Assembly: GCA_023269675.1 (NCBI GenBank)
Contig: JAHFSX010000018.1
Span: forward strand, 52,558 to 116,557
DNA: 64,000 nt
DNA from: Verrucomicrobiota bacterium
GTDB lineage: Bacteria > Verrucomicrobiota > Kiritimatiellia > RFP12 > UBA1067
Reading direction: 5' to 3'
Shown one piece after another: positions 1-64,000 of the stretch. Every line of letters begins with the position of its first letter. Position 1 is the stretch's first letter. Under the pieces are notes generated by a model that did no database searches, was not told where the DNA came from, and saw only the letters and a program-made list of their open reading frames with translations. The position numbers were made by a program, and so were the translations under genes.

Positions 1-1125
1 ACCCGGGCGAACTACCGCGACAGCTTCGACTCCGTCGTGCTGGAGACCGGCGTCAGCCGCACCGCGGCCTTCAAGCTGGAACCGCTGACCGGCATCCTCC
101 TGCTCACCACCACGCCCGACGGGTGCGAGGTCTCAGCGAAAGGCGTCGCGCTCGGGGTCACGCCGCTGCTCATCACCACGCTCGAGAGCGGCACCCACCG
201 GCTCACCGTCGCGTCGCCCGGCTATCAGCCCAAAGAGGTCGAAGTGACCCTCGAAGGCCGCACGCCCCTCAAGCAGGAAGTCGCCCTCATGTCCGACTCC
301 GGCACCATCGCCGTCACCTCCGACCCCGCCGGGGCCGAGGTGCTGGTCAACGGCATCGCGCGCGGCAAGACCCCCTGCCGCGTGGACCGCATCCCCGGCG
401 GCTCGGTGACCCTGGAGGTCAAGGCCGAAGGCTTCCAGCCGCACAGCCGCGACGTCGCCCTCGCCGCCGGCGAGGTGCAGACGGTCGAGGTGCAGCTCAA
501 GCCCCTGCCCGGCACCTTGCGCGTCGTCTCCATCCCCGAGGCCGGCCGCGTCTACATCAACGACGAGTTCAAGGGCGAGTCCCCTTACGACCTCGCCAAC
601 GCCAAGCCCGGGACCTACCGCGTGCGCGTGGACAAGACCGGCTACGAACCCGTCGCGCGCGACGTGACCCTCGAAAAAGGCGCCTCCATCACCGAGGAGT
701 TCCGCCTGGCGAAAAACACCGGGCGGCTCGAGCTCATCACCGCGCCCGCCGGGTCCACGGTGCTCATCGACGGCAAAAAGATCGGCATCACCCTCACGCA
801 CGGCACCGACACCAGCGCCGTCTCCGATCCTTTCGCCATCGAGGAGGCGCTGGAAGGCGAACACTCGGTCGAGATTTTCCGCAAAGGCTTTGCCACGCAG
901 AAGCGTAAGATCGAGATCAAGCGCGGCGAAACCCTCACCCTCCAATTCAAGCTCGTCCGGCAGTTCATCCCGAACTACGAGGTCACCACCACCCGCTCGT
1001 ATTACAAGGGCGTGCTGGAGTTCCAGAACGAGGAAGGCATCCGCATCGAAACCGCGCCGGGCATCAGCCAGACCATCCCCATGAAGGATGTGAAGAAGCA
1101 CGGCCCCCTGCAAGTGAGTGAATGA
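1..1125 (+). CDS. PEGA-domain repeat protein (5' end truncated by the window)
   Basis: Frame open from base 1; repeated motifs such as GTLRVVSIPEAGRVYINDEFKGESPYDLANAKPGTYRVRVDKTGYEPVARDVTL are typical of PEGA carboxypeptidase-regulatory-like repeats. Confidence 0.85.
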   Translation, partial: TRANYRDSFDSVVLETGVSRTAAFKLEPLTGILLLTTTPDGCEVSAKGVALGVTPLLITTLESGTHRLTVASPGYQPKEVEVTLEGRTPLKQEVALMSDSGTIAVTSDPAGAEVLVNGIARGKTPCRVDRIPGGSVTLEVKAEGFQPHSRDVALAAGEVQTVEVQLKPLPGTLRVVSIPEAGRVYINDEFKGESPYDLANAKPGTYRVRVDKTGYEPVARDVTLEKGASITEEFRLAKNTGRLELITAPAGSTVLIDGKKIGITLTHGTDTSAVSDPFAIEEALEGEHSVEIFRKGFATQKRKIEIKRGETLTLQFKLVRQFIPNYEVTTTRSYYKGVLEFQNEEGIRIETAPGISQTIPMKDVKKHGPLQVSE

Positions 1126-1236
1126 GTTGGCCAGTTCATTAGTGCATGAGTTCATGAGTTCATTAGTGATAACCTTCCGCACGCACTGACGCACTTAGGC
1201 ACGAATGAACTAATGCACTAACGCACTAATGAACTA
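1126..1236. repeat. Intergenic low-complexity inverted repeat (AGTTCATTAGTGCATGAGTTCAT... / ...AATGAACTAATGCACT)
   Basis: Both halves consist of repeats of AGTTCATTAGTGCA and its complement; could fold into a long hairpin. Confidence 0.7.
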
Positions 1237-3753
1237 ATGCACTTTCCCTCCTTCCCCGTCGACGCCATCCTGCCGGAGATCGCCGCCTCGCTCGCGGCGA
1301 ACCGCCCGGTCGTGCTGCAGGCGCCGCCCGGCTCCGGCAAAACCACCCGCGTCGCGCCCTTCCTGATGGACGCGCCCTGGCTGCGCGGCCGCAAGATCCT
1401 GCTGCTCGAGCCGCGCCGGCTCGCCGCGCGCGCGGCGGCCGGCTACATGGCCCGCCTGCGCGGCGAGGCCGTCGGCCAGTCGATCGGCTACCACATCCGA
1501 CTGGACCGCAAGGTCGGCCCCCGCACGCGCGTCGAGATCCTCACCGAGGGCCTCCTCACCCAGCGCCTGCTCAGCGACCCCGAACTCGCCGACGTCGGCC
1601 TCGTCATCTTCGACGAGTTCCACGAGCGCTCCCTCGCGGCCGACACCGGCCTCGCCCTCGCGCTCGACGTCCGCCGCGCCCTGCGCCCCGACCTGCGCCT
1701 CGTCGTGATGTCCGCCACCATCCGCCCCGACCCCGTGGCCACGCACCTCGGCGACGCCGACATCCACACCGCCGAGGCCCGCATGTTCCCCGTGGAGACG
1801 CGCCTGCTCACCCGCGCCTCCGGCGCCCCCGTGCCGGTGCAGGCCGCCGAGGCCGTGCGGCGGGCGCTGGCCGAGGAGCCGGGCAGCCTGCTCGTCTTCC
1901 TCCCCGGCGAAGGCGAGATCCGCCGCGCCCTCGCGCTCCTGCGCGCCGCGCCCCTGCCGCCCGACGTCTCGCTCCACCCGCTCTTCGGCGCGCTGCCGCG
2001 CGAGGAGCAGGACGCCGCCGTGGAGCCGCCCGCGCCCGGACGCCGCAAGGTCGTGCTCGCCACCTCCATCGCCGAGTCCTCGCTCACCATCGAGGGCATC
2101 CGCGTGGTGATCGACACCGGCTGGATGCGCGTGCCCCGCTTCTCGCCGCGCAACGGCATGTCGCGTCTCGAGACCCTGCGCATCACCCGCGACCGCGCCG
2201 ACCAGCGCCGCGGCCGCGCGGGCCGCCTCTGCCCCGGCGTCTGCTACCGGCTCTGGGACGAGGTCACCGACCAGCAGCTCGGCCCCGAGGCGCTCCCCGA
2301 GATCTACGACGCCGACCTTGCCGCCACGGTCCTGCAGTCCGCCGAGTGGGGCACCTCCGCGCGCGACGGCCTGCCCTGGTTCACCCCGCCCCCCGACGCC
2401 GCCTGGCGCCAGGCCACCGCCCTGCTCCAGGAGCTCGGCGCCCTCTCCCCCTCTCCCCTACAGCCCGCAGCCTACAGCCTACAGCCTTCCCCGTCCCCCA
2501 CCATCACCGCGCGCGGCCGCGCCATGGTCAAGCTGCCCCTCCACCCGCGCCTCTCCCACATGATCTTCGAGGCCGCGCGCGCGGGCTGCGCCCAGCACGC
2601 CTGCCTGCTCGCCGCCGCCCTGGCCGAGGCCTCCTCCGAATCCTCCCTGCGCTTTGAAACCGACGCCCGACGCCTGCTCGACCGCCTCGGGCACGCCGAC
2701 CACGACGGCTTCACCTACCGCGTCAAGGAGCTCGCCCGCCGCTGGGGCCACGCCTATCCCGCCCAGGACGCGCAGCGCCTGTCGGAGGGGCTGCTGCTGG
2801 CCTGGGCCTTCCCCGACCGCATCGCCCGCCGCCGCGACGCCGCCGGCCGCTACCTCATGCGCAACGGGCGCGGCGCGCTCCTCGACACCTCCGACCCGCT
2901 GGCCCAGGCCGAGTGGCTCGTGGCCGCCGAGCTGCAGGACGACACCACCGACGCCAAGATCCGCCTCGCCGCGCCCGTCACGCGCGAGGAGGTCGAAGCG
3001 ACGTTCAGCGCGGAGTTCGAGAGCCGCGCGCTCACCTCGTGGGACAAGCGCACGGAATCCGTGCAGGCCGTGAACCGCGTCTGCCTCGGCGCCATCGTGA
3101 TCAAGGAAGGCGGGCAGGCCGCGCCCGACCCCGCCGACCTTCTGGCGGCGCTCTTCGAGGGCATCCGCCAGAAAGGCGTCGACCAGCTGCCGTGGTCGAA
3201 AAGCTCACGCGCGCTGCAGGCCCGGATCTGCTTCCTGCACAAGACCCTGCCCGAAGCGTCCTGGCCTGACCTCGGCGACGCCGAGCTGCTCGCGAACCTC
3301 GAAGCGTGGCTCGGCCCCTACTGCGACGGCGTGACGCGCTGGAGCCACGTGCAGGCGCTGGACCTGACCAGCATCCTGCTGAGCCGGCTTGACACCTGCG
3401 GCTGCCCCCGCCGCCTCCTGGACGAGCTCGCGCCCACGCACCTGCCCGTGCCGAGCGGCTCGCGCATCCAGGTGCAGTACGACCAGGACGCGCCGTACAT
3501 GGCGGTGCGCATCCAGGAGGTGTTCGGCCTGACCCGGACGCCCGCGATCGCGGGCGGCCGCGTGCCCGTCGTGATGCACCTGCTCTCGCCCGCGCAGCGG
3601 CCCGTGCAGGTCACGCGCGACCTCGAGAGCTTCTGGGCCACGGGCTACGCCTACGTCCGCAAAGACCTCCGCGGCCGCTACCCCAAACACTACTGGCCCG
3701 AAGACCCGCGCGAAGCCACCCCCACGCACCGCGTCCGCCCGCCGCCGTCATAA
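1237..3753 (+). CDS. hrpB: ATP-dependent helicase HrpB
   Basis: 838 aa; Walker A APPGSGKTTRVAP, DEFHERS, SATIRPDPVA, QRRGRAGR and an HrpB-type C-terminus (AGGRVPVVMHLLSPAQRPVQVTRDLESFW). Confidence 0.95.
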   Translation: MHFPSFPVDAILPEIAASLAANRPVVLQAPPGSGKTTRVAPFLMDAPWLRGRKILLLEPRRLAARAAAGYMARLRGEAVGQSIGYHIRLDRKVGPRTRVEILTEGLLTQRLLSDPELADVGLVIFDEFHERSLAADTGLALALDVRRALRPDLRLVVMSATIRPDPVATHLGDADIHTAEARMFPVETRLLTRASGAPVPVQAAEAVRRALAEEPGSLLVFLPGEGEIRRALALLRAAPLPPDVSLHPLFGALPREEQDAAVEPPAPGRRKVVLATSIAESSLTIEGIRVVIDTGWMRVPRFSPRNGMSRLETLRITRDRADQRRGRAGRLCPGVCYRLWDEVTDQQLGPEALPEIYDADLAATVLQSAEWGTSARDGLPWFTPPPDAAWRQATALLQELGALSPSPLQPAAYSLQPSPSPTITARGRAMVKLPLHPRLSHMIFEAARAGCAQHACLLAAALAEASSESSLRFETDARRLLDRLGHADHDGFTYRVKELARRWGHAYPAQDAQRLSEGLLLAWAFPDRIARRRDAAGRYLMRNGRGALLDTSDPLAQAEWLVAAELQDDTTDAKIRLAAPVTREEVEATFSAEFESRALTSWDKRTESVQAVNRVCLGAIVIKEGGQAAPDPADLLAALFEGIRQKGVDQLPWSKSSRALQARICFLHKTLPEASWPDLGDAELLANLEAWLGPYCDGVTRWSHVQALDLTSILLSRLDTCGCPRRLLDELAPTHLPVPSGSRIQVQYDQDAPYMAVRIQEVFGLTRTPAIAGGRVPVVMHLLSPAQRPVQVTRDLESFWATGYAYVRKDLRGRYPKHYWPEDPREATPTHRVRPPPS

Positions 3754-3852
3754 AGCGTCCCTTCGCCATGGGACCTTCCTTCTAAATTGTGAGACCTTTT
3801 CATCTCTTCTTCCCTCTCGACAATCACCTGATCATCAGATTATCATATCATC

Positions 3853-4155
3853 ATGAATTACTTGGCTGTTAAAGATCTGAAGGCCCCCAAGCTCGTCCGC
3901 GAGACGCTGGCCGCGTACGGCACGGCCTTGGTGACGAACAACGGCAAACCCATGGCCATGCTGATTGACCTGGCCGAAGGCGAGGATCCCGAGCAGTTGG
4001 CAGAAGCCATCCGCATGGCGCGGGCGCGTCTGGCACTCTCCGACCTGCGGACCTCAAGCCGCGTCAAAGGCACAGACAAGCTCTCGCTCAACCAGATCAC
4101 CTCAGAGATCCGGGCCGCGCGCGCCGAACGCAAGACCCGCCGGGCCATCCCATGA
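3853..4155 (+). CDS. Phd/YefM-family antitoxin
   Basis: 100 aa, N-terminal Phd-like sequence (ALVTNNGKPMAMLIDL); overlaps the downstream PIN ORF by 4 nt (ATGA). Confidence 0.75.
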   Translation: MNYLAVKDLKAPKLVRETLAAYGTALVTNNGKPMAMLIDLAEGEDPEQLAEAIRMARARLALSDLRTSSRVKGTDKLSLNQITSEIRAARAERKTRRAIP

Positions 4156-4562
4156 CCGCCGCCGTTTTCGACACCAACGTGGTCGTTTCGGGAATGCTCT
4201 CACCGGACGGGACCCCCGGCAAACTGCTAGATGCGATTCTCGACGGTCTTTGTCAGCCGGTTGTCACAGACAGCATACTGGCGGAATATGAGACCGTATT
4301 GGGCCGCCCGAAATTCGGATTTCCCCCGTCCAAAGTCCATTTCCTGCTCGACGCCATCCGTTCACGCGCCCGGCACGCGCCCTTTTCCCCCGTGTTTAAC
4401 GCCCATGACCTGCCTGACCCCGATGACGTGATCTTTCTGGAAGCCGCTGCCAGCCTTTGTGTCCCCATTGTTACCGGCAACCTCAAGCACTACCCCAGAA
4501 AAGTTGTCGGCAGCACCCCGGTCCTTTCCCCTGCCGCGTTCCTCGCCCAACTTTGCGAATAG
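4152..4562 (+). CDS. PIN-domain toxin (COG1569-like)
   Basis: FDTNVVVSGML, E at mid-domain, DPDDVIFLEAA; adjacent to an antitoxin-like ORF. Confidence 0.85.
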   Translation: MTAAVFDTNVVVSGMLSPDGTPGKLLDAILDGLCQPVVTDSILAEYETVLGRPKFGFPPSKVHFLLDAIRSRARHAPFSPVFNAHDLPDPDDVIFLEAAASLCVPIVTGNLKHYPRKVVGSTPVLSPAAFLAQLCE

Positions 4563-4626
4563 CTTCCTTGTAACCCCCTTGCACGGGCCTGCATGCTTGA
4601 GCACGATGGCAGCCCGAAGGCGGAGA

Positions 4627-5664
4627 TCAGCTGAAGCCGACCAGCTCTTGGCGCTCCTCGTCCCAGACTTTCAGCCGGACGGCGCCCAGGCTTTGCCGGA
4701 TCGTGAGGGGCGGCCTGGCTTGCAGAGCGGGAACGGCATCGTAGCACGCCTTGAGCCGGTAATTCGGAATCCGGGGGCCCAAGTGATGCACGTGGTGGTA
4801 CCCGATGCTGCCGGAGAACCAGCGCAGCACCGCCGGCAAACGGTAAAAGGAGCTGCCCTCCATGGCGGCCCGCAACCCGCTCCACTCCCCTTTGCGCGCC
4901 CAGTACACCCCCTTGAACTGGTGCTGAACGAAGAAGAGCCAGACCCCCGCCGCGCCGGCCATCCATAACACGGGCAGCTGGACAAGCAGGTACGTCCGCC
5001 ACCCGAGGCAGCGGGCGGCGACCATCACCATCCCGGCGATGAGCAGGTTCGTGAGCAGAACACTCATCCGTTCCTTGCGCTTCGTCGTGTGCGTCGGAAG
5101 ACGGTAGCGGAGCAGGAAGCTGAACAGCGCGCCCAGCCCCAGCAGCCCCACCGGACTGCGGTAGAAGCGGTAAAACAGCCGGAGCGCCCTTGGTTTGGCA
5201 GCGTACTCGGTGCGCGTCAGCGTCCAGATGTCGCCGAACCCGCGCGCGTCAAGGTTCGCGTAGGTGGCGTGGTGCCGAAGATGGCTGAAGCGCCAGTCCT
5301 CGAACGGGGTGAAGACCAGCACGCCGAAAACATAACCGAAGAAAGTGTTCGCGCCTTTGCGCGGGAAGAGCGAACCGTGCACGCAATCATGAAACAGGAT
5401 GAAGATCCGGACCAGAAAAGCGGCGGCGGCCACCGCCAGCGCCAGCGTCAGGGCATACGGGCCGCCGCGCTGGACCGAGAGGATCATCAGGAACCACAGG
5501 CACCCGTAAGGCAGAAGCGTGTTCAGAACCTGCCAGCTGGCCTGGCCGGCACTGGAATCCCGGTAGTTCAACAGGGTCGCATGCCACGCGGGCCACGTGC
5601 GCTCCGCGCTCTGAGCCTGCGGAGTCTGGCCGGGAGACCGTGTTTCAATGACCGCCATAGTCAC
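4627..5664 (-). CDS. Fatty acid desaturase
   Basis: Three His boxes: HDCVHGS, HLRHH, HHVHH; several TM segments. Confidence 0.9.
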   Translation of the reverse strand: MTMAVIETRSPGQTPQAQSAERTWPAWHATLLNYRDSSAGQASWQVLNTLLPYGCLWFLMILSVQRGGPYALTLALAVAAAAFLVRIFILFHDCVHGSLFPRKGANTFFGYVFGVLVFTPFEDWRFSHLRHHATYANLDARGFGDIWTLTRTEYAAKPRALRLFYRFYRSPVGLLGLGALFSFLLRYRLPTHTTKRKERMSVLLTNLLIAGMVMVAARCLGWRTYLLVQLPVLWMAGAAGVWLFFVQHQFKGVYWARKGEWSGLRAAMEGSSFYRLPAVLRWFSGSIGYHHVHHLGPRIPNYRLKACYDAVPALQARPPLTIRQSLGAVRLKVWDEERQELVGFS

Positions 5665-5838
5665 GCCTCCGATCGGATGTTCCTTCCTTCGGGCCGTCCC
5701 GCGCCCGGGCCCTTGCCGTTGTTCGCCTGAGTTGCGGCATCCGGTCGCCTGACGCGGGGGCAGGCGATCAACCGTATGAAAACGTTAACATACGGGATTC
5801 TCTTCTTTCAAGCCCATTGTGCGGGGCCTGATCCGGAA

Positions 5839-5870
5839 GGGTGTGATTCAACTTCGTTGAATCCACACCC
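5839..5870. repeat. Palindromic repeat family B, copy 1 (GGGTGTGATTCAACTTCGTTGAATCCACACCC)
   Basis: Near-perfect palindrome; related copies at 6063-6099 and about 41327-41360 with shared flank AGGAGCATT/GGAGTTGGG. Confidence 0.75.
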
Positions 5871-6062
5871 GAAGGAGGAGGTCGGATTTAGGAGTTGGGA
5901 GTTGCAATGCCATGGCAGCGAACGTGTTCGTGTCTTCAAAATGAGGTCAAACGTCGTGCCTCAAGAAACGGTTGTTCGCGGAAGGGCTCCTCCTTGTCGA
6001 ACGCCCTGTTTCCAGGGTCTTCCGCGCTTCCAACTCCTCAATCCCAACTCCTGAATGCTCCT

Positions 6063-6099
6063 GGGTGCGACTCAGTTTCAACGAAGCTGAATCGCACCC
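6063..6099. repeat. Palindromic repeat family B, copy 2 (GGGTGCGACTCAGTTTCAACGAAGCTGAATCGCACCC)
   Basis: Inverted relative to copy 1; flanks also inverted (GGAGTTGGGAGTTG / CCAACTCC..CCCAACTCC). Confidence 0.75.
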
Positions 6100-6224
6100 G
6101 ATCCGGCAGGCGGGCGGCTGAGTGGGGCGGCAGGCCCCGATCCGCCAAGTTGCTCTGCCCCGGGAAACGTGCTATAAATCGCCCGGTGAAAAGTTAACCG
6201 CGAACCGCCGACCCCGGAACCCCT

Positions 6225-7007
6225 ATGATCGCTACCCAGCAGCTCCAAGCCGTCGCCACCCTCGCCGCGCGCCGCGCGGGCGAACACGTCCTCGCCAACC
6301 TCCACCGCCGCGGCGACGTGAACTCGCTCCTGCGCACCGACGTGAAGCACAAGCTCGACGTCGAGGCTCAGGAAACCGCCACAGCCGTCATCCTCGCGGC
6401 CTTCCCGGACCACGCCATCCTCGGCGAGGAGACCTGCGACGCGCCCCTGCCCGAGAGCGACTACGTCTGGATCATCGACCCGATCGACGGCACGATCAAC
6501 TTCTTCCACGGCCTGCCCTGGTGGTGCTGCTCGGTGGCCTTGCGCTACAGGGGCAAGGCCATCGCCGCCGCGGTCTTCCTCCCCGAGATGGGCCAGATGT
6601 ACGAGGCCGCCTGCGACGGTCCGGCGCTCTGTAACGGCGCGCCCATCCACGTCTCGCAGACCGTCCGGATCGACCTCGCGATGCTGGCGACCGGCGCGGA
6701 CAAGTGGGACCTCGGCGAGCACGCGTTCCGCTTCATGCGCAAGGTCGCGGAAATCGCGCAGCGGCCGCGCATCCTCGGCGCGGCCGCGGTGGACATGTGC
6801 CTGGTGGCGGCGGGCAAGCTTGACGGCTACTTCGAGTCGGGCATCTACGTCTGGGACATGGCCGCCGCCAGCCTGATCGTCGAGCGCGCGGGCGGCCGGT
6901 GCGAGATCCTCAAGTCCTACCCCAAGCACCGCATGGCGTTCCTCGCCACCAACGCCGGCGTGCACGACGCCTGCCGCGACGCGCTCCTGCCGCTGCTGAA
7001 AGACTGA
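6225..7007 (+). CDS. Inositol monophosphatase family protein
   Basis: GEE, IDPIDGTINFFHG motif, C-terminal WDMAAASLIVERAGG. Confidence 0.9.
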   Translation: MIATQQLQAVATLAARRAGEHVLANLHRRGDVNSLLRTDVKHKLDVEAQETATAVILAAFPDHAILGEETCDAPLPESDYVWIIDPIDGTINFFHGLPWWCCSVALRYRGKAIAAAVFLPEMGQMYEAACDGPALCNGAPIHVSQTVRIDLAMLATGADKWDLGEHAFRFMRKVAEIAQRPRILGAAAVDMCLVAAGKLDGYFESGIYVWDMAAASLIVERAGGRCEILKSYPKHRMAFLATNAGVHDACRDALLPLLKD

Positions 7008-7263
7008 GACGGCAAAAGCCGTAGCGGACGTTTCTTGCCGAGGAAGCGCTCGACGCCGAACGCTCGGCACGCGCCGCTCACGCGCGTTTCCTCCCTCCCC
7101 GAGGGGCAGGCGTCAAGCGGTGAACGTTTGATTCCTTTCCTGCGCCCCGGGGACGCCTGGAAGGCGAGACTCCGACGAGCCGCCTTTTTTTTCAGAAACC
7201 GCTTGCATCTGACCGGCCTGAGGAGTACAAACAAAGCCGTTTGGAGCGGGAAAGGAGGCGGCC

Positions 7264-8196
7264 ATGTTTACAATCTATCACTGGGAAGGCGGTGGCCTGA
7301 AAGAGGTGCCCGCCTTGACCGGTTCGTGTTGGATCAACCTGGCCGACCCGTCCACCGAGGAGATTTCCCGCGTCCAGGAGCTCACCGGCGTCCCGCGCGA
7401 GTTCCTCACCGACCCCCTCGACAAAGACGAGCGGCCCCGTCTCGAGATCGAAAAGGGCGTGACGCTCCTGATCTGCCACGTGCCGTACCATGAGCCGCAC
7501 GAGAACCTGATCCCCTTCCACACCTTGCCGCTCGGCATCATCCTCACCGACACGAACGTCATCACCATCTGCAACCGCCAGACGCCCGTGACCAGCACCT
7601 TTCTGGACCAGATCCGCCGCGTCTGCCCGCCCGAGGATCAGTTCCGTTTCGCCTTCCAGCTCCTGTGGCACTCCGCGATCCTCTACCTGCGCTACCTGCG
7701 CGACATCCGCCAGCGGGCGGACATGGTGGAGCAGGACCTGCACGAGTCGATCTCGAACGAGGCGCTGATGCGGCTGCTGAACATCGAGAAGAGCTTGGTC
7801 TACTTCACCACCTCCCTCAAGGCGAACGACATCCTGATCGGCCGGCTCGAGCACACGCGCCAGCTCGACATCCCCGACAAGGACCTCGACGTGCTGGAGG
7901 ACGTCGCGGTCGAGTACCGCCAGGCGCTGGAGATGGCCACCATCCACAGCAACATCCTCACCGGCACGCTCGACACGTTCGCCTCGATCATCTCGAACAA
8001 CCTCAACAACGTGATGAAGTACCTCACCTCCATCACGGTCGTGCTCATGCTCCCCACGCTGGTCGGCAGCATCTACGGCATGAACGTCGCGCTGCCGATG
8101 CAGCACTATCCCCACGCCTTCGCGATCCTGATGGGCGTCTCGATCCTGATCTCCGTGGCCGTCGTGATCGTCCTGGCCCGCCGCCGCTTCTTCTAA
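7264..8196 (+). CDS. CorA-family magnesium transporter
   Basis: C-terminal YGMNVALP (GMN motif) between two TM helices. Confidence 0.92.
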   Translation: MFTIYHWEGGGLKEVPALTGSCWINLADPSTEEISRVQELTGVPREFLTDPLDKDERPRLEIEKGVTLLICHVPYHEPHENLIPFHTLPLGIILTDTNVITICNRQTPVTSTFLDQIRRVCPPEDQFRFAFQLLWHSAILYLRYLRDIRQRADMVEQDLHESISNEALMRLLNIEKSLVYFTTSLKANDILIGRLEHTRQLDIPDKDLDVLEDVAVEYRQALEMATIHSNILTGTLDTFASIISNNLNNVMKYLTSITVVLMLPTLVGSIYGMNVALPMQHYPHAFAILMGVSILISVAVVIVLARRRFF

Positions 8197-8335
8197 ATCC
8201 GCCGCGCGGCCCGCAGGGCCGCCGGCGCGCGACGCCCCCCCGCCAACATTGCTGCGGTGTCATTTTGTTCACAGGGGCTTGTTTCCCCTCCGCACTTTCG
8301 GTATATTATTTGCCTTTTCGAAAGGTGCGTGTTCC

Positions 8336-9079
8336 ATGCTTTTCCTGCAAACCAAGTTCTCGTGGCTGGCCGCGCCTCTGCTGTGGCTGGCCGGCGCCAT
8401 TGTGCTCTCCGCGGTTTGGGCGACGCACACGCCCGAGTGGATCAATGCCCATTTCAACAACAACGGCGCCTCGCCGGTCGAGGCGGCGACCATCGGCTTT
8501 TTCTTCCTGCAGATCGCGTTCTTCTGGCTCTTGCCGCCCGTGCGCCCCGGCCGCCACCGCAATTTCTGGCTCGCGGATTTCTCCCTGATCACCTTGTTCG
8601 CCATCAGCCGCGAGCTCGACTGGCACAAGCTGCTGATCACGACCTCGAACCTGCCCGGGGCCACGCACGGCACGCCGTTCAAACTCAAATACCTCCTCAA
8701 CGCCGACAATCCGCTGGCCGACCGGCTCATCGTCGCCGCCTGTTTCGGGCTCGCCCTCGCGCTCTGCGGCGGGACGCTGCTCTATTTTCTGCGCCGGCTG
8801 CTCAGGGGCCTCGCCAAGCTGCATCCCGTCTGCTGGTCGGTCGCCTTTCTGGGCGGCGCCGCCCTGCTGAGCCAGCTGTTCGACCGCTTGCCGGCCGAAC
8901 TGCGCCACAGCTGCGGCATCCATCTTTCTCCGAGCCAGCACGCCTTGACCACCGTGTTCGAGGAGGGCCAGGAGCTGCTCCTGCCGCTCTTCATCATCCT
9001 CGCCGTTGTGCAGGCGCACCTCATCTACGCACGGCCGCCGTCAGAAGACGCCCCGCTGGCGTGCTTCGACAACCTGTAG
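8336..9079 (+). CDS. Multi-TM membrane protein of unknown function
   Basis: ORF with several hydrophobic helices (MLFLQTKFSWLAAPLLWLAGAIVLS...), directly upstream of a two-component system. Confidence 0.65.
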   Translation: MLFLQTKFSWLAAPLLWLAGAIVLSAVWATHTPEWINAHFNNNGASPVEAATIGFFFLQIAFFWLLPPVRPGRHRNFWLADFSLITLFAISRELDWHKLLITTSNLPGATHGTPFKLKYLLNADNPLADRLIVAACFGLALALCGGTLLYFLRRLLRGLAKLHPVCWSVAFLGGAALLSQLFDRLPAELRHSCGIHLSPSQHALTTVFEEGQELLLPLFIILAVVQAHLIYARPPSEDAPLACFDNL

Positions 9080-9105
9080 CGCGACTCGACGCCGGGAGGC
9101 TTGCT

Positions 9106-9772
<667 letters not shown>

Positions 9773-9795
<23 letters not shown>

Positions 9796-11209
9796 AAAGT
9801 TCCGGTCGTTCGCCGTCTACTTGGGCATGGGGTACCTGATCGTCTACGCCCTCTGCACCGGCGGCATCTTCTTCCTCAGCAGCCGCGTCATCACCAAGTC
9901 CGCCCGCGGCTTCGACCGCCAGGACGTGCGGGCCGAGAGCGAGGAGCTCGCGGAAATCCTCGACCAGAACAAGGACGGGAACTGGCTTGCGGAGGAGATC
10001 ACCCTCGAGCGCTACCCGCCCTCCACCATCGTCATCGTGCGCGTGCTCAGCCCCCAAGGCAAGATCGAGTACGCCATCACCAAGCCCAAAGACATCGACA
10101 TTCCGGAATGGCGCTCCAACGCCCCGCGCAGCCCGGCCGCCGCGCCTGCGGTCGGATGGGGCGAATACTACCTCAAGCCGCTCCACCGCCATATCCAGGT
10201 GCAGACCCTGCGTCTGAAAGACGGGCGCACCCTGCAGGTCGGCAAAGGCTCTTTTCTCGAGTACGACCAGAAATCCATGATGTCGCGCACCCTCTGGCTC
10301 TTCATGGGTCTGTCCACCCTGCTTTCCTTTGTCTCCGGCATCTTCATGATGTTCATCACCCTCCGCCCCATCCACCTCATCACGGAGTCCATGAGCCACA
10401 TCATCGAGACCCACGCGTTCGAGAAAGGCGCCCCGCCGGTCACCAGCGCGATCGCCGAGCTCGACACCCTCGGCAGGCTCTTCACGGTCATGACCGGCAA
10501 ATACGCCAGCCTGATCCAGGCCATGCGCGAGACCATGGACAACGTCGCCCATGATTTCCGCACCCCGCTCGCCCGCATCCGCGGCGCCTCCGAATTCGCC
10601 CTGCACGACAAGCAGCTCCCCGCCGGACTCGCCGACACCCTGGCGGACATCATCGAGGACTGCGACCGGGCCCAGCTCCAGCTCCAGAACCTGATGGACG
10701 TGCGCGAGATGGAGAGCGGCTTCGTCGAGCTCAACATCCAGCCCTTCAGCCTCACCCAGCTCATCGGCGAGATCACCGACCTCTACTCCCTGATCGCCGA
10801 GGAGAAAAAGATCACCCTCGTTGCGCGCTTGCCCGAACAGGAGATGCTGATCGAAGGCGACAAGTACCGCATCGCCCGCGCCTTGGCCAACCTCGTGGAC
10901 AACGCCCTGAAGTACACGCCCAAAGGCGGCCAAGTCACCCTCACGTTCGAGGTGCAGCCGGATTCGGTCGTCATCCGCGTGACCGACACCGGCATCGGCA
11001 TTCCGGAAGACGAGCAGGGCCTGATCTGGCAACGCCTCTTCCGCGGCAAAAAGGCGCGCGAGGCGGAGAAGGGACTGGGCCTCGGGCTGAACATCGTGCA
11101 GGTCATCATCGCGGCCCACGGCGGCACCGTGACCCTCGCGAGCGCACCCGGCCAAGGCTCCACCTTCTGCGTGACGCTCCCCAAGACGGCCAGGACCTGC
11201 AGCGGCTGA
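9773..11209 (+). CDS. HAMP-like sensor histidine kinase
   Basis: VAHDFRTPLARIRG H-box, NLVDNALKYTP N-box, GIGIPEDEQ, GLGLGLNIVQ; overlaps the response regulator. Confidence 0.95.
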
Positions 11210-11435
11210 GCCGGCCCGCCGCGACGCATGGCGGCAGGGACGCCTCCCCGAGGCCTCCGCCGGGGCGCGCTCGGAGAGCCCGCGCCACCCGGTGGCCCGC
11301 GACCTCCGGGCGCGGCCGGAAACAGCTCCTGCCGTTTCTTAAAAAACCGTCGGGCACGAAGTTTGGACGGCCAAAAGGTCCATGTCACCCTGCGGCCGGC
11401 GAGCCGTTGGTCCACAATCTACAGCCTAAAACCTC

Positions 11436-12695
11436 TCAGCCGTAGGCGCCGAAGCCGAAGAAGCAGTGCCGTTTGGCGAAGCGGTAGGCCCAGGACGTCT
11501 CGGGCATGGGCGGCCCGGCGTGATTGTGGCAGCCGCAGACCGGCCGGCCCGCCAGCTCGGCGAAGAAGCTCCCGCGCCCGGAGCTGTCATGCGCGCCGCA
11601 GCGCGCCGCCAGCGCCGCCAGCTCGGCCGGATGATCCATCAGCACGCAGCCGCGCGTCAGCGTCGGCACCTCGGCCCGGAACGCCTTCAGGAAAGCCGAG
11701 CCTTCGATCGTCGCGGCCACATCCGCCGCGAGATCGAGGCGGGCATCCGAACACTGCAGCGGCGGACAGGGCTCCACGTCACCCAACGCGTTGATGTGGT
11801 GGCTGATTCCCGTCGCGGCGGGGCAGAGCGCGTTGCCGTCGTGGTCCCAGTACGCGTCGATGATCACCGCCGCGCGGCAGCGCCGCCGCTGCTCCAGCAG
11901 GAAGCGGCGCAGGGCCCGCACCTGCCCGTCGTCCAAGGCCTCGTCGAAGCCCGGTTCGGTGCCCGACGGACGGTAGATGTAGTACCAGACGTAATGCGCG
12001 CCGCGCGCGACCATGTCGTCGATGAACGCGGGCGTCACCACATCGGCGAAGGTCGACGCCGAGACGCTGGTGGCCACGCCCGTGATAAGCCCCTGCCGCT
12101 TGCAGCACGCCAGGGCCTCCAGCGCCGTACCGTAGGCCCGCCCGTCGCCGCGCCGCGCCGCGTACGTCGCCGCGCCGCCCTCGATGCTGATCAGGGGCGA
12201 GACGTTGCCCGCCGCCCGCAGCCGCCTCGCCAGCGCGTCGTCCAGCAGCTGCCCGTTCGTGAAGAGCTGGAAGTAGGAGCCGCGGTGCGCGTCGAAGAAA
12301 TCAGGCAGCCACGGCAGCAGCAGCGGCTCGCCGCCGAGGATGCCGAAAAACCGGCACCCCTGCGCGGAGCTCTCCGTCACGATCTTGTGGAGCAGCTCCG
12401 GCGCCATATCGACCGGCCGCGGCACCCCCGTCGCCCAGCACCCCTTGCAGGCGAGGTTGCAGCGCTGCGTGGCGCTGATGAACACGAAAGGCGGAAACAC
12501 GGTCCCGTGTTGCTTGCGGCGCTCGAAGCGGCGGATCGCCCGCAGGTTGCCGAGCCCCGCGCCGACGACAAAGTTCCACAGCAGGCGCGGCGGAGTCTCG
12601 CGCAGCATGCGCAGCGCCAGCAGGGTGCGCTGCGCAGCCGGCTTCACAGGACCCGATTTCGAATTTCCAGTTTCCAGGTTGCAGCTCCTTTTCAC
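11436..12695 (-). CDS. Radical SAM protein with SPASM-like C-terminus
   Basis: CNLACKGCWATG motif, ILGGEPLLLP, C-terminal Cys-rich region. Confidence 0.88.
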   Translation of the reverse strand: MKRSCNLETGNSKSGPVKPAAQRTLLALRMLRETPPRLLWNFVVGAGLGNLRAIRRFERRKQHGTVFPPFVFISATQRCNLACKGCWATGVPRPVDMAPELLHKIVTESSAQGCRFFGILGGEPLLLPWLPDFFDAHRGSYFQLFTNGQLLDDALARRLRAAGNVSPLISIEGGAATYAARRGDGRAYGTALEALACCKRQGLITGVATSVSASTFADVVTPAFIDDMVARGAHYVWYYIYRPSGTEPGFDEALDDGQVRALRRFLLEQRRRCRAAVIIDAYWDHDGNALCPAATGISHHINALGDVEPCPPLQCSDARLDLAADVAATIEGSAFLKAFRAEVPTLTRGCVLMDHPAELAALAARCGAHDSSGRGSFFAELAGRPVCGCHNHAGPPMPETSWAYRFAKRHCFFGFGAYG

Positions 12696-13408
12696 ACCAC
12701 GCCGGAATAGGTGACGCGGTCTTTCTCGGCCTGTTCGAATTTGGCGGGGTCGATCAACGGCGGCCGCTTCTGCCTGCGACGCTCGGCCAGCACGCGCATG
12801 GGATCGTCGCCCAAAACCGCCGCGAGCTCATCGGCGGAACGGCGGGCCGGAACGGCGATTTCCCCGTTGAGCTCGGCCTCGTGGCAGAACGGGAAGATCA
12901 GCGCGCCCGCGGGACAGAGCCGCGCGCAGGCCGGGCATCCGGTCTTGCAGTTCAGCGGCGCCGCCACGCGCACGCGCCCGGAGGGGTCGCCTTTCCCCGT
13001 CTGCTCGTAAACCGAAAACAGGCAGTAGTCGTGACAGGTCCCGCAGCCCGTGCAGCGCGCGCGGTCGATGACCGGATACCACGGCACGCCGTACTCGCGC
13101 TTGAGCGCCTCGCGGTCGAACGGCAGCGCGACCCACTCGACGGTGCGTCCGCGCCACGGCACGCCGGCGAAATCGAGCAAGGCCTGGGCCGCGCGCGGCC
13201 GCGAACAGCCCACGACGTACGCCGCGTCCGCCGCGGCGAACAGCGCGGCCAGCGCGGGAGCCCCCGGCCTGAGCGCCTGTTCGGCCAGGTCGTCCGCCCG
13301 CGCCACCGCCTCCGGGCTGACCCGCGCGTGCGCCGCGAGAAGGGCCGCGCCGTCCGCGCACCAGCGGTCACGGGCACCGAGTGCGAGCAGAATCACTTGG
13401 ACCTTCAC
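12692..13408 (-). CDS. 4Fe-4S ferredoxin family protein
   Basis: CTGCGTCHDYC and CPACARLCPAGAL clusters; GTG start inferred (VKVQVILLALG); overlaps the radical SAM gene start. Confidence 0.8.
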   Translation of the reverse strand: MKVQVILLALGARDRWCADGAALLAAHARVSPEAVARADDLAEQALRPGAPALAALFAAADAAYVVGCSRPRAAQALLDFAGVPWRGRTVEWVALPFDREALKREYGVPWYPVIDRARCTGCGTCHDYCLFSVYEQTGKGDPSGRVRVAAPLNCKTGCPACARLCPAGALIFPFCHEAELNGEIAVPARRSADELAAVLGDDPMRVLAERRRQKRPPLIDPAKFEQAEKDRVTYSGVV

Positions 13409-13422
13409 GGGCGCTCCTTCCG

Positions 13423-14550
13423 CTAGCGGATTTTGACAAGGATGACAAACAGCAGCGGCGTCAGAAACGACTGGATCAGCACGAAGCGCATCAGGACCTG
13501 CGCATTGCTCCAGTGCATGTTCTTGCGGCAATGGTCGTGCAGCGGGAAACGGATGCTGTGCAGGGCCTTGACGAGCGCGAACTGACTCTCGGCCGCCTCC
13601 GCCGACAACGTGTGCGTGGGCCGCACATCAAAGCCCAGGCGGCGGAAGCCGCGCAACAGGATCAGCTTGAACAGCCCGGTGCCTCCGTTGACCAGCACGA
13701 CCGGCGAGACCACGACGATCAGAAACGGGTTGCCCGCCACCAGCACCGCCACCCCCACCAGCATGCCCAGCAGCCGCGAGCCCGCGTCCCCCATCAGCAC
13801 CCGGCTCGGCTCGGCGTTATGCCACAGGTACCCCGCCAGCGAGCCCGCCACCGTGGCGAGCAGGATCGCCCAGCGCGCGCCGTCGGGGTTGTGCGGGATC
13901 AGCAGGTAGTCGGCGATCGGCCGGTAGCCGACCACGCCGTAGAGCAGCCCGGCCAGAGCGAAGAGCGAGAGCAGGGTCAGCGATCCCGCGAGGCCGTCCA
14001 CCCCGTCCGAGCAGTTCGTGGCGTTCAGCGTGAACCAGAGCAGCATCGCCGCACAGGGAATGTAATAGTAGGCCGGCACCGTCACCGCGTGTTTCAAGAA
14101 CGGCAGCCACACCTGCGAGCCCTGGCCCATGTAGAGGAAGCCCGCGGCCGCCAAGGCCACCGCCAAGTCGAGCAGGCCCTTTTTGAGCTCGCTCCACGGC
14201 AGATTGCTGCAGTCATCCAGGTAGCCGAAGAGCATGCTGAGATACAGGCACCCCACCACGCCCGCGTCCCACGGGCTCATCGGCACGAACAGCACCAGCA
14301 CGGGAACCAGCAGCAGCGCGATCAGCAAGCCCGCGCCGGTGGGCTTGCCGACGGATTTCCGGCCGCCGTCCGCCGCGAAGATCTTGCCGCGGTCCGTCGG
14401 CAGCCGGTCCCAGAGGCGCGGCAGAAAACTCCAGACGATCAGCCCGCCGGTCAGCGTTCCCGCGGCCAGCAGCATCATGTGCGACGAGAAGAGCCGGAAA
14501 GGCCCCCAGAGCGTCGTCAGATACGGTGCGATCCAGAACAACATTGTCAC
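13423..14550 (-). CDS. MraY/WecA-like phospho-sugar transferase
   Basis: NATNCSDGVDGLAGSL, MGDAGSRLLG, FPLHDHCRKN; multi-TM. Confidence 0.85.
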   Translation of the reverse strand: MTMLFWIAPYLTTLWGPFRLFSSHMMLLAAGTLTGGLIVWSFLPRLWDRLPTDRGKIFAADGGRKSVGKPTGAGLLIALLLVPVLVLFVPMSPWDAGVVGCLYLSMLFGYLDDCSNLPWSELKKGLLDLAVALAAAGFLYMGQGSQVWLPFLKHAVTVPAYYYIPCAAMLLWFTLNATNCSDGVDGLAGSLTLLSLFALAGLLYGVVGYRPIADYLLIPHNPDGARWAILLATVAGSLAGYLWHNAEPSRVLMGDAGSRLLGMLVGVAVLVAGNPFLIVVVSPVVLVNGGTGLFKLILLRGFRRLGFDVRPTHTLSAEAAESQFALVKALHSIRFPLHDHCRKNMHWSNAQVLMRFVLIQSFLTPLLFVILVKIR

Positions 14551-14564
14551 CCCCGCTCGCGCGC

Positions 14565-15452
14565 CTACCGGATTGAATGGAGCTGGCGGGCCATGGCCGC
14601 GATGTGCGCCGGCGTGGTGCCGCAGCAGCCGCCCAAGATCGAGGCGCCCGCCGCAACCAGCCGCCCGACTTTCGCCGCCATCTCGTCCGGCGCCTCAGGG
14701 AAAACCGTCTCGCCGTTCACCAGCACGGGCATGCCCGCGTTGGGCATCGCGATGACCGGCACCTCGGGCGCCGCCGCGCGCAGGCGCGCGACGATGGCGA
14801 GCATGTGGTCCGCGCCGGTCCCGCAGTTCGCGCCGATGATATGCGCGCCCGCCGCCAACGCCTGCCGCGCGAACTGTTCGGGCGTCACGCCCATCATCGA
14901 GGCGTACCCGCCGTCCGGCTGCGGGTCGAACGTGAAGCTCGCGAGGCAGGTCAGCCCCGTGCACGCGCGCACCGCGCGCACCGCCACGCAGCACTCCTCG
15001 ATCGCCATCATGGTCTCGACGATCACCGCGTCGGCCCCGCCCTCCTCGAACGCGCGGGCCTGCTCCGCGAAGGCCTCGTAGAACGCCGCCTCGGTCTCGT
15101 CGCCGTAAGGCTCCATGAACGCGCCGGTCGGCCCCATGCTGGCCATCACGTGCTGCGTGTCGCCCGCGACCTCGCGCGCCAGCGCCGCGCCGGCGCGGTT
15201 GATGGCGGCCACCGACTCCGCCAGCCCGTAGTGTGCCAGCTTGTAGCGGTTGCCGCCGAAGGTGTTGGTCTCGACGATCGCGCTGCCCGCCGCGCGGTAC
15301 GCCTGATGGACCGAGCGCACGAGCGCCGGCTTGTCCAGGCACCAGGCTTCCGGACACTCGCCGGGCTGCAGCCCGAGCGCGTGCAGCTGCGTGCCCATCC
15401 CGCCATCGCAAATCAAAAGCTCTTGTCTGACCCGTTCCTCAAGGCGTCGCAT
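14565..15452 (-). CDS. Homocysteine S-methyltransferase domain protein
   Basis: DGGMGTQL, ETNTFGGN, GANCGTG, GGCCGTTPAHI zinc-site motif. Confidence 0.92.
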   Translation of the reverse strand: MRRLEERVRQELLICDGGMGTQLHALGLQPGECPEAWCLDKPALVRSVHQAYRAAGSAIVETNTFGGNRYKLAHYGLAESVAAINRAGAALAREVAGDTQHVMASMGPTGAFMEPYGDETEAAFYEAFAEQARAFEEGGADAVIVETMMAIEECCVAVRAVRACTGLTCLASFTFDPQPDGGYASMMGVTPEQFARQALAAGAHIIGANCGTGADHMLAIVARLRAAAPEVPVIAMPNAGMPVLVNGETVFPEAPDEMAAKVGRLVAAGASILGGCCGTTPAHIAAMARQLHSIR

Positions 15453-15570
15453 CGCTGGTCCTCATTTCATGCAAAGGGTGTGCGGGCGGCAAACGGCGTG
15501 CCCTTAGCCGCCCATAAAAAAGATGTCGGAAGCATAGCAGAAAGCACCCGGGGGAAGAAAGCCGCATTCA

Positions 15571-15608
15571 ATAAAAAAGGGGTGCCGCACGCATGTGCGG
15601 CACCCCCC
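15571..15608 (-). terminator. Intrinsic terminator downstream of the HU gene
   Basis: Minus strand GGGGTGCCGCACATGCGTGCGGCACCCC followed by TTTTTTATT. Confidence 0.85.
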
Positions 15609-15632
15609 GGAAAGAGAGCTCTGGTTCAACAA

Positions 15633-15932
15633 TTACTTGCTGAGCACAGCATCTTTGGCGGCTTTCGCCAGACGGAACTTGGCCACCGTCTTCGCCGGGA
15701 TCTTGATCGTCGCGCCGGTAGCGGGATTGCGGCCGGAGCGCGCCAGGCGCTTGACCTTAATCAGCTTGCCGAGTCCGGGCAGCATGATGCCCTTCGGATC
15801 TTTAGCGCCAGCGTAAGCGATGTTAAGCATCGTTTCATAGGCCGTGACAGCCTGCTTCTTGCTGATCTCCGCAGCCTCAGCGATTGCTGCCATGATTTCG
15901 CTCTTCGTCTTCGGCGTTGCCTTCTTAGCCAT
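15633..15932 (-). CDS. HU-family DNA-binding protein
   Basis: MAKKATPKTKSEIMAAIAEAAEISKKQAV...GRNPATGATIKIPAKTVAKF. Confidence 0.95.
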   Translation of the reverse strand: MAKKATPKTKSEIMAAIAEAAEISKKQAVTAYETMLNIAYAGAKDPKGIMLPGLGKLIKVKRLARSGRNPATGATIKIPAKTVAKFRLAKAAKDAVLSK

Positions 15933-16093
15933 AAGTTTACTCCTTTTTTTGCGTGGGATCAAAACCCACAACGATGTACAACATAATCTATTTTTCTTAA
16001 GAATCAACACCAAAAACAAAAAACCCTGATATTTTTTCACTATTCACGCTTGCTTTGCCGCGCCAATGGCGCTTCCGCGCGGCGCGGCGGCCC

Positions 16094-16990
16094 TCAATGG
16101 CGCGGGTGAAAGCGGGTGTGGGTGCGCGTGACGTGCCCCTCGTCGACGTGGGTGTAAACCTGCGTCGTCGCGATGTCGGCATGCCCCAGCATTTCCTGAA
16201 TCGCGCGGATCTGCGCACCGTGGGCCAGCAGGTGGCTGGCGAAGCAATGGCGCAAAACGTGGGGAGAGAGCGCGCTGCCGATCTGCGCGGCCCGCGCGCG
16301 TTTGACCAGCATCACAAACACGCCCTGCCGTGTGAACGGCGTCCCCCGCTGCGTCAGGAACAGGCACGCCTCCGCCGCGTCGCCGCGCCGCGCGAAGCGC
16401 GGCCGGGCCTCCGCCAGATAGCGCCGGAACCAGCGCGCCGCCTCGTCGCCCATCGGGATCACCCGCTGCTTGTCCCCTTTGCCGACGCAGCGCACAAGGC
16501 CCTCTTCCGGCCGCACGTCGGCGACACGCAGCGCCGTGACTTCCGAGACCCGCAACCCGCAGGCGTAGAAAAGTTCCAGCATGCACCGGTCGCGCACGTC
16601 GTGGGCCGTATCGCCCGACACCGACCCGAGGAGCCGCGCGACATCCGCTTCCGACAGCGTGCGCGGCAACTGCCGGCCCTTGCCCGGCGCGTCCATGACC
16701 GCGGTGACGTCCGCAGGCACGCGCCCCTCGGCGCACAGAAAGGCGAACAGCACTTTGATGGCGATCAGACGCCGCGCCCGCGTGGACGCCGCCATCCCCT
16801 GCCGCCGCTGCTCATCCAGAAAGGCCGCGATGTGGTCCCGGCTGACCTGGTCGAAGCCTGCGAGGCCGCAGCGGGCCTGCAGGAATGCCGCGAAGATGCG
16901 CAGATCCGTCTCGTAGGCGGCGCGGGTGTTCGCGGCGAGGCCGCGCTCGTAGGCGATGTGATCGAGAAAGTGTGCGATCGGCCCGCGCAT
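16094..16990 (-). CDS. XerC/XerD-type tyrosine recombinase
   Basis: Catalytic R-H-R-H-Y: GLRVSEVTAL, HVLRHCFASHLL, LGHADIATTQVYTHV. Confidence 0.92.
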   Translation of the reverse strand: MRGPIAHFLDHIAYERGLAANTRAAYETDLRIFAAFLQARCGLAGFDQVSRDHIAAFLDEQRRQGMAASTRARRLIAIKVLFAFLCAEGRVPADVTAVMDAPGKGRQLPRTLSEADVARLLGSVSGDTAHDVRDRCMLELFYACGLRVSEVTALRVADVRPEEGLVRCVGKGDKQRVIPMGDEAARWFRRYLAEARPRFARRGDAAEACLFLTQRGTPFTRQGVFVMLVKRARAAQIGSALSPHVLRHCFASHLLAHGAQIRAIQEMLGHADIATTQVYTHVDEGHVTRTHTRFHPRH

Positions 16991-16999
16991 GGCGCCCGC

Positions 17000-17311
17000 C
17001 TATTTCGCGGCGGCGTGAATCGCCGGGATGCCGTTCGCGCCGTAGCCGGCCTCCGCGATCGCGATTTCGATATTCTTGTGCGCGACCACCATCGAGTCAT
17101 AGGTGACGGTGACGGTGTGCTCCTTCACGTCGTACACGGCCTGCTCCTTATTCACGCCGTTCAGCGGCGCCAGCGCCTTGCGGATGCGCTGCACATCCTC
17201 CTCCGCAGCCATGGCCGGAACCTTGACCGTGAACACGCGGACATCCGACACGCGGCAGCCGGACACGAGCAGAACGCCGAACAGCACAAACAGGGAAAAC
17301 AGGTGTTTCAT
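17000..17311 (-). CDS. Lipoprotein with degenerate HMA-like domain
   Basis: Signal peptide with lipobox (VLLVSGC); ferredoxin-like HMA pattern lacking CxxC. Confidence 0.6.
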   Translation of the reverse strand: MKHLFSLFVLFGVLLVSGCRVSDVRVFTVKVPAMAAEEDVQRIRKALAPLNGVNKEQAVYDVKEHTVTVTYDSMVVAHKNIEIAIAEAGYGANGIPAIHAAAK

Positions 17312-17458
17312 GCGGGTTATCATAGCGAAACCGGCCAGAGTCGCGCAACGTAAACTTGCGGCGGCAACTTTTCAAAAAGGATGGGCAATAATCGGCCGGA
17401 CAGCCCGTTTAAAAGGACGTTGCGTCTAGCGGATCTAACGAACAAAAGGAGTAATGCA

Positions 17459-18052
17459 ATGAGCAGAATCTGTTTCGCCGCGATGCTGGCGATCGTCACG
17501 GCCACCTCTTCCGTCCTGGCCCAGGGCGCGACCCCGCCTGCCGCGCAGGAGTTTCCCAAGCGCGTGAACATGGGCGCCGACGCCCTCAAGCAGTTTGACA
17601 AGGACGGCGACGGCAAGCTCAGCGACACGGAGCGCGCCGCCATGCTCGAAGCCCGCAAAGCCATGGGCGAGAAGATGCGCCAGGCCCGCGAGAAGGAGTT
17701 CGACAAGAACGGCGACGGCAAACTGGACGACGCGGAAAAGGCCGCCATGCTGGAGGCCCGCAAGGCGCAGCGGGAGCAGTTCATGAAAGCCCGCGAGAAG
17801 GAGTTCGACAAGAACGGCGACGGCAAGCTGGACGACGCGGAGAGAGCCGCCATGCTGGAGCAGTTCAAGCAGCGCCACCCGGAAGCCGCCCCGAGGATGC
17901 AGGAGATGCTCAAGCGCTTCGACAAGGACGGCGACGGCAAGCTCAATGACGAGGAGCGCAAGGCCATGATGCAGGAGCGCGCCCAGCACATGCAGCAGCC
18001 CGGCGCGACCCCGCCGCCGGCCAAGGCCCCGGCCAAAGCGCCCGCGCCCTGA
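17459..18052 (+). CDS. EF-hand repeat protein (secreted)
   Basis: Signal peptide plus four DKDGDGKLSDTE / DKNGDGKLDDAE calcium-binding loops. Confidence 0.88.
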   Translation: MSRICFAAMLAIVTATSSVLAQGATPPAAQEFPKRVNMGADALKQFDKDGDGKLSDTERAAMLEARKAMGEKMRQAREKEFDKNGDGKLDDAEKAAMLEARKAQREQFMKAREKEFDKNGDGKLDDAERAAMLEQFKQRHPEAAPRMQEMLKRFDKDGDGKLNDEERKAMMQERAQHMQQPGATPPPAKAPAKAPAP

Positions 18053-18096
18053 ACGGTCTCGCCCCGCGCGGTCCGGCCCCGGACGGGCCGCCATGA

Positions 18097-18133
18097 AAAC
18101 ACGCCTGCACCCTGTGCGCAGGCGTGTTTTTTA
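18097..18133 (+). terminator. Intrinsic terminator after the EF-hand gene
   Basis: ACACGCCTGC-accctgtgc-GCAGGCGTGT followed by TTTTTATT. Confidence 0.8.
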
Positions 18134-18267
18134 TTGTATTCCCCCCTTGCGCGCCTACGACGTTTCTTCGTATAGTAACGACTTCATGTTCTGCCTGACG
18201 GCTCTTCGGACGCACATCCGGCTGGCGGGACACCCTCAGGCGGGACAGCCTGAACAAAGGAGGCGGC

Positions 18268-18444
18268 ATGATAGTCGGAATCCAGGATCCGTGGGTGGCG
18301 GTCGCGTATCTGCTCTCGATCGGCGGTTCGCTCGTGTGCGTGGTTTACGGCATCCTGCAGTGGAACCGGGGCGACGAGCCGGTTAAGCCGGAAGACGTCC
18401 AGTGGGCCAAGGAAGAAAAAGAGGAAATCGAAGCCGCGCTCTGA
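18268..18444 (+). CDS. Small (58 aa) single-TM protein, symporter small accessory protein-like
   Basis: Not in the ORF track. Sequence MIVGIQDPWVAVAYLLSIGGSLVCVVYGILQWNRGDEPVKPEDVQWAKEEKEEIEAAL, AGGAGG SD, directly upstream of an SSS symporter. Confidence 0.75.
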   Translation: MIVGIQDPWVAVAYLLSIGGSLVCVVYGILQWNRGDEPVKPEDVQWAKEEKEEIEAAL

Positions 18445-18482
18445 CCTCGCGCGAAACGCAACCCCGCCAAGGAATCATTGAC

Positions 18483-20381
18483 ATGGATCTCTTCACGCTC
18501 ATCGTCGTGCTCGTCTACCTTCTGGCCATCGGCTATCTCGGCTACCAAGGTTACCGCCAGACCAAAACCGCCTCGGACTATCTCGTCGCCGGCCGCAACG
18601 CGAACCCGGTGGTGATGGCGCTCTCGTACGGCGCGACCTTCATCAGCACCTCGGCCATCGTCGGCTTCGGCGGCGTGGCCGCCAACTTCGGCATGGGGCT
18701 GCTGTGGCTCACGGTGCTGAACATCTTCGTGGGCATCTTCATCGCCTTCGTCGTGCTCGGCAACCCCACGCGGCGCATGGGCCACCACCTCGACGCGCAC
18801 ACCTTCCCGGAGCTGATGGGCAAACGCTACGACAGCCGTTTCGTGCAGATCGTCTGCGCCCTCATCATCTTCTGTTTCATGCCGCTCTATGCCATGGCGG
18901 TCATCATCGGCGGCGCAGAGTTCATCGGGCCGATTTTTCACATTTCCTATGACGCCGCGCTCTACCTCTTCGCCGTCATCGTCGCGGCTTACGTCATCGC
19001 GGGCGGCATCAAGGGCGTCATGCTGACCGATGCCCTGCAGGGCGCGATCATGCTCGTGGGCATGGTCTTCCTCCTCGGGGTCACCTACCACACCCTCGGA
19101 GGCTTCACCGTCGCCCACCAGGCGCTCACCGATCTCGCCCCGCAGGTGCCCAAAGCCCTCGCCGCGATCGGGCACCAGGGCTGGACCTCCATGCCCGCCT
19201 TCGGCTGGGCCGCCGCCGGCGCGACCGGTCCCGAAGCCACCCGTTTCAACCTCTGGTGGATCATGGTCTCGACCATCGTCATGGGCGTGGGCATCGGCGT
19301 GCTCGCCCAGCCGCAGCTCATCGTGCGCTTCATGACGGTCAAGTCCAAGCAGTCCCTCAACCGCGGCGTCGCGACCGGCGGCATCTTCATCCTCTTCATG
19401 ACCGGCGTGGCTTTCGTGGTCGGCGCGCTCTCCAACGTCTACTTCGCCAAACACGAGACCATCCGCTGCCAGATCGTGGCGGAGAGCGTGCTGCTCGATC
19501 CGGGCGCCGACGGCAAGAGCCCGCTCACGCGCGTCCCGCTCGACGCCGCACCCGCCGTGACCGCGCGCGCCAAAGCGTTCATCGCCTACCGTCTCCCGGA
19601 TGACAAGGAGGACCAGCCGCTGAACTACCTGATCAAGACCCCGTCCGTCACCTTCACCCACGGCGCGGACGGCGCGCCCGACGTCATCCGCCCGGGCCTC
19701 ATCGCCATCGCCCGCACGGTCACGCTCGGCACCACCCTGCAAGGCAACAGCGACACGATCATCCCGCGCTACGTCAACAGCGCCTTCCCGAAGTGGTTCG
19801 GCGTGCTCTTTCTCATGACGCTGCTCTCCGCCGCCATGAGCACCCTCTCCAGCCAGCTCCACACCATGGGCACGGCGGTCGGGCGCGACATCTTCGAGCC
19901 CCTCAGCCGCGGCAACTCGGCGCGCACGGTGCTCATCACGCGCCTCGGCATCATGGTCGGCCTGATCGCCGCCATCATGCTGGGCAAGATGGTGCGCGGC
20001 AACATCATCGCGCTGGCCACCGCCATCTTCTTCGGCATCTGCGCGGCGACCTTCCTGCCCGCCTTCCTCGGCGGACTCTTCTGGAAACGCATGACGCGGC
20101 CGGCGGCCATCGCCTCCATGCTCACAGGCTTCGTCACCAGCGCCTTCTGGTCGGCCTGCATCAACGCCAAGACCGCCACCGGCCTCGGGCTCTGCAAGAC
20201 GCTCTTCGGGCAGCCCACGCTGCTGTCGGCTTCGTTCAGCCCCACCTGGGCCGTGGTGGACCCCATCCTGATCGCGTTGCCCGTCGCCGCCTTGACCGCC
20301 GTCGCCATCACGTTCATCACCAAGCCGCTGCCGGCGGCGCATGTGGCCTACGTGTTCGGCGGGCGCAAGCCGTCCAAGTAG
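18483..20381 (+). CDS. Sodium:solute symporter family protein (SSS)
   Basis: Multi-TM; KTASDYLVAGRNANPVVMALSYGATFISTSAIVGFGG. Confidence 0.92.
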   Translation: MDLFTLIVVLVYLLAIGYLGYQGYRQTKTASDYLVAGRNANPVVMALSYGATFISTSAIVGFGGVAANFGMGLLWLTVLNIFVGIFIAFVVLGNPTRRMGHHLDAHTFPELMGKRYDSRFVQIVCALIIFCFMPLYAMAVIIGGAEFIGPIFHISYDAALYLFAVIVAAYVIAGGIKGVMLTDALQGAIMLVGMVFLLGVTYHTLGGFTVAHQALTDLAPQVPKALAAIGHQGWTSMPAFGWAAAGATGPEATRFNLWWIMVSTIVMGVGIGVLAQPQLIVRFMTVKSKQSLNRGVATGGIFILFMTGVAFVVGALSNVYFAKHETIRCQIVAESVLLDPGADGKSPLTRVPLDAAPAVTARAKAFIAYRLPDDKEDQPLNYLIKTPSVTFTHGADGAPDVIRPGLIAIARTVTLGTTLQGNSDTIIPRYVNSAFPKWFGVLFLMTLLSAAMSTLSSQLHTMGTAVGRDIFEPLSRGNSARTVLITRLGIMVGLIAAIMLGKMVRGNIIALATAIFFGICAATFLPAFLGGLFWKRMTRPAAIASMLTGFVTSAFWSACINAKTATGLGLCKTLFGQPTLLSASFSPTWAVVDPILIALPVAALTAVAITFITKPLPAAHVAYVFGGRKPSK

Positions 20382-20601
20382 CGGGACCATCGGATGAAAT
20401 GACTGGGCTTTACTCGGCAGGGCGTGCGCTCCTGCGCCGCCGCTGATCGGCCAGAAACGGCGGCACGGAGTGCTCGCCCTGCCCGTCACTGCGAGACGAT
20501 TTAGCCCAAATCGTTCTTGCCCTTGGCAGAACAGGACCAGCAGCGAGCGCGGACGCGCACTCATAAGCGCTGGGAGGGCGAGCGTCCTCGCGAGCCGCCG
20601 T

Positions 20602-21570
20602 CTACGGGCGTGCCGCGCGGACGATCCGCCGCAATTGCATCAGCTGCGCATCGGAGAACGTGCCCACCGGCGCGACGGACGCGTCATAGTTCGGGCCCAG
20701 GTCGAGCGTCACGGCCCCGCCCTTCGCCGTCACCGCGCCGGCCCACCGCGCCCAGTCCTCGTCCGGATGCCGCGTGTCGCGCGCCCCCCAGCTCTTGCCC
20801 AAGAAGGTCAGCACGTGCCACTGCGAACCTTCCAGCCAACGCCCCGCGCACGCGTACGTAAGCGGGTCGTTGAGCTCGCCTGCCGTGAAGTCCTCCGCGT
20901 CGGTCCAGCGCTTCAGGCTCACGCCGGGATTGAACGTCACCACCGCCTGCGGATTGCCGTGCTTCGCGGCCGCGGCATACACGCGGGCGATCTCGGAATC
21001 GAAGCCAACCCAGGCGTAACCGCCATCGAACCACCAGCCGGAGACGGCGTCGCCATAACGGTCAGACCACTCGCGGATCACCCCGGCCCACTGCCGGGCA
21101 AAGGCCAGATCGATTTTGCGGTCGCGGTTCACCGGCGTTTCAGGCAGCCCGAACGCCCGGACCGCGCGCAGGTCGCCGTTCGGCGTCTGGCACGGCAGGT
21201 AGAGCATGAGACGGATGCCGTGCGGCTTCAGCGCCGCCGCGAGCTCCATCGGCAGGTCGCGCGCCGCGCAGCGCTCGCCCGGCGCATAACCCGTGACGGC
21301 GCCATAGGCGGCGTTGGGCGCGTTCAGATAGCCCGAGTTCTGGCCCAGCGTGAAAACGAAATAGCGGACACCGGCGTCGGCCAGCTGTTTCGCCACCGCC
21401 GGAACATCGAACTTTTCAACCAGAGGGAAGTTGGCTTCGCCTGGCAAGAAATGCATGAACGCGCCGACTTTCGCCTCAGCCATCCAAGCGGTCGCCGGGT
21501 TCATCTCCCCGGCCATCCCGCTCCCTGCCAGCAGAAACGCCGCACAGGCCCCCCTCACAACTGCATTCAT
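20602..21570 (-). CDS. GH29 alpha-L-fucosidase-like secreted glycosidase
   Basis: W..AKVGAFMHFLPGEANFPLVEKFDVPAVAKQLADAGVRYFVFTLGQNSGYLNAPN; signal peptide. Confidence 0.65.
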   Translation of the reverse strand: MNAVVRGACAAFLLAGSGMAGEMNPATAWMAEAKVGAFMHFLPGEANFPLVEKFDVPAVAKQLADAGVRYFVFTLGQNSGYLNAPNAAYGAVTGYAPGERCAARDLPMELAAALKPHGIRLMLYLPCQTPNGDLRAVRAFGLPETPVNRDRKIDLAFARQWAGVIREWSDRYGDAVSGWWFDGGYAWVGFDSEIARVYAAAAKHGNPQAVVTFNPGVSLKRWTDAEDFTAGELNDPLTYACAGRWLEGSQWHVLTFLGKSWGARDTRHPDEDWARWAGAVTAKGGAVTLDLGPNYDASVAPVGTFSDAQLMQLRRIVRAARP

Positions 21571-21593
21571 GCGCTCTCCCGTTTGCCTGCCCC

Positions 21594-21653
21594 GCACGCC
21601 CAGGGATGGGCGTGCCACTACCGGATGTGCCCTGCGCATCCCTGCGCATGGGG
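21594..21653 (+). repeat. REP-like element family A, copy 1
   Basis: GCACGCCCAGGGATGGGCGTGCCACTACCGGATGTGCCCTGCGCATCCCTGCGCATGGGG: two adjacent hairpins. Confidence 0.75.
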
Positions 21654-21700
21654 CTGCCGTTGCCAAAGGACGTGCCGGCACGTGAGCGGCCATTCCCCGA

Positions 21701-23059
21701 TCATTTGACCGCGCCGCTGTCGTCGAAGCCCTGCACGCCCTCCTGCACCAGCGCCGCGCGGCCGCTGCCGCCCCCGTCCTTAAAGCTCATCTTGCCGCGC
21801 AGGGTCAGCCCGTCCACGTCGCGCGCGAAAAGCCCGAAAGCCGGCATCACGCCGTTGGCCTTGGCGTCCGGATACTTGCCCGTCGGGCGTTTCGGCGACC
21901 CCGGCGCCTTGGCGACCGACTCCTGGGTGCGCACATCGAAATCGGCCAGCGTGACCTTGCCGATGCGGCCGCCCGCGCTGACGTTGATCTGCGACGCCGC
22001 TATGGACCGCGCACATGTCAGCCGCTCGATCACGATGTCGCCGAGCGCGCCGAGATCCGACTCGCGGTGCGAGTCGCGGTCCTGCAGCTGGATGAACACC
22101 GGCGCGTAGCAGTCCTCGATGGTGTAGTCGCGGCAGGTGATGTTGCGCACCTTGGCGCCGTCGTTGGACTGCAGGCTGATCGCCGCGATGCAGACGCCCG
22201 AAGGGATCGGGTTCTTGCCCGTCGCCTCGCGGTGCTTGCGCACGGTGATGCGCTCGAACAGCACGTTCTGGATGTCCCCCACCGTCTCGGTGCCGATCTT
22301 GGTGGCGTTGCAGGTCGTGGCGATCACGCAGTCGCGCACCGTAATGTCCGACATGACCGGATGCCTGTCCGTCGGGACGCTCTTGCCCAGCTCGCTCTTG
22401 AGGCAGATCCCGTCGTCGCCGGTCTCGATGTCGCACTTCTCAATCAGCGCGCGGCGGCAGCAGACCAGATCGATGCCGTCGGTGCAGTGCTGCGCGGCAT
22501 AGGCCCGGTTCCGGATGGTCACCCCGCGGACCACCACATCCTCACACGCGTTCAGCCGGCAGGTCCAGTGCATGCTGTGGCGCAAGGTGACACCCTCGAT
22601 CAGGATCTCTTTGCAGTGTTGGAAATGGATCACGTAGTGCGGCCGCCGGACCTTCAGGGCTTCGCCTGCCGCGTCGTAGAAGCAGTCGCCTCCGCCCTCG
22701 ATCACGCCCGTGCCCACCACCGCAATGTTGGTCGCGTTTTCCGCGCCGATAACCGGCAGCTTCTCCTCGCCATAGTCCGCCGGGTCGCGGCTCGGACGCA
22801 GCACAGCGCCCTCGTCCAGACGCAGCGTCACGCCGCTCTTGAGCGCCAGCGCGGTCACGCGGTAGACGCCCCTGGGCACCGTCACCTCGCCCCCGCCGCC
22901 GGCGGCGACCTGGTCGATCGCGCCTTGAATGCGCCCGGTGCTCAGCGCCCGTCCCTCCGGATCGGCTCCCGCCTGCACGACATCGACCGTCGCGGCACCG
23001 GCCAGCCACGCCAGCGCGCACACGCATCCCGCCAACACCCCCCGGACCCGTGACATCAT
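21701..23059 (-). CDS. GH28 polygalacturonase-like protein
   Basis: Parallel beta-helix with CTDGIDLVCCRRALIEKCDIETGDDGICLKSE, NGxTIRNRAYAAQHCTDGID. Confidence 0.88.
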   Translation of the reverse strand: MMSRVRGVLAGCVCALAWLAGAATVDVVQAGADPEGRALSTGRIQGAIDQVAAGGGGEVTVPRGVYRVTALALKSGVTLRLDEGAVLRPSRDPADYGEEKLPVIGAENATNIAVVGTGVIEGGGDCFYDAAGEALKVRRPHYVIHFQHCKEILIEGVTLRHSMHWTCRLNACEDVVVRGVTIRNRAYAAQHCTDGIDLVCCRRALIEKCDIETGDDGICLKSELGKSVPTDRHPVMSDITVRDCVIATTCNATKIGTETVGDIQNVLFERITVRKHREATGKNPIPSGVCIAAISLQSNDGAKVRNITCRDYTIEDCYAPVFIQLQDRDSHRESDLGALGDIVIERLTCARSIAASQINVSAGGRIGKVTLADFDVRTQESVAKAPGSPKRPTGKYPDAKANGVMPAFGLFARDVDGLTLRGKMSFKDGGGSGRAALVQEGVQGFDDSGAVK

Positions 23060-23104
23060 CGTGATCTCCTGCTGTACTTTTGGCAGAATTGCCCAAAACG
23101 AAAA

Positions 23105-23186
23105 CGGTCGGGCGAGCGCTCCGCGCCGCCGCGCATCGGTCAAGCGTACAGGTCGGCTCGGCGGCACGGAGTGTTCGCCCGACCGC
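23105..23186. repeat. Palindromic repeat family C, copy 2
   Basis: CGGTCGGGCGAGCGCTCCGCGCCGCC ... GGCGGCACGGAGTGTTCGCCCGACCG. Confidence 0.7.
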
Positions 23187-23263
23187 TGAGCACAAGCCCG
23201 TACGGCGGCACGGGCTGCTCGTCCAACCGCCGAGTTCAAGAAATCTCTGCCGGAAAACGCCGC

Positions 23264-24031
23264 CTACTTCGGCACGAGCGCGGGCAGGCTGCGGGTGATC
23301 CAGTCCGGAAGCAGCGGCTCATGCGCGACCACTTCCGTACCCCGCCTGATTTCCAGCTTCAGCGACGCGCCCGTGTAGGTGTTGTCGAACAGGCAGGCCT
23401 GGTCCGACAGGGCGACGGCCTCCTTCAGCGAGGCCAGCGAGCGCTCGTACTGTTCGACCACGAGGGCGTCGGGCATGCCGCGCCCCCCCTGCGTCACGCG
23501 GAGCCCCACGCGCTGCTTGCAGATTTCCGGCGAGGCCACGCAGACATAGTACAGGTAGACCTGGTATCCCGCCGCCTTCGCCTGCCGCATCAGCGACAGC
23601 TCGGAGGGCTCAGGGAACACCGCTTCAAAAGCGATGTCCTCGCCCGCCTCGAGCAGCCGGGTCAGCAGGTAATCCGCGAGGATCGCCATCGCGTAAGACA
23701 GCCGCGCGGAATGGTCGCACGTTTCAGGGAGCGTCAGACGCCCGTCCTGAAGCACGACAAAGGGGCACTCCCCGTATTGCTCGCGCAGGGGGTGCGCCCC
23801 GTAAAACGCCTTGAGGTCGTCGCCGCTCAGCGAAGCGTGGATGGCCGACAGCACGACGCCCGCGCTGGTTTCCAGCTTCCGCTGCAGCTCCTCGGCGTTG
23901 ATGTTGGCCCCGATACGGTAATTCTCAGCGCTGAACTGGACCACCGAGGACTTGCCTGACCCGTTGGGTCCGGCGAAAACCCGCAAGCGTTTAACGCGCG
24001 GCGTCGGCGAAGGTATACTGTTTGTTGACAT
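23264..24031 (-). CDS. Zeta-toxin-like P-loop kinase
   Basis: FAGPNGSGKSSVV Walker A; zeta-toxin-like fold pattern (NINAEELQRKLE...DIAFEAVFPEPSELSLMRQAKAAGYQVYLYYVCV). Confidence 0.75.
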   Translation of the reverse strand: MSTNSIPSPTPRVKRLRVFAGPNGSGKSSVVQFSAENYRIGANINAEELQRKLETSAGVVLSAIHASLSGDDLKAFYGAHPLREQYGECPFVVLQDGRLTLPETCDHSARLSYAMAILADYLLTRLLEAGEDIAFEAVFPEPSELSLMRQAKAAGYQVYLYYVCVASPEICKQRVGLRVTQGGRGMPDALVVEQYERSLASLKEAVALSDQACLFDNTYTGASLKLEIRRGTEVVAHEPLLPDWITRSLPALVPK

Positions 24032-24233
24032 CGATAGTACTGGTTTTCAGTGCGACTTTTAAGACATGTCTCGGCGACTTGACGATGCAAGCGCCCTCGG
24101 CGTGCTCCACGAAATAACCGACCCGGTTGGCCAGCCGCGCCGCCTTGCGCGTCGCTTTTCTGGCGAGCACCGCGACACGGGCGACATCGTCGTCGAAATC
24201 GGGAAGCTCAATGTGTGTATCCTGACTCATCAT
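23991..24233 (-). CDS. Small antitoxin-like partner of the zeta-like kinase
   Basis: 80-aa ORF overlapping the zeta-like ORF by 41 nt. Confidence 0.5.
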   Translation of the reverse strand: MMSQDTHIELPDFDDDVARVAVLARKATRKAARLANRVGYFVEHAEGACIVKSPRHVLKVALKTSTIDVNKQYTFADAAR

Positions 24234-24304
24234 CCATCATCCTCAGTTGCTTTTCGGCGGATTATATCAGAGTCCGGTTCGGAGGTGGGAAAAAGTCTGC
24301 CCCC

Positions 24305-25246
24305 TCATTCGAACCGCTTCACCGGGCTGTGGCAATAGGGCGTCTTTCCCTTGTGAAAGTAGTAGTCCTGATGGTAAGTCTCCGCGGGCCAGAAGGTCGA
24401 GGCCGGCTCCACGCGCGTGGCCACCTTGAAGCCCTTGTCGCGCAGCAGCCCGATCAGCTTCTCGGCCGTCGCTTTCTGCTCCTCGTCGCGGTAGAACACG
24501 ACCGAGCGGTACTGCTCGCCGATGTCGGGCCCCTGCCGGTCCGTCTGCGTCGGATCGTGGATCTCGAAGAAGAGCCGCGCCAGCGCCTCGTACGTCGTCT
24601 GCTTCGGGTCGAAGAGCACCTCGACCGCCTCGATGTGCCCCGTGCGTTTGCCGCACACCTGCTCGTAGGTGGGGTGCTCGGTCTTGCCGCCGGTGTAGCC
24701 GCTCACCGCGCGGATCACGCCCTTGGCCTGCTGCAGATAGTACTCCACGCCCCAGAAACAGCCGCCCGCGAAGACCGCCCGCTGAAACGGCTGGTCCAGC
24801 TGGGCCTCGGCCACGAAGTCCATGGAGACCGAGTTCACGCAGTGGCGCGTGTTTTTCGGCGTCAGCCGCTCGCCGAGGAAGACGTGGCCCAAGTGTCCGC
24901 CGCAGGTGGCGCAGAGGATCTCCGTCCGCTGCCCGTCCGCATCCTTCTCATGCCGCACCGCGCCCGGCACCTCGGCGTCAAACGACGGCCAGCCGCACCC
25001 CGAATGGAACTTGTCCTCCGACCGGTACAAGGCCGCTCCGCACCGGCGGCAGGTGTAGACGCCGGCCGCGTCCTGCTTGTCGTATTTGCCCGAGAAGGGC
25101 CGCTCCGTGCCCTTTTTGACGATCACACGCTCCTCATCCGCCGTCAGTTTCCGCCACGTCGCATCCATAGGAACCTCCGCCTGCGACAGCGCCGCGAAAG
25201 CGGCGGCCGCCAGCCCGATGACGAATTTAAAATACGCGCTTTTCAT
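24305..25246 (-). CDS. msrBA: Bifunctional secreted peptide methionine sulfoxide reductase MsrB-MsrA
   Basis: MsrB zinc CxxC pairs (CRRCGAAL, CATCGGHLGHVF, RHCVNS) then MsrA GGCFWGVEYYLQQ; signal peptide. Confidence 0.93.
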   Translation of the reverse strand: MKSAYFKFVIGLAAAAFAALSQAEVPMDATWRKLTADEERVIVKKGTERPFSGKYDKQDAAGVYTCRRCGAALYRSEDKFHSGCGWPSFDAEVPGAVRHEKDADGQRTEILCATCGGHLGHVFLGERLTPKNTRHCVNSVSMDFVAEAQLDQPFQRAVFAGGCFWGVEYYLQQAKGVIRAVSGYTGGKTEHPTYEQVCGKRTGHIEAVEVLFDPKQTTYEALARLFFEIHDPTQTDRQGPDIGEQYRSVVFYRDEEQKATAEKLIGLLRDKGFKVATRVEPASTFWPAETYHQDYYFHKGKTPYCHSPVKRFE

Positions 25247-25333
25247 GCTTTCAGTATAGCCGCTCGGCCCGCCGGACACAAGCGCGGCGGAGCGGAAAAC
25301 TCCCACCCGCGCCCAGACCGAACCCTCCATCCC

Positions 25334-25395
25334 GCACGCCCAAGGATGGGCGTGCCACATCCGGGAATGTGCCATGCGCATCCCTGCGCATGGGC
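25334..25395 (+). repeat. REP-like element family A, copy 2
   Basis: GCACGCCCAAGGATGGGCGTGCCACATCCGGGAATGTGCCATGCGCATCCCTGCGCATGGG. Confidence 0.75.
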
Positions 25396-25474
25396 GCGGC
25401 GACGCGTCCGCGCATTTTGCTTGTTTTTCTTTTTGTCGGAAATGTTCTAACCTATTCCCCGCAAAGGAACGCTT

Positions 25475-26305
25475 ATGCCCGAACTCCCCGAAGTCGAAAC
25501 CATCGTGCGCGACCTGCGCGCGCAGGGACTGGAACAGGCGGTCATCCGCGCCGTCGAGGTCCGCTGGCCGCGCACCGTCGCCGGCCTGACGCCGCAGCGT
25601 TTCGCCCGCGCCCTGACCGGCCGCACCGTCACCCGCGTCGCGCGCCGCGCCAAATACATCGTCGTCACGCTCGACACCGGGGGCCGTCTGCTGATCCACC
25701 TGCGCATGACCGGCAAGCTGCGCTTCGCCGCCGCGGGGGAGCAGCCCGGCAGGCACGACCATGTGCTGATCACCCTGGGCGACGGACGCCGCCTCGTTTT
25801 CCACGACACGCGCAAGTTCGGCCGCTTCAGCCTCTGCGCCGCGGGCGAGGACCCGTTCGCCGCTCTCGGCCCCGAACCGCTGGACGCGGCCTTCACCGCG
25901 GCCGCGCTGCGCGGGCGCCTCGCCGGAAAAAGCCGCATGCTCAAGCCGCTGCTGTTGGATCAGACGTGCGTGGCCGGCCTCGGCAACATCTACGTGGACG
26001 AGGCGCTGTGGCAGGCCCGGCTGCACCCGCAGCGCCGCGCCGACACGCTCACCGCGGCGGAGCTCCGGCGCCTGCATTCCGCCATCCGCGAGGTGCTCCA
26101 GCGCGGCGTCGACAACAGCGGCACCACCCTGGGCTCGGGCGAAGCCAACTTCTACAGCGTGGCCGGACACCGCGGCCGCAACGCCGACGCCCTGAAGGTG
26201 TTCCGCCGCGACGGCCTGCCCTGCCCGCGCTGCGGCACGCTCCTGGCCCGCAGCGTGGTCGCCCAGCGCGGCACCCACTTCTGCCCCGCCTGCCAACGGA
26301 TATAG
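25475..26305 (+). CDS. mutM: Formamidopyrimidine-DNA glycosylase
   Basis: N-terminal PELPEVETI, LGNIYVDEALW, C-terminal zinc finger CPRCGTLLARSVVAQRGTHFCPACQ. Confidence 0.96.
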   Translation: MPELPEVETIVRDLRAQGLEQAVIRAVEVRWPRTVAGLTPQRFARALTGRTVTRVARRAKYIVVTLDTGGRLLIHLRMTGKLRFAAAGEQPGRHDHVLITLGDGRRLVFHDTRKFGRFSLCAAGEDPFAALGPEPLDAAFTAAALRGRLAGKSRMLKPLLLDQTCVAGLGNIYVDEALWQARLHPQRRADTLTAAELRRLHSAIREVLQRGVDNSGTTLGSGEANFYSVAGHRGRNADALKVFRRDGLPCPRCGTLLARSVVAQRGTHFCPACQRI

Positions 26306-26543
26306 GGGTTCAGGGTTGCGCTGAAGAAGTCGCCCATGAACGGTCGGGACGGAGCCCGACCCTCCAGCATGCGAGAAAAACACGCCGCTGTGCGCTTGGA
26401 GGGACGACCTCCGTGTCGTCCGCTGAGTTTTTCAATGCAACCTGTTTAGGTGTTTAGACTGTCAGGCTGTTAGGTCGATGGGCTCGGAGACGTTGGCAAC
26501 TTTCAGCCTAACAGCCTAACTGTCCAACTGCCTGTCAGGCTCC

Positions 26544-28592
26544 CTACCGCACCACAAACGGCACGCTCTGCGTCACCGCCACGGCCGTCCTGTTCGTGTC
26601 GCCCGCCTTCGCGCAACCGAGAATGAGCCGGCCGGCATCGCCCGCCCGCATCACCGCCCCGTCGGCCTTGAGCAGCAGGAACACGTAGTCCTCCTTGTTC
26701 GTGTGCTGCACGCCTTGGATCACAAACCCCTTGGGCGGCCACACCACCACCGGCTCATACAGCTTGCCGACCTGCGGCGCGAGGGTCGGACTGAACACGG
26801 GCACACGCACCGCCGTCTGGAGCGGAACCGCCACGACCGTCTGGAGCGGCAGCGGCGCGGGCGACTTCCCCGTCAGCTCGATGCGCAACGCCCGCAGGCT
26901 GACGCTCGCCTTGGCCGAAAGCTCGCCCGCCGACTGCGCCTCGACCCGCTCCGCCACCCGATAAAAATCCAGCGGCACGGCCGTCCGCTTCACGACACGT
27001 CCGCCGACAGGCGCCGCGCCGGTCAGCGACAGCCCGAAGACCGTGTGCGGGAAGCGCACGCCGTCGGTCGACACCGTCATCTTGCACATCGTTGCGTTGG
27101 AGGCGATCACGCCGCCTTCGCAGGCGATGCTCAGCGGCGGGTAATCCAGCGTCACGCGCACCTCGCCGTCGAAGCCGTGGATGCGCTGCAGATAGACCGT
27201 CGCCAACGCGCTGCCGTCCGCCGGCACATTGAGCGAGGCCGGCGTCATCCACAAACGGAAGTCCGGCCGCGGCGGCCCCACGCGCAGGCGGTAACGGAGC
27301 CCGTCCGCGCTCCGGCCCTGCAAATCCGCCACCTCCACCTCAAAAGTCCCCGTTTCAGGCAGCGTCACCCGCACCGCAGGATCGCGCCCCTGCATCGCCG
27401 CCTGCACCGTGTTGTTCGTGTTGAACGACCCGCCCGCCACCGCCGCGCCCCGGCTGTCGCGGACCGTCACCACCGGCTGCAGCGGCGAGCCCAGCGCTTC
27501 GGCCCGCGCCTCCACATACAGCACGTCGCCGGCGGTCCCGCTGAAGCGGTACAGGTCGCGTCCGCCGGCCTGATCCAGCTCGCCGTTGACCACGCACGGC
27601 AGCCCGAGCGTCTGGGCGCCCGCTGAGGCGTCGTTGGGCTCTTGCTCTTCGGCGTCCGGCTCTTCCGCCAGATCGAAGCGCAGCCCCGGCAATACGAGCG
27701 CGTCCGCAGCCAGCGTCTCCAGACACAGCTCGCTGTTCTTGCCGCCGGTAAAGAGGCGCACGCGCTTCTGGGCCAGATTGCACCCCGCCAGCCGCACGTT
27801 GAGGCTCTCGCCCTCTTGGGCGCCCATCGGCGAAAACCCGGTGACCAGCGGCAACTCGCCCAGCTTGACGCGGTACACGCACGCATCGCCCCCGACGCCC
27901 GTGGCGGCCTTGACCTCCAAGCCGTAAACGCCGTCCTGCGGCACCTCGAAGACCAGCACCGGCGCGGTGGACGCGTCGTAAACGGTCACGCCTTCGCAAG
28001 GCTTGCCCGCCGCATCCGTCAAACTCAACGCCGGATGGAAGGCCCCGCGCGGCAACGCCCGCGCCTCGGCAAAGGCGACCAGCGTCATACCCTTGGCCGC
28101 CTGAAAGCGGTAGCGGTCCGCACCCACCCCGTTCACGCGCCCGTTCAGACACACCGGCAGCGCCTTCAGCGCGATCTCGGTGTTGAACGCCTGGTTGGTG
28201 AACGCCTCGCTGACCTCGGGCAGCGTCCCGATCTCGAAACGCACCGGATCGCTCAGCCGATAGGCCGTCGCCACCCGCAAGGAGCGGACGCCCGGCGCCG
28301 CCCACTTCTCGACCACGACTTTAAAACGGAAGCGGTTCGGCGCGACCGCCGGGACCGGCCGGCCCTTCTTCGTGTACGTGACGGTCCGCGCCGGCCCCAG
28401 AAGCGTGGCTTTGACCCCTGCGCCGCTGACGACCGCCTGAACAACCTCCTGCAGCACCGCGCCGCCGACCTCGATCTCGAATTCGCTCTCCGGCCTGCCC
28501 CCCGCCGGATAGACGTAGTTCAGCTCCGGATCAGCCGCCAACCCGGTCAGCGCGCAGGCCAGACAGCCCAACAGCAAAAAAATTCGCATCAT
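26544..28592 (-). CDS. Large secreted protein with PPC-like domains
   Basis: Signal peptide; NYVYPAGGRPESEFEIEVGG and repeated ELDQAGGRDLYRFSGTAGDVLYVEARA motifs. Confidence 0.7.
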   Translation of the reverse strand: MMRIFLLLGCLACALTGLAADPELNYVYPAGGRPESEFEIEVGGAVLQEVVQAVVSGAGVKATLLGPARTVTYTKKGRPVPAVAPNRFRFKVVVEKWAAPGVRSLRVATAYRLSDPVRFEIGTLPEVSEAFTNQAFNTEIALKALPVCLNGRVNGVGADRYRFQAAKGMTLVAFAEARALPRGAFHPALSLTDAAGKPCEGVTVYDASTAPVLVFEVPQDGVYGLEVKAATGVGGDACVYRVKLGELPLVTGFSPMGAQEGESLNVRLAGCNLAQKRVRLFTGGKNSELCLETLAADALVLPGLRFDLAEEPDAEEQEPNDASAGAQTLGLPCVVNGELDQAGGRDLYRFSGTAGDVLYVEARAEALGSPLQPVVTVRDSRGAAVAGGSFNTNNTVQAAMQGRDPAVRVTLPETGTFEVEVADLQGRSADGLRYRLRVGPPRPDFRLWMTPASLNVPADGSALATVYLQRIHGFDGEVRVTLDYPPLSIACEGGVIASNATMCKMTVSTDGVRFPHTVFGLSLTGAAPVGGRVVKRTAVPLDFYRVAERVEAQSAGELSAKASVSLRALRIELTGKSPAPLPLQTVVAVPLQTAVRVPVFSPTLAPQVGKLYEPVVVWPPKGFVIQGVQHTNKEDYVFLLLKADGAVMRAGDAGRLILGCAKAGDTNRTAVAVTQSVPFVVR

Positions 28593-28618
28593 GCGCTTCA
28601 AGCTCCTTCGGTCTTGTC

Positions 28619-29596
28619 TCACCGCTTCTCAAGGACGATCTCGTCCGTGCCCGGAACGGCCGCATAACGGACCACCCCCTGAACCGCCTGAACCTCGGCC
28701 CGCGAAGGACCCTGCGCCACCCGACACGACGTCCAGTCCGCCGGCACGCGGGTCTCCAGCGTCAGAGCCGTATCGTACAAGGCCGGATCGGCCGCGCAGG
28801 CGAGCTGAAGCCTAATCTGAGCCTTGTCCGACTGCACGACCTTGACCGCGGCGCTGCCGCGCTCGGTCAGGTATTTGTGATAGGTGATGTGGTCCGTGAC
28901 CCACACCTCGCCGCGGCAGGCGTCGAGCTTGTCGAGCAGCGCCGTGAACACCTCCAGCGGCGTCACCAGCCAGTCCCCTCCCACGCCGTGCGAATCGTGA
29001 TGCCCCATGTCGCCCTTGGCGATGGCCTGGTCCACCAGCCGGCAGACCGCCTCCGCCGTCTTGACGTGGATGGGGTAGCCGAAGAAGGGCGGGCGTTCAA
29101 TCAGGTTGTACTTGGCCAAAGCGGCGCTCTGCTCGTCCTTGCTGACGGTCCACGGCACGCCGCCGGGCTGCCCGAAGGAGACGAGGAACGGCCGCGCGCG
29201 TTCCGGATGACAGGCGCGGATCACGGCTTCGCAGCGTGCCAGCTCGAGATCCAGCTGGACCGCGTTCGTGGCCCCCTGATGCTTGAAGGTGTGGTTGCCG
29301 AAGACCACGGCCGGATCTTTCGGCAGCTCCTGCTCCCAGGCCTGGCGCTCGTTCTGGAACGGCCCGTTGCCGGGGTTGATGTAAAAGGTGCCGACCATGC
29401 CGCGCCTGCGCAGCTCGGGGATCGCGGATTTGACGTGGCTCTGGCAACTGTCGTCGAACGCCAGCAGGAACACCGCCTTCTTCCCGTCCTTCCACTTCAG
29501 CACCGCCGTGTCGGAAGGCTGAAGCAGCGCGCTCTCCGCAGCCGTCGCCACGCATCCCGCCAGCATCGCCGCCGCCATCACCCTTGCGTATTTCAT
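28619..29596 (-). CDS. Polysaccharide deacetylase (NodB-like)
   Basis: AVFLLAFDDSCQSH, GMVGTFYINPGN, NHTFKHQG motifs; signal peptide. Confidence 0.85.
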   Translation of the reverse strand: MKYARVMAAAMLAGCVATAAESALLQPSDTAVLKWKDGKKAVFLLAFDDSCQSHVKSAIPELRRRGMVGTFYINPGNGPFQNERQAWEQELPKDPAVVFGNHTFKHQGATNAVQLDLELARCEAVIRACHPERARPFLVSFGQPGGVPWTVSKDEQSAALAKYNLIERPPFFGYPIHVKTAEAVCRLVDQAIAKGDMGHHDSHGVGGDWLVTPLEVFTALLDKLDACRGEVWVTDHITYHKYLTERGSAAVKVVQSDKAQIRLQLACAADPALYDTALTLETRVPADWTSCRVAQGPSRAEVQAVQGVVRYAAVPGTDEIVLEKR

Positions 29597-29685
29597 GCTT
29601 CTTCCCCCCTTGCCCCGTCCACCCCTGACCCCCGCCGCGCGCCTGCTCGACACTTCACCTTCAGCTCGGCGGGCGCCCTGCGCGC

Positions 29686-30234
29686 TCAGCCTATCGGCTG
29701 GCCCGCGCCCTCTGCGCCGGCGGCCAGCGCGGCGGCCTGCGCTTTCTTGAACGCCTGGAACGCCGCCACCGTCGCGGTTTTCATGTGCTCGCGGTAATGC
29801 CCGTACGTCAGCGGCACGCCTTCGCCCATCTCCGACTCCCGCACCTCGCAGTGGAACATCGAGTGCGTCGCCAGTTCAAGCGTGTGCACCACGTTGCAGA
29901 CATACCACGCCGCCGTGTTGTGCAACACCGGCAGCCCGCCGCGCAGCAGATGCGGAATGTGGTTCCATTTCTGAATGTGGCGCGAGGACTGAAAGCCGAA
30001 GAGCGCCACCACCAGCGGGTCCACGTCCTCGCGCAAGACCGACACGCTGAACTGGCCCGATGCCTTGATGCAGCCGTTGGTCCGGGTCTGGTGCTGGCTG
30101 CACAGGATCACCGTCGCGGGAAACGCGGTGGACTGGATCAGGGCGTCCACGATGCATCCCGAAAATCCCTCCTCGCAATGGGTGCCCACCACATACAAGC
30201 CGCACGAAATCGCAAACAACGCCTTGTCATCCAT
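29686..30234 (-). CDS. Flavin reductase-like domain protein
   Basis: ALFAISCGLYVVGTHCEEGFSGCIVDALIQSTAFPATVILC...SGQFSVSVLRED. Confidence 0.85.
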   Translation of the reverse strand: MDDKALFAISCGLYVVGTHCEEGFSGCIVDALIQSTAFPATVILCSQHQTRTNGCIKASGQFSVSVLREDVDPLVVALFGFQSSRHIQKWNHIPHLLRGGLPVLHNTAAWYVCNVVHTLELATHSMFHCEVRESEMGEGVPLTYGHYREHMKTATVAAFQAFKKAQAAALAAGAEGAGQPIG

Positions 30235-30249
30235 CTCAGCCGACCTCCC

Positions 30250-31191
30250 TCACGCCGGCAACGCCGGCAACCTGAACACGTGCGAATCCTCAGCCACCGC
30301 CACCATCACCTCGGTCGCGGGGAATCCGTACTTCTCCTGCAGAACCCCCACCGCCGCATCCAGAAACGACTCGGGCGTGGACGCGCCGCTGGCGACCCCC
30401 ACCGTCCCGGCCGACTCCCAGGCCAACCCGTCCAGCTGCGCCAGCTCGCTCACCAGCACCGCCTCGGCTCCCGCGGCCCGCGCCGTCTCGACCAGCCGCT
30501 GGCTGTTCGAGCTGTTCGCGGAACCCAGCACCACCACCCGCCCGCACACCTGGGCCAGCGCAGCCACCGCCTGCTGCCGGTTGCGCGTGGCGTAACAGAC
30601 ATCCGTGCTGGCCGGCAGCCGCAGCGCGGGAAACCGCCGCCGCAGCACCGCCATCACCGCCTCGACCTGCACCTCGCCCAGCGTCGTCTGCGTGACCACC
30701 GCGACCGGCGCGCCCTCCGGCAGCGCCAGCGCCTCGGCCTCCTGCGCGCTCTCGACGATGCGCACGTGTCCGGGGGCCTCCCCGGCCACGCCGACCACCT
30801 CCTCGTGGCGCCGGTGCCCGATGCAGATCACCGCCGCGCCCTGCGAGGCGAAGCGCCGCACCTCGGCATGCACCTTGGTCACAAACGGGCAGGTCGCGTC
30901 GATCACGCGCAGCCCGCGCGCCCGCGCCGCCTGCCAGACCGACGGAGCCACGCCGTGCGCGGAGAACAGGAGCAGCGCGCCCTCCGGCACCGCCTCGATC
31001 CGGTCCACGAAAACCATGCCCAGCCCGACCAGCCGCGACACGACCTGCCGGTTGTGCACGATCTCGTTCAGGCAGTAGACGGTCTCGCCGCGGAACCGCG
31101 CCAGCACCACCTCGGCGGTCTCCACCGCCCGCGCGACCCCCGAGCAGAAGCCGTGGGGGCGCACCACGATCAGCCGTTTCGGCTGCGTCAC
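30250..31191 (-). CDS. ispH: 4-hydroxy-3-methylbut-2-enyl diphosphate reductase
   Basis: GFCSGVARAVETAE, HNRQVV, FSAHGVAPSVW, DATCPFVTKVH, GSANSSNSQRLVE. Confidence 0.95.
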   Translation of the reverse strand: MTQPKRLIVVRPHGFCSGVARAVETAEVVLARFRGETVYCLNEIVHNRQVVSRLVGLGMVFVDRIEAVPEGALLLFSAHGVAPSVWQAARARGLRVIDATCPFVTKVHAEVRRFASQGAAVICIGHRRHEEVVGVAGEAPGHVRIVESAQEAEALALPEGAPVAVVTQTTLGEVQVEAVMAVLRRRFPALRLPASTDVCYATRNRQQAVAALAQVCGRVVVLGSANSSNSQRLVETARAAGAEAVLVSELAQLDGLAWESAGTVGVASGASTPESFLDAAVGVLQEKYGFPATEVMVAVAEDSHVFRLPALPA

Positions 31192-31526
31192 GTCTCGTCC
31201 CCCTCATCGTCCGCCATATCGTCCGCCACCAATCCGTCGCGCTCCAGGTCCGCCAAAATCCGCTCGGCCGGCGTCAGGTATTTCTTGGTCTTGTTGCAGG
31301 CCGCGCACGCCGGCACCACATTGCCCTTGGTGCTGGTCCCGCCGCGGGCGACCGGCACCACGTGGTCCAGCGTCAGCGCCTCGGCGCCGACCTGCCGGCC
31401 GCAGTAATGACACACCCCGGCCTGTACCTGCTGCTGCCACCAGGTGCTCTTGCGGAGCTCGCGCGCCTTCCCGCGCTCGCGCGACACGTGCTGCCCGTCT
31501 TTGCGTATGTCAACCCAGTCGCTCAT
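31188..31526 (-). CDS. HNH endonuclease domain protein
   Basis: CHYCGRQ...LTLDHVVPVARGGTSTKGNVVPACAACNKTK. Confidence 0.9.
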   Translation of the reverse strand: MSDWVDIRKDGQHVSRERGKARELRKSTWWQQQVQAGVCHYCGRQVGAEALTLDHVVPVARGGTSTKGNVVPACAACNKTKKYLTPAERILADLERDGLVADDMADDEGDET

Positions 31527-31536
31527 ACCCGCCTGC

Positions 31537-32304
31537 CTACAAGGTTCGACTGACCGACTTCCGCAGCGCGATCAGCCGCTGGGCGTGGGTCTCTTCGGCC
31601 ACCGCCAGCGCCGCGAACGTCTCGCTCAGCCGCTGCAGCGAACTCCGCTCCGACAGGATCCGGTAGAACTGCGCCATGGCGCGCTCGTGCTCGATCGCGT
31701 GCTCGACGTCCTTCGAAGCCTTGGCGGCGTCGTGGATCAGCTCGTCCACCGGCGGCAGCACGCCCGCCATTTCGGGGGTGATCTCGATGTCCCGGCCGCC
31801 GCCCGCCGCGATGGCCCCGATCATCGCGTCATGATGCCAGCGCTCCTCGAGCGCCAGGCGCGCGAAGACCGCCTTCTCCTCGGGATCCGTCGCCCGCGCC
31901 GCCAGCGCCTCGTAATCCTCGTACGCCGCCTGCTCGAAGACCGCCGCCTGCTGGATCACGAAACGGCCCACCCAGCCGGTGATGTGCGACAGCTCTTTGG
32001 GCGCGGCCAGCACCCGGTCGGCCCGGGGCAGGAACACCTCGCGCAGCATCAGGCTGCCGAAGATCAGGAACAGCAGGCCGCCCGCGCATTTGATGTAGCG
32101 CTCGTCGGGGACAAAGCGCCTCAGCAGCTCGCCCGCCAGCACACCGAAGGCGGTGGAGCAGGTGAGCGCGATCGCTCCCGCCGCGAACACCGTCCACTTC
32201 GACGACGCCGTGGCCGATTGGCTCATCACCGCCAGTTGCGTCTTGTCGCCGAGCTCGGCGAGAAAAATCAGCACAAACGTACTGAAAAACAGGGGCCAGT
32301 TCAC
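31537..32304 (-). CDS. GDT1/UPF0016-like membrane domain fused to a C-terminal ferritin-like domain
   Basis: N-terminal FLAELGDKTQLAVMSQSA motif with TM helices; C-terminal EQAAYEDYEALAA...LALEERWHHDAM and EHERAMAQFYRIL...LAVAEETHAQRL diiron-type motifs; GTG start after AAGGAGG. Confidence 0.85.
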   Translation of the reverse strand: MNWPLFFSTFVLIFLAELGDKTQLAVMSQSATASSKWTVFAAGAIALTCSTAFGVLAGELLRRFVPDERYIKCAGGLLFLIFGSLMLREVFLPRADRVLAAPKELSHITGWVGRFVIQQAAVFEQAAYEDYEALAARATDPEEKAVFARLALEERWHHDAMIGAIAAGGGRDIEITPEMAGVLPPVDELIHDAAKASKDVEHAIEHERAMAQFYRILSERSSLQRLSETFAALAVAEETHAQRLIALRKSVSRTL

Positions 32305-32408
32305 GCGCACCTCCTTATGGAAAAAGAGAAAGTATACACTTTTTCAAGCGTGCCGCGCCATGGTCAACTTCGACAAAACCGCAATCGCGTCCGCGGATTG
32401 CCGTGCCT

Positions 32409-32672
32409 TTACTTGTCCAGCGCCTCCATGTCCTTGCGGCGCTGGGCGTCGATCACGCGGAGCTTGTCCCGCGCCGAAAGGCCCTGGTCCACCGCCGCCT
32501 TGCCGGTCACACCCTCGATGACCGTCTGCGCCGTGGACTTCGGTTTCAACGCCGGCTGCTCCGCCGCCGGAACCTGCGGGGACGGCTCGGAGGCGTCGCC
32601 GCACCCGCTCAAAAACGTGCCGCACAGCAGCAGACCCGCCGCAGACGCGGGCAGAAAAACAGCCACTCTCAT
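32409..32672 (-). CDS. Small lipoprotein, unknown function
   Basis: Lipobox LLCGTFLSGCGD. Confidence 0.6.
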   Translation of the reverse strand: MRVAVFLPASAAGLLLCGTFLSGCGDASEPSPQVPAAEQPALKPKSTAQTVIEGVTGKAAVDQGLSARDKLRVIDAQRRKDMEALDK

Positions 32673-32934
32673 CGTTTTCTCCTTCTAGTCACTTTCAGCT
32701 CGCTCACCCGCACATCATGCGAATTCCGCGCGTGAGCCCCAGCCGTTCGCGGAATTCGCGGTTCAAAAAAGCCCCCGTACGCCCTGGGCGACCGCCGGCG
32801 CATTCGCGCCTGACCGGTCACCAGCGTAGCAGAACGCCGGCGGGACGTCATTGGGGGAGTTGCGGAGAGCGAGGGGCGCGGCCGTGGACGGGCCGCGCCG
32901 CGGGCGGGCCCGCTGAACCGCCAGCCTGCAGGAG

Positions 32935-35900
32935 CTACTCGGCGAGCAGGATCTTCAAATCGTACGACCAGTTGAAGCCGTAGGTCTCCGGCCGGCCCTG
33001 CGCGTTGAGGACCTGCGCCTTGTCCGGCCAGAGGAAGAAGCCGCGCCCTGCGACCCCGTCACTCGGGTCCGCGCGCTCGGGCGTCAGGATGCCCGCGTAG
33101 GCAATGGTCTTGGAGGTGTGCGTTGCGGCGTAGTCGAACCACGCCTTGAACGAACCCCTGAAAACGCCCGTCGCCCGGTTCAGCGCGACCGTCAGGCCCA
33201 CGGCGTTGGTCACACCGCCGTAGTCGTACGCGCGGGAGCCGGCCTCCCTGGCCGGCACGCCCGGCTGCGGGGCAGCGAGGCCGGTCATCGCGCCGTTCCG
33301 GTTGGTCACCACCGACAGCACGATGCCGTCCGGATCCCACCAGACCGACGCATGGCGGTTGGTGCCGACGATCGTCTGCGGAGCCGACCCCCAGTCGTCC
33401 GTGCCGACCGAGAGCGTCCGGTTCGTGTAGTAGCGGTAGAGGTTGCCGAGCGTATCGTACCAGCCGCCGTCCAGCCAGAGCTCGCGGCGGAAGCCCGTGC
33501 CGTAGGCCGAGGTCGCCCGCGGCGCGCGGTTCTCCCAGAGCAGCGGGTCGAATTCGCCCAGAAGGCGCAGGATCACCGGCTCCTCCGCGGCGGCCTTGCA
33601 GAACTCGACCAGACCGAACAGGCCGCCGCCCTCGTAGGCGGCCGGCGCGGCCGATATCACCGTGAAGACTCGCCCTTCCTCGTTCAGGATCAGGGCCCCG
33701 GACTGCGAAACCGCGGTGCCGTCCGCCAGCCTGCCCGCGGTTTTGACGCCACCGGCCTTGTCTACCGTGAAGGCGAGATAGCCGTTGCCGCATGCGGTGC
33801 CGGCCGGCAAGGTCGCCGTGTAGTAGCCGGTGAAGCGCTCCGCGAGGACCGTCGCCATACCCGGCTCTTTCCAGACGCTGCGGTACAGGGTCACCTCAAG
33901 GTCGGAGGCCAGGTTCTCTCGCACCAGGCCCAGCGTGGCCGGCACGATGCCATAAGGGTCCCTGATCTCGGGCAGGGTCACCACCAGGAAGACGGGCAGC
34001 GACGCGCGCCCGACCGTCGCCGTCGCCGTTATCATGAAGGCGTCCTCCCCATGGCGGAACGCATAAGACTTGGCGCTGAAGCTGTAGGTCGAGTCCCAAA
34101 GCGAGAGTTTGCCCGACACGCCTCCCAAGGCGGTAACGTTCATGGATGCGGCGCCCGAACCGTGCCAGTCCCTCCACGCCACACCGTTGAACGTGCCCTG
34201 CGCCCAGGCGGGCAGAGGCACAACGTCGACCGTGAACGTGTTTGTGACCGGCCTTTCGGCAACGTTCGCGGCCGTGACCGTGACCCGCGCGGGCGGGTTG
34301 CCTGCCGGTGTCGGGGCCGTCGGCACGCCGGCGATGCGGACAACGGTCGCGTTCCTGCCTCCGCTCACGTCCAGCATGGCCTTGAGCCCCGTGGGCAGGC
34401 CGGCCACCGTCACGCCCGGCAGCGACTCGGACACGATCCGGACCGGCAGGTTGAAGGCGACGCCGACCACGGCCGTCTGAGGCCCTGGATCTTCCAACAC
34501 CGGCGGGGGGACATTGGTCGTCGGACCGAAGAGCGCTGTCACGGACACGTTCGCGTTGGGCATCGTCAGTCTCCGCGCGGTTGCCTGTGAACCGTCATCC
34601 CACTGCAAAAAAGTATGGCTTGTGGCGGGTATCGCCGTCAGGGAGATCTTTGTGCCAGGCAGGTACAACCCGGCGCCGATCACCGTCCCTCCGCCAGCTG
34701 GAATCACGGCCAAGAGACGCGCCTTGACCGTCAACCTCCGCTTCACGGGTACGGCGGCCCTGAAATCGGCGTTGCCCGGCTGGCGTGCCGTGATCACCGC
34801 CGTGCCCGCGCCGACGATATGCGCCATGCCTCCCTCGATCTGCAACACGGACCCGTTCGAACTCGCGAACGCCACCGGCAGGCCCGAAGAGGCCGCCGCC
34901 TCCAGCACGAAGTCGGGGTCACCCAGCACCCTCGGGGGCAGCGCCTTGAAGGTGACCGTCTGCGCTGCGGACACGTTCTTGACCCTCACCGTCCATCGGG
35001 TTGCGGCCGAAAGGCCCTGCCTGTCCAGCGCGACGGCGCTGACTTCGACAAACCTAAACGCCGCCCCGCCTTGCACCGTGTCAGCCCCGGTACTCACGGC
35101 GAACGCGCTGCTGATGGCATTCGGCGCCCCGCCGTACGTCACCTGCTGCCGCACGCCGTCCACGAGCCACGTGATGTTGGACATGCCGCGCCCGGCCGCA
35201 TCGGGGTCGGCGCCGTCGCTCGCCCTCACGCTGAAGCCGAGGGAGGCGCCCTCGCTGACCGTCAGCAGCGTCGTTGCAGGGGCCCGCTCCGTGATCCGGG
35301 GAGGGAGGCCGCGGACCCACTGCGCGTAGAGCGTGTGGTCAGCCGCCACCTCCACCGCGGTCACGCCTGAGACCGGCGTCCCGGCGCCGTCCGCCGCTGT
35401 CCGCCAGCCCGCGAACGTGTAGCCTGTCCGCGACGGCAGCGGCAACGTGCCGTAAGCTGAACCGTAAATGACCGTCTTTGAACCTGGACTCACCCAGCCG
35501 CCTGTAGGTTCGAAGGCCACCATATAGGCGTTGCCTTTGAAAACGGCGGTCAGGACGATATCCGATGGCGGCATGGTCACCGTGGCGGTTGCAGACTTGA
35601 CGTTATCGACATACTGCGTTGCGCCCTCCCACCGGTCAAAGGCATACCCGACCCGCGGCGTCGCCGTAATCGTAACCAGATTTCCGAGCGTGTGCTCACC
35701 GCCCCCGACTCCGCCGTTAACGGTAAGGAGGAAGTCGGGATACCATAGATCCGTCGGACAACCGCCCCACGTGTTCGGAACGCATGGCCAACCCGCGGTG
35801 CCGGAACAGCGATAGACGGTCAGGTTGCCGGCCCCAAAGAACACATCCGATCCCAGAGCGGGGGCGTCACCTTTGAAACAGGCGCTGGACAGACAGTCGC

Positions 35901-38421
35901 AGAAACAGAACGCTAATGTTCCGATGCCGGTCACGCTGGCGGGGAACGTGATGCTGGTCAAGCCGGAGCAATAACAGAACGCCCAGTCCCCAATGTTCGT
36001 GACGCCGTTGCCGATCACGGCATTGGTCAGTCCGCTGCAAGCATAGAACGTGTCGCTCTCAATGCTGGTGACGGTGTCGGGGATGGAGATGTCTGTCACT
36101 CTCCGGCAAAACCGGAACGCGCCAGCCTCGATTTGGGTGACGCTGTTCGGGATGATGTAACTTCCGGCTTTACCTTCCGGGCACTGGAGGAGCTCGGTCA
36201 GGCTCTTGTCAAACAAGACCCCCTCATCACTGCCGAAAGATGCATTGTCTAATTCTACGATGATGGCCGCCAGTCCGCTGCACGCATCGAACACACCTTG
36301 CCCGAGGCTCGTGACGCCGCGTCCCAGTGTGACGGTGGTCAGACCGGTGCAGTCATAGAACGCAGTATCGCCGATGCCGATGACGTTGTCTGGAATCAGG
36401 ACGCTGGTCAAGCCGCCACAGTGATTGAAAGCATCGAACCCGATGCTGATGACGCCGGCACCGATCACCACGTTGGTCATCCTGTTACAACCATAAAAAG
36501 CAAAGCTTCCGATGTTGGTGACGCTATTCGGGATGAGGATCTCAGCTAGCGATTCACAGTATCGGAACGCTCCAATCCCGATGCCGACGACGCTGTCGGA
36601 AATCGCCATGCTGGTCAGGCGGATACAGCTGCCGAACGTGTCTGCGCTGATACTCGTGACGCCTCTGCCGATCACGGCGTTGGTCAAACTGATGCAGCCT
36701 TCAAAAGCTGCGCTTCCGATGCTGGTGACGCTGTTCGGAATGAGGATCTCACGCAGGGATTCACAGTACTGGAATGAACCGTCTCCAAGGCTCGTCACAC
36801 CGTCGGGCATCGAGATGTTGATCAGGCTGTCGCAGTGGCTGAACGCATTGTCCCCAATACGTGTGACGCTACTACCTATTGTAACGTTGGCGAGGCCCGT
36901 GCAGTACTTGAAAGCGTTGTTCCCGATGTCGACGACGCCATTGCCGATCACCGCGTTGGTCAGACCGATGCAGGCATAGAACGTGTCGCTTCCGATGCTG
37001 GCGACTTTATCAGGAATCGTAATGTCCGTCAGATACCTGCAGGATTGGAACGCGACGACCGCGATGTGGGCCACGCTGCTTGGGATGCGGTAACTTCCGG
37101 CTTTACCCAAGGGGTATTGGAAGAGCGTTGTCAGGTTCTTGTCGAGCAAGACCCCCTCCGCGCTGCAATAGGATGCATTGTCAGGGTCCACGTTGAATGC
37201 CACCAGGCTGATGCACTCATCGAACTCACGTTGCCCGAGGCTCGTTACGCTGCGTCCCAGTGTGACGTTGGTCAGGCCAGTGCATTTTTGGAACGCGCTT
37301 TTCCCGATGCTAGAGACTCCGTGGCCGACCACCGCGTTGGTCAGGCCTGTGCAGGCATAGAACGCATATTCGCCGATGGTGATGACGGTGTCGGGAACAA
37401 TGACGCTGGCAAGCCTGACACAGAGCTCGAAAGCACCGTTCCCGATGTAGGCAACACCGTTGCCGATCACCGCGTTGGTCAGCCCTTTGCATGAACAGAA
37501 CGCATATTCACCGATGCCGGTGACGCTGCCGGGGATCTTGACGCTGGTCAGGCCAGTGCATTCACGGAACGCTGAGTTCCCGATCCTGGCGACACCATTG
37601 CCGATCACAGCGGTTATCAGGCCTGTGCAGGAATAGAATGAGGATTCGCCAACGCTGATGACGCTGTCGGGTATCGTGACGCCCGTCAGGCGGGTGCAGT
37701 ACTGAACCGCACTGTCCTCGATGCTCGTGACGCCGCTGGGAATGGCGAGCATTCCGGCTTTTCCCCATGGACATTGGAGGAGCGAGGTCCGGCCCTTGTC
37801 GAACAAGACCCCCTCCGCACTGCTAAAGAATGCATTGGAATCGCCCACGGTGAAAGACGTCAGTCTGCTACATCCTGAGAACGCGCCCATCCCGATGCGG
37901 ACGACGCCGTTGCCGATCACCGCGTTGGTCAAGCTCGTGCAATAATGAAACGTAGTGTCCCCGATGACGGTGACGCCGTCGGGTATCGTGACGTCGGTCA
38001 AACCGGCACACTGGTAGAACGCGCTGTCTCCGATGCTGGTGACGCTGTCGGGGATCGTGATGTCGGTCAGGCCGGGACAGAAAAAGAAAGCGCTCTCCCC
38101 GATGCTGGTGACGCCATCAGGAATTGTGACACCGGCCAGGTGAGTACAGAAAGAGAACGCGCCCGCCCCGATGCTGACGACGGGGTACCCGTCCAAGTTG
38201 TTTGTGATAGACAGGTCGCCGGAGTAGGAAGGACTGAAGCCGGTGATCGTGGCTTGGCCGTTGGAGACGGTATAGGTGTAATCGCCGGACTGCTCCGCAC
38301 CTGCGGGAGTGGCGGTCGCCAACAGGTAGAATGCCGACAGGCACGCTGCCCGGCCGATCCGCGCGAGCGGAGGCGCGTGCCCGAATCCGTTTTGTCTTCG
38401 CATGAACCATGAGGTGCTCAT
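32935..38421 (-). CDS. Giant secreted BspA-like leucine-rich repeat protein
   Basis: About 30 repeats of the type VTSIGDSAFYQCAGLTDVTIPDG, InlB-type repeat GYTFAGWRTAADG...TLYAQWV, signal peptide. Confidence 0.9.
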   Translation of the reverse strand: MSTSWFMRRQNGFGHAPPLARIGRAACLSAFYLLATATPAGAEQSGDYTYTVSNGQATITGFSPSYSGDLSITNNLDGYPVVSIGAGAFSFCTHLAGVTIPDGVTSIGESAFFFCPGLTDITIPDSVTSIGDSAFYQCAGLTDVTIPDGVTVIGDTTFHYCTSLTNAVIGNGVVRIGMGAFSGCSRLTSFTVGDSNAFFSSAEGVLFDKGRTSLLQCPWGKAGMLAIPSGVTSIEDSAVQYCTRLTGVTIPDSVISVGESSFYSCTGLITAVIGNGVARIGNSAFRECTGLTSVKIPGSVTGIGEYAFCSCKGLTNAVIGNGVAYIGNGAFELCVRLASVIVPDTVITIGEYAFYACTGLTNAVVGHGVSSIGKSAFQKCTGLTNVTLGRSVTSLGQREFDECISLVAFNVDPDNASYCSAEGVLLDKNLTTLFQYPLGKAGSYRIPSSVAHIAVVAFQSCRYLTDITIPDKVASIGSDTFYACIGLTNAVIGNGVVDIGNNAFKYCTGLANVTIGSSVTRIGDNAFSHCDSLINISMPDGVTSLGDGSFQYCESLREILIPNSVTSIGSAAFEGCISLTNAVIGRGVTSISADTFGSCIRLTSMAISDSVVGIGIGAFRYCESLAEILIPNSVTNIGSFAFYGCNRMTNVVIGAGVISIGFDAFNHCGGLTSVLIPDNVIGIGDTAFYDCTGLTTVTLGRGVTSLGQGVFDACSGLAAIIVELDNASFGSDEGVLFDKSLTELLQCPEGKAGSYIIPNSVTQIEAGAFRFCRRVTDISIPDTVTSIESDTFYACSGLTNAVIGNGVTNIGDWAFCYCSGLTSITFPASVTGIGTLAFCFCDCLSSACFKGDAPALGSDVFFGAGNLTVYRCSGTAGWPCVPNTWGGCPTDLWYPDFLLTVNGGVGGGEHTLGNLVTITATPRVGYAFDRWEGATQYVDNVKSATATVTMPPSDIVLTAVFKGNAYMVAFEPTGGWVSPGSKTVIYGSAYGTLPLPSRTGYTFAGWRTAADGAGTPVSGVTAVEVAADHTLYAQWVRGLPPRITERAPATTLLTVSEGASLGFSVRASDGADPDAAGRGMSNITWLVDGVRQQVTYGGAPNAISSAFAVSTGADTVQGGAAFRFVEVSAVALDRQGLSAATRWTVRVKNVSAAQTVTFKALPPRVLGDPDFVLEAAASSGLPVAFASSNGSVLQIEGGMAHIVGAGTAVITARQPGNADFRAAVPVKRRLTVKARLLAVIPAGGGTVIGAGLYLPGTKISLTAIPATSHTFLQWDDGSQATARRLTMPNANVSVTALFGPTTNVPPPVLEDPGPQTAVVGVAFNLPVRIVSESLPGVTVAGLPTGLKAMLDVSGGRNATVVRIAGVPTAPTPAGNPPARVTVTAANVAERPVTNTFTVDVVPLPAWAQGTFNGVAWRDWHGSGAASMNVTALGGVSGKLSLWDSTYSFSAKSYAFRHGEDAFMITATATVGRASLPVFLVVTLPEIRDPYGIVPATLGLVRENLASDLEVTLYRSVWKEPGMATVLAERFTGYYTATLPAGTACGNGYLAFTVDKAGGVKTAGRLADGTAVSQSGALILNEEGRVFTVISAAPAAYEGGGLFGLVEFCKAAAEEPVILRLLGEFDPLLWENRAPRATSAYGTGFRRELWLDGGWYDTLGNLYRYYTNRTLSVGTDDWGSAPQTIVGTNRHASVWWDPDGIVLSVVTNRNGAMTGLAAPQPGVPAREAGSRAYDYGGVTNAVGLTVALNRATGVFRGSFKAWFDYAATHTSKTIAYAGILTPERADPSDGVAGRGFFLWPDKAQVLNAQGRPETYGFNWSYDLKILLAE

Positions 38422-38921
38422 AGTGCTCCTTTCAAGGACTTGAAGACGGACCGGCTGCCGGTGGCGTACGCGGAAATTCCTGCAAACCGCAAGTCGATCC
38501 AAACGCCGCCGGCACACCTCATTTATAAATTCTTACACTTCATATTTGACACCGTTTACGGGGAAAAAACAATCGGGTGAGGTCTGATTCCGATGTCATC
38601 GCAACTCGGTCCTTGCGCACGCCGCGGCTCACGCCATGACACTCAGCATAATGCTGACGGACCGACACAAGTCCCCGCCAGGTCGGGAGGGGTTCGTGAA
38701 GGCACATGGGGCATTTCACAGGTAGGGCTCGATCCGGCAGGTATCGAAATCGGATCGGCTTTCCGCCCCCTCCAAAAGCAGCGGCAACGCCTGAAGCGTC
38801 CGGTCATGGGCGAGGATCTGATTCGGGCGATATGGCATCCGCGACCGGGCTGGACTCTTACGCCGACGCCGAAACAAGATGCGGCGAACGCCCTTGAGCG
38901 ACTTGTCCGCCATGCAACAGG

Positions 38922-39629
38922 TCATCTTCCTAGCGCTTCCCCCCACCCGCCGCCGGAAAGATCCTCTTGGGCTTTACGCATAAATTCCACCTTGTCAGAA
39001 CTCTCGTGGTCCGCCTTCAAAAGCGCGCCCCTGTAATGGTATTTGGTTGCATCAAAACTATATGCATGTGACCCGATAAAAACAATCGATCTGGTATTCA
39101 GCTCATGCGTCAGCATTTTCACCATCCCGCATTTGGGTTGGCCTGGTGCAAACTTTTCAGCGTAGTAGATTTGTATCTCATCCGCCTTTTCCTCGCAGAT
39201 GCCGACATTCATCGCAACGTGATAGTTTCCGGCATATACAAATGCGCCGTCATCTACGCGTACGCGCGTGAGATTAACAAGCTCTTTCGGGAAATAGGTG
39301 ATATATAAATCCGGCGAAAGTAACATAGAATAAGAGGCGGCGACGGCCACGTACTCGCCGGGCGATGCATTGAGCAAGTAGACTCTCCCATCTTTCGAAA
39401 AATTTGATTCGTATACGGCGTCTTTTTTAATATTGATATCATCAACTTTGGCAAAATAAACCGATCTTGCCTTGTAAGTCGGAAAGTGCGCAGGCCCTCT
39501 CAATTTTACAGAAAGGCCAACACCTGAGCTGTTACGCTCCTTCATTCGGGGAACTTGTTTAAACGTTGCGCAGCCGAAAAATGAGAGCGACACAGAAATC
39601 GCAAGCATCGCTAGTCGCACGTTTTTCAT
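38922..39629 (-). CDS. Lipoprotein, unknown function
   Basis: Signal peptide with lipobox SLSFFGCATF; lower GC than the neighbourhood. Confidence 0.7.
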   Translation of the reverse strand: MKNVRLAMLAISVSLSFFGCATFKQVPRMKERNSSGVGLSVKLRGPAHFPTYKARSVYFAKVDDINIKKDAVYESNFSKDGRVYLLNASPGEYVAVAASYSMLLSPDLYITYFPKELVNLTRVRVDDGAFVYAGNYHVAMNVGICEEKADEIQIYYAEKFAPGQPKCGMVKMLTHELNTRSIVFIGSHAYSFDATKYHYRGALLKADHESSDKVEFMRKAQEDLSGGGWGEALGR

Positions 39630-40388
39630 GGGAACTCCTGCTGGTTAATGCTCACCTTGTACCTTGGAGCGCCCTCGCCGTACGGTATTCACATGGACCC
39701 CGTGCGATGGATTTGAATGTCATGCCGTGCGCTGTTTGCCTTCCGTCAGCGAGTCTCTCACCCATGCACTTGTAACGTTTATATTAAAACCTTTTCGCCG
39801 GAATTACACAATCGGGCAGCGGACTGATTCCGGCTTAATCTTTACTGGCAACCGGCGACTGCTAACACCCTTCTGCAATATAGTCTTTAAGCTGTCAGAC
39901 AAAGGACCGCCCAAGCGTTTGCGGCCACGCCCCGTGGAGTCGACGCGCAGCGGAAGCCCGCGTTAAGAGGACGCGGGCGGAGCCAGTGCATCCGCCTGGG
40001 TCGGGCGACGCCATCCTTTTCCCGAGTGTGCGGCTTCCGGAACGGGCGCGGCGAGACCCGCATCCCCGAACGGTTCTGAATCGGTGCTGAGTTGGAGTTC
40101 CAATTTACGCCGCAACCCGTGGCCGAACGCCCCGGCGGCTGTGAGGCCTAAACAATGCGGGGCGCGGAATTACCCGAGCCCCGCTCGCGTTAGACCTCGA
40201 ATCGAAAAGGTCTCCCGCTGTTGGATTTCGAGGCGACACCGCCTGGGCTCACCTCCCCAAGTGGCCGAGGCGGATATGGACGGCGCGCCGTGAAGGGCGG
40301 CCGGGCGCGACATCACTCACGAGGCGCCAAGATTGCGGCGCTGACGTGGCTGGCGCAAGCCTCGCGGCCCGCTGCAGCGGAAACTTCC

Positions 40389-41246
40389 TCAGAAACGGTA
40401 GGCGGGGTTATCAGGAGCGAAGTCGGCTTCAGTCAGCTCGGCGTTCAGTTTGATATTCTCGTACCCGTAGGTTTCGAACAGCTGGTCGTCCCAGTCGTAA
40501 ATGCGCACCTTGACCAGAAGCCTGCTCGCCAGGTCCTGGTTGATGATCAACCGGTAGGCGTCGTACCCCTTCGCCTTGCACTTAGGAAACACAATTTCCA
40601 GAAGTTGTGTCTTGCGGTCGAGCAGCGTTTCCTCCCCGCGCTCAATGAGGCTGAATTCTCCGACCTTGCTCGCCTTATGAACGTTCGTCGCGACGGCCTT
40701 CACGATATAGCCAAGCCCGATATCCGTGAACGGATGAAGGTTGTGCTCCATCAGGGCCGGATGCGTGGGTTCCAGGTTCCTCGTGATGAAGCCGAACAGC
40801 CCTCCCCTGTGAACCCGTGCCAGGTTTCCGTTCCAGCCTTCCACGTAGAGCAATTCGCTTCCCTTGTACGGTTCCGCGATCCACTCGAGGTACAGGCTGA
40901 AAGGGCTCCTGAACTTCATGAGCATGGTCTCTTCTCGAAGAAGCTTCCCGTTAACCCGCTGCTGCTTGTGGAAGACGGCCGTATAGCCCGTCACCCGGCT
41001 GTAGGCAGCCTCCGCGTCATTGAGCCACTTTTCGGGATCAGTCGGAACCAGCGCACGTCCCGTGGCCGGCATCATCAAAGCAATGACAAAAAAAGCCGGA
41101 CAGAGAATATTGACCAGCTTCTTCTTAAAGGCCGCAGGAACTCCGCGAGTTCCCCCGAACCGCCATGTTGGGGAAGGTTCCCAGAACATACTTGGGCTTC
41201 GCCTTGAAAGGGACAAACGTGCTTGGAGGTCAGAGACCGGGGACAA
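40389..41246 (-). CDS. DUF1571-like / outer-membrane lipoprotein-sorting-like protein
   Basis: WLNDAEAAYSRVTGYTAVFHKQQRVNGKLLREETMLMKFRSPFSLYLEW...; the start codon may be internal. Confidence 0.65.
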   Translation of the reverse strand: MSPVSDLQARLSLSRRSPSMFWEPSPTWRFGGTRGVPAAFKKKLVNILCPAFFVIALMMPATGRALVPTDPEKWLNDAEAAYSRVTGYTAVFHKQQRVNGKLLREETMLMKFRSPFSLYLEWIAEPYKGSELLYVEGWNGNLARVHRGGLFGFITRNLEPTHPALMEHNLHPFTDIGLGYIVKAVATNVHKASKVGEFSLIERGEETLLDRKTQLLEIVFPKCKAKGYDAYRLIINQDLASRLLVKVRIYDWDDQLFETYGYENIKLNAELTEADFAPDNPAYRF

Positions 41247-41326
41247 CCCGGTCTCAACAGTGCTGTAGACGATAGCACTTGGGTCGCGGCTTGTCGAGCG
41301 GGCTGCCGCCTGGTCTTGAGGGAGGG

Positions 41327-41362
41327 GTGCGATTCAGTTTCGTTGAAACTGAGTCGCACCAA
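41327..41362. repeat. Palindromic repeat family B, copy 3
   Basis: GGTGCGATTCAGTTTCGTTGAAACTGAGTCGCACC followed by AAGGAGCATTGAGGA. Confidence 0.75.
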
Positions 41363-41592
41363 GGAGCATTGAGGATATGATCCATAGCCGCGACGTCTGA
41401 AAGATTCCGTCAGGCGCGGACCTGTTTCCCGCGGCACTCGCCTAAGTAGGTTTCCTACGAGATGTTCGGGTTTGCCGGGTATGGACCCGAACTGCCATCT
41501 GACTTAGAATAACACCATTCATGCGTAAGGCTAAGCCTGTTCGCCGTCGCGCCAGAAGACGACACCCGCGAGCCCCCGCTGGAGGATTGGCT

Positions 41593-42786
41593 ATGTTGAA
41601 AGTGCTTTGCATCATCGGTACCCGCCCGGAGGCGATCAAGATGGCCCCGGTGATCCGAGAGCTGGGCAAACACCCGGCGCAGATTCAAACCGTTGTCTGT
41701 TCCACGGGCCAGCACCGGCAAATGTTGGACGCCGCCCTGAGCCTGTTCGGCATACGTCCGGACGTCGAGCTGTCCGTCATGCAGGCGAACCAGTCCCTCG
41801 CCGGCTTGACCGCGCGGCTCCTGGAAGCGATCGACCGGGTCCTGCTGGATGTGCAGCCTGACTGGGTGTTGGCGCAAGGCGACACCACCACGGTTCTGGC
41901 GGCGGCCATGGCCGCCTTCTACCGGCACATCCGCTTCGGCCATGTGGAAGCGGGGTTGCGCACGAACAACACGCAGCACCCGTTTCCCGAGGAGATCAAC
42001 CGGCGGATGGCGGACGGCATGACCGACCTGCTGTTCGCGCCGACGGTAACCAGCCGCAGCAACCTTCTCCGGGAGCACTACGCCGCCGAAAAGATCATTG
42101 TCACCGGCAACACCGTCATCGACGCGCTGGAAATGGTCGCGGCCATGGCTTATGACTGGGACGGCGGCCCGCTGGCAGGACTTCCGGCGGACCAGCGCCT
42201 GGTCCTGGTGACGGCGCATCGCCGCGAGAGCACCTGCGGCGAGGGCGGCCCCTTCCGTGAGATCTGTCTCGCCATCCGCGACTTGGCCGAGCACTACGCC
42301 GACAACGGCACCCACTTCGTCTATCCGGTCCACCTCAACCCGGCCGTGCGGCGGCACGTCCAAGAAATCCTGGTTCCGGCACGCAACATCAGCCTGCTGG
42401 AGCCGCTGGACTACCTGTCGCTGGTGCAGTTGATGAAACGGTGCAGCCTGGTCATCACCGACTCGGGAGGCATCCAGGAGGAAGCCCCGGGGCTGGGCAT
42501 CCCGGTCTTGGTCATGCGCGAGACCACGGAACGGCCGGAGGGGCTGTCCGAGGGTGTCGTCAAACTGGTCGGCACCTCACGCCAACGGATCCGCACGGAG
42601 AGCATGACCGTGCTGGACAGCCCCGCGGCACACCAGGCGATGGCGCGGTCCGTCAACCCTTACGGCGACGGGAAAGCGTCCGCACGCATCGTGTCGGCCC
42701 TGCTGAAACCGCCCCGCGCACGCCGGCCCTCCGCTGGCACCGCGGTTTCGGGCGGCAAGCGCAGGGTCGTCCGGAGGCCGTCATGA
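41593..42786 (+). CDS. wecB: UDP-N-acetylglucosamine 2-epimerase (non-hydrolyzing)
   Basis: MLKVLCIIGTRPEAIKMAPVI, QGDTTTVLAAAMAAFY, HVEAGLRT, TDSGGIQEEAP. Confidence 0.95.
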   Translation: MLKVLCIIGTRPEAIKMAPVIRELGKHPAQIQTVVCSTGQHRQMLDAALSLFGIRPDVELSVMQANQSLAGLTARLLEAIDRVLLDVQPDWVLAQGDTTTVLAAAMAAFYRHIRFGHVEAGLRTNNTQHPFPEEINRRMADGMTDLLFAPTVTSRSNLLREHYAAEKIIVTGNTVIDALEMVAAMAYDWDGGPLAGLPADQRLVLVTAHRRESTCGEGGPFREICLAIRDLAEHYADNGTHFVYPVHLNPAVRRHVQEILVPARNISLLEPLDYLSLVQLMKRCSLVITDSGGIQEEAPGLGIPVLVMRETTERPEGLSEGVVKLVGTSRQRIRTESMTVLDSPAAHQAMARSVNPYGDGKASARIVSALLKPPRARRPSAGTAVSGGKRRVVRRPS

Positions 42787-44336
42787 GCATGTGGCCGGCC
42801 CTCCCGCTCGCGCTGCCGCTTCTAGCAAGCCCGCAGATAGCAGATGGCGCGGACTGGCAGGCTTGGATCGTGCGGCTGCTGATCGCCCTGTTCCTCTTGG
42901 GGATGATCCAATCGGGTTACACCTGCTGGCTGGCACGGCGGACGATCCGCACGCAGATCGACGCTCCCAAACCCACGCTGACCGAGGTGACGGACCTGGC
43001 CGCCGGGCAAGGCCGCCCGCTTCCGTTCATCGCCATCCTCGTGCCGGCCCGCGACGAGGCGGCGGTCATCCACAACACACTCGCCCGGCTTTCGCAGCTG
43101 GATTATCCCCGCGACCGTTACGCGGTGGTTGTGATTGTGGATGCGCGCGAGCAGCCTGCCGACGGCGGAGCGACGACGCGACAGATCGCCGAGGCAGTCG
43201 GCCGCACCTGGCGGCAAGGCTTGGACCAGCCGCTCCTCCGCGTGCTCGAGGTTCCGGACGCCTACGGCGGCAAGTTCGGCGATCCGCGGCCGACCCACGC
43301 ACGCTCGACGAAAGGACGCGCGCTGAATTACGCCCTCGAACATGTCCGCGAGGACGCGCACCTGTCGCGGGCGGACATGCTGGGCCTGCTGGACGCCGAT
43401 GGACGGCTGCACCCGGCGGTGCTGCGCGAGGTCGCCTGGAAAGTGCTGAGCACCGGGAGCCGGCTGCTGCAGGGGCCGGTTTTTCAGGTGTCCAACCTTC
43501 AAGCCGTCGGGCTGATCGGCAAAGCCGCCGGCATCGAACTGTCGATCTATCACCTGACCACGCTGGCCCGGCAACTGCTCAGCTGCCGCAAAACCGCCCG
43601 GTTCCTGGCCGGCACAAACTACTTTATCGAGAGCCGTCTGATGATGGCGGTGGGCGGATGGGACGACACCGCGCTGGTGGAGGACGCCGAGCTGGGACTG
43701 CGCGTGTTTCTTTTTGACAAGGTGGTGCCCCACTGGCTCTCGTGCCACGAGATCGAACAGACCCCGCCGGACCAGGCCAGCTATCTCCGCCAACGCCACC
43801 GCTGGGCGCTGGGTCATCTTCAGCTGCTGCCGGTGATCCGGCGTTCGACCCTGCCCTGGCCAGCTAAGCTGCAGCTGCAGGTCCGCGTGTTGCATGCCCT
43901 GTGGATGTGTCCGTTCGACCTCGGCCTGCCGGTGTTGTCATGGACGGCGCTGGCACTGGGCTGGGCCACCACATCGTCGCCCACGCTGAACGGCGTGATG
44001 GTCAGCCTGTCGTTCGGCTCGCTGTTCGTGTGGGACTATTTCGGCCGGGGGGCCAGGATGCTCAACCCCCACCGGACGCGGCCGGCCGGCCGGCTGTCAA
44101 ACGGCTGGCTTTCCGTCCAGTTTGTCGCAGCCATGCCCTGGCTGATGGTGATACAGGCCGTGCCGCGGATCACCGCTCTGACCTGCTATCTGGCCGGCCA
44201 GAAGAACCCCGCCTGGAGCAAAACCCCGCGGACGGCCGAGGCGCGGCAGGCGATGCCGATGGCGACTCTTGTTTTACGCGGGGGCGACGTGACGGCGGAA
44301 ACGCAACGCGGCGGCCAGACAGCAACGGGGAGCTAA
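42783..44336 (+). CDS. Family 2 membrane glycosyltransferase
   Basis: PFIAILVPARDEAAVIHNTL, LLDADGRLHP, EDAELGLRVF, QRHRWALG; overlaps wecB by ATGA. Confidence 0.9.
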   Translation: MSMWPALPLALPLLASPQIADGADWQAWIVRLLIALFLLGMIQSGYTCWLARRTIRTQIDAPKPTLTEVTDLAAGQGRPLPFIAILVPARDEAAVIHNTLARLSQLDYPRDRYAVVVIVDAREQPADGGATTRQIAEAVGRTWRQGLDQPLLRVLEVPDAYGGKFGDPRPTHARSTKGRALNYALEHVREDAHLSRADMLGLLDADGRLHPAVLREVAWKVLSTGSRLLQGPVFQVSNLQAVGLIGKAAGIELSIYHLTTLARQLLSCRKTARFLAGTNYFIESRLMMAVGGWDDTALVEDAELGLRVFLFDKVVPHWLSCHEIEQTPPDQASYLRQRHRWALGHLQLLPVIRRSTLPWPAKLQLQVRVLHALWMCPFDLGLPVLSWTALALGWATTSSPTLNGVMVSLSFGSLFVWDYFGRGARMLNPHRTRPAGRLSNGWLSVQFVAAMPWLMVIQAVPRITALTCYLAGQKNPAWSKTPRTAEARQAMPMATLVLRGGDVTAETQRGGQTATGS

Positions 44337-44339
44337 CGC

Positions 44340-46193
44340 ATGTCAAAGTGGATGCCACCCATCGTAGCGATCGCGCTCGGCGCCGCACGGTGCCTGTGCT
44401 GGGCCGGGAGCGAGGGCCTGCCGGCGGTCGGTCCGGCCGCGCAGATCTCTGCCGAGGCCACGCCCATGAAGGCGGTCCTGCTGGTCAACGACGAGCTGGA
44501 CCGGTACAGCGAAGGCCGCAGCCGCCTGGCCAACCTGCTGGACGGGATGGGCCTGCCGTTCGAGCTCTGCCGGCATGACGGTCTCGGCCAGCGGCGTTTG
44601 GACGACATCCAGCTCATCATCGTGGCCCCCACGGCGCAGGCCGCGCTGACACTGGACGAAGCCTCCGAGGCCAGCCTGATCAAGGCCTTGGCCCGCGGCG
44701 TCAACATCCTGTGGGTCGGCCCCGGGATCTGGGGCACGTTCAAGACCACCAACCTGGCCGACGCCTTCGGGCTGCGCTATGCCGGCCAAGGCTGGAACAG
44801 CGACTTCGACGTCGGTGCGGCGGAGTTCACGGATCTGGACGGCGCACGTGCGCGGCTGACCGTTTACAAAGAGATGATCTATAATGTCCAGCCCGCCGCG
44901 GCAACGGTCGAACACCGGTTTCTCGACGGCCGCGAAGCCCGTTCGGAAAAGCCCTTCGTCACCAGCCGCCGCCTGCCGGGCGGCGGCCAAGCCGTCTACA
45001 TCGCCCTGCAACTGCTGAGCTTCTGGAAAGCGGAGGAGTCGGCCGATGTCTTCGCCCGCGCCGAGGTGCTGGCCAAATATATCCGCCGGCTGGTGTCGCA
45101 AGGCATCGTCGCCAAACATGCCGTCCGCGACGGCCGGGACGCCGTGCTCATCCTGCGGCTGGAGGACTACGTGCCCGGCGGCTCGCAGATGGCCCACACG
45201 GACAAAGCGTGGCTGGCGCGCATGCAGCGGCTGCTGGCGCTGACGCGGCAGGAGCACGTGCCGTTGAACATCGCCATGATCCCGAAGTTCCGTGACCCGT
45301 ACCGGGGCGAGGCCCACGATTGGGGATCGGACGACCCGTCCATCCGGACGCTGCGGCGCCTGGCCCAAGAGGCCTTCGACTGCGGCGGCACCCCCATCGT
45401 CCATGGGTACTATCACCAGATCGGCGCAGGCCCGAACAGCTACAGCGGCGACGACTGGGAAATGTGGGATCCTCAAACGCGGAAATTCCTGTCCGCCGAC
45501 CAACAGCAACGCATCACGGACGGCGCCTTCGCCGAGGCCGCCCGGCAGTGGCGGATCCTCCCCGCCGTCTGGGAGACGCCGCACTACATCGGCAATGCGG
45601 ACACCGCCCGCGCCGCCCGCCAAAGCGGTTTCCTGTACGTCACCGAGTCCGACACCAAACTGTTCCCCAACCGCGACGGCTACATGGGCGCGGCCAGCGG
45701 CCGGGTGCTGAACATTCCGGAAACCGCGTTCAACTACCCCAAGGACCCCGACGAGATCGGCCGGTCAGGCACGCTCCGCCAGAACGGCATGCTGCCGCGG
45801 TTTGTCCGGATGAACGGGCTCCTCTACTTCTTTTACCACAACATGTCGATCCACCAGGAACGGGCACTGGAGAACCTGCTGACGGCGGCGCGGCATTACG
45901 ACCTGTGGAAGCCGGGGCTGGAGGCCTACGCGCGTTTCTGGGAGGCCCGCCAGCAGGTCAGCGTCAAATCATCCGTCAGGACCGCCGCCCGGCAGATCGA
46001 CACTCGGGTCGAAAAGCCCTTCGACGGCTTTACGCTGGCGGTCCGGCTGCCGGACGGCGCCCGTCCGTCCGGCGTGCTGATCGACGGAAAAACGGCGGAC
46101 TGCAAGACGCGGTGCAGCGACGGGGTCTGGTTTGTCTACCCGGTCCTGCCGGCTGCGGAAGCCGTCCAGGTCACGGTACGTTACCTTCGATAG
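44340..46193 (+). CDS. DUF2334 (polysaccharide-deacetylase-like) protein
   Basis: VLILRLEDYVPGG, LNIAMIPKFRDP, IVHGYYHQIG, WETPHYIGN. Confidence 0.8.
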   Translation: MSKWMPPIVAIALGAARCLCWAGSEGLPAVGPAAQISAEATPMKAVLLVNDELDRYSEGRSRLANLLDGMGLPFELCRHDGLGQRRLDDIQLIIVAPTAQAALTLDEASEASLIKALARGVNILWVGPGIWGTFKTTNLADAFGLRYAGQGWNSDFDVGAAEFTDLDGARARLTVYKEMIYNVQPAAATVEHRFLDGREARSEKPFVTSRRLPGGGQAVYIALQLLSFWKAEESADVFARAEVLAKYIRRLVSQGIVAKHAVRDGRDAVLILRLEDYVPGGSQMAHTDKAWLARMQRLLALTRQEHVPLNIAMIPKFRDPYRGEAHDWGSDDPSIRTLRRLAQEAFDCGGTPIVHGYYHQIGAGPNSYSGDDWEMWDPQTRKFLSADQQQRITDGAFAEAARQWRILPAVWETPHYIGNADTARAARQSGFLYVTESDTKLFPNRDGYMGAASGRVLNIPETAFNYPKDPDEIGRSGTLRQNGMLPRFVRMNGLLYFFYHNMSIHQERALENLLTAARHYDLWKPGLEAYARFWEARQQVSVKSSVRTAARQIDTRVEKPFDGFTLAVRLPDGARPSGVLIDGKTADCKTRCSDGVWFVYPVLPAAEAVQVTVRYLR

Positions 46194-47403
46194 CAGGCGT
46201 CCGTGCGGCGGCTGAGTTCGAGCGGGCCGCGGCCCGGGCGTCCGCAAAGCTCACATACTCGTCGAAGAGCCGGGAGGCGGCGCCCCCGGCGGACGGCCGC
46301 ATGTAGTCGAAGTAGCTGTAAGCCAGCAACCGCCGCTTGAACGCTCCCAGCAGGTCGAGCTGTTGCCGCACGCGCGCAAACTCGGCGGGCTCGGCCTTGA
46401 AGCCTCCCTCGTCGATCGGCTGGCCGTGCGTCTGGGCAAACACCTCGCCCACCAGCCATACATCGGTGCCGACCTCGCCCGCCAAGGCGCACAGCGCGTC
46501 GATCAAAGGCGCGACGCTCGGCCAGGGAGCCTTCCGCGCCAGACCGGCGCCGTCCTGGAAAACCAGCACATCAACCCCGGACTCCCGCAAAAACAGCGTC
46601 CACCAGGTCACGAAATGCACAAGGTTGGCGCGGTCGCGGTCGGTGTAACCGGAAGCCATGATCGGTTTGAGCGCGTCCAGCGCGTTCAGGTGGCCCGTCA
46701 GCGCGCCGAAGAAGGACCGCACCTCAGCGCCGCAATCGCCCTCCGCGCCGACGTCGGTGATCTCGTGCGGGATGTACCACCCGTAGAAGCAGCGATGCCC
46801 GCGGAGCAGAGGGTAAAGGCGGGTGGCCAGCTGCCGGTTGCGCGCCAGTTCCTCCCGCATGTAAGGCGCCCGGAAACAATCGGCCTTCCACCAGCTCTTG
46901 CGGAGCGAAAGCCCGACGCACAGATCCATCCCGGCCGCGTCGGCGGCAGCGACAACCCGGTCGAGGGGGCTGGTGCGGTCGGGCCCCGGCGCCGTGAAAT
47001 CCAGTTCGTCATACTGCGTCCACTGGACCACCACCATCTTCATGCCTGCGCGCCGCAGCTGCGCGAATTCCGCCGCCCACCGCTCCTGCGCCCACGTCGT
47101 GTGCTCCTGCCAGAGCTGCAGAAACGTGCCTTCGAACGCCTCGCCGACAAACAGCCCCTCGTTCGGCGAGGGCGGCGGACCTTGCCGCAGCGCGCCCTCC
47201 TGTCGCGGCGCGCCAGCCGGCGGCTGCAACGCCAACGCCGGCGCGCCGCCGCCGCACCGTTTCCAGCAGGCCAGCCCGGCGACGGCGACGAAGGCAACCA
47301 GCGCGGCGACAGCCAGACCGGCGGCGGGCTTGCCGATACGCAGCCGCTTTTCGGGCGGACCGGGCACGCGCCCGTCGGAGCCGGATTGACTTGGCGTTTT
47401 CAT
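46171..47403 (-). CDS. DUF4434-like secreted/anchored protein (putative glycoside hydrolase fold)
   Basis: AEFAQLRRAGMKMVVVQWTQYDELDFTAPG...GWYIPHEITDVG; N-terminal TM anchor. Confidence 0.7.
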   Translation of the reverse strand: MKTPSQSGSDGRVPGPPEKRLRIGKPAAGLAVAALVAFVAVAGLACWKRCGGGAPALALQPPAGAPRQEGALRQGPPPSPNEGLFVGEAFEGTFLQLWQEHTTWAQERWAAEFAQLRRAGMKMVVVQWTQYDELDFTAPGPDRTSPLDRVVAAADAAGMDLCVGLSLRKSWWKADCFRAPYMREELARNRQLATRLYPLLRGHRCFYGWYIPHEITDVGAEGDCGAEVRSFFGALTGHLNALDALKPIMASGYTDRDRANLVHFVTWWTLFLRESGVDVLVFQDGAGLARKAPWPSVAPLIDALCALAGEVGTDVWLVGEVFAQTHGQPIDEGGFKAEPAEFARVRQQLDLLGAFKRRLLAYSYFDYMRPSAGGAASRLFDEYVSFADARAAARSNSAAARTPAIEGNVP

Positions 47404-47565
47404 GTTGGGTAGATTGCCAAACAAGTGCGGATGCGTCAAGCATGCGGTCGGAGGCCGGCGGGTTCTTTTATTGCTTGTATGCGGTTCGGGGTTGATCTAC
47501 CCTAATGATGCGATTTTTATCTGTGTCGACCTTCCTGATGTTTCATACGAAAGGGGTCTGCCAGC

Positions 47566-49380
47566 ATGAGCAAGAGCAAATCGGTGGTCACGGAAATCTG
47601 CAACCGCTACGGGAATACCCGCGTCCGGCTCATGGACATCGTGCGCGACGTGCAGCAGGAGCTGGGACACGTCCCGCGCGAGGCCTTCGACCTCATCGCG
47701 AAGGGCGCCCACACGCACCGGGTGGAGGTCGAAAGCGTGATCTCCTTCTACGCCTTTCTTTCCGAGCGGAAAAAAGGCGACGTGGTGATCCGGCTCTGCG
47801 ACGACATCATCGACCGCTATCAGGGCGGCGAGGCCGTGGCCGAGGCGCTGACCCGGGCCCTGGGCATCGGCTTTAACGAGACCACGTCCGACGGCCGGGT
47901 CACCCTGGAAAAGACGCCCTCCATCGGGATGAGCGACCAGGCCCCTGCCATGATGGTGAACGACGTGATGGTGACCCGTCTCACGCCGGAGCTCATTCCG
48001 GGCCTGGTCGCGAAACTGCGCCAGACCAACGACCCCCAGTCGCTGGTGGAGTCGTACGGAGACGGCAACAATGCGCACGCGCTGATCCGCTCCATGGTCT
48101 GCAACAACATCCGCGAGAGCGGCGCGGTGATCCTGGCCGACTACAAGCGGGAGAGAGGGCTGCGCAAGGCTCTGACCGAAACCCCCGCGGACGTGATCGC
48201 CGACGTCAAGGCCTCCGGGCTGCGCGGGCGCGGCGGCGCGGGCTTTCTGACGGGCCTGAAATGGGAGCTGACCCGCGAGTCGCCCGGCGCCGAAAAGTTC
48301 GTGCTCTGCAACGCCGACGAGGGCGAGCCCGGCACCTTCAAGGACCGCGTGCTGCTGACGGAGCGGGCGGACCTGATGATCGAGGGCATGACGATTGCCG
48401 GCTACGCCACCGGGGCCGAGACCGGCATCATCTACCTGCGCGGGGAGTACGCCTATCTGCGGCCCTATCTCGAGGACGTCCTGAACCGGCGCCGCGCCGG
48501 CAAGCTGCTGGGAAACGGCATTCTCGGCAACGCGGAGTTTCATTTCGACGTCCGCATCCAGATGGGCGCGGGCGCCTATATCTGCGGCGAGGAGACCTCG
48601 CTGATCAGCTCGTGCGAAGGCACGCGCGGCGACCCGAGCGACCGCACGCCCTTCCCCGTGGCCAAAGGGTATCTGGTTTCGCCGACGGCGGTGAACAACG
48701 TGGAGACCTACTGCTGCGCGGCCCGCATCATGGACCAGGGCGCAGGCTGGTTCGCCGCCATCGGGACCCAGCGCAGCACGGGCACCAAGCTGCTGAGCGT
48801 GTGCGGCGACTGCGCGCGACCGGGCATCTACGAGGTCCCGTTCGGCACGACCCTGCGCGAGGTGCTCAGGCGCGCCGGGGCCGAAAACACGGCGGCCGTC
48901 CAGGTGGGCGGGCCGTCCGGCCAGATGGTCGGACCGGCGCAGTTCGACCAGGGGATCAGCTATGAGGAGCTCGCCACGGGCGGCTCCATGATGGTGTTCA
49001 GCAACGACCGCGACATCCTCGAGATCGTGGAGGCCTTCATGGAGTTCTTCGTGAAGGAGAGCTGCGGGTACTGCGTGCCGTGCCGCGTCGGCAACGTCCT
49101 GCTGAAAAGCCGGATCGAGCGCATCCGCCAGGGCGACGGCGCGCCCGCCGATCTGGCCTATCTGAAAAAGCTCGGCGAAAGCGTCAAGCGCATGAGCCGC
49201 TGCGGCCTCGGGCAGACCTCGCCCAACCCGATCCTCACGTCCCTGAAGAATTTCCAGCCCGTGTACAACGCCCTGGTGCGGGAGGACAAGACCGGCCTGC
49301 AGAAATCCTTCCACATCATGCGGGCCGTCGAAGAGGCGAGCGTGATCGCCGGACGCCGTTCGGAGGTTTTCCACGCGTAA
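47566..49380 (+). CDS. hoxF: NAD-reducing hydrogenase diaphorase large subunit HoxF (with N-terminal HoxE/NuoE-like domain)
   Basis: GRGGAGFLTGLKW, CNADEGEPGTFKDR, ESCGYCVPCRVGN, SRCGLGQTSPNPILTSL. Confidence 0.92.
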   Translation: MSKSKSVVTEICNRYGNTRVRLMDIVRDVQQELGHVPREAFDLIAKGAHTHRVEVESVISFYAFLSERKKGDVVIRLCDDIIDRYQGGEAVAEALTRALGIGFNETTSDGRVTLEKTPSIGMSDQAPAMMVNDVMVTRLTPELIPGLVAKLRQTNDPQSLVESYGDGNNAHALIRSMVCNNIRESGAVILADYKRERGLRKALTETPADVIADVKASGLRGRGGAGFLTGLKWELTRESPGAEKFVLCNADEGEPGTFKDRVLLTERADLMIEGMTIAGYATGAETGIIYLRGEYAYLRPYLEDVLNRRRAGKLLGNGILGNAEFHFDVRIQMGAGAYICGEETSLISSCEGTRGDPSDRTPFPVAKGYLVSPTAVNNVETYCCAARIMDQGAGWFAAIGTQRSTGTKLLSVCGDCARPGIYEVPFGTTLREVLRRAGAENTAAVQVGGPSGQMVGPAQFDQGISYEELATGGSMMVFSNDRDILEIVEAFMEFFVKESCGYCVPCRVGNVLLKSRIERIRQGDGAPADLAYLKKLGESVKRMSRCGLGQTSPNPILTSLKNFQPVYNALVREDKTGLQKSFHIMRAVEEASVIAGRRSEVFHA

Positions 49381-49391
49381 GGGAGTGCGCC

Positions 49392-50102
49392 ATGAACAAA
49401 TCCATTCATCTCACGATCGACGGCAAGCCCGTCGAGGCCAAGCACGGGCAGACCATCATGCAGGCCGCCGACGCGGCGGGCATTTATATTCCGCGGCTGT
49501 GCTCCCACCCCGATTTGCGGCCGATCGGCAGCTGCCGCGTCTGCACGGTGATCGTGGACGGGCGTCCCCAGGCCGCCTGCGTGAAGCCGGCCATGGACGG
49601 CATGGTGATCGAGAACGACACGCCCGAGCTGCTGCAGCACCGCCGGAACATCATCGACATGATGTTCGTCGAGGGCAACCACTTCTGCATGTTCTGCGAG
49701 AAGAGCGGCAACTGCGAGCTGCAGGCCATGGCCTACCGCTTCGGCATCACCGCGCCGCAGTACCCCTTCCAGTTCCCGGAGAAGGCGGTCGACGCCTCCC
49801 ACCCGGACATCATGCTGGACCACAACCGCTGCATCATGTGCGCCCGCTGCGTGCGCGCCTCGCAGGAGCTGGACGGCAAGAACGTGTTCCAGGCCATCGG
49901 GCGGGGCTTCCACCGCAAGATCGGCGTCGACGGCGAAAAGGCGCTGGCCGACACGGACATGGCGGTCGGCGACCGGTCGGCGGACGTCTGTCCGGTCGGG
50001 TGCATCATCAAGAAGCGGATCGGCTTCCGGACCGCGATCGGCCGGCGCCTTTACGACCGGCAGCCGATCGGCTCCGACATCGAAGCGAACGCCACACCCT
50101 GA
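49392..50102 (+). CDS. hoxU: NAD-reducing hydrogenase diaphorase small subunit HoxU
   Basis: 2Fe-2S CSHPDLRPIGSCRVC, HFCMFCEKSGNCELQ, CIMCARCVRA, ADVCPVGCI. Confidence 0.92.
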   Translation: MNKSIHLTIDGKPVEAKHGQTIMQAADAAGIYIPRLCSHPDLRPIGSCRVCTVIVDGRPQAACVKPAMDGMVIENDTPELLQHRRNIIDMMFVEGNHFCMFCEKSGNCELQAMAYRFGITAPQYPFQFPEKAVDASHPDIMLDHNRCIMCARCVRASQELDGKNVFQAIGRGFHRKIGVDGEKALADTDMAVGDRSADVCPVGCIIKKRIGFRTAIGRRLYDRQPIGSDIEANATP

Positions 50103-50122
50103 TTTCGAGGAGGGCTCACCCC

Positions 50123-50668
50123 ATGTCAAAACCACGCGTCGCCACAACCTCTTTGGCCGGATGCTTCGGCTGCCACATGTCCCTGCTCGACATCGACGAG
50201 CGCATCCTGAGCCTGATCGAGCGGGTCGATTTCGACCGGTCGCCGATCGACGACATCAAGCACATCTCCCAACGCTGCGCCATCGGCCTGATCGAGGGCG
50301 GGTGCTGCAACGAGGAGAACGTGCGCGTGCTGTACGAGTTCCGCAAGAACTGCGACCTCCTGATCTCCGTCGGCGACTGCGCGACCATGGGCGGCATTCC
50401 GGCCCTGCGCAACAACATCCCGCTGCAGGAGTGCATCGACGAGGCCTACCGCACCGGCGTCACGGTTTACAACCCCGACGACATCACGCCGCAGGATCCG
50501 GAAATCCCCCTGCTGCTGAACCGGGTCTACCCCTGCCACGAGGTGGTGAAGATCGACTACTTTCTGCCCGGCTGCCCGCCCTCGGCTGACACCCTGTGGG
50601 CGGCGCTCACGGCGCTGCTCTCGGGCCAGCCGTTGGAGCTGCCGTACGAGCTTCTGAAATACGACTGA
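50123..50668 (+). CDS. hoxY: [NiFe] hydrogenase small subunit HoxY
   Basis: TSLAGCFGCHMSLLDID, EGGCCNEEN, VGDCATMGGIPALRN, LPGCPPSADT. Confidence 0.93.
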   Translation: MSKPRVATTSLAGCFGCHMSLLDIDERILSLIERVDFDRSPIDDIKHISQRCAIGLIEGGCCNEENVRVLYEFRKNCDLLISVGDCATMGGIPALRNNIPLQECIDEAYRTGVTVYNPDDITPQDPEIPLLLNRVYPCHEVVKIDYFLPGCPPSADTLWAALTALLSGQPLELPYELLKYD

Positions 50669-50823
50669 ACATGAATCGGGTGAGGTTTTTTTTGCGGTTT
50701 AGCCTGTTAGTCGATTAGGCCTGAATCAACGTGTTACACACCTGCTTTCTGTAGTTTTCTACGGACTACCTAACAGCCTAACTGCCTAACAGCCTGCCCC
50801 CTCAGGGGGCAACGGGAGGCACC

Positions 50824-52260
50824 ATGAGTGTGGGAACCAAGAAGATCACGATCGAGCCAGTCACCCGCGTGGAGGGCCACGGCAAAGTGACCATCCTGCT
50901 CGACGCGCAGGGGCAGGTCAGCCAGGCCCGCCTGCACATCGTCGAGTTCCGCGGCTTCGAGCGCTTCATCCAGGGGCGCCCCTACTGGGAGGTGCCCGTG
51001 CTGGTGCAGCGCCTGTGCGGCATCTGCCCGGTCAGCCACCATCTGGCGGCGGCCAAGGCCATGGACGGCATCGTCGGCGTGGACCGGCTCACGCCCACGG
51101 CCGAGAAGATCCGTCGGCTGATGCATTACGGCCAGGTCTTCCAGAGCCACGCCCTGCACTTCTTCCATCTGGTCTCGCCCGACCTGCTGTTCGGCTTCGA
51201 CGCCGACCCGGCCCTCCGCAACGTGATCGGCGTGGCGAACCGCTTCCCCGAGCTGGCCGTGCAAGGCGTCATGATGCGCAAATTCGGGCAGGAGATCATC
51301 AAGGCCACCGCGGGCAAGAAGATCCACGGCACCGGAGCGGTGCCAGGCGGGGTCAACAAGAACCTCTCCGTCGCCGAGCGCGACCCGTTTCTGAAGGACA
51401 TCGACCAGATGCTCGTCTGGTGCCGCGCCGCCCTCCAGATCGCCAAGACCTACACGCTGGAGCACCTCGCCGAGCTGGCGGATTTCGGCTCGTTCGCCTC
51501 GAACCATGTCGCGCTGGTGCGGCCGGACGGCGCGATGGACCTCTACCACGGCAACCTGCGCGCCATCGATTCCGAGGGGAATAAGATCTTCGACCAGGTC
51601 GATTACCAGGGCTACTTCAACTACATCGCCGAAGAGGTCAAGCCGTGGTCCTACATGAAGTTCCCCTTCATCTCCAAGCTCGGGCCGGAGACCGGCTGGT
51701 ACCGCGTGGGGCCGCTGGCGCGGGTCAACGCCTGCGACTTCATCGACACGCCCGAGGCGGAAGCCGCCCGCCAGGAGTTCAAGGCGCTCACCCACGGCAA
51801 GCCGAACAACATCACCATGGCCTACCACTGGGCGCGCATGATCGAGCTCCTGCACGCGGGCGAGAAGATCAGGGAACTGCTCAACGACCCCGACCTGCAG
51901 GGCACGGACCTGGTGACCCGCGGCGAGCGGCGCGGGGAGTCGGTCGGCCTGATCGAGGCGCCGCGCGGCACGCTCTTCCACCACTACAAGGTCGACAAGA
52001 ACGACCAGGTCACCATGGCCAACCTGATCGTCTCGACGACCCACAACAACACGCCGATGAACCTCGCCGTGACCGGCGTGGCCAAGAAGTACCTCTCCGG
52101 CGCGGTGATCACCGAGGGGCTCCTCAACCGGGTGGAGGTGGCGATCCGCGCCTACGACCCTTGCCTCTCCTGCGCCACCCACGCGCTGGGCCGCATGCCG
52201 CTGAGCGTGGAGCTGAAGGATTGTACGGGCCAGATCATCGACAAGAAGGTCGCAGGCTAG
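50824..52260 (+). CDS. hoxH: [NiFe] hydrogenase large subunit HoxH
   Basis: RLCGICPVSHHLAAAKAMD and C-terminal DPCLSCATHALGRMPL ligands. Confidence 0.95.
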   Translation: MSVGTKKITIEPVTRVEGHGKVTILLDAQGQVSQARLHIVEFRGFERFIQGRPYWEVPVLVQRLCGICPVSHHLAAAKAMDGIVGVDRLTPTAEKIRRLMHYGQVFQSHALHFFHLVSPDLLFGFDADPALRNVIGVANRFPELAVQGVMMRKFGQEIIKATAGKKIHGTGAVPGGVNKNLSVAERDPFLKDIDQMLVWCRAALQIAKTYTLEHLAELADFGSFASNHVALVRPDGAMDLYHGNLRAIDSEGNKIFDQVDYQGYFNYIAEEVKPWSYMKFPFISKLGPETGWYRVGPLARVNACDFIDTPEAEAARQEFKALTHGKPNNITMAYHWARMIELLHAGEKIRELLNDPDLQGTDLVTRGERRGESVGLIEAPRGTLFHHYKVDKNDQVTMANLIVSTTHNNTPMNLAVTGVAKKYLSGAVITEGLLNRVEVAIRAYDPCLSCATHALGRMPLSVELKDCTGQIIDKKVAG

Positions 52261-52412
52261 TAGTCTGTCCTCTCAAAAATTTCACTTTTGGACAGGATTT
52301 GCTGCGTAGATTCGGGTACAAATCTCCATGATTTTCAGGATTGAATTCAATGGCTAACAATCATGTGAATCATGTAATCATGTCCGAAAAATCATAATGT
52401 ACAATGTACTAG

Positions 52413-52472
52413 CCCCCCGCGCGGGGATGCGCAGGACACATCGGAATGTGGCACGCCCATCCCTGGGCGTGC
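52413..52472 (-). repeat. REP-like element family A, copy 3
   Basis: Reverse orientation of the 21594/25334 element. Confidence 0.75.
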
Positions 52473-52499
52473 GCCGGTAAACAGGACAGGGCGAATATC

Positions 52500-52546
52500 G
52501 TGCGGTTTATCGTGATCGGTTACGGCACCCGTGCCAGGCGGGCCAG
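52500..52546 (+). pseudogene. Truncated, diverged duplicate of the hoxW 5' end
   Basis: GTGCGGTTTATCGTGATCGGTTACGGCACCCG (VRFIVIGYGTR) parallels GTGCGGATACTCGTGATGGGTTACGGCAATCCG (VRILVMGYGNP) exactly 136 bp downstream. Confidence 0.65.
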
Positions 52547-52548
52547 GC

Positions 52549-52609
52549 CCCCCCGCGCAGGGATGCGCATGGCACATCGGAATGTGGCACGCCCATCCCT
52601 GGGCGTGCG
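52549..52609 (-). repeat. REP-like element family A, copy 4
   Basis: Second unit of the 136-bp tandem duplication. Confidence 0.75.
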
Positions 52610-52635
52610 CCGGTAAACAGGAGAGGGAGAAGACC

Positions 52636-53094
52636 GTGCGGATACTCGTGATGGGTTACGGCAATCCGGGGCGCCTGGACGACGGGCTCGGGCCCGCGTT
52701 CGCCGAACGCATCCAGGCGCTGGACATTCCCGGCGTCACGGTCGACGCCGATTACCAGCTCTGCGTCGAAGACGCCGCGGCCCTCGCCCGGCACGACCTC
52801 GTCCTGTTCGCCGACGCTGCGGTCGAGGGTCCGGAACCTTTCGAACTCCAGCCTTTGCAGGCGCGGCACACCGGTCTGGGGTTCAGCAGCCACAGCCTGT
52901 CGGCGGGCGCGCTGCTGGGTCTCGCGCAGGAGCTCTTCGGCGCCGCGCCGCGCGCCTTCCTGTTGGGCATCCGCGGGTACGACTTCAACGCCTTCGGCGA
53001 ACGGCTGTCGGAACGGGCGCAGGCGAATCTCGACGCCGCCGTGGCGCACCTCGAGCCCCTGCTGCGCGACGGCTTCGCGGCCGCATCAAGTTGA
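52636..53094 (+). CDS. hoxW: Hydrogenase maturation protease HoxW
   Basis: GTG start after GGAGAGGGAG; VRILVMGYGNPGRLDDGLGPAFAERI...DYQLCVEDA. Confidence 0.88.
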   Translation: MRILVMGYGNPGRLDDGLGPAFAERIQALDIPGVTVDADYQLCVEDAAALARHDLVLFADAAVEGPEPFELQPLQARHTGLGFSSHSLSAGALLGLAQELFGAAPRAFLLGIRGYDFNAFGERLSERAQANLDAAVAHLEPLLRDGFAAASS

Positions 53095-53155
53095 ATAACG
53101 CCAAGGGCACATAATATTTGGGCTAACGTGGGCTCTGCCCTCAACCCGGAATTTC

Positions 53156-53254
53156 CACCACAAAGACACCAAGACCACGAAGGACACCAAGAAATCTCAT
53201 CGGTATTACGAACTCAGGCTTTGTGCTCTTTGTGCTCTTCATGTCTTCGTGGTA
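53156..53254. repeat. Inverted repeat CCACAAAGACACCAAGACCACGAAGG ... CTTTGTGCTCTTCATGTCTTCGTGG
   Basis: Direct reading; long imperfect hairpin. Confidence 0.7.
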
Positions 53255-53317
53255 AGACAACCAGTCTTTTATCGCTGCTCTCAGGCCATAAGTCACTAAA
53301 GTCATCGCGTCGTGACG

Positions 53318-53458
53318 GGTAGGGCGAGCGCTCCGCGCCGCCGCTCGCGCCACACACTCTTGTGTCTGTCGCACGCTCCGGAGCAACGAAGGCTGAAACC
53401 GAACGGCCGCCCGCGAGCCGGGCCAGACGCAACGGCGGCGCGGAGCGCTCGCCCTACC
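53318..53458. repeat. Palindromic repeat family C, copy 3, with 25-bp perfect arms
   Basis: GGTAGGGCGAGCGCTCCGCGCCGCC at 53318-53342 and its exact complement at 53434-53458. Confidence 0.8.
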
Positions 53459-53534
53459 GGTGCTTCGCACACACCGTCTGAGTTCCCCTGCCGCTTAGGC
53501 ATGAAAGACGAAAATACTCGCACTTCACAAAAAA

Positions 53535-53705
53535 GGGCGCATCCCCGTTTCATTGACCTCAACGGGGCAGGGGTGCCTCAGCACCCCGCCCGTGCGCGGT
53601 CCGGGACGTCCCGCGCTACGGCTGCCGCAGCACCGGTAGGGGCGGACGTCTCGGACGCCCCACAAGCGTCGATAGTCTAACGGTCAATGGAACGGGGATG
53701 CGCCC
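53535..53705. repeat. MITE-like element of about 170 bp with inverted terminal arms
   Basis: GGGCGCATCCCCGTTTCATTGACC and GGTCAATGGAACGGGGATGCGCCC. Confidence 0.65.
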
Positions 53706-54087
53706 CACAAAAAAACGCCTTTGCACACGGTCTTCCACGGCCGCCCCCGCGGTGCTATACTGACCCGCAGGCAAAGGAAGGAGGCAGCGGAGGAACTCAT
53801 CAGCAGGGCCGGCATCATCCTCGCGGGAACGGGAGGGACGAGACGGCGGCAGGCCCAGAAGGCCTGGCGCGTTGTAGCCGAAGACTGGCTGCTCAGAAGC
53901 GGCCATGTCGTTGAGACAACCAACAATGTGTTACCCTATTCTTTCGTCCATTATGGCTTATGAACAGGTTGTGCGCACAACCTGTGAGTACTCGAATCCG
54001 GTGCATTCCCATGTTCGCTTCTCATCATTTTATCGCCCTTGGTCCCGCATCAAAAACAGCGTAGCCGTCATGTCGCCCTTTGTCGCT

Positions 54088-54510
54088 TCATGTTGCGTTC
54101 CTTGTGTTGCGCAAACACTGTTTCCAGTTGGATCGCAAGTTCTTTATTAAACGTCTAATAGCGAGGAAACAGATGACAGAGTAGGTTAAACCTAGAAAAT
54201 GAAGAAACTCCGGAGAGGGATGTTTATACTGGAATAGCAAACATGTGGGGTGCCAAATAATCACCAGTATTGCTATGAGGAAAGGAAAAAATTTGTCATA
54301 GACGGGAAGATCTGTAAAGAGTCCGAGAGCTACGTTTATAAGAAAACTGAAAAATAATCCCGGAACGCATACAAGAAAAATGCCGAGTATTTGAATACCC
54401 CAGGGTTCATACCAAGGCATGCCTTTGATCAAAGATGTGAAAATGAACAATGCAAGAAGCATTGACAGAAACGAAACGGTAAAGGAAATCAAATATGTGA
54501 CACATCTCAT
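54088..54510 (-). CDS. Cassette-encoded multi-TM membrane protein
   Basis: Hydrophobic 140-aa ORF; SD GGGAGGC before ATG. Confidence 0.65.
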   Translation of the reverse strand: MRCVTYLISFTVSFLSMLLALFIFTSLIKGMPWYEPWGIQILGIFLVCVPGLFFSFLINVALGLFTDLPVYDKFFPFLIAILVIIWHPTCLLFQYKHPSPEFLHFLGLTYSVICFLAIRRLIKNLRSNWKQCLRNTRNAT

Positions 54511-54696
54511 ATTGCCTCCCTTGTATTATGTATGCATAAAAGTACGCAAACCTTCACTTCATCCTCATACCGGAACGTGACCGACCGCTTTCTGAACGGT
54601 TCAACGGCTTCGGTTTTTCCGGTCCGGCCAAGCTTAAGTATTGGCCTCATAACGGGACGAGAGATCTCCGTTTTCTCATCATGATTTCTATCCAGA

Positions 54697-54751
54697 GCGG
54701 ACGTCGGTAATCATCCCTTGTACTCAATCGGGATGAATTACCTTGTTCGCC
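54697..54751 (-). other. attC site
   Basis: GCGGACGTCGGTAATCATCCC...GGGATGAATTACCTTGTTCGCC; one extra base in the right arm. Confidence 0.75.
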
Positions 54752-54975
54752 TTTTCATTGTCTTTTCTGTTTTTCATCTTCAGCGCCCCAGCAGTCAACA
54801 AACAGAGCGTCAAGCATAGCAACATGGCACCAAGATATACCCAACCTGCAAACGGTCGACTCTGCCAGAAGAATGCCAAGATCACTTTCGCCGCCAGCAC
54901 GCATGAAATCAGAGCTAGGGCAAATACAAGAACCTGCCATTCCTCTCTCTGTTTCTTTCTATCCTTCATGCTCAC
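54724..54975 (-). CDS. Cassette-encoded small two-TM protein (copy 1)
   Basis: MSMKDRKKQREEWQVLVFALALISCVLAAKVILAFFWQSRPF...; identical to the protein encoded at 59083-59334. Confidence 0.7.
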   Translation of the reverse strand: MSMKDRKKQREEWQVLVFALALISCVLAAKVILAFFWQSRPFAGWVYLGAMLLCLTLCLLTAGALKMKNRKDNEKANKVIHPD

Positions 54976-55009
54976 CCTGTATTATGTATGCATAAAAGTA
55001 CGCAAACCC

Positions 55010-55564
55010 TCACTTCGTCCTCATAGCAGGGGTATTAGTTGCGGGTGGCTGAACGCCGCGCATTATGGCACTCCGTTCATTGCTATAGTCGTTCCACAGT
55101 AGACCTTTGCAGGGGCCCTCCGCAGTCAGCAAAAAGAACGCAAAACCGGAACTGCCTGAGTTTGTCACTTCTGCTTTGATGGCCTGCCCATCTTTTAAGA
55201 AGAAAACTACCTTTTGTCTTCCAACGGGCACAACCAAGGGAACCGGCACGACAAGAAGGGGTGCGATGCCGCACCAGATACGACCAAACTCGTACGTCCA
55301 GAGTTCCTCCTGACATCCAGTCGAAGCCGGCGTGATACTAAGCGGGTCGCCCCAGTCGGTTCGTAACTGATCAACCGTGATTATTCTACTGCCGTGCTCA
55401 AAACCATGATAGTCAAAAACGTTCTCGATTCCCGTGCCGGCGATGCGAGGGGAATCGAGCGTTTCCGTTTTTCTTCCAAACAGGCCGACACCTATACAGC
55501 CTTGTGTTAGCAGAGAGACCGCTAGAATCGGAATCAACATTAGCGTATCGTGAAAATTACTCAT
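55010..55564 (-). CDS. Lipoprotein, unknown function
   Basis: MSNFHDTLMLIPILAVSLLTQGCIGVGLFGRK lipobox. Confidence 0.65.
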   Translation of the reverse strand: MSNFHDTLMLIPILAVSLLTQGCIGVGLFGRKTETLDSPRIAGTGIENVFDYHGFEHGSRIITVDQLRTDWGDPLSITPASTGCQEELWTYEFGRIWCGIAPLLVVPVPLVVPVGRQKVVFFLKDGQAIKAEVTNSGSSGFAFFLLTAEGPCKGLLWNDYSNERSAIMRGVQPPATNTPAMRTK

Positions 55565-55594
55565 TCTATTCTCCAACACAATTCTAATCACCTG

Positions 55595-55951
55595 TATTAT
55601 GTATTATGTATGCATAAAAGTACGCAAACCTTCACTTCGTCCTCATAGCGGAACGTTGCCGACCGCTTTCGGTCCGACCAACCTTTGCCATGCCTTTGAT
55701 TCCTGAACCGTGGCAACTGGCCAAAACCGTATGTTTGGAGCGTATCACCGCGGAAACCTTACCGTCAAGGTGCAATGGCGTCTGGGATGGCTCGGGATGC
55801 GCCGGAAGGTCTTACAAGGGTGATGAGCGGTTTGGGGACGCGGAGAAGCGGTAACGGCCCGCCGACCCGCGAGCCCCGTCCCCAACCGTGCTGCACTCAC
55901 GATCTAAAGTGGGTGGCCTGTGTCTCGTCCATATAGGTCATATCGCGCAGT
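55595..55951 (-). repeat. Array module repeat of about 350 bp, copy 1 (diverged at its left end)
   Basis: AACCGTATGTTTGGAGCGTATCACCGCGGAAACCTTACCGTCAAGGTGCAATGGCGTCTGGGATGG...GGTTTGGGGACGCGG...CGTCCCCAACCG. Confidence 0.8.
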
Positions 55952-56268
55952 TACCTAAACAGGGTCATAACCAACCAAATAAGGCCTATGCCCCCTACTG
56001 CATAGCAGACAATCTTGATCATTACCCAAGGCCCTTCGGCAAATCCTTCACCGACTCCATTCCAGAAATCGTCTTTCCCAAGTCCTGCAAGCAGTCCGCC
56101 GAGGAGGGCGCAACCAGATACGATGAGGACGCCAGGCGTCGCAGATGTGGAAAGCGCCCAGTCCGATCTCATCCAGCAACGCAAACCGATGACACCCCCC
56201 ACGAGGGCGCCACAAACAAAATGCACGCAGAAGCCGGGCCAGTCAATTCTGTTTTGTCCGTTGTCCAT
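55951..56268 (-). CDS. Cassette-encoded membrane protein
   Basis: MDNGQNRIDWPGFCVHFVCGALVGGVIGLRCW..., SD GGAAGAG. Confidence 0.6.
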   Translation of the reverse strand: MDNGQNRIDWPGFCVHFVCGALVGGVIGLRCWMRSDWALSTSATPGVLIVSGCALLGGLLAGLGKDDFWNGVGEGFAEGPWVMIKIVCYAVGGIGLIWLVMTLFR

Positions 56269-56273
56269 TCTCT

Positions 56274-56345
56274 TCCCAACGTCAACGACCATCGGCCCCC
56301 TGAGCCGAAGGCGAATGGGGGTTCGATGGGTCGTCTCGTTGGGCC
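56274..56345 (-). other. attC site
   Basis: CCCAACGTCAACGACCATCGGCCCCC...GGGGGTTCGATGGGTCGTCTCGTTGGGCC. Confidence 0.85.
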
Positions 56346-56896
56346 TTTGTAATGTTCCCAAGTTCCGCCGACATCTCCGCCAGTGTTGTTGTCACTGACT
56401 CAACCGATCGATCAAATTCCGAGAGCAGTATCTCATATTTTCGCTTCCACCTCCATGTTAGGTAACTTTGTATCCCAATCACAAAGAAGCAGACGGCAAA
56501 GAAAGATTGGAAGTGTTTTGCGATGAGTGTGGCAACATCGGCAAGATCGAGAAAGATCATCAGTCCGCCGCCTATGATCCCAAACACTCCCAAGCACCAG
56601 TCGGCATCATTGTATTTATTGTGCTTATGCAATGCCGTGATCGGAGAAATCGCAGTATTCTGGGGATCGTTACGGCAGTACCTCCAACCCAAGCCCGCGA
56701 ACGCAAGAGTAAAGAAGACGAGAACACCGCATACAATGCCAACCTTTCGGTCAAAAGAGCCTATTTGTACAGTGCGCCACACGAGGAGCGTGGCAAAGAT
56801 GGCGAAGGTTAGCGCGATGCCCAAGCAAATCACACCAACCATGATCGCCGAGCCCCGTGGCACCGATCGAAATAATTTTTCATCTTGTCGTGTCAT
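56282..56896 (-). CDS. Cassette-encoded membrane protein
   Basis: MTRQDEKLFRSVPRGSAIMVGVICLGIALTFAIFATLLVW; several TM segments. Confidence 0.6.
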   Translation of the reverse strand: MTRQDEKLFRSVPRGSAIMVGVICLGIALTFAIFATLLVWRTVQIGSFDRKVGIVCGVLVFFTLAFAGLGWRYCRNDPQNTAISPITALHKHNKYNDADWCLGVFGIIGGGLMIFLDLADVATLIAKHFQSFFAVCFFVIGIQSYLTWRWKRKYEILLSEFDRSVESVTTTLAEMSAELGNITKAQRDDPSNPHSPSAQGADGR

Positions 56897-56907
56897 GTTC
56901 TCTTCAT

Positions 56908-56964
56908 GCTCAACGTCGGGAATCACCTGCGTGTACCCGCGACAGGTGCATTCCCTTGTTCGCC
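56908..56964 (-). other. attC site
   Basis: GCTCAACGTCGGGAATCACCTG...CAGGTGCATTCCCTTGTTCGCC. Confidence 0.85.
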
Positions 56965-56972
56965 TTTGTTAT

Positions 56973-57449
56973 TCATCGGTACCCAATCTGCCCTTTAGTG
57001 AAACCCTTTGACAGTAGATAACTGTTCAGTTTCTTACAGGATGCTGAATCGAGCATTATGAATCCAACGTCTTTTCCCGTCGGATAGATTCCACAGCCAT
57101 GGTCGTAACTGATGCTGTGATCACCTGAAGCTGCTTTGATCACTATTGATATATTGCCGTAGCAGAGGTGAGAATCTCCCAGATGTTGCCTCAAATTACG
57201 AATTTCTAGACAAGACAGTATCAATTGCAGTTCGGCCGGGTCAGAGATCGCTACCGTTTTGTGTATGGTTCTGTCACTGGGACCCTGTTGTTTGATGGCA
57301 AGGTCAATTTGTCTAACGTCGGCTCGACATTTAATAATACATTCGTTGTGTTTTTTTAGTTCCTCTTTGGGCGTTTCACGAAAGTAGAAATAGGCCGCAA
57401 GACTAAGCGCGCAGACAATAATGAGGGCCGATAAAGTTGTCTTTCGCAT
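56973..57449 (-). CDS. Cassette-encoded secreted/anchored protein, unknown
   Basis: MRKTTLSALIIVCALSLAAYFYF N-terminal signal/anchor; SD AAGGAAAG. Confidence 0.6.
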   Translation of the reverse strand: MRKTTLSALIIVCALSLAAYFYFRETPKEELKKHNECIIKCRADVRQIDLAIKQQGPSDRTIHKTVAISDPAELQLILSCLEIRNLRQHLGDSHLCYGNISIVIKAASGDHSISYDHGCGIYPTGKDVGFIMLDSASCKKLNSYLLSKGFTKGQIGYR

Positions 57450-57555
57450 TGTTCTTTCCTTGTTCATTATCTCGATTTTAACCTTTCGCCGGCCCCCCGT
57501 TTTCGACTGAAAGGACAACCGTTCGGGAGCCTAAACCAATCGTCCATTTTGTGAT

Positions 57556-57610
57556 GGCGAACGTCGGGAATCATCCCTTGTATTCAAAGGGATGCATTCC
57601 CTTGTTCACC
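57556..57610 (-). other. attC site
   Basis: GGCGAACGTCGGGAATCATCCC...GGGATGCATTCCCTTGTTCACC. Confidence 0.88.
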
Positions 57611-57621
57611 TTTTTCATCGA

Positions 57622-57915
57622 CTATTCATATTCTTCGGAAGTGAATCCGAATGCTTGGATTTCATCCGCCGTGGCGTCGCGGAACTCTGACACTTTGACT
57701 TGCCGACAGCCAGGGCAAGTACAGTTGTCGTCTTCAATACCACCGTATGTGGCAGTCTCGAGATCATGAGGATTGGGATAGACTGTCCCAACCTCGTCAC
57801 AGACCAAGACGATATATCCGCACTTCGGACATGTCGAGAAACAGAGTGCGCCCTGACCACTGCAGCACTCGCATCGAGGTTTCTTCAGGTTCCATTTTGG
57901 CCTTATAAATTGCAT
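57622..57915 (-). CDS. Cassette-encoded small zinc-ribbon-like protein
   Basis: CECCSGQGALCFSTCPKCGYIVLVCDE, CTCPGCRQV cysteine pairs. Confidence 0.65.
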   Translation of the reverse strand: MQFIRPKWNLKKPRCECCSGQGALCFSTCPKCGYIVLVCDEVGTVYPNPHDLETATYGGIEDDNCTCPGCRQVKVSEFRDATADEIQAFGFTSEEYE

Positions 57916-57927
57916 ATCGTTTCCTTG

Positions 57928-58525
57928 GTATGTGTCTGCATAAAAGCACGCGAGCATTCCAATCATCCTCATACCGGAACGGACTAATATCGTCTTAAAC
58001 CGTTCACCGCAAATAGGTTAGCACAGAAACAAGGTCGTTTCCGCACCCCGGAGGCAAAAACCAGACGTTTGGAAGCTTTCAAAACCAGTAAACGCATGTC
58101 CAAACCGCATGTTCGAAGGGTAACACCCTGTAAACCTTACCGTCAAGGCGCAATGGCGTCTGGAATGGGCAAGGACGCATCGGAAGGCTTTTCATGGCCA
58201 AATGAACACCCAAGAGGCGCCCCCCCGCTCTTAACCGCTGCAAGCACCCTTGCCGCCGGAAGGGTTGTCGATGGGCGGACTCGTCGGTAAGGGGGATGCG
58301 CGCCCCTCCCAGGCAGGCGCAAGCGTAAGCGGCCCCGATTACCGATAGGCCGCCTGTCGGCAACCGGCCACCCTCTGCCGGCTAACGGACGGATTCCACC
58401 CCGCAGACGGCCACGGCACCCCAGCGCAACAACGCGGGGTGCCACAGGCCGGAGAGCGGGGCAATGAAGAGGACCGTTGACACGGGCGAAACGCCTATGG
58501 CTTGTCATATAGGCCATATCTCACC
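57928..58525 (-). repeat. Array module repeat, diverged copy 4
   Basis: TGCATAAAAGCACGC..., AAACCTTACCGTCAAGGCGCAATGGCGTCTGGAATGG..., GTCATATAGGCCATATCTCACCG. Confidence 0.6.
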
Positions 58526-58528
58526 GCA

Positions 58529-58630
58529 GTGGATCTCCGACGTGTATCTCCGACGGTCCAAAATTGCCTTTGATTCGAGACCGATCTCGACGGGGAAAAC
58601 CGATCGAAAAACCCCCGTCTATCCTGTCGG
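58529..58630. repeat. Array repeat D, copy 1
   Basis: GTGGATCTCCGACG...GGTCCAAAATTGCCTTTGATTC...CCCCCGTCTATCCTGTCGG. Confidence 0.65.
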
Positions 58631-58663
58631 AAAAGCCGATCTTTCCCCTATTTCTAAAATCGA

Positions 58664-58722
58664 GGCGAACGTTGCGGGGCACGAACGCGCGTCAGCGCGT
58701 TCCGTGGCCCCGCTGGTTAGCC
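58664..58722 (-). other. attC site
   Basis: GGCGAACGTTGCGGGGCACGAACGCGCGTCAGCGCGTTCCGTGGCCCCGCTGGTTAGCC. Confidence 0.9.
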
Positions 58723-59051
58723 TGTCGTTCATCTTGATACTTCAAAAGCAGTCGTTCGGTCCTCCACCCGCGATAGGCTTCCCACCAATTCCGTAAACAA
58801 TCTGCTGCCTGAGCCGCTGCAAAAAGGAGGAACAGACCAAAGGTCATTCCTGTCATGAACCCAATGATCTTGTAGTTGTCCGGATTAGGTTCGATTTTAT
58901 GAAAGAACTCGATGAACCAAATAAGGATGGCAAAAAGACACAAAAAGAGAACTGGCCACAACCACCTGAACCGATGCACGGTGTTGACCTTCTTTCTGAT
59001 TCTCTCGATGTACTCTTCATCGGATAAATGGCGCAATCGTTTCATTTTCAT
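58692..59051 (-). CDS. Cassette-encoded two-TM protein
   Basis: MKMKRLRHLSDEEYIERIRKKVNTVHRFRWLWPVLFLCLFAILIWF. Confidence 0.65.
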   Translation of the reverse strand: MKMKRLRHLSDEEYIERIRKKVNTVHRFRWLWPVLFLCLFAILIWFIEFFHKIEPNPDNYKIIGFMTGMTFGLFLLFAAAQAADCLRNWWEAYRGWRTERLLLKYQDERQANQRGHGTR

Positions 59052-59055
59052 TATG

Positions 59056-59111
59056 GCTAACGTCGGTAATCATCCCTTGTACTCAATCGGGATGAATTAC
59101 CTTGTTCGCCT
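59056..59111 (-). other. attC site
   Basis: GGCTAACGTCGGTAATCATCCC...GGGATGAATTACCTTGTTCGCC. Confidence 0.88.
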
Positions 59112-59334
59112 TTTCATTGTCTTTTCTGTTTTTCATCTTCAGCGCCCCAGCAGTCAACAAACAGAGCGTCAAGCATAGCAACATGGCACCAAGATATACC
59201 CAACCTGCAAACGGTCGACTCTGCCAGAAGAATGCCAAGATCACTTTCGCCGCCAGCACGCATGAAATCAGAGCTAGGGCAAATACAAGAACCTGCCATT
59301 CCTCTCTCTGTTTCTTTCTATCCTTCATGCTCAC
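59083..59334 (-). CDS. Cassette-encoded small two-TM protein (copy 2, identical to 54724-54975)
   Basis: Same protein MKDRKKQREEWQVLVF...KVIHPD. Confidence 0.7.
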   Translation of the reverse strand: MSMKDRKKQREEWQVLVFALALISCVLAAKVILAFFWQSRPFAGWVYLGAMLLCLTLCLLTAGALKMKNRKDNEKANKVIHPD

Positions 59335-59338
59335 CCTT

Positions 59339-59689
59339 GGTACTGTATGCATAAAAGCACGCAAAGCAGACCTATTCATTTCGTGGAGTATCTTCCATTG
59401 CGCTCATTCGTCTCAAACCGTTTCCAGTCTGCCGGGTTTCGGTTGAACCGTCATAACCTGCCTGAACCGTATGTTTGGAGCGTATCACCGCGGAAACCTT
59501 ACCGTCAAGGTGCAATGGCGTCTGGGATGGCCCAGGATGCGCCGGAAGGTCTCACAGGGGCAATGGGCGGTTTGGGGACGGGGCGAAGCGGTAACGGCCT
59601 GCCGACCCGCGAGCCCGTCCCCAACCGTGCTGCAATCAAGATCTCAAGTGGATGGCCTGTGGCTCGTCTATATAGGCCATATCACACCG
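59339..59689 (-). repeat. Array module repeat of about 350 bp, copy 2
   Basis: Nearly identical to 61083-61431. Confidence 0.9.
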
Positions 59690-59825
59690 TTGGCGTAACT
59701 TGCTCAACCGTTCGGCACCCGATACCGGTCTTCATTTTCCCGATTTTTACCATTCGGTTGCCAACCGCAGTCGACTGACAAATCAACCGTTCGGGAGCCC
59801 AAACCGATCATCTATTATTTTTTAT

Positions 59826-59881
59826 GGCGAACGTTGAGGAATCATCCCTTGTAATCAATGGGATGCATTCCCTTGTTCGCC
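59826..59881 (-). other. attC site
   Basis: GGCGAACGTTGAGGAATCATCCC...GGGATGCATTCCCTTGTTCGCC. Confidence 0.88.
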
Positions 59882-59947
59882 TGTTTCGTTGCTCTTTTAA
59901 CACCCTTGTCTATGCGACATCGAATGGGGGTACAATGCCTGTGGGCT

Positions 59948-61045
59948 TCAAAATCCAACAGTCGTCACTATCTTGTCCAAATGCGGGGTCATGAGAACTC
60001 TTCCATGCACCTTTTCTCCAGTCAATTCCTTGTCTTCGTGTGTGTCAAGGTTATGAGTCCTCCATCCGCCGATCTCTTTCGATGAACCGCTACTCGTGTC
60101 TATCATCTGGTAATGCAGATTACGCTTGCAGTCAACTGCGTGGAGCCATATGCCGCGCTTTGACTTCACGCGAATAATCTCCCTCTTTTCCGAAGAGCCA
60201 ATTTTCTGTTCGTAAACAACATTGTCAACGGCATAAACAACTCCGTCATCAGAACTCCAGACCGCATGATAAACATGGAAATCTTCTCCGGCAGGTGAAA
60301 TGGTGAAAACTTCTTTTTCGGCCTTTAGGTCTACGATATGAAAGCGGAACCTGGTCGAAGTGCCAACTTCCTCTGATGCCAGAAGGTAGCGTTTAGACGG
60401 AGAGAGGAGTACCGGCCCGTAAGAGGAGTCGTAATACCCAGAAATTTCTGAGCTGCCCATATTCTCAAGGTGAAAAAAAAGAGAGTTTTCCTTGTGTCCT
60501 AAGCCAAAGCCCTCGTGTGCATTTTTGGCATAGAGAAGAATGGTCGTGGCATCTACCCAAAAGACCTTGTATCCAGAATATGCGGACAGATTGTTGTGTG
60601 GACCAGGATTAGTCAGCATAGGTTTGGTGCCTTCTTTGGTAATTGAGAAGACCCTAAGTCGGCTACGACTGTAACCATCAAATCGCTCCATATATGCCAG
60701 ATGCTGTCCATCGGGCGAAAACGCATATTCATCGTCCCCGTAACTTGTAAACAAAAGAGGAATGTACGTCCTACTGATTTCCTTACCAGCAAAGTTGTAT
60801 TCTTTACAAACGAAGGTGTTTGTTTCAGTACGTTTTAAAGTGGCAAAGCTGTGCTCCGTCATGTAGACAGGCTCTTCCCTAAACGTTCCGTCATCCCGCT
60901 TGATAATTACTGAAGATCGGTCAGCATCGACAATACAGACTCCTGCACACCCCGCAATAAGGAGAGAAGAGATAATCACGAACGCAGCCGCTGAAAATAG
61001 CGGAATACTCGACCAATGGTTATGACTCATCACTTTATCGCGCAT
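59948..61045 (-). CDS. Cassette-encoded lipoprotein with TolB/beta-propeller-like repeats
   Basis: Lipobox LLIAGCAGV; YAFSPDGQHLAYMERF, LLSPSKRYLLASEEV, VWSSDDGVVYAVDNV. Confidence 0.65.
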   Translation of the reverse strand: MRDKVMSHNHWSSIPLFSAAAFVIISSLLIAGCAGVCIVDADRSSVIIKRDDGTFREEPVYMTEHSFATLKRTETNTFVCKEYNFAGKEISRTYIPLLFTSYGDDEYAFSPDGQHLAYMERFDGYSRSRLRVFSITKEGTKPMLTNPGPHNNLSAYSGYKVFWVDATTILLYAKNAHEGFGLGHKENSLFFHLENMGSSEISGYYDSSYGPVLLSPSKRYLLASEEVGTSTRFRFHIVDLKAEKEVFTISPAGEDFHVYHAVWSSDDGVVYAVDNVVYEQKIGSSEKREIIRVKSKRGIWLHAVDCKRNLHYQMIDTSSGSSKEIGGWRTHNLDTHEDKELTGEKVHGRVLMTPHLDKIVTTVGF

Positions 61046-61082
61046 TTTGGCATTACCTTTCTGACCAAACGTGAGAACCCTT

Positions 61083-61431
61083 GGTACTGTATGCATAAAA
61101 GCACGCAAAGCAGACCTATTCATTTCGTGGAGTATCTTCCATTACGCTCATTCGTCTCAAACCGTTTCCAGTCTGCCGGGTTTCGGTTGAACCGTCATAA
61201 CCTGCCTGAACCGTATGTTTGGAGCGTATCACCGCGGAAACCTTACCGTCAAGGTGCAATGGCGTCTGGGATGGCCCAGGATGCGCCGGAAGGTCTCACA
61301 GGGGCAATGGGCGGTTTGGGGACGGGGCGAAGCGGTAACGGCCTGCCGACCCGCGAGCCCGTCCCCAACCGTGCTGCAATCAAGATCTCAAGTGGATGGC
61401 CTGTGGCTCGTCATATAGGCCATATCTCACC
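61083..61431 (-). repeat. Array module repeat of about 350 bp, copy 3
   Basis: Nearly identical to 59339-59689. Confidence 0.9.
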
Positions 61432-61547
61432 ATGATGCATCAACTTGCCTTGTTCGTCGGATTCTGAAACAATTACAACACTAGTTGATTTCGTAATCGT
61501 GAAGGTGGGGATCTCGCATTGAACGTCGTTAGGGGGGTGGTGAAAAA

Positions 61548-62246
61548 ATGAATGAAAAATCGCGCTTTCTGACAGTGCTACTGGTTCTCAGCGCTTTCCT
61601 GCTCAATGGTTGTTCAATATTTCTTAATGAAAGCAACAAGAAATATGCCTTTTATACAACAGAATTTGAGAATAACCCTCTCAATGAATCACGCGAGGGA
61701 TTAACCTACACTGGGGCCAAGCAGCAGGACAGGGGACCGACAAACGAATACATCGTCGCAGGAGTCTTTTCCAACAAACGTAAATTTCTCCGCATTATGA
61801 TTCCAAACAACGCCAGAGGTAAAGAAATCAAATCTTCCCGGAACATCGACGACTTCCGTTCATATTGCCTAAATCAGACTAACGAGCATGCCATTCTCGA
61901 TGTCATTAGCTCTGATGTTACTGGCGATAGTTCCATTGTTAGTGTTAAACCGTGGGATGGGCTCAACGATTATATCTACCCTGAATACCATAACCATTCC
62001 CGTGACGTTGCCTCCAGAGATTTGATTGTTTTCTTTAACGTATATGCAGGTATTAGTGGGGTCTTATTTAAGCGCAAAAGTGACGGCGAACTAGTGCTTA
62101 TTCCAATACAAAGTGATATTGAATGGAAAAAAAGAAGTCGATGTAATTTGTTTATGCGGCGGTCCGCTTACATCATTACGATCCCTTTAGACATCGTGGC
62201 AACACCGTTTTATTTGTTAATTATGATGACAAAGGGTGTTGGATAA
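61548..62246 (+). CDS. Lipoprotein, unknown function (opposite orientation to the array)
   Basis: MNEKSRFLTVLLVLSAFLLNGCSIFL lipobox; SD GGGGGGTGG. Confidence 0.7.
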   Translation: MNEKSRFLTVLLVLSAFLLNGCSIFLNESNKKYAFYTTEFENNPLNESREGLTYTGAKQQDRGPTNEYIVAGVFSNKRKFLRIMIPNNARGKEIKSSRNIDDFRSYCLNQTNEHAILDVISSDVTGDSSIVSVKPWDGLNDYIYPEYHNHSRDVASRDLIVFFNVYAGISGVLFKRKSDGELVLIPIQSDIEWKKRSRCNLFMRRSAYIITIPLDIVATPFYLLIMMTKGVG

Positions 62247-62363
62247 GGCCTAATTGTACTTCAAACGGATCAATCCCTGCGCCCTGAATAAGAATCGTGT
62301 TTTATTCTTATTGCGGTAGAACTTTGATTACCGCCTAACCGTTCGGTAACCGATATTTCCGTC

Positions 62364-62460
62364 GTGGATCTCCGCTAGTCCAGCTTTGCCTTTGATCAGG
62401 AACCGAACTCACTGTGAAAACTGATCGCAAAATCCCCGTCTATCCTGCCGACCAGACCTG
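62364..62460. repeat. Array repeat D, copy 2
   Basis: GTGGATCTCCGCTAGTCCAGCTTTGCCTTTGATC...CCCCGTCTATCCTGCCG. Confidence 0.65.
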
Positions 62461-62497
62461 CCTTGATTTGTCTTTGGTTGGCCGGTCCCCGCTCGCC

Positions 62498-62590
62498 GTG
62501 GATCTCCACCGGTCCAAAATTTGTCTTTGATCTTCGGCTGGCAGAACCGGAAAATCAATCAGGGGAACCGCCCGGTCCGTCCTGCCGGAA
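62498..62590. repeat. Array repeat D, copy 3
   Basis: GTGGATCTCCACCGGTCCAAAATTTGTCTTTGATC...GTCCTGCCGG. Confidence 0.65.
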
Positions 62591-62607
62591 CCCCGAATCC
62601 CGGTGCG

Positions 62608-62666
62608 GCGAACGTTGAGCGCCACGAACGCGCGTCAGCGCGTTCCGTGTGCGCTCTGGTTCGCGC
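62608..62666 (-). other. attC site
   Basis: GGCGAACGTTGAGCGCCACGAACGCGCGTCAGCGCGTTCCGTGTGCGCTCTGGTTCGCG; same central loop as the 58664 site. Confidence 0.85.
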
Positions 62667-62979
62667 TTGGTCCTGCCTTCGTTAACGCATTCGTGAGAGC
62701 GATCATGTTGCAAAGCATGGTCAAAATCACAATGGCCCAAGTGACTTTCGTCAAAGACCGAGGTTTCCATCTGTCCAGATGTCTTCGGCTTTGCATTTCG
62801 GCATAGGTCAAAGGGACTATGACAGATGCCAGACTGATGATTGCGCATGTTAGAGCCTGCAAAAGGTGCTTACGCAGTACCATTATAAAGATAGCATCGG
62901 TCAGAGGAAGCAGCAGAAAGACGGCCATTAGAAATGAAACAAACGTCAGCGGGTGGTACTGTTGTTTTGTCTTGTTCAT
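62635..62979 (-). CDS. Cassette-encoded multi-TM protein
   Basis: MNKTKQQYHPLTFVSFLMAVFLLLPLTDAIFIMVLRKHLLQALTCAIISLASVIVPL. Confidence 0.65.
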   Translation of the reverse strand: MNKTKQQYHPLTFVSFLMAVFLLLPLTDAIFIMVLRKHLLQALTCAIISLASVIVPLTYAEMQSRRHLDRWKPRSLTKVTWAIVILTMLCNMIALTNALTKAGPSANQSAHGTR

Positions 62980-62993
62980 TTCATTTCTCTGCG

Positions 62994-63049
62994 GGCGAAC
63001 GTCGGGAATCACCCGCCTGTATTCATGAGGGTGCATTACCTGGTTCGCT
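62994..63049 (-). other. attC site
   Basis: GGCGAACGTCGGGAATCACCC...GGGTGCATTACCTGGTTCGCT. Confidence 0.85.
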
Positions 63050-63082
63050 TTTTGGTTGCTCCATTATCATGTTCTTCGAGAT

Positions 63083-63331
63083 TCATGCCCCCGCAATCCG
63101 TATGGCGAATAACAGCCCCGCGACGGCGATAACCAGTACTTCGTTCTGTAGAATGTAGCTACGCATCTGTCCACGCTCCCTTCTCATGTCGCGCGCATGA
63201 CACAGTATCCGTCCCTGAGGAATGGCGACAACCAGCGCCAAACCTATGAAACATGCGCTTGGGCTCTTGCAGAGTAGGCCCAAGACGAAGCCGATGAGAA
63301 GCAGTGGCAAGATATGGTAATCAATTCTCAT
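63083..63331 (-). CDS. Cassette-encoded small membrane protein
   Basis: MRIDYHILPLLLIGFVLGLLCKSPSACFIGLALVVAIP. Confidence 0.6.
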   Translation of the reverse strand: MRIDYHILPLLLIGFVLGLLCKSPSACFIGLALVVAIPQGRILCHARDMRRERGQMRSYILQNEVLVIAVAGLLFAIRIAGA

Positions 63332-63446
63332 CGATGTCTTCTGTCGGATTCCTTCATTTTCTCGATTTTAACCTTACGCTTGCCCCACGGTGCCGAGTGA
63401 CTGATCAACCTTTCGGGAGCCCAAAACCAGTCTTCCATTTTTTGAT

Positions 63447-63509
63447 GGCGAACGTCAGCGATCAGGCCGGGGCGCGGCAGCGCCATCGGCCTGCATCGCT
63501 TGGTTGGCC
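63447..63509 (-). other. attC site
   Basis: GGCGAACGTCAGCGATCAGGCC...GGCCTGCATCGCTTGGTTGGCC. Confidence 0.9.
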
Positions 63510-63511
63510 TG

Positions 63512-63883
63512 TTATTGTGGCAACTTCCCCTTTGGCTTGTCGAACATCGGATGATCCAACTCCTTTGTCAGGACGCATGAGTCATCCGCCGTGAATGCCA
63601 GCGATACGACATTCCCGATCTTTAGGTCTTGCAGGACGTACAGGAAAGATTCCATGGCCTTGCGATCGGCTTCTGTCGCTCGATCAAGCATCCCCATTTT
63701 ATCGAGGATGTCATCTGCACCCACATCCGTTCCGAGATAGACCAAGTGGCCGGAGTCTTGCTTCTTCCCCGTCTTCACGCCGACAAAGTAATTCTGACGA
63801 GGCACATCGAGACAGGGCACTAGGTGTTCTCCGCCTCGCCCGTTCTTTGTCGTTGTGTGCGGTAGCTTTCTTGTTTTGATCAT
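63512..63883 (-). CDS. Cassette-encoded soluble protein, unknown
   Basis: 123-aa ORF ending 3 nt from the attC site. Confidence 0.6.
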   Translation of the reverse strand: MIKTRKLPHTTTKNGRGGEHLVPCLDVPRQNYFVGVKTGKKQDSGHLVYLGTDVGADDILDKMGMLDRATEADRKAMESFLYVLQDLKIGNVVSLAFTADDSCVLTKELDHPMFDKPKGKLPQ

Positions 63884-63893
63884 TTTATCACTT

Positions 63894-63950
63894 GGCCAAC
63901 GTCGGTAATCACCCTCTTGTAATCAAGAGGGTGCATTACCTTGTTCGGCA
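63894..63950 (-). other. attC site (of a cassette running off the right edge)
   Basis: GGCCAACGTCGGTAATCACCCTC...GAGGGTGCATTACCTTGTTCGGC. Confidence 0.85.
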
Positions 63951-64000
63951 TTGTGTTTTTCTGTTACTTGGGCTCGGGTTGAAATGCCGACTCATGAGCG

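Follow-up and report, generated by a model that had tools for sequence, protein, structure and literature searches.

An array of attC sites at a contig end, very probably the distal part of a sedentary chromosomal integron in a putatively Lentisphaerota-like bacterium

Sedentary chromosomal integrons have been described from Vibrio, Xanthomonas, and Treponema. According to established integron biology, the integrase IntI would recombine the folded bottom strand of an attC site with attI or with another attC, the cut being placed within the R' box, and cassettes would thereby be inserted and excised. An attC site is defined by paired R''/R' and L''/L' boxes, an unpaired central spacer, one or more extra-helical bases on the R''-L'' arm, and a variable terminal structure (PMC2727003). 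Cassettes that carry a promoter in place of a gene are known in the Vibrionaceae (PMC11014356) and in oral Treponema (PMC6557892), and Lentisphaera araneosa was included in the 2011 survey of IntI sequences (PMC3108266).

The window, the whole 64,000 nt stretch of DNA analysed here, is contig C82:52558-116557 of a 6.3 Mb genome in 85 contigs, and its right end, position 64,000, is the end of the contig. An attC array takes up the final 10 kb, with a GC content of 0.494 against 0.658 in the remaining window, and a covariance model search found none of the model's sites in positions 1-53,900. Very probably this region belongs to a sedentary chromosomal integron, of which it would be the distal part; this reading is supported by the one-way attC array, the truncated attC at its distal end, the low GC content, and the presence of intI and of an attI-cassette junction on another contig, C55. 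The host would be a Lentisphaerota-like bacterium, as placed by the similarity of its IntI and by MAG labels only.

The eleven palindromes of the array are attC sites (Table 1). All were found within a few nucleotides of where the first-pass annotation had put them, and its reading of their AAC/GTT boxes and imperfect palindromic arms as attC agrees with the pairing, the covariation, and the covariance model. Read on the minus strand, the sites have the form R''(..AAC)-(A/C)A-L''-loop-L'-GAC or CAAC-R'(GTT), and both arms are paired in 11/11 folds, the site at 62994 being the weakest. In an alignment of 12 sites, comprising ten of the 11 in the window, one from C83, and one from C19, the AAC of R'' and the GT of R' are invariant, and 96.2% of paired cells are able to pair, against 80.7% in shuffles. 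Compensatory, two-sided changes are seen at 9/11 inner-stem pairs, as many as in none of 500 shuffles, and when the partner is shifted by 1-3 columns the pairing falls to 24-46%. The extra unpaired base had been said to be confined to one arm; indeed, a single unpaired base (column 16), mostly G and otherwise T, A, or C, is on the R''-L'' arm in every aligned row. The window sites therefore have the elements of the definition in PMC2727003, with one extra-helical base in the stem, whereas classical attC have two or three.

A covariance model trained on the same 12 sites recovers 11/11 window sites (E 3e-15 to 8.5e-5), all on the minus strand, which is the single orientation originally proposed. 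Ten of them, scoring 51-68 bits, are members of the training set, while the site at about 56276, which is not, scores 28.6 bits; sites on C1, C13, and C62, also outside the training set, score 58-69 bits. The site at 56274 is 96% and 93% identical to two copies on C19. The largest gap between the 11 same-strand sites is 2.8 kb, which is below the 4 kb taken as the limit for an integron.

Table 1. Features of the attC array and of related loci in the same genome (positions are those of the window unless a contig is named)
Feature	Position	Strand	Remarks
Truncated terminal attC	53990..54018 (about)	-	R''-L'' arm and loop kept, L'-R' arm lost; distal array end
Cassette ORF, 140 aa, hydrophobic	54088..54510	-	no Pfam match
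Isolated 19-nt motif	54529..54547	-	upstream of ORF 54088-54510
attC	54697..54752	-	67.1 bits, E 5e-15; R' box degenerate (GTC, not GTT)
Cassette ORF, 83 aa	54724..54975	-	duplicate of 59083-59329
Isolated 19-nt motif	54985..55003	-	upstream of ORF 54724-54975
Cassette ORF, up to 193 aa	55010..55591	-	no Pfam match
Leader module D	55600..55952	-	motif 55607-55625
Cassette ORF	55951..56268	-	ATG at about 56268 picked by inspection; longest frame opens at 56361 inside attC; no Pfam match
attC, second, longer-loop type	56274..56344	-	28.6 bits, E 8.5e-5, not in training set; overlaps 3' end of ORF 56282..56926
Cassette ORF, about 204-214 aa	56282..56926	-	end overlaps attC 56274; no Pfam match
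attC	56908..56964	-	65.0 bits
Cassette ORF, up to 181 aa	56973..57518	-	no Pfam match
attC	57556..57611	-	68.0 bits
Cassette ORF, 97-116 aa, CxxC motifs	57622..57972	-	no Pfam match
Leader module D, longer variant	57923..58525	-	motif 57933-57951
attC, GC-rich type with hairpin loop	58664..58722	-	54.2 bits
Cassette ORF, 119 aa	58692..59051	-	overlaps attC 58664; Pfam matches below cut-off only
attC	59055..59111	-	67.5 bits; with its cassette ORF, 98% duplicate of 54701-55006
Cassette ORF, up to 98 aa	59083..59379	-	
Leader module D	59333..59689	-	motif 59344-59362
attC	59826..59882	-	64.6 bits
Cassette ORF, up to 391 aa	59948..61123	-	weak beta-propeller similarity under Pfam cut-off
Leader module D	61077..61431	-	motif 61088-61106; 99% identity to 59333-59688
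ORF, 232 aa, sole long one in opposite direction	61548..62246	+	within 2.8-kb fused-looking interval
attC, GC-rich type	62607..62665	-	56.8 bits
Cassette ORF, up to 133 aa	62635..63036	-	no Pfam match
attC	62994..63049	-	67.4 bits
Cassette ORF, 82 aa	63083..63331	-	
attC, GC-rich loop type	63446..63509	-	51.1 bits
Cassette ORF, 123 aa	63512..63883	-	
attC, final one before contig end	63894..63949	-	67.1 bits
attI-side remnant near attC, without intI	C19 L022 6736-6874		
attI-side remnant near attC, without intI	C25 L169 6480-6559		
attI-side remnant near attC, without intI	C62 L166 16784-16864		

The distal end of the array had been placed at about 53.95 kb, and this is correct, because a truncated attC is present there. 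Contig C83 has this site in intact form, and over 64 nt of flank and arm the two are 93.75% identical. Since this terminal attC is truncated and the R' box of the site at 54697 is degenerate, a portion of the array may have become inactive. Adjoining the distal end, at 49080-53100, are genes that resemble a [NiFe] hydrogenase cluster (HoxU/HoxY/HoxH-like with a maturation protease, judged by eye); the C19 array likewise adjoins a [FeFe]-hydrogenase-like gene.

The R' boxes divide the array into about 11 complete intervals and one partial interval at the contig end, mostly with one minus-strand ORF each, in keeping with the first-pass annotation, which had nearly all ORFs on this strand and their products mostly unknown. 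None of the ten cassette ORFs tested against Pfam reaches the cut-off, and there is no credible Rfam match in the array at either gathering or relaxed thresholds. The interval 54704-56281 contains three ORFs and the 2.8 kb interval 59832-62614 contains two, on opposite strands, which suggests that both are fused cassettes. An ORF-attC unit is also duplicated, with 98% identity between 54701-55006 and 59060-59365.

Several cassettes would be fused units with a non-coding leader in common, here called module D. The window has four copies of it, each upstream of a cassette ORF, with relatives on C13, C19, C29, and C62 and in one genome of the same genus. The module ends in a 19-nt motif, GCGTRCTTTTATGYANACA, which, with one mismatch allowed, has 10 matches in the 6.3 Mb genome, all at integron loci, while the reversed motif, used as a control, has none in the genome. 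The same-genus genome has two copies of the motif, and the other 55 genomes of the family have none. An ORF starts within roughly 15-50 nt after the motif in 9/11 aligned cases, and in the other two, on C29 and in the same-genus sister genome, it is followed by an attC. Indeed, in these two the attC is directly after the leader, whereas the copies on C19 and in the window are fused to the downstream ORF. On C29 (L031 1738-2260) two genes that resemble a toxin-antitoxin pair (RelB/DinJ-like and YoeB/RelE-like, judged by eye) adjoin the leader module and attC sites, in the opposite direction.

These placements suggest that the leader is a cassette-borne promoter, and the 19-nt motif may serve in this way for the ORF just downstream, although it is at least as possible that the leader is a decayed element. 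The chance is slightly less than even that it has no role as a promoter and spread through the array as a small mobile element of the non-autonomous kind or as the decayed remnant of a cassette. The module is present in repeated copies, one pair of which is 99% identical, and on C19 its 3' half is between the two arms (R''-L'' and L'-R') of an attC, with an attC arm at the same module position in the sister genome, all of which would fit such an element. A promoter is favoured instead by the motif being usually just upstream of ORFs and by its 91% identity between copies, against 26-40% for the flanks, a comparison that is biased by the copies having been chosen by the motif; no terminal inverted repeats, as might mark a mobile element, were noticed. 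Searches for the leader in plasmids and phages gave no match. Sigma-70 promoter and terminator scans were at chance level, and the result for sigma-70, like the negative result for RNA structure given below, counts against the promoter. A wider form of the promoter reading, in which the leader is shared genus-wide, partly within attC loops, the motif is a common promoter or regulator-binding site for the downstream gene, and cassettes remote from the promoter of the array itself share one cassette-specific expression signal, is unlikely.

Other identities for the leader were considered and set aside. As a structured RNA it has folding z-scores of 0.08 (minus strand) and -1.06 (plus strand), with two-sided change in 1/17 consensus pairs, and as a group II intron remnant it has no Rfam match. 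At the C19 site with the leader in its loop (L022 5510-5718) the attC arms are about 155 nt apart, the total length of known attC being 57-142 nt; the arms are present, but shuffles fold equally well, and the site was therefore rejected as a foldable hairpin.

The genome encodes one integron integrase, of 426 aa, on C55 (L001:578-1858), which scores 386.5 bits with TIGR02249 against a cut-off of 265. The intI with a patch III insertion that was to be sought is therefore present, in that this protein aligns through the integron-specific insert to the Vibrio cholerae IntI4 (PDB 2a3v), as do its conserved R, HxxR, GH, and Y positions, while XerD chains match it in the C-terminal part only. About 330 nt from the start of intI, at the junction GGCGAAC-GTTATATGGGCGTCC (L001 ~246), a cassette meets the putative attI region, having been inserted at the G/TT point, and the region neighbouring this junction is common to other platforms. 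The leader of this first cassette is 79% identical over 263 nt to window 58415-58673.

It had been predicted that intI would lie to the right of the window. It could not be found there, because the contig ends at position 64,000, and C82 has no intI; it is instead on C55, with the attI-cassette junction oriented as predicted. On C55 intI and the cassettes diverge from attI, which is the usual orientation, and the window cassettes would come next, the facing ends of the C82 array (right) and of C55 (left) both being contig ends. The window array would belong to the C55 intI, a link drawn across separate contigs. New cassettes would enter at the right, intI-proximal side, and the window cassettes are for this reason probably the oldest.

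Eight other contigs also have attC sites, in some cases a single one: C1, C13, C19 (four), C25 (two), C29 (two), C45, C62, and C83. On C19 and C25, pieces of the attI-side region adjoin attC without intI, with a further piece on C62, and these three loci are best read as degraded platforms. The first-pass annotation would have given up its reading had the palindromes occurred genome-wide without cassettes; they do occur elsewhere, but several adjoin cassette ORFs or attI remnants, as would be expected of integrons in decay and not of an unrelated palindrome scattered through the genome. Such loci, of which at least two (C19 and C25) have lost intI and kept attI remnants, do lend some weight to the window array being a separate cluster of the CALIN type, its own integrase lost, as does the lack of intI on C82. 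This is rather unlikely, given that the array is the largest in the genome and that the contig end interrupts it on its intI-proximal side, as would be expected if repeats broke the assembly, and that C55 opens inside a cassette with the same type of leader. A different identity for the palindromes, as transcription terminators or as a repeat of the REP/MITE type, might be suggested by their being short imperfect hairpins close to ORF ends. It is barely credible in view of the conservation of their AAC/GTT boxes and spacers, the extra base on one side only, the cassette organisation, and the compensatory change between divergent sequences, and the joint presence of intI, an attI junction, and covariation in this genome in effect refutes it.

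The integron is thus of a known kind, a sedentary chromosomal integron with degraded relics in the same genome. Relatives in the family carry intI and attC as well: in 57 of its genomes, with this one counted, intI is matched at 1e-40 or better in eight, six of these above the cut-off, and in 41 genomes, this one again counted, the attC model has matches in 10. In an IntI tree the C55 protein groups with one Lentisphaerota MAG and two lake MAGs (100/100), within a wider group that is mostly N-terminally extended and includes sequences from Thermodesulfobacteriota, Nitrospirota, and Omnitrophota. Its N-terminal extension of about 110 aa (L001 578-900), which has no Pfam match, is aligned in 26 of 90 proteins, the query included, and is common to IntI of MAGs from these three phyla.

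The locus adds a well-supported chromosomal integron to the Lentisphaerota/Kiritimatiellota, where a literature search gave little beyond Lentisphaera araneosa, and several decayed platforms within one genome. It is like the sedentary chromosomal integrons named above in its attC structure, single orientation, and distinct GC content, in cassette ORFs mostly without known function, and in an IntI with the integron-specific insert and an attI junction adjoining intI. It differs in its Lentisphaerota-like MAG, the N-terminal extension of IntI, and the splitting of the array over contigs. The clusters and single attC sites on the eight other contigs, without adjoining intI, resemble the CALIN of IntegronFinder (PMC9024848), but two of the eight loci keep remnants of the attI region, which would make them former complete platforms. 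As with the gene-less cassettes of Vibrionaceae and Treponema, there are non-coding cassette segments upstream of the genes of other cassettes; here, in contrast, the leaders are mostly fused to the downstream ORF with no intervening attC and share one conserved 19-nt motif, a candidate promoter only. If the motif is a promoter, it would be an example of expression signals that are carried on cassettes and become permanently attached to genes when the attC between them is lost.
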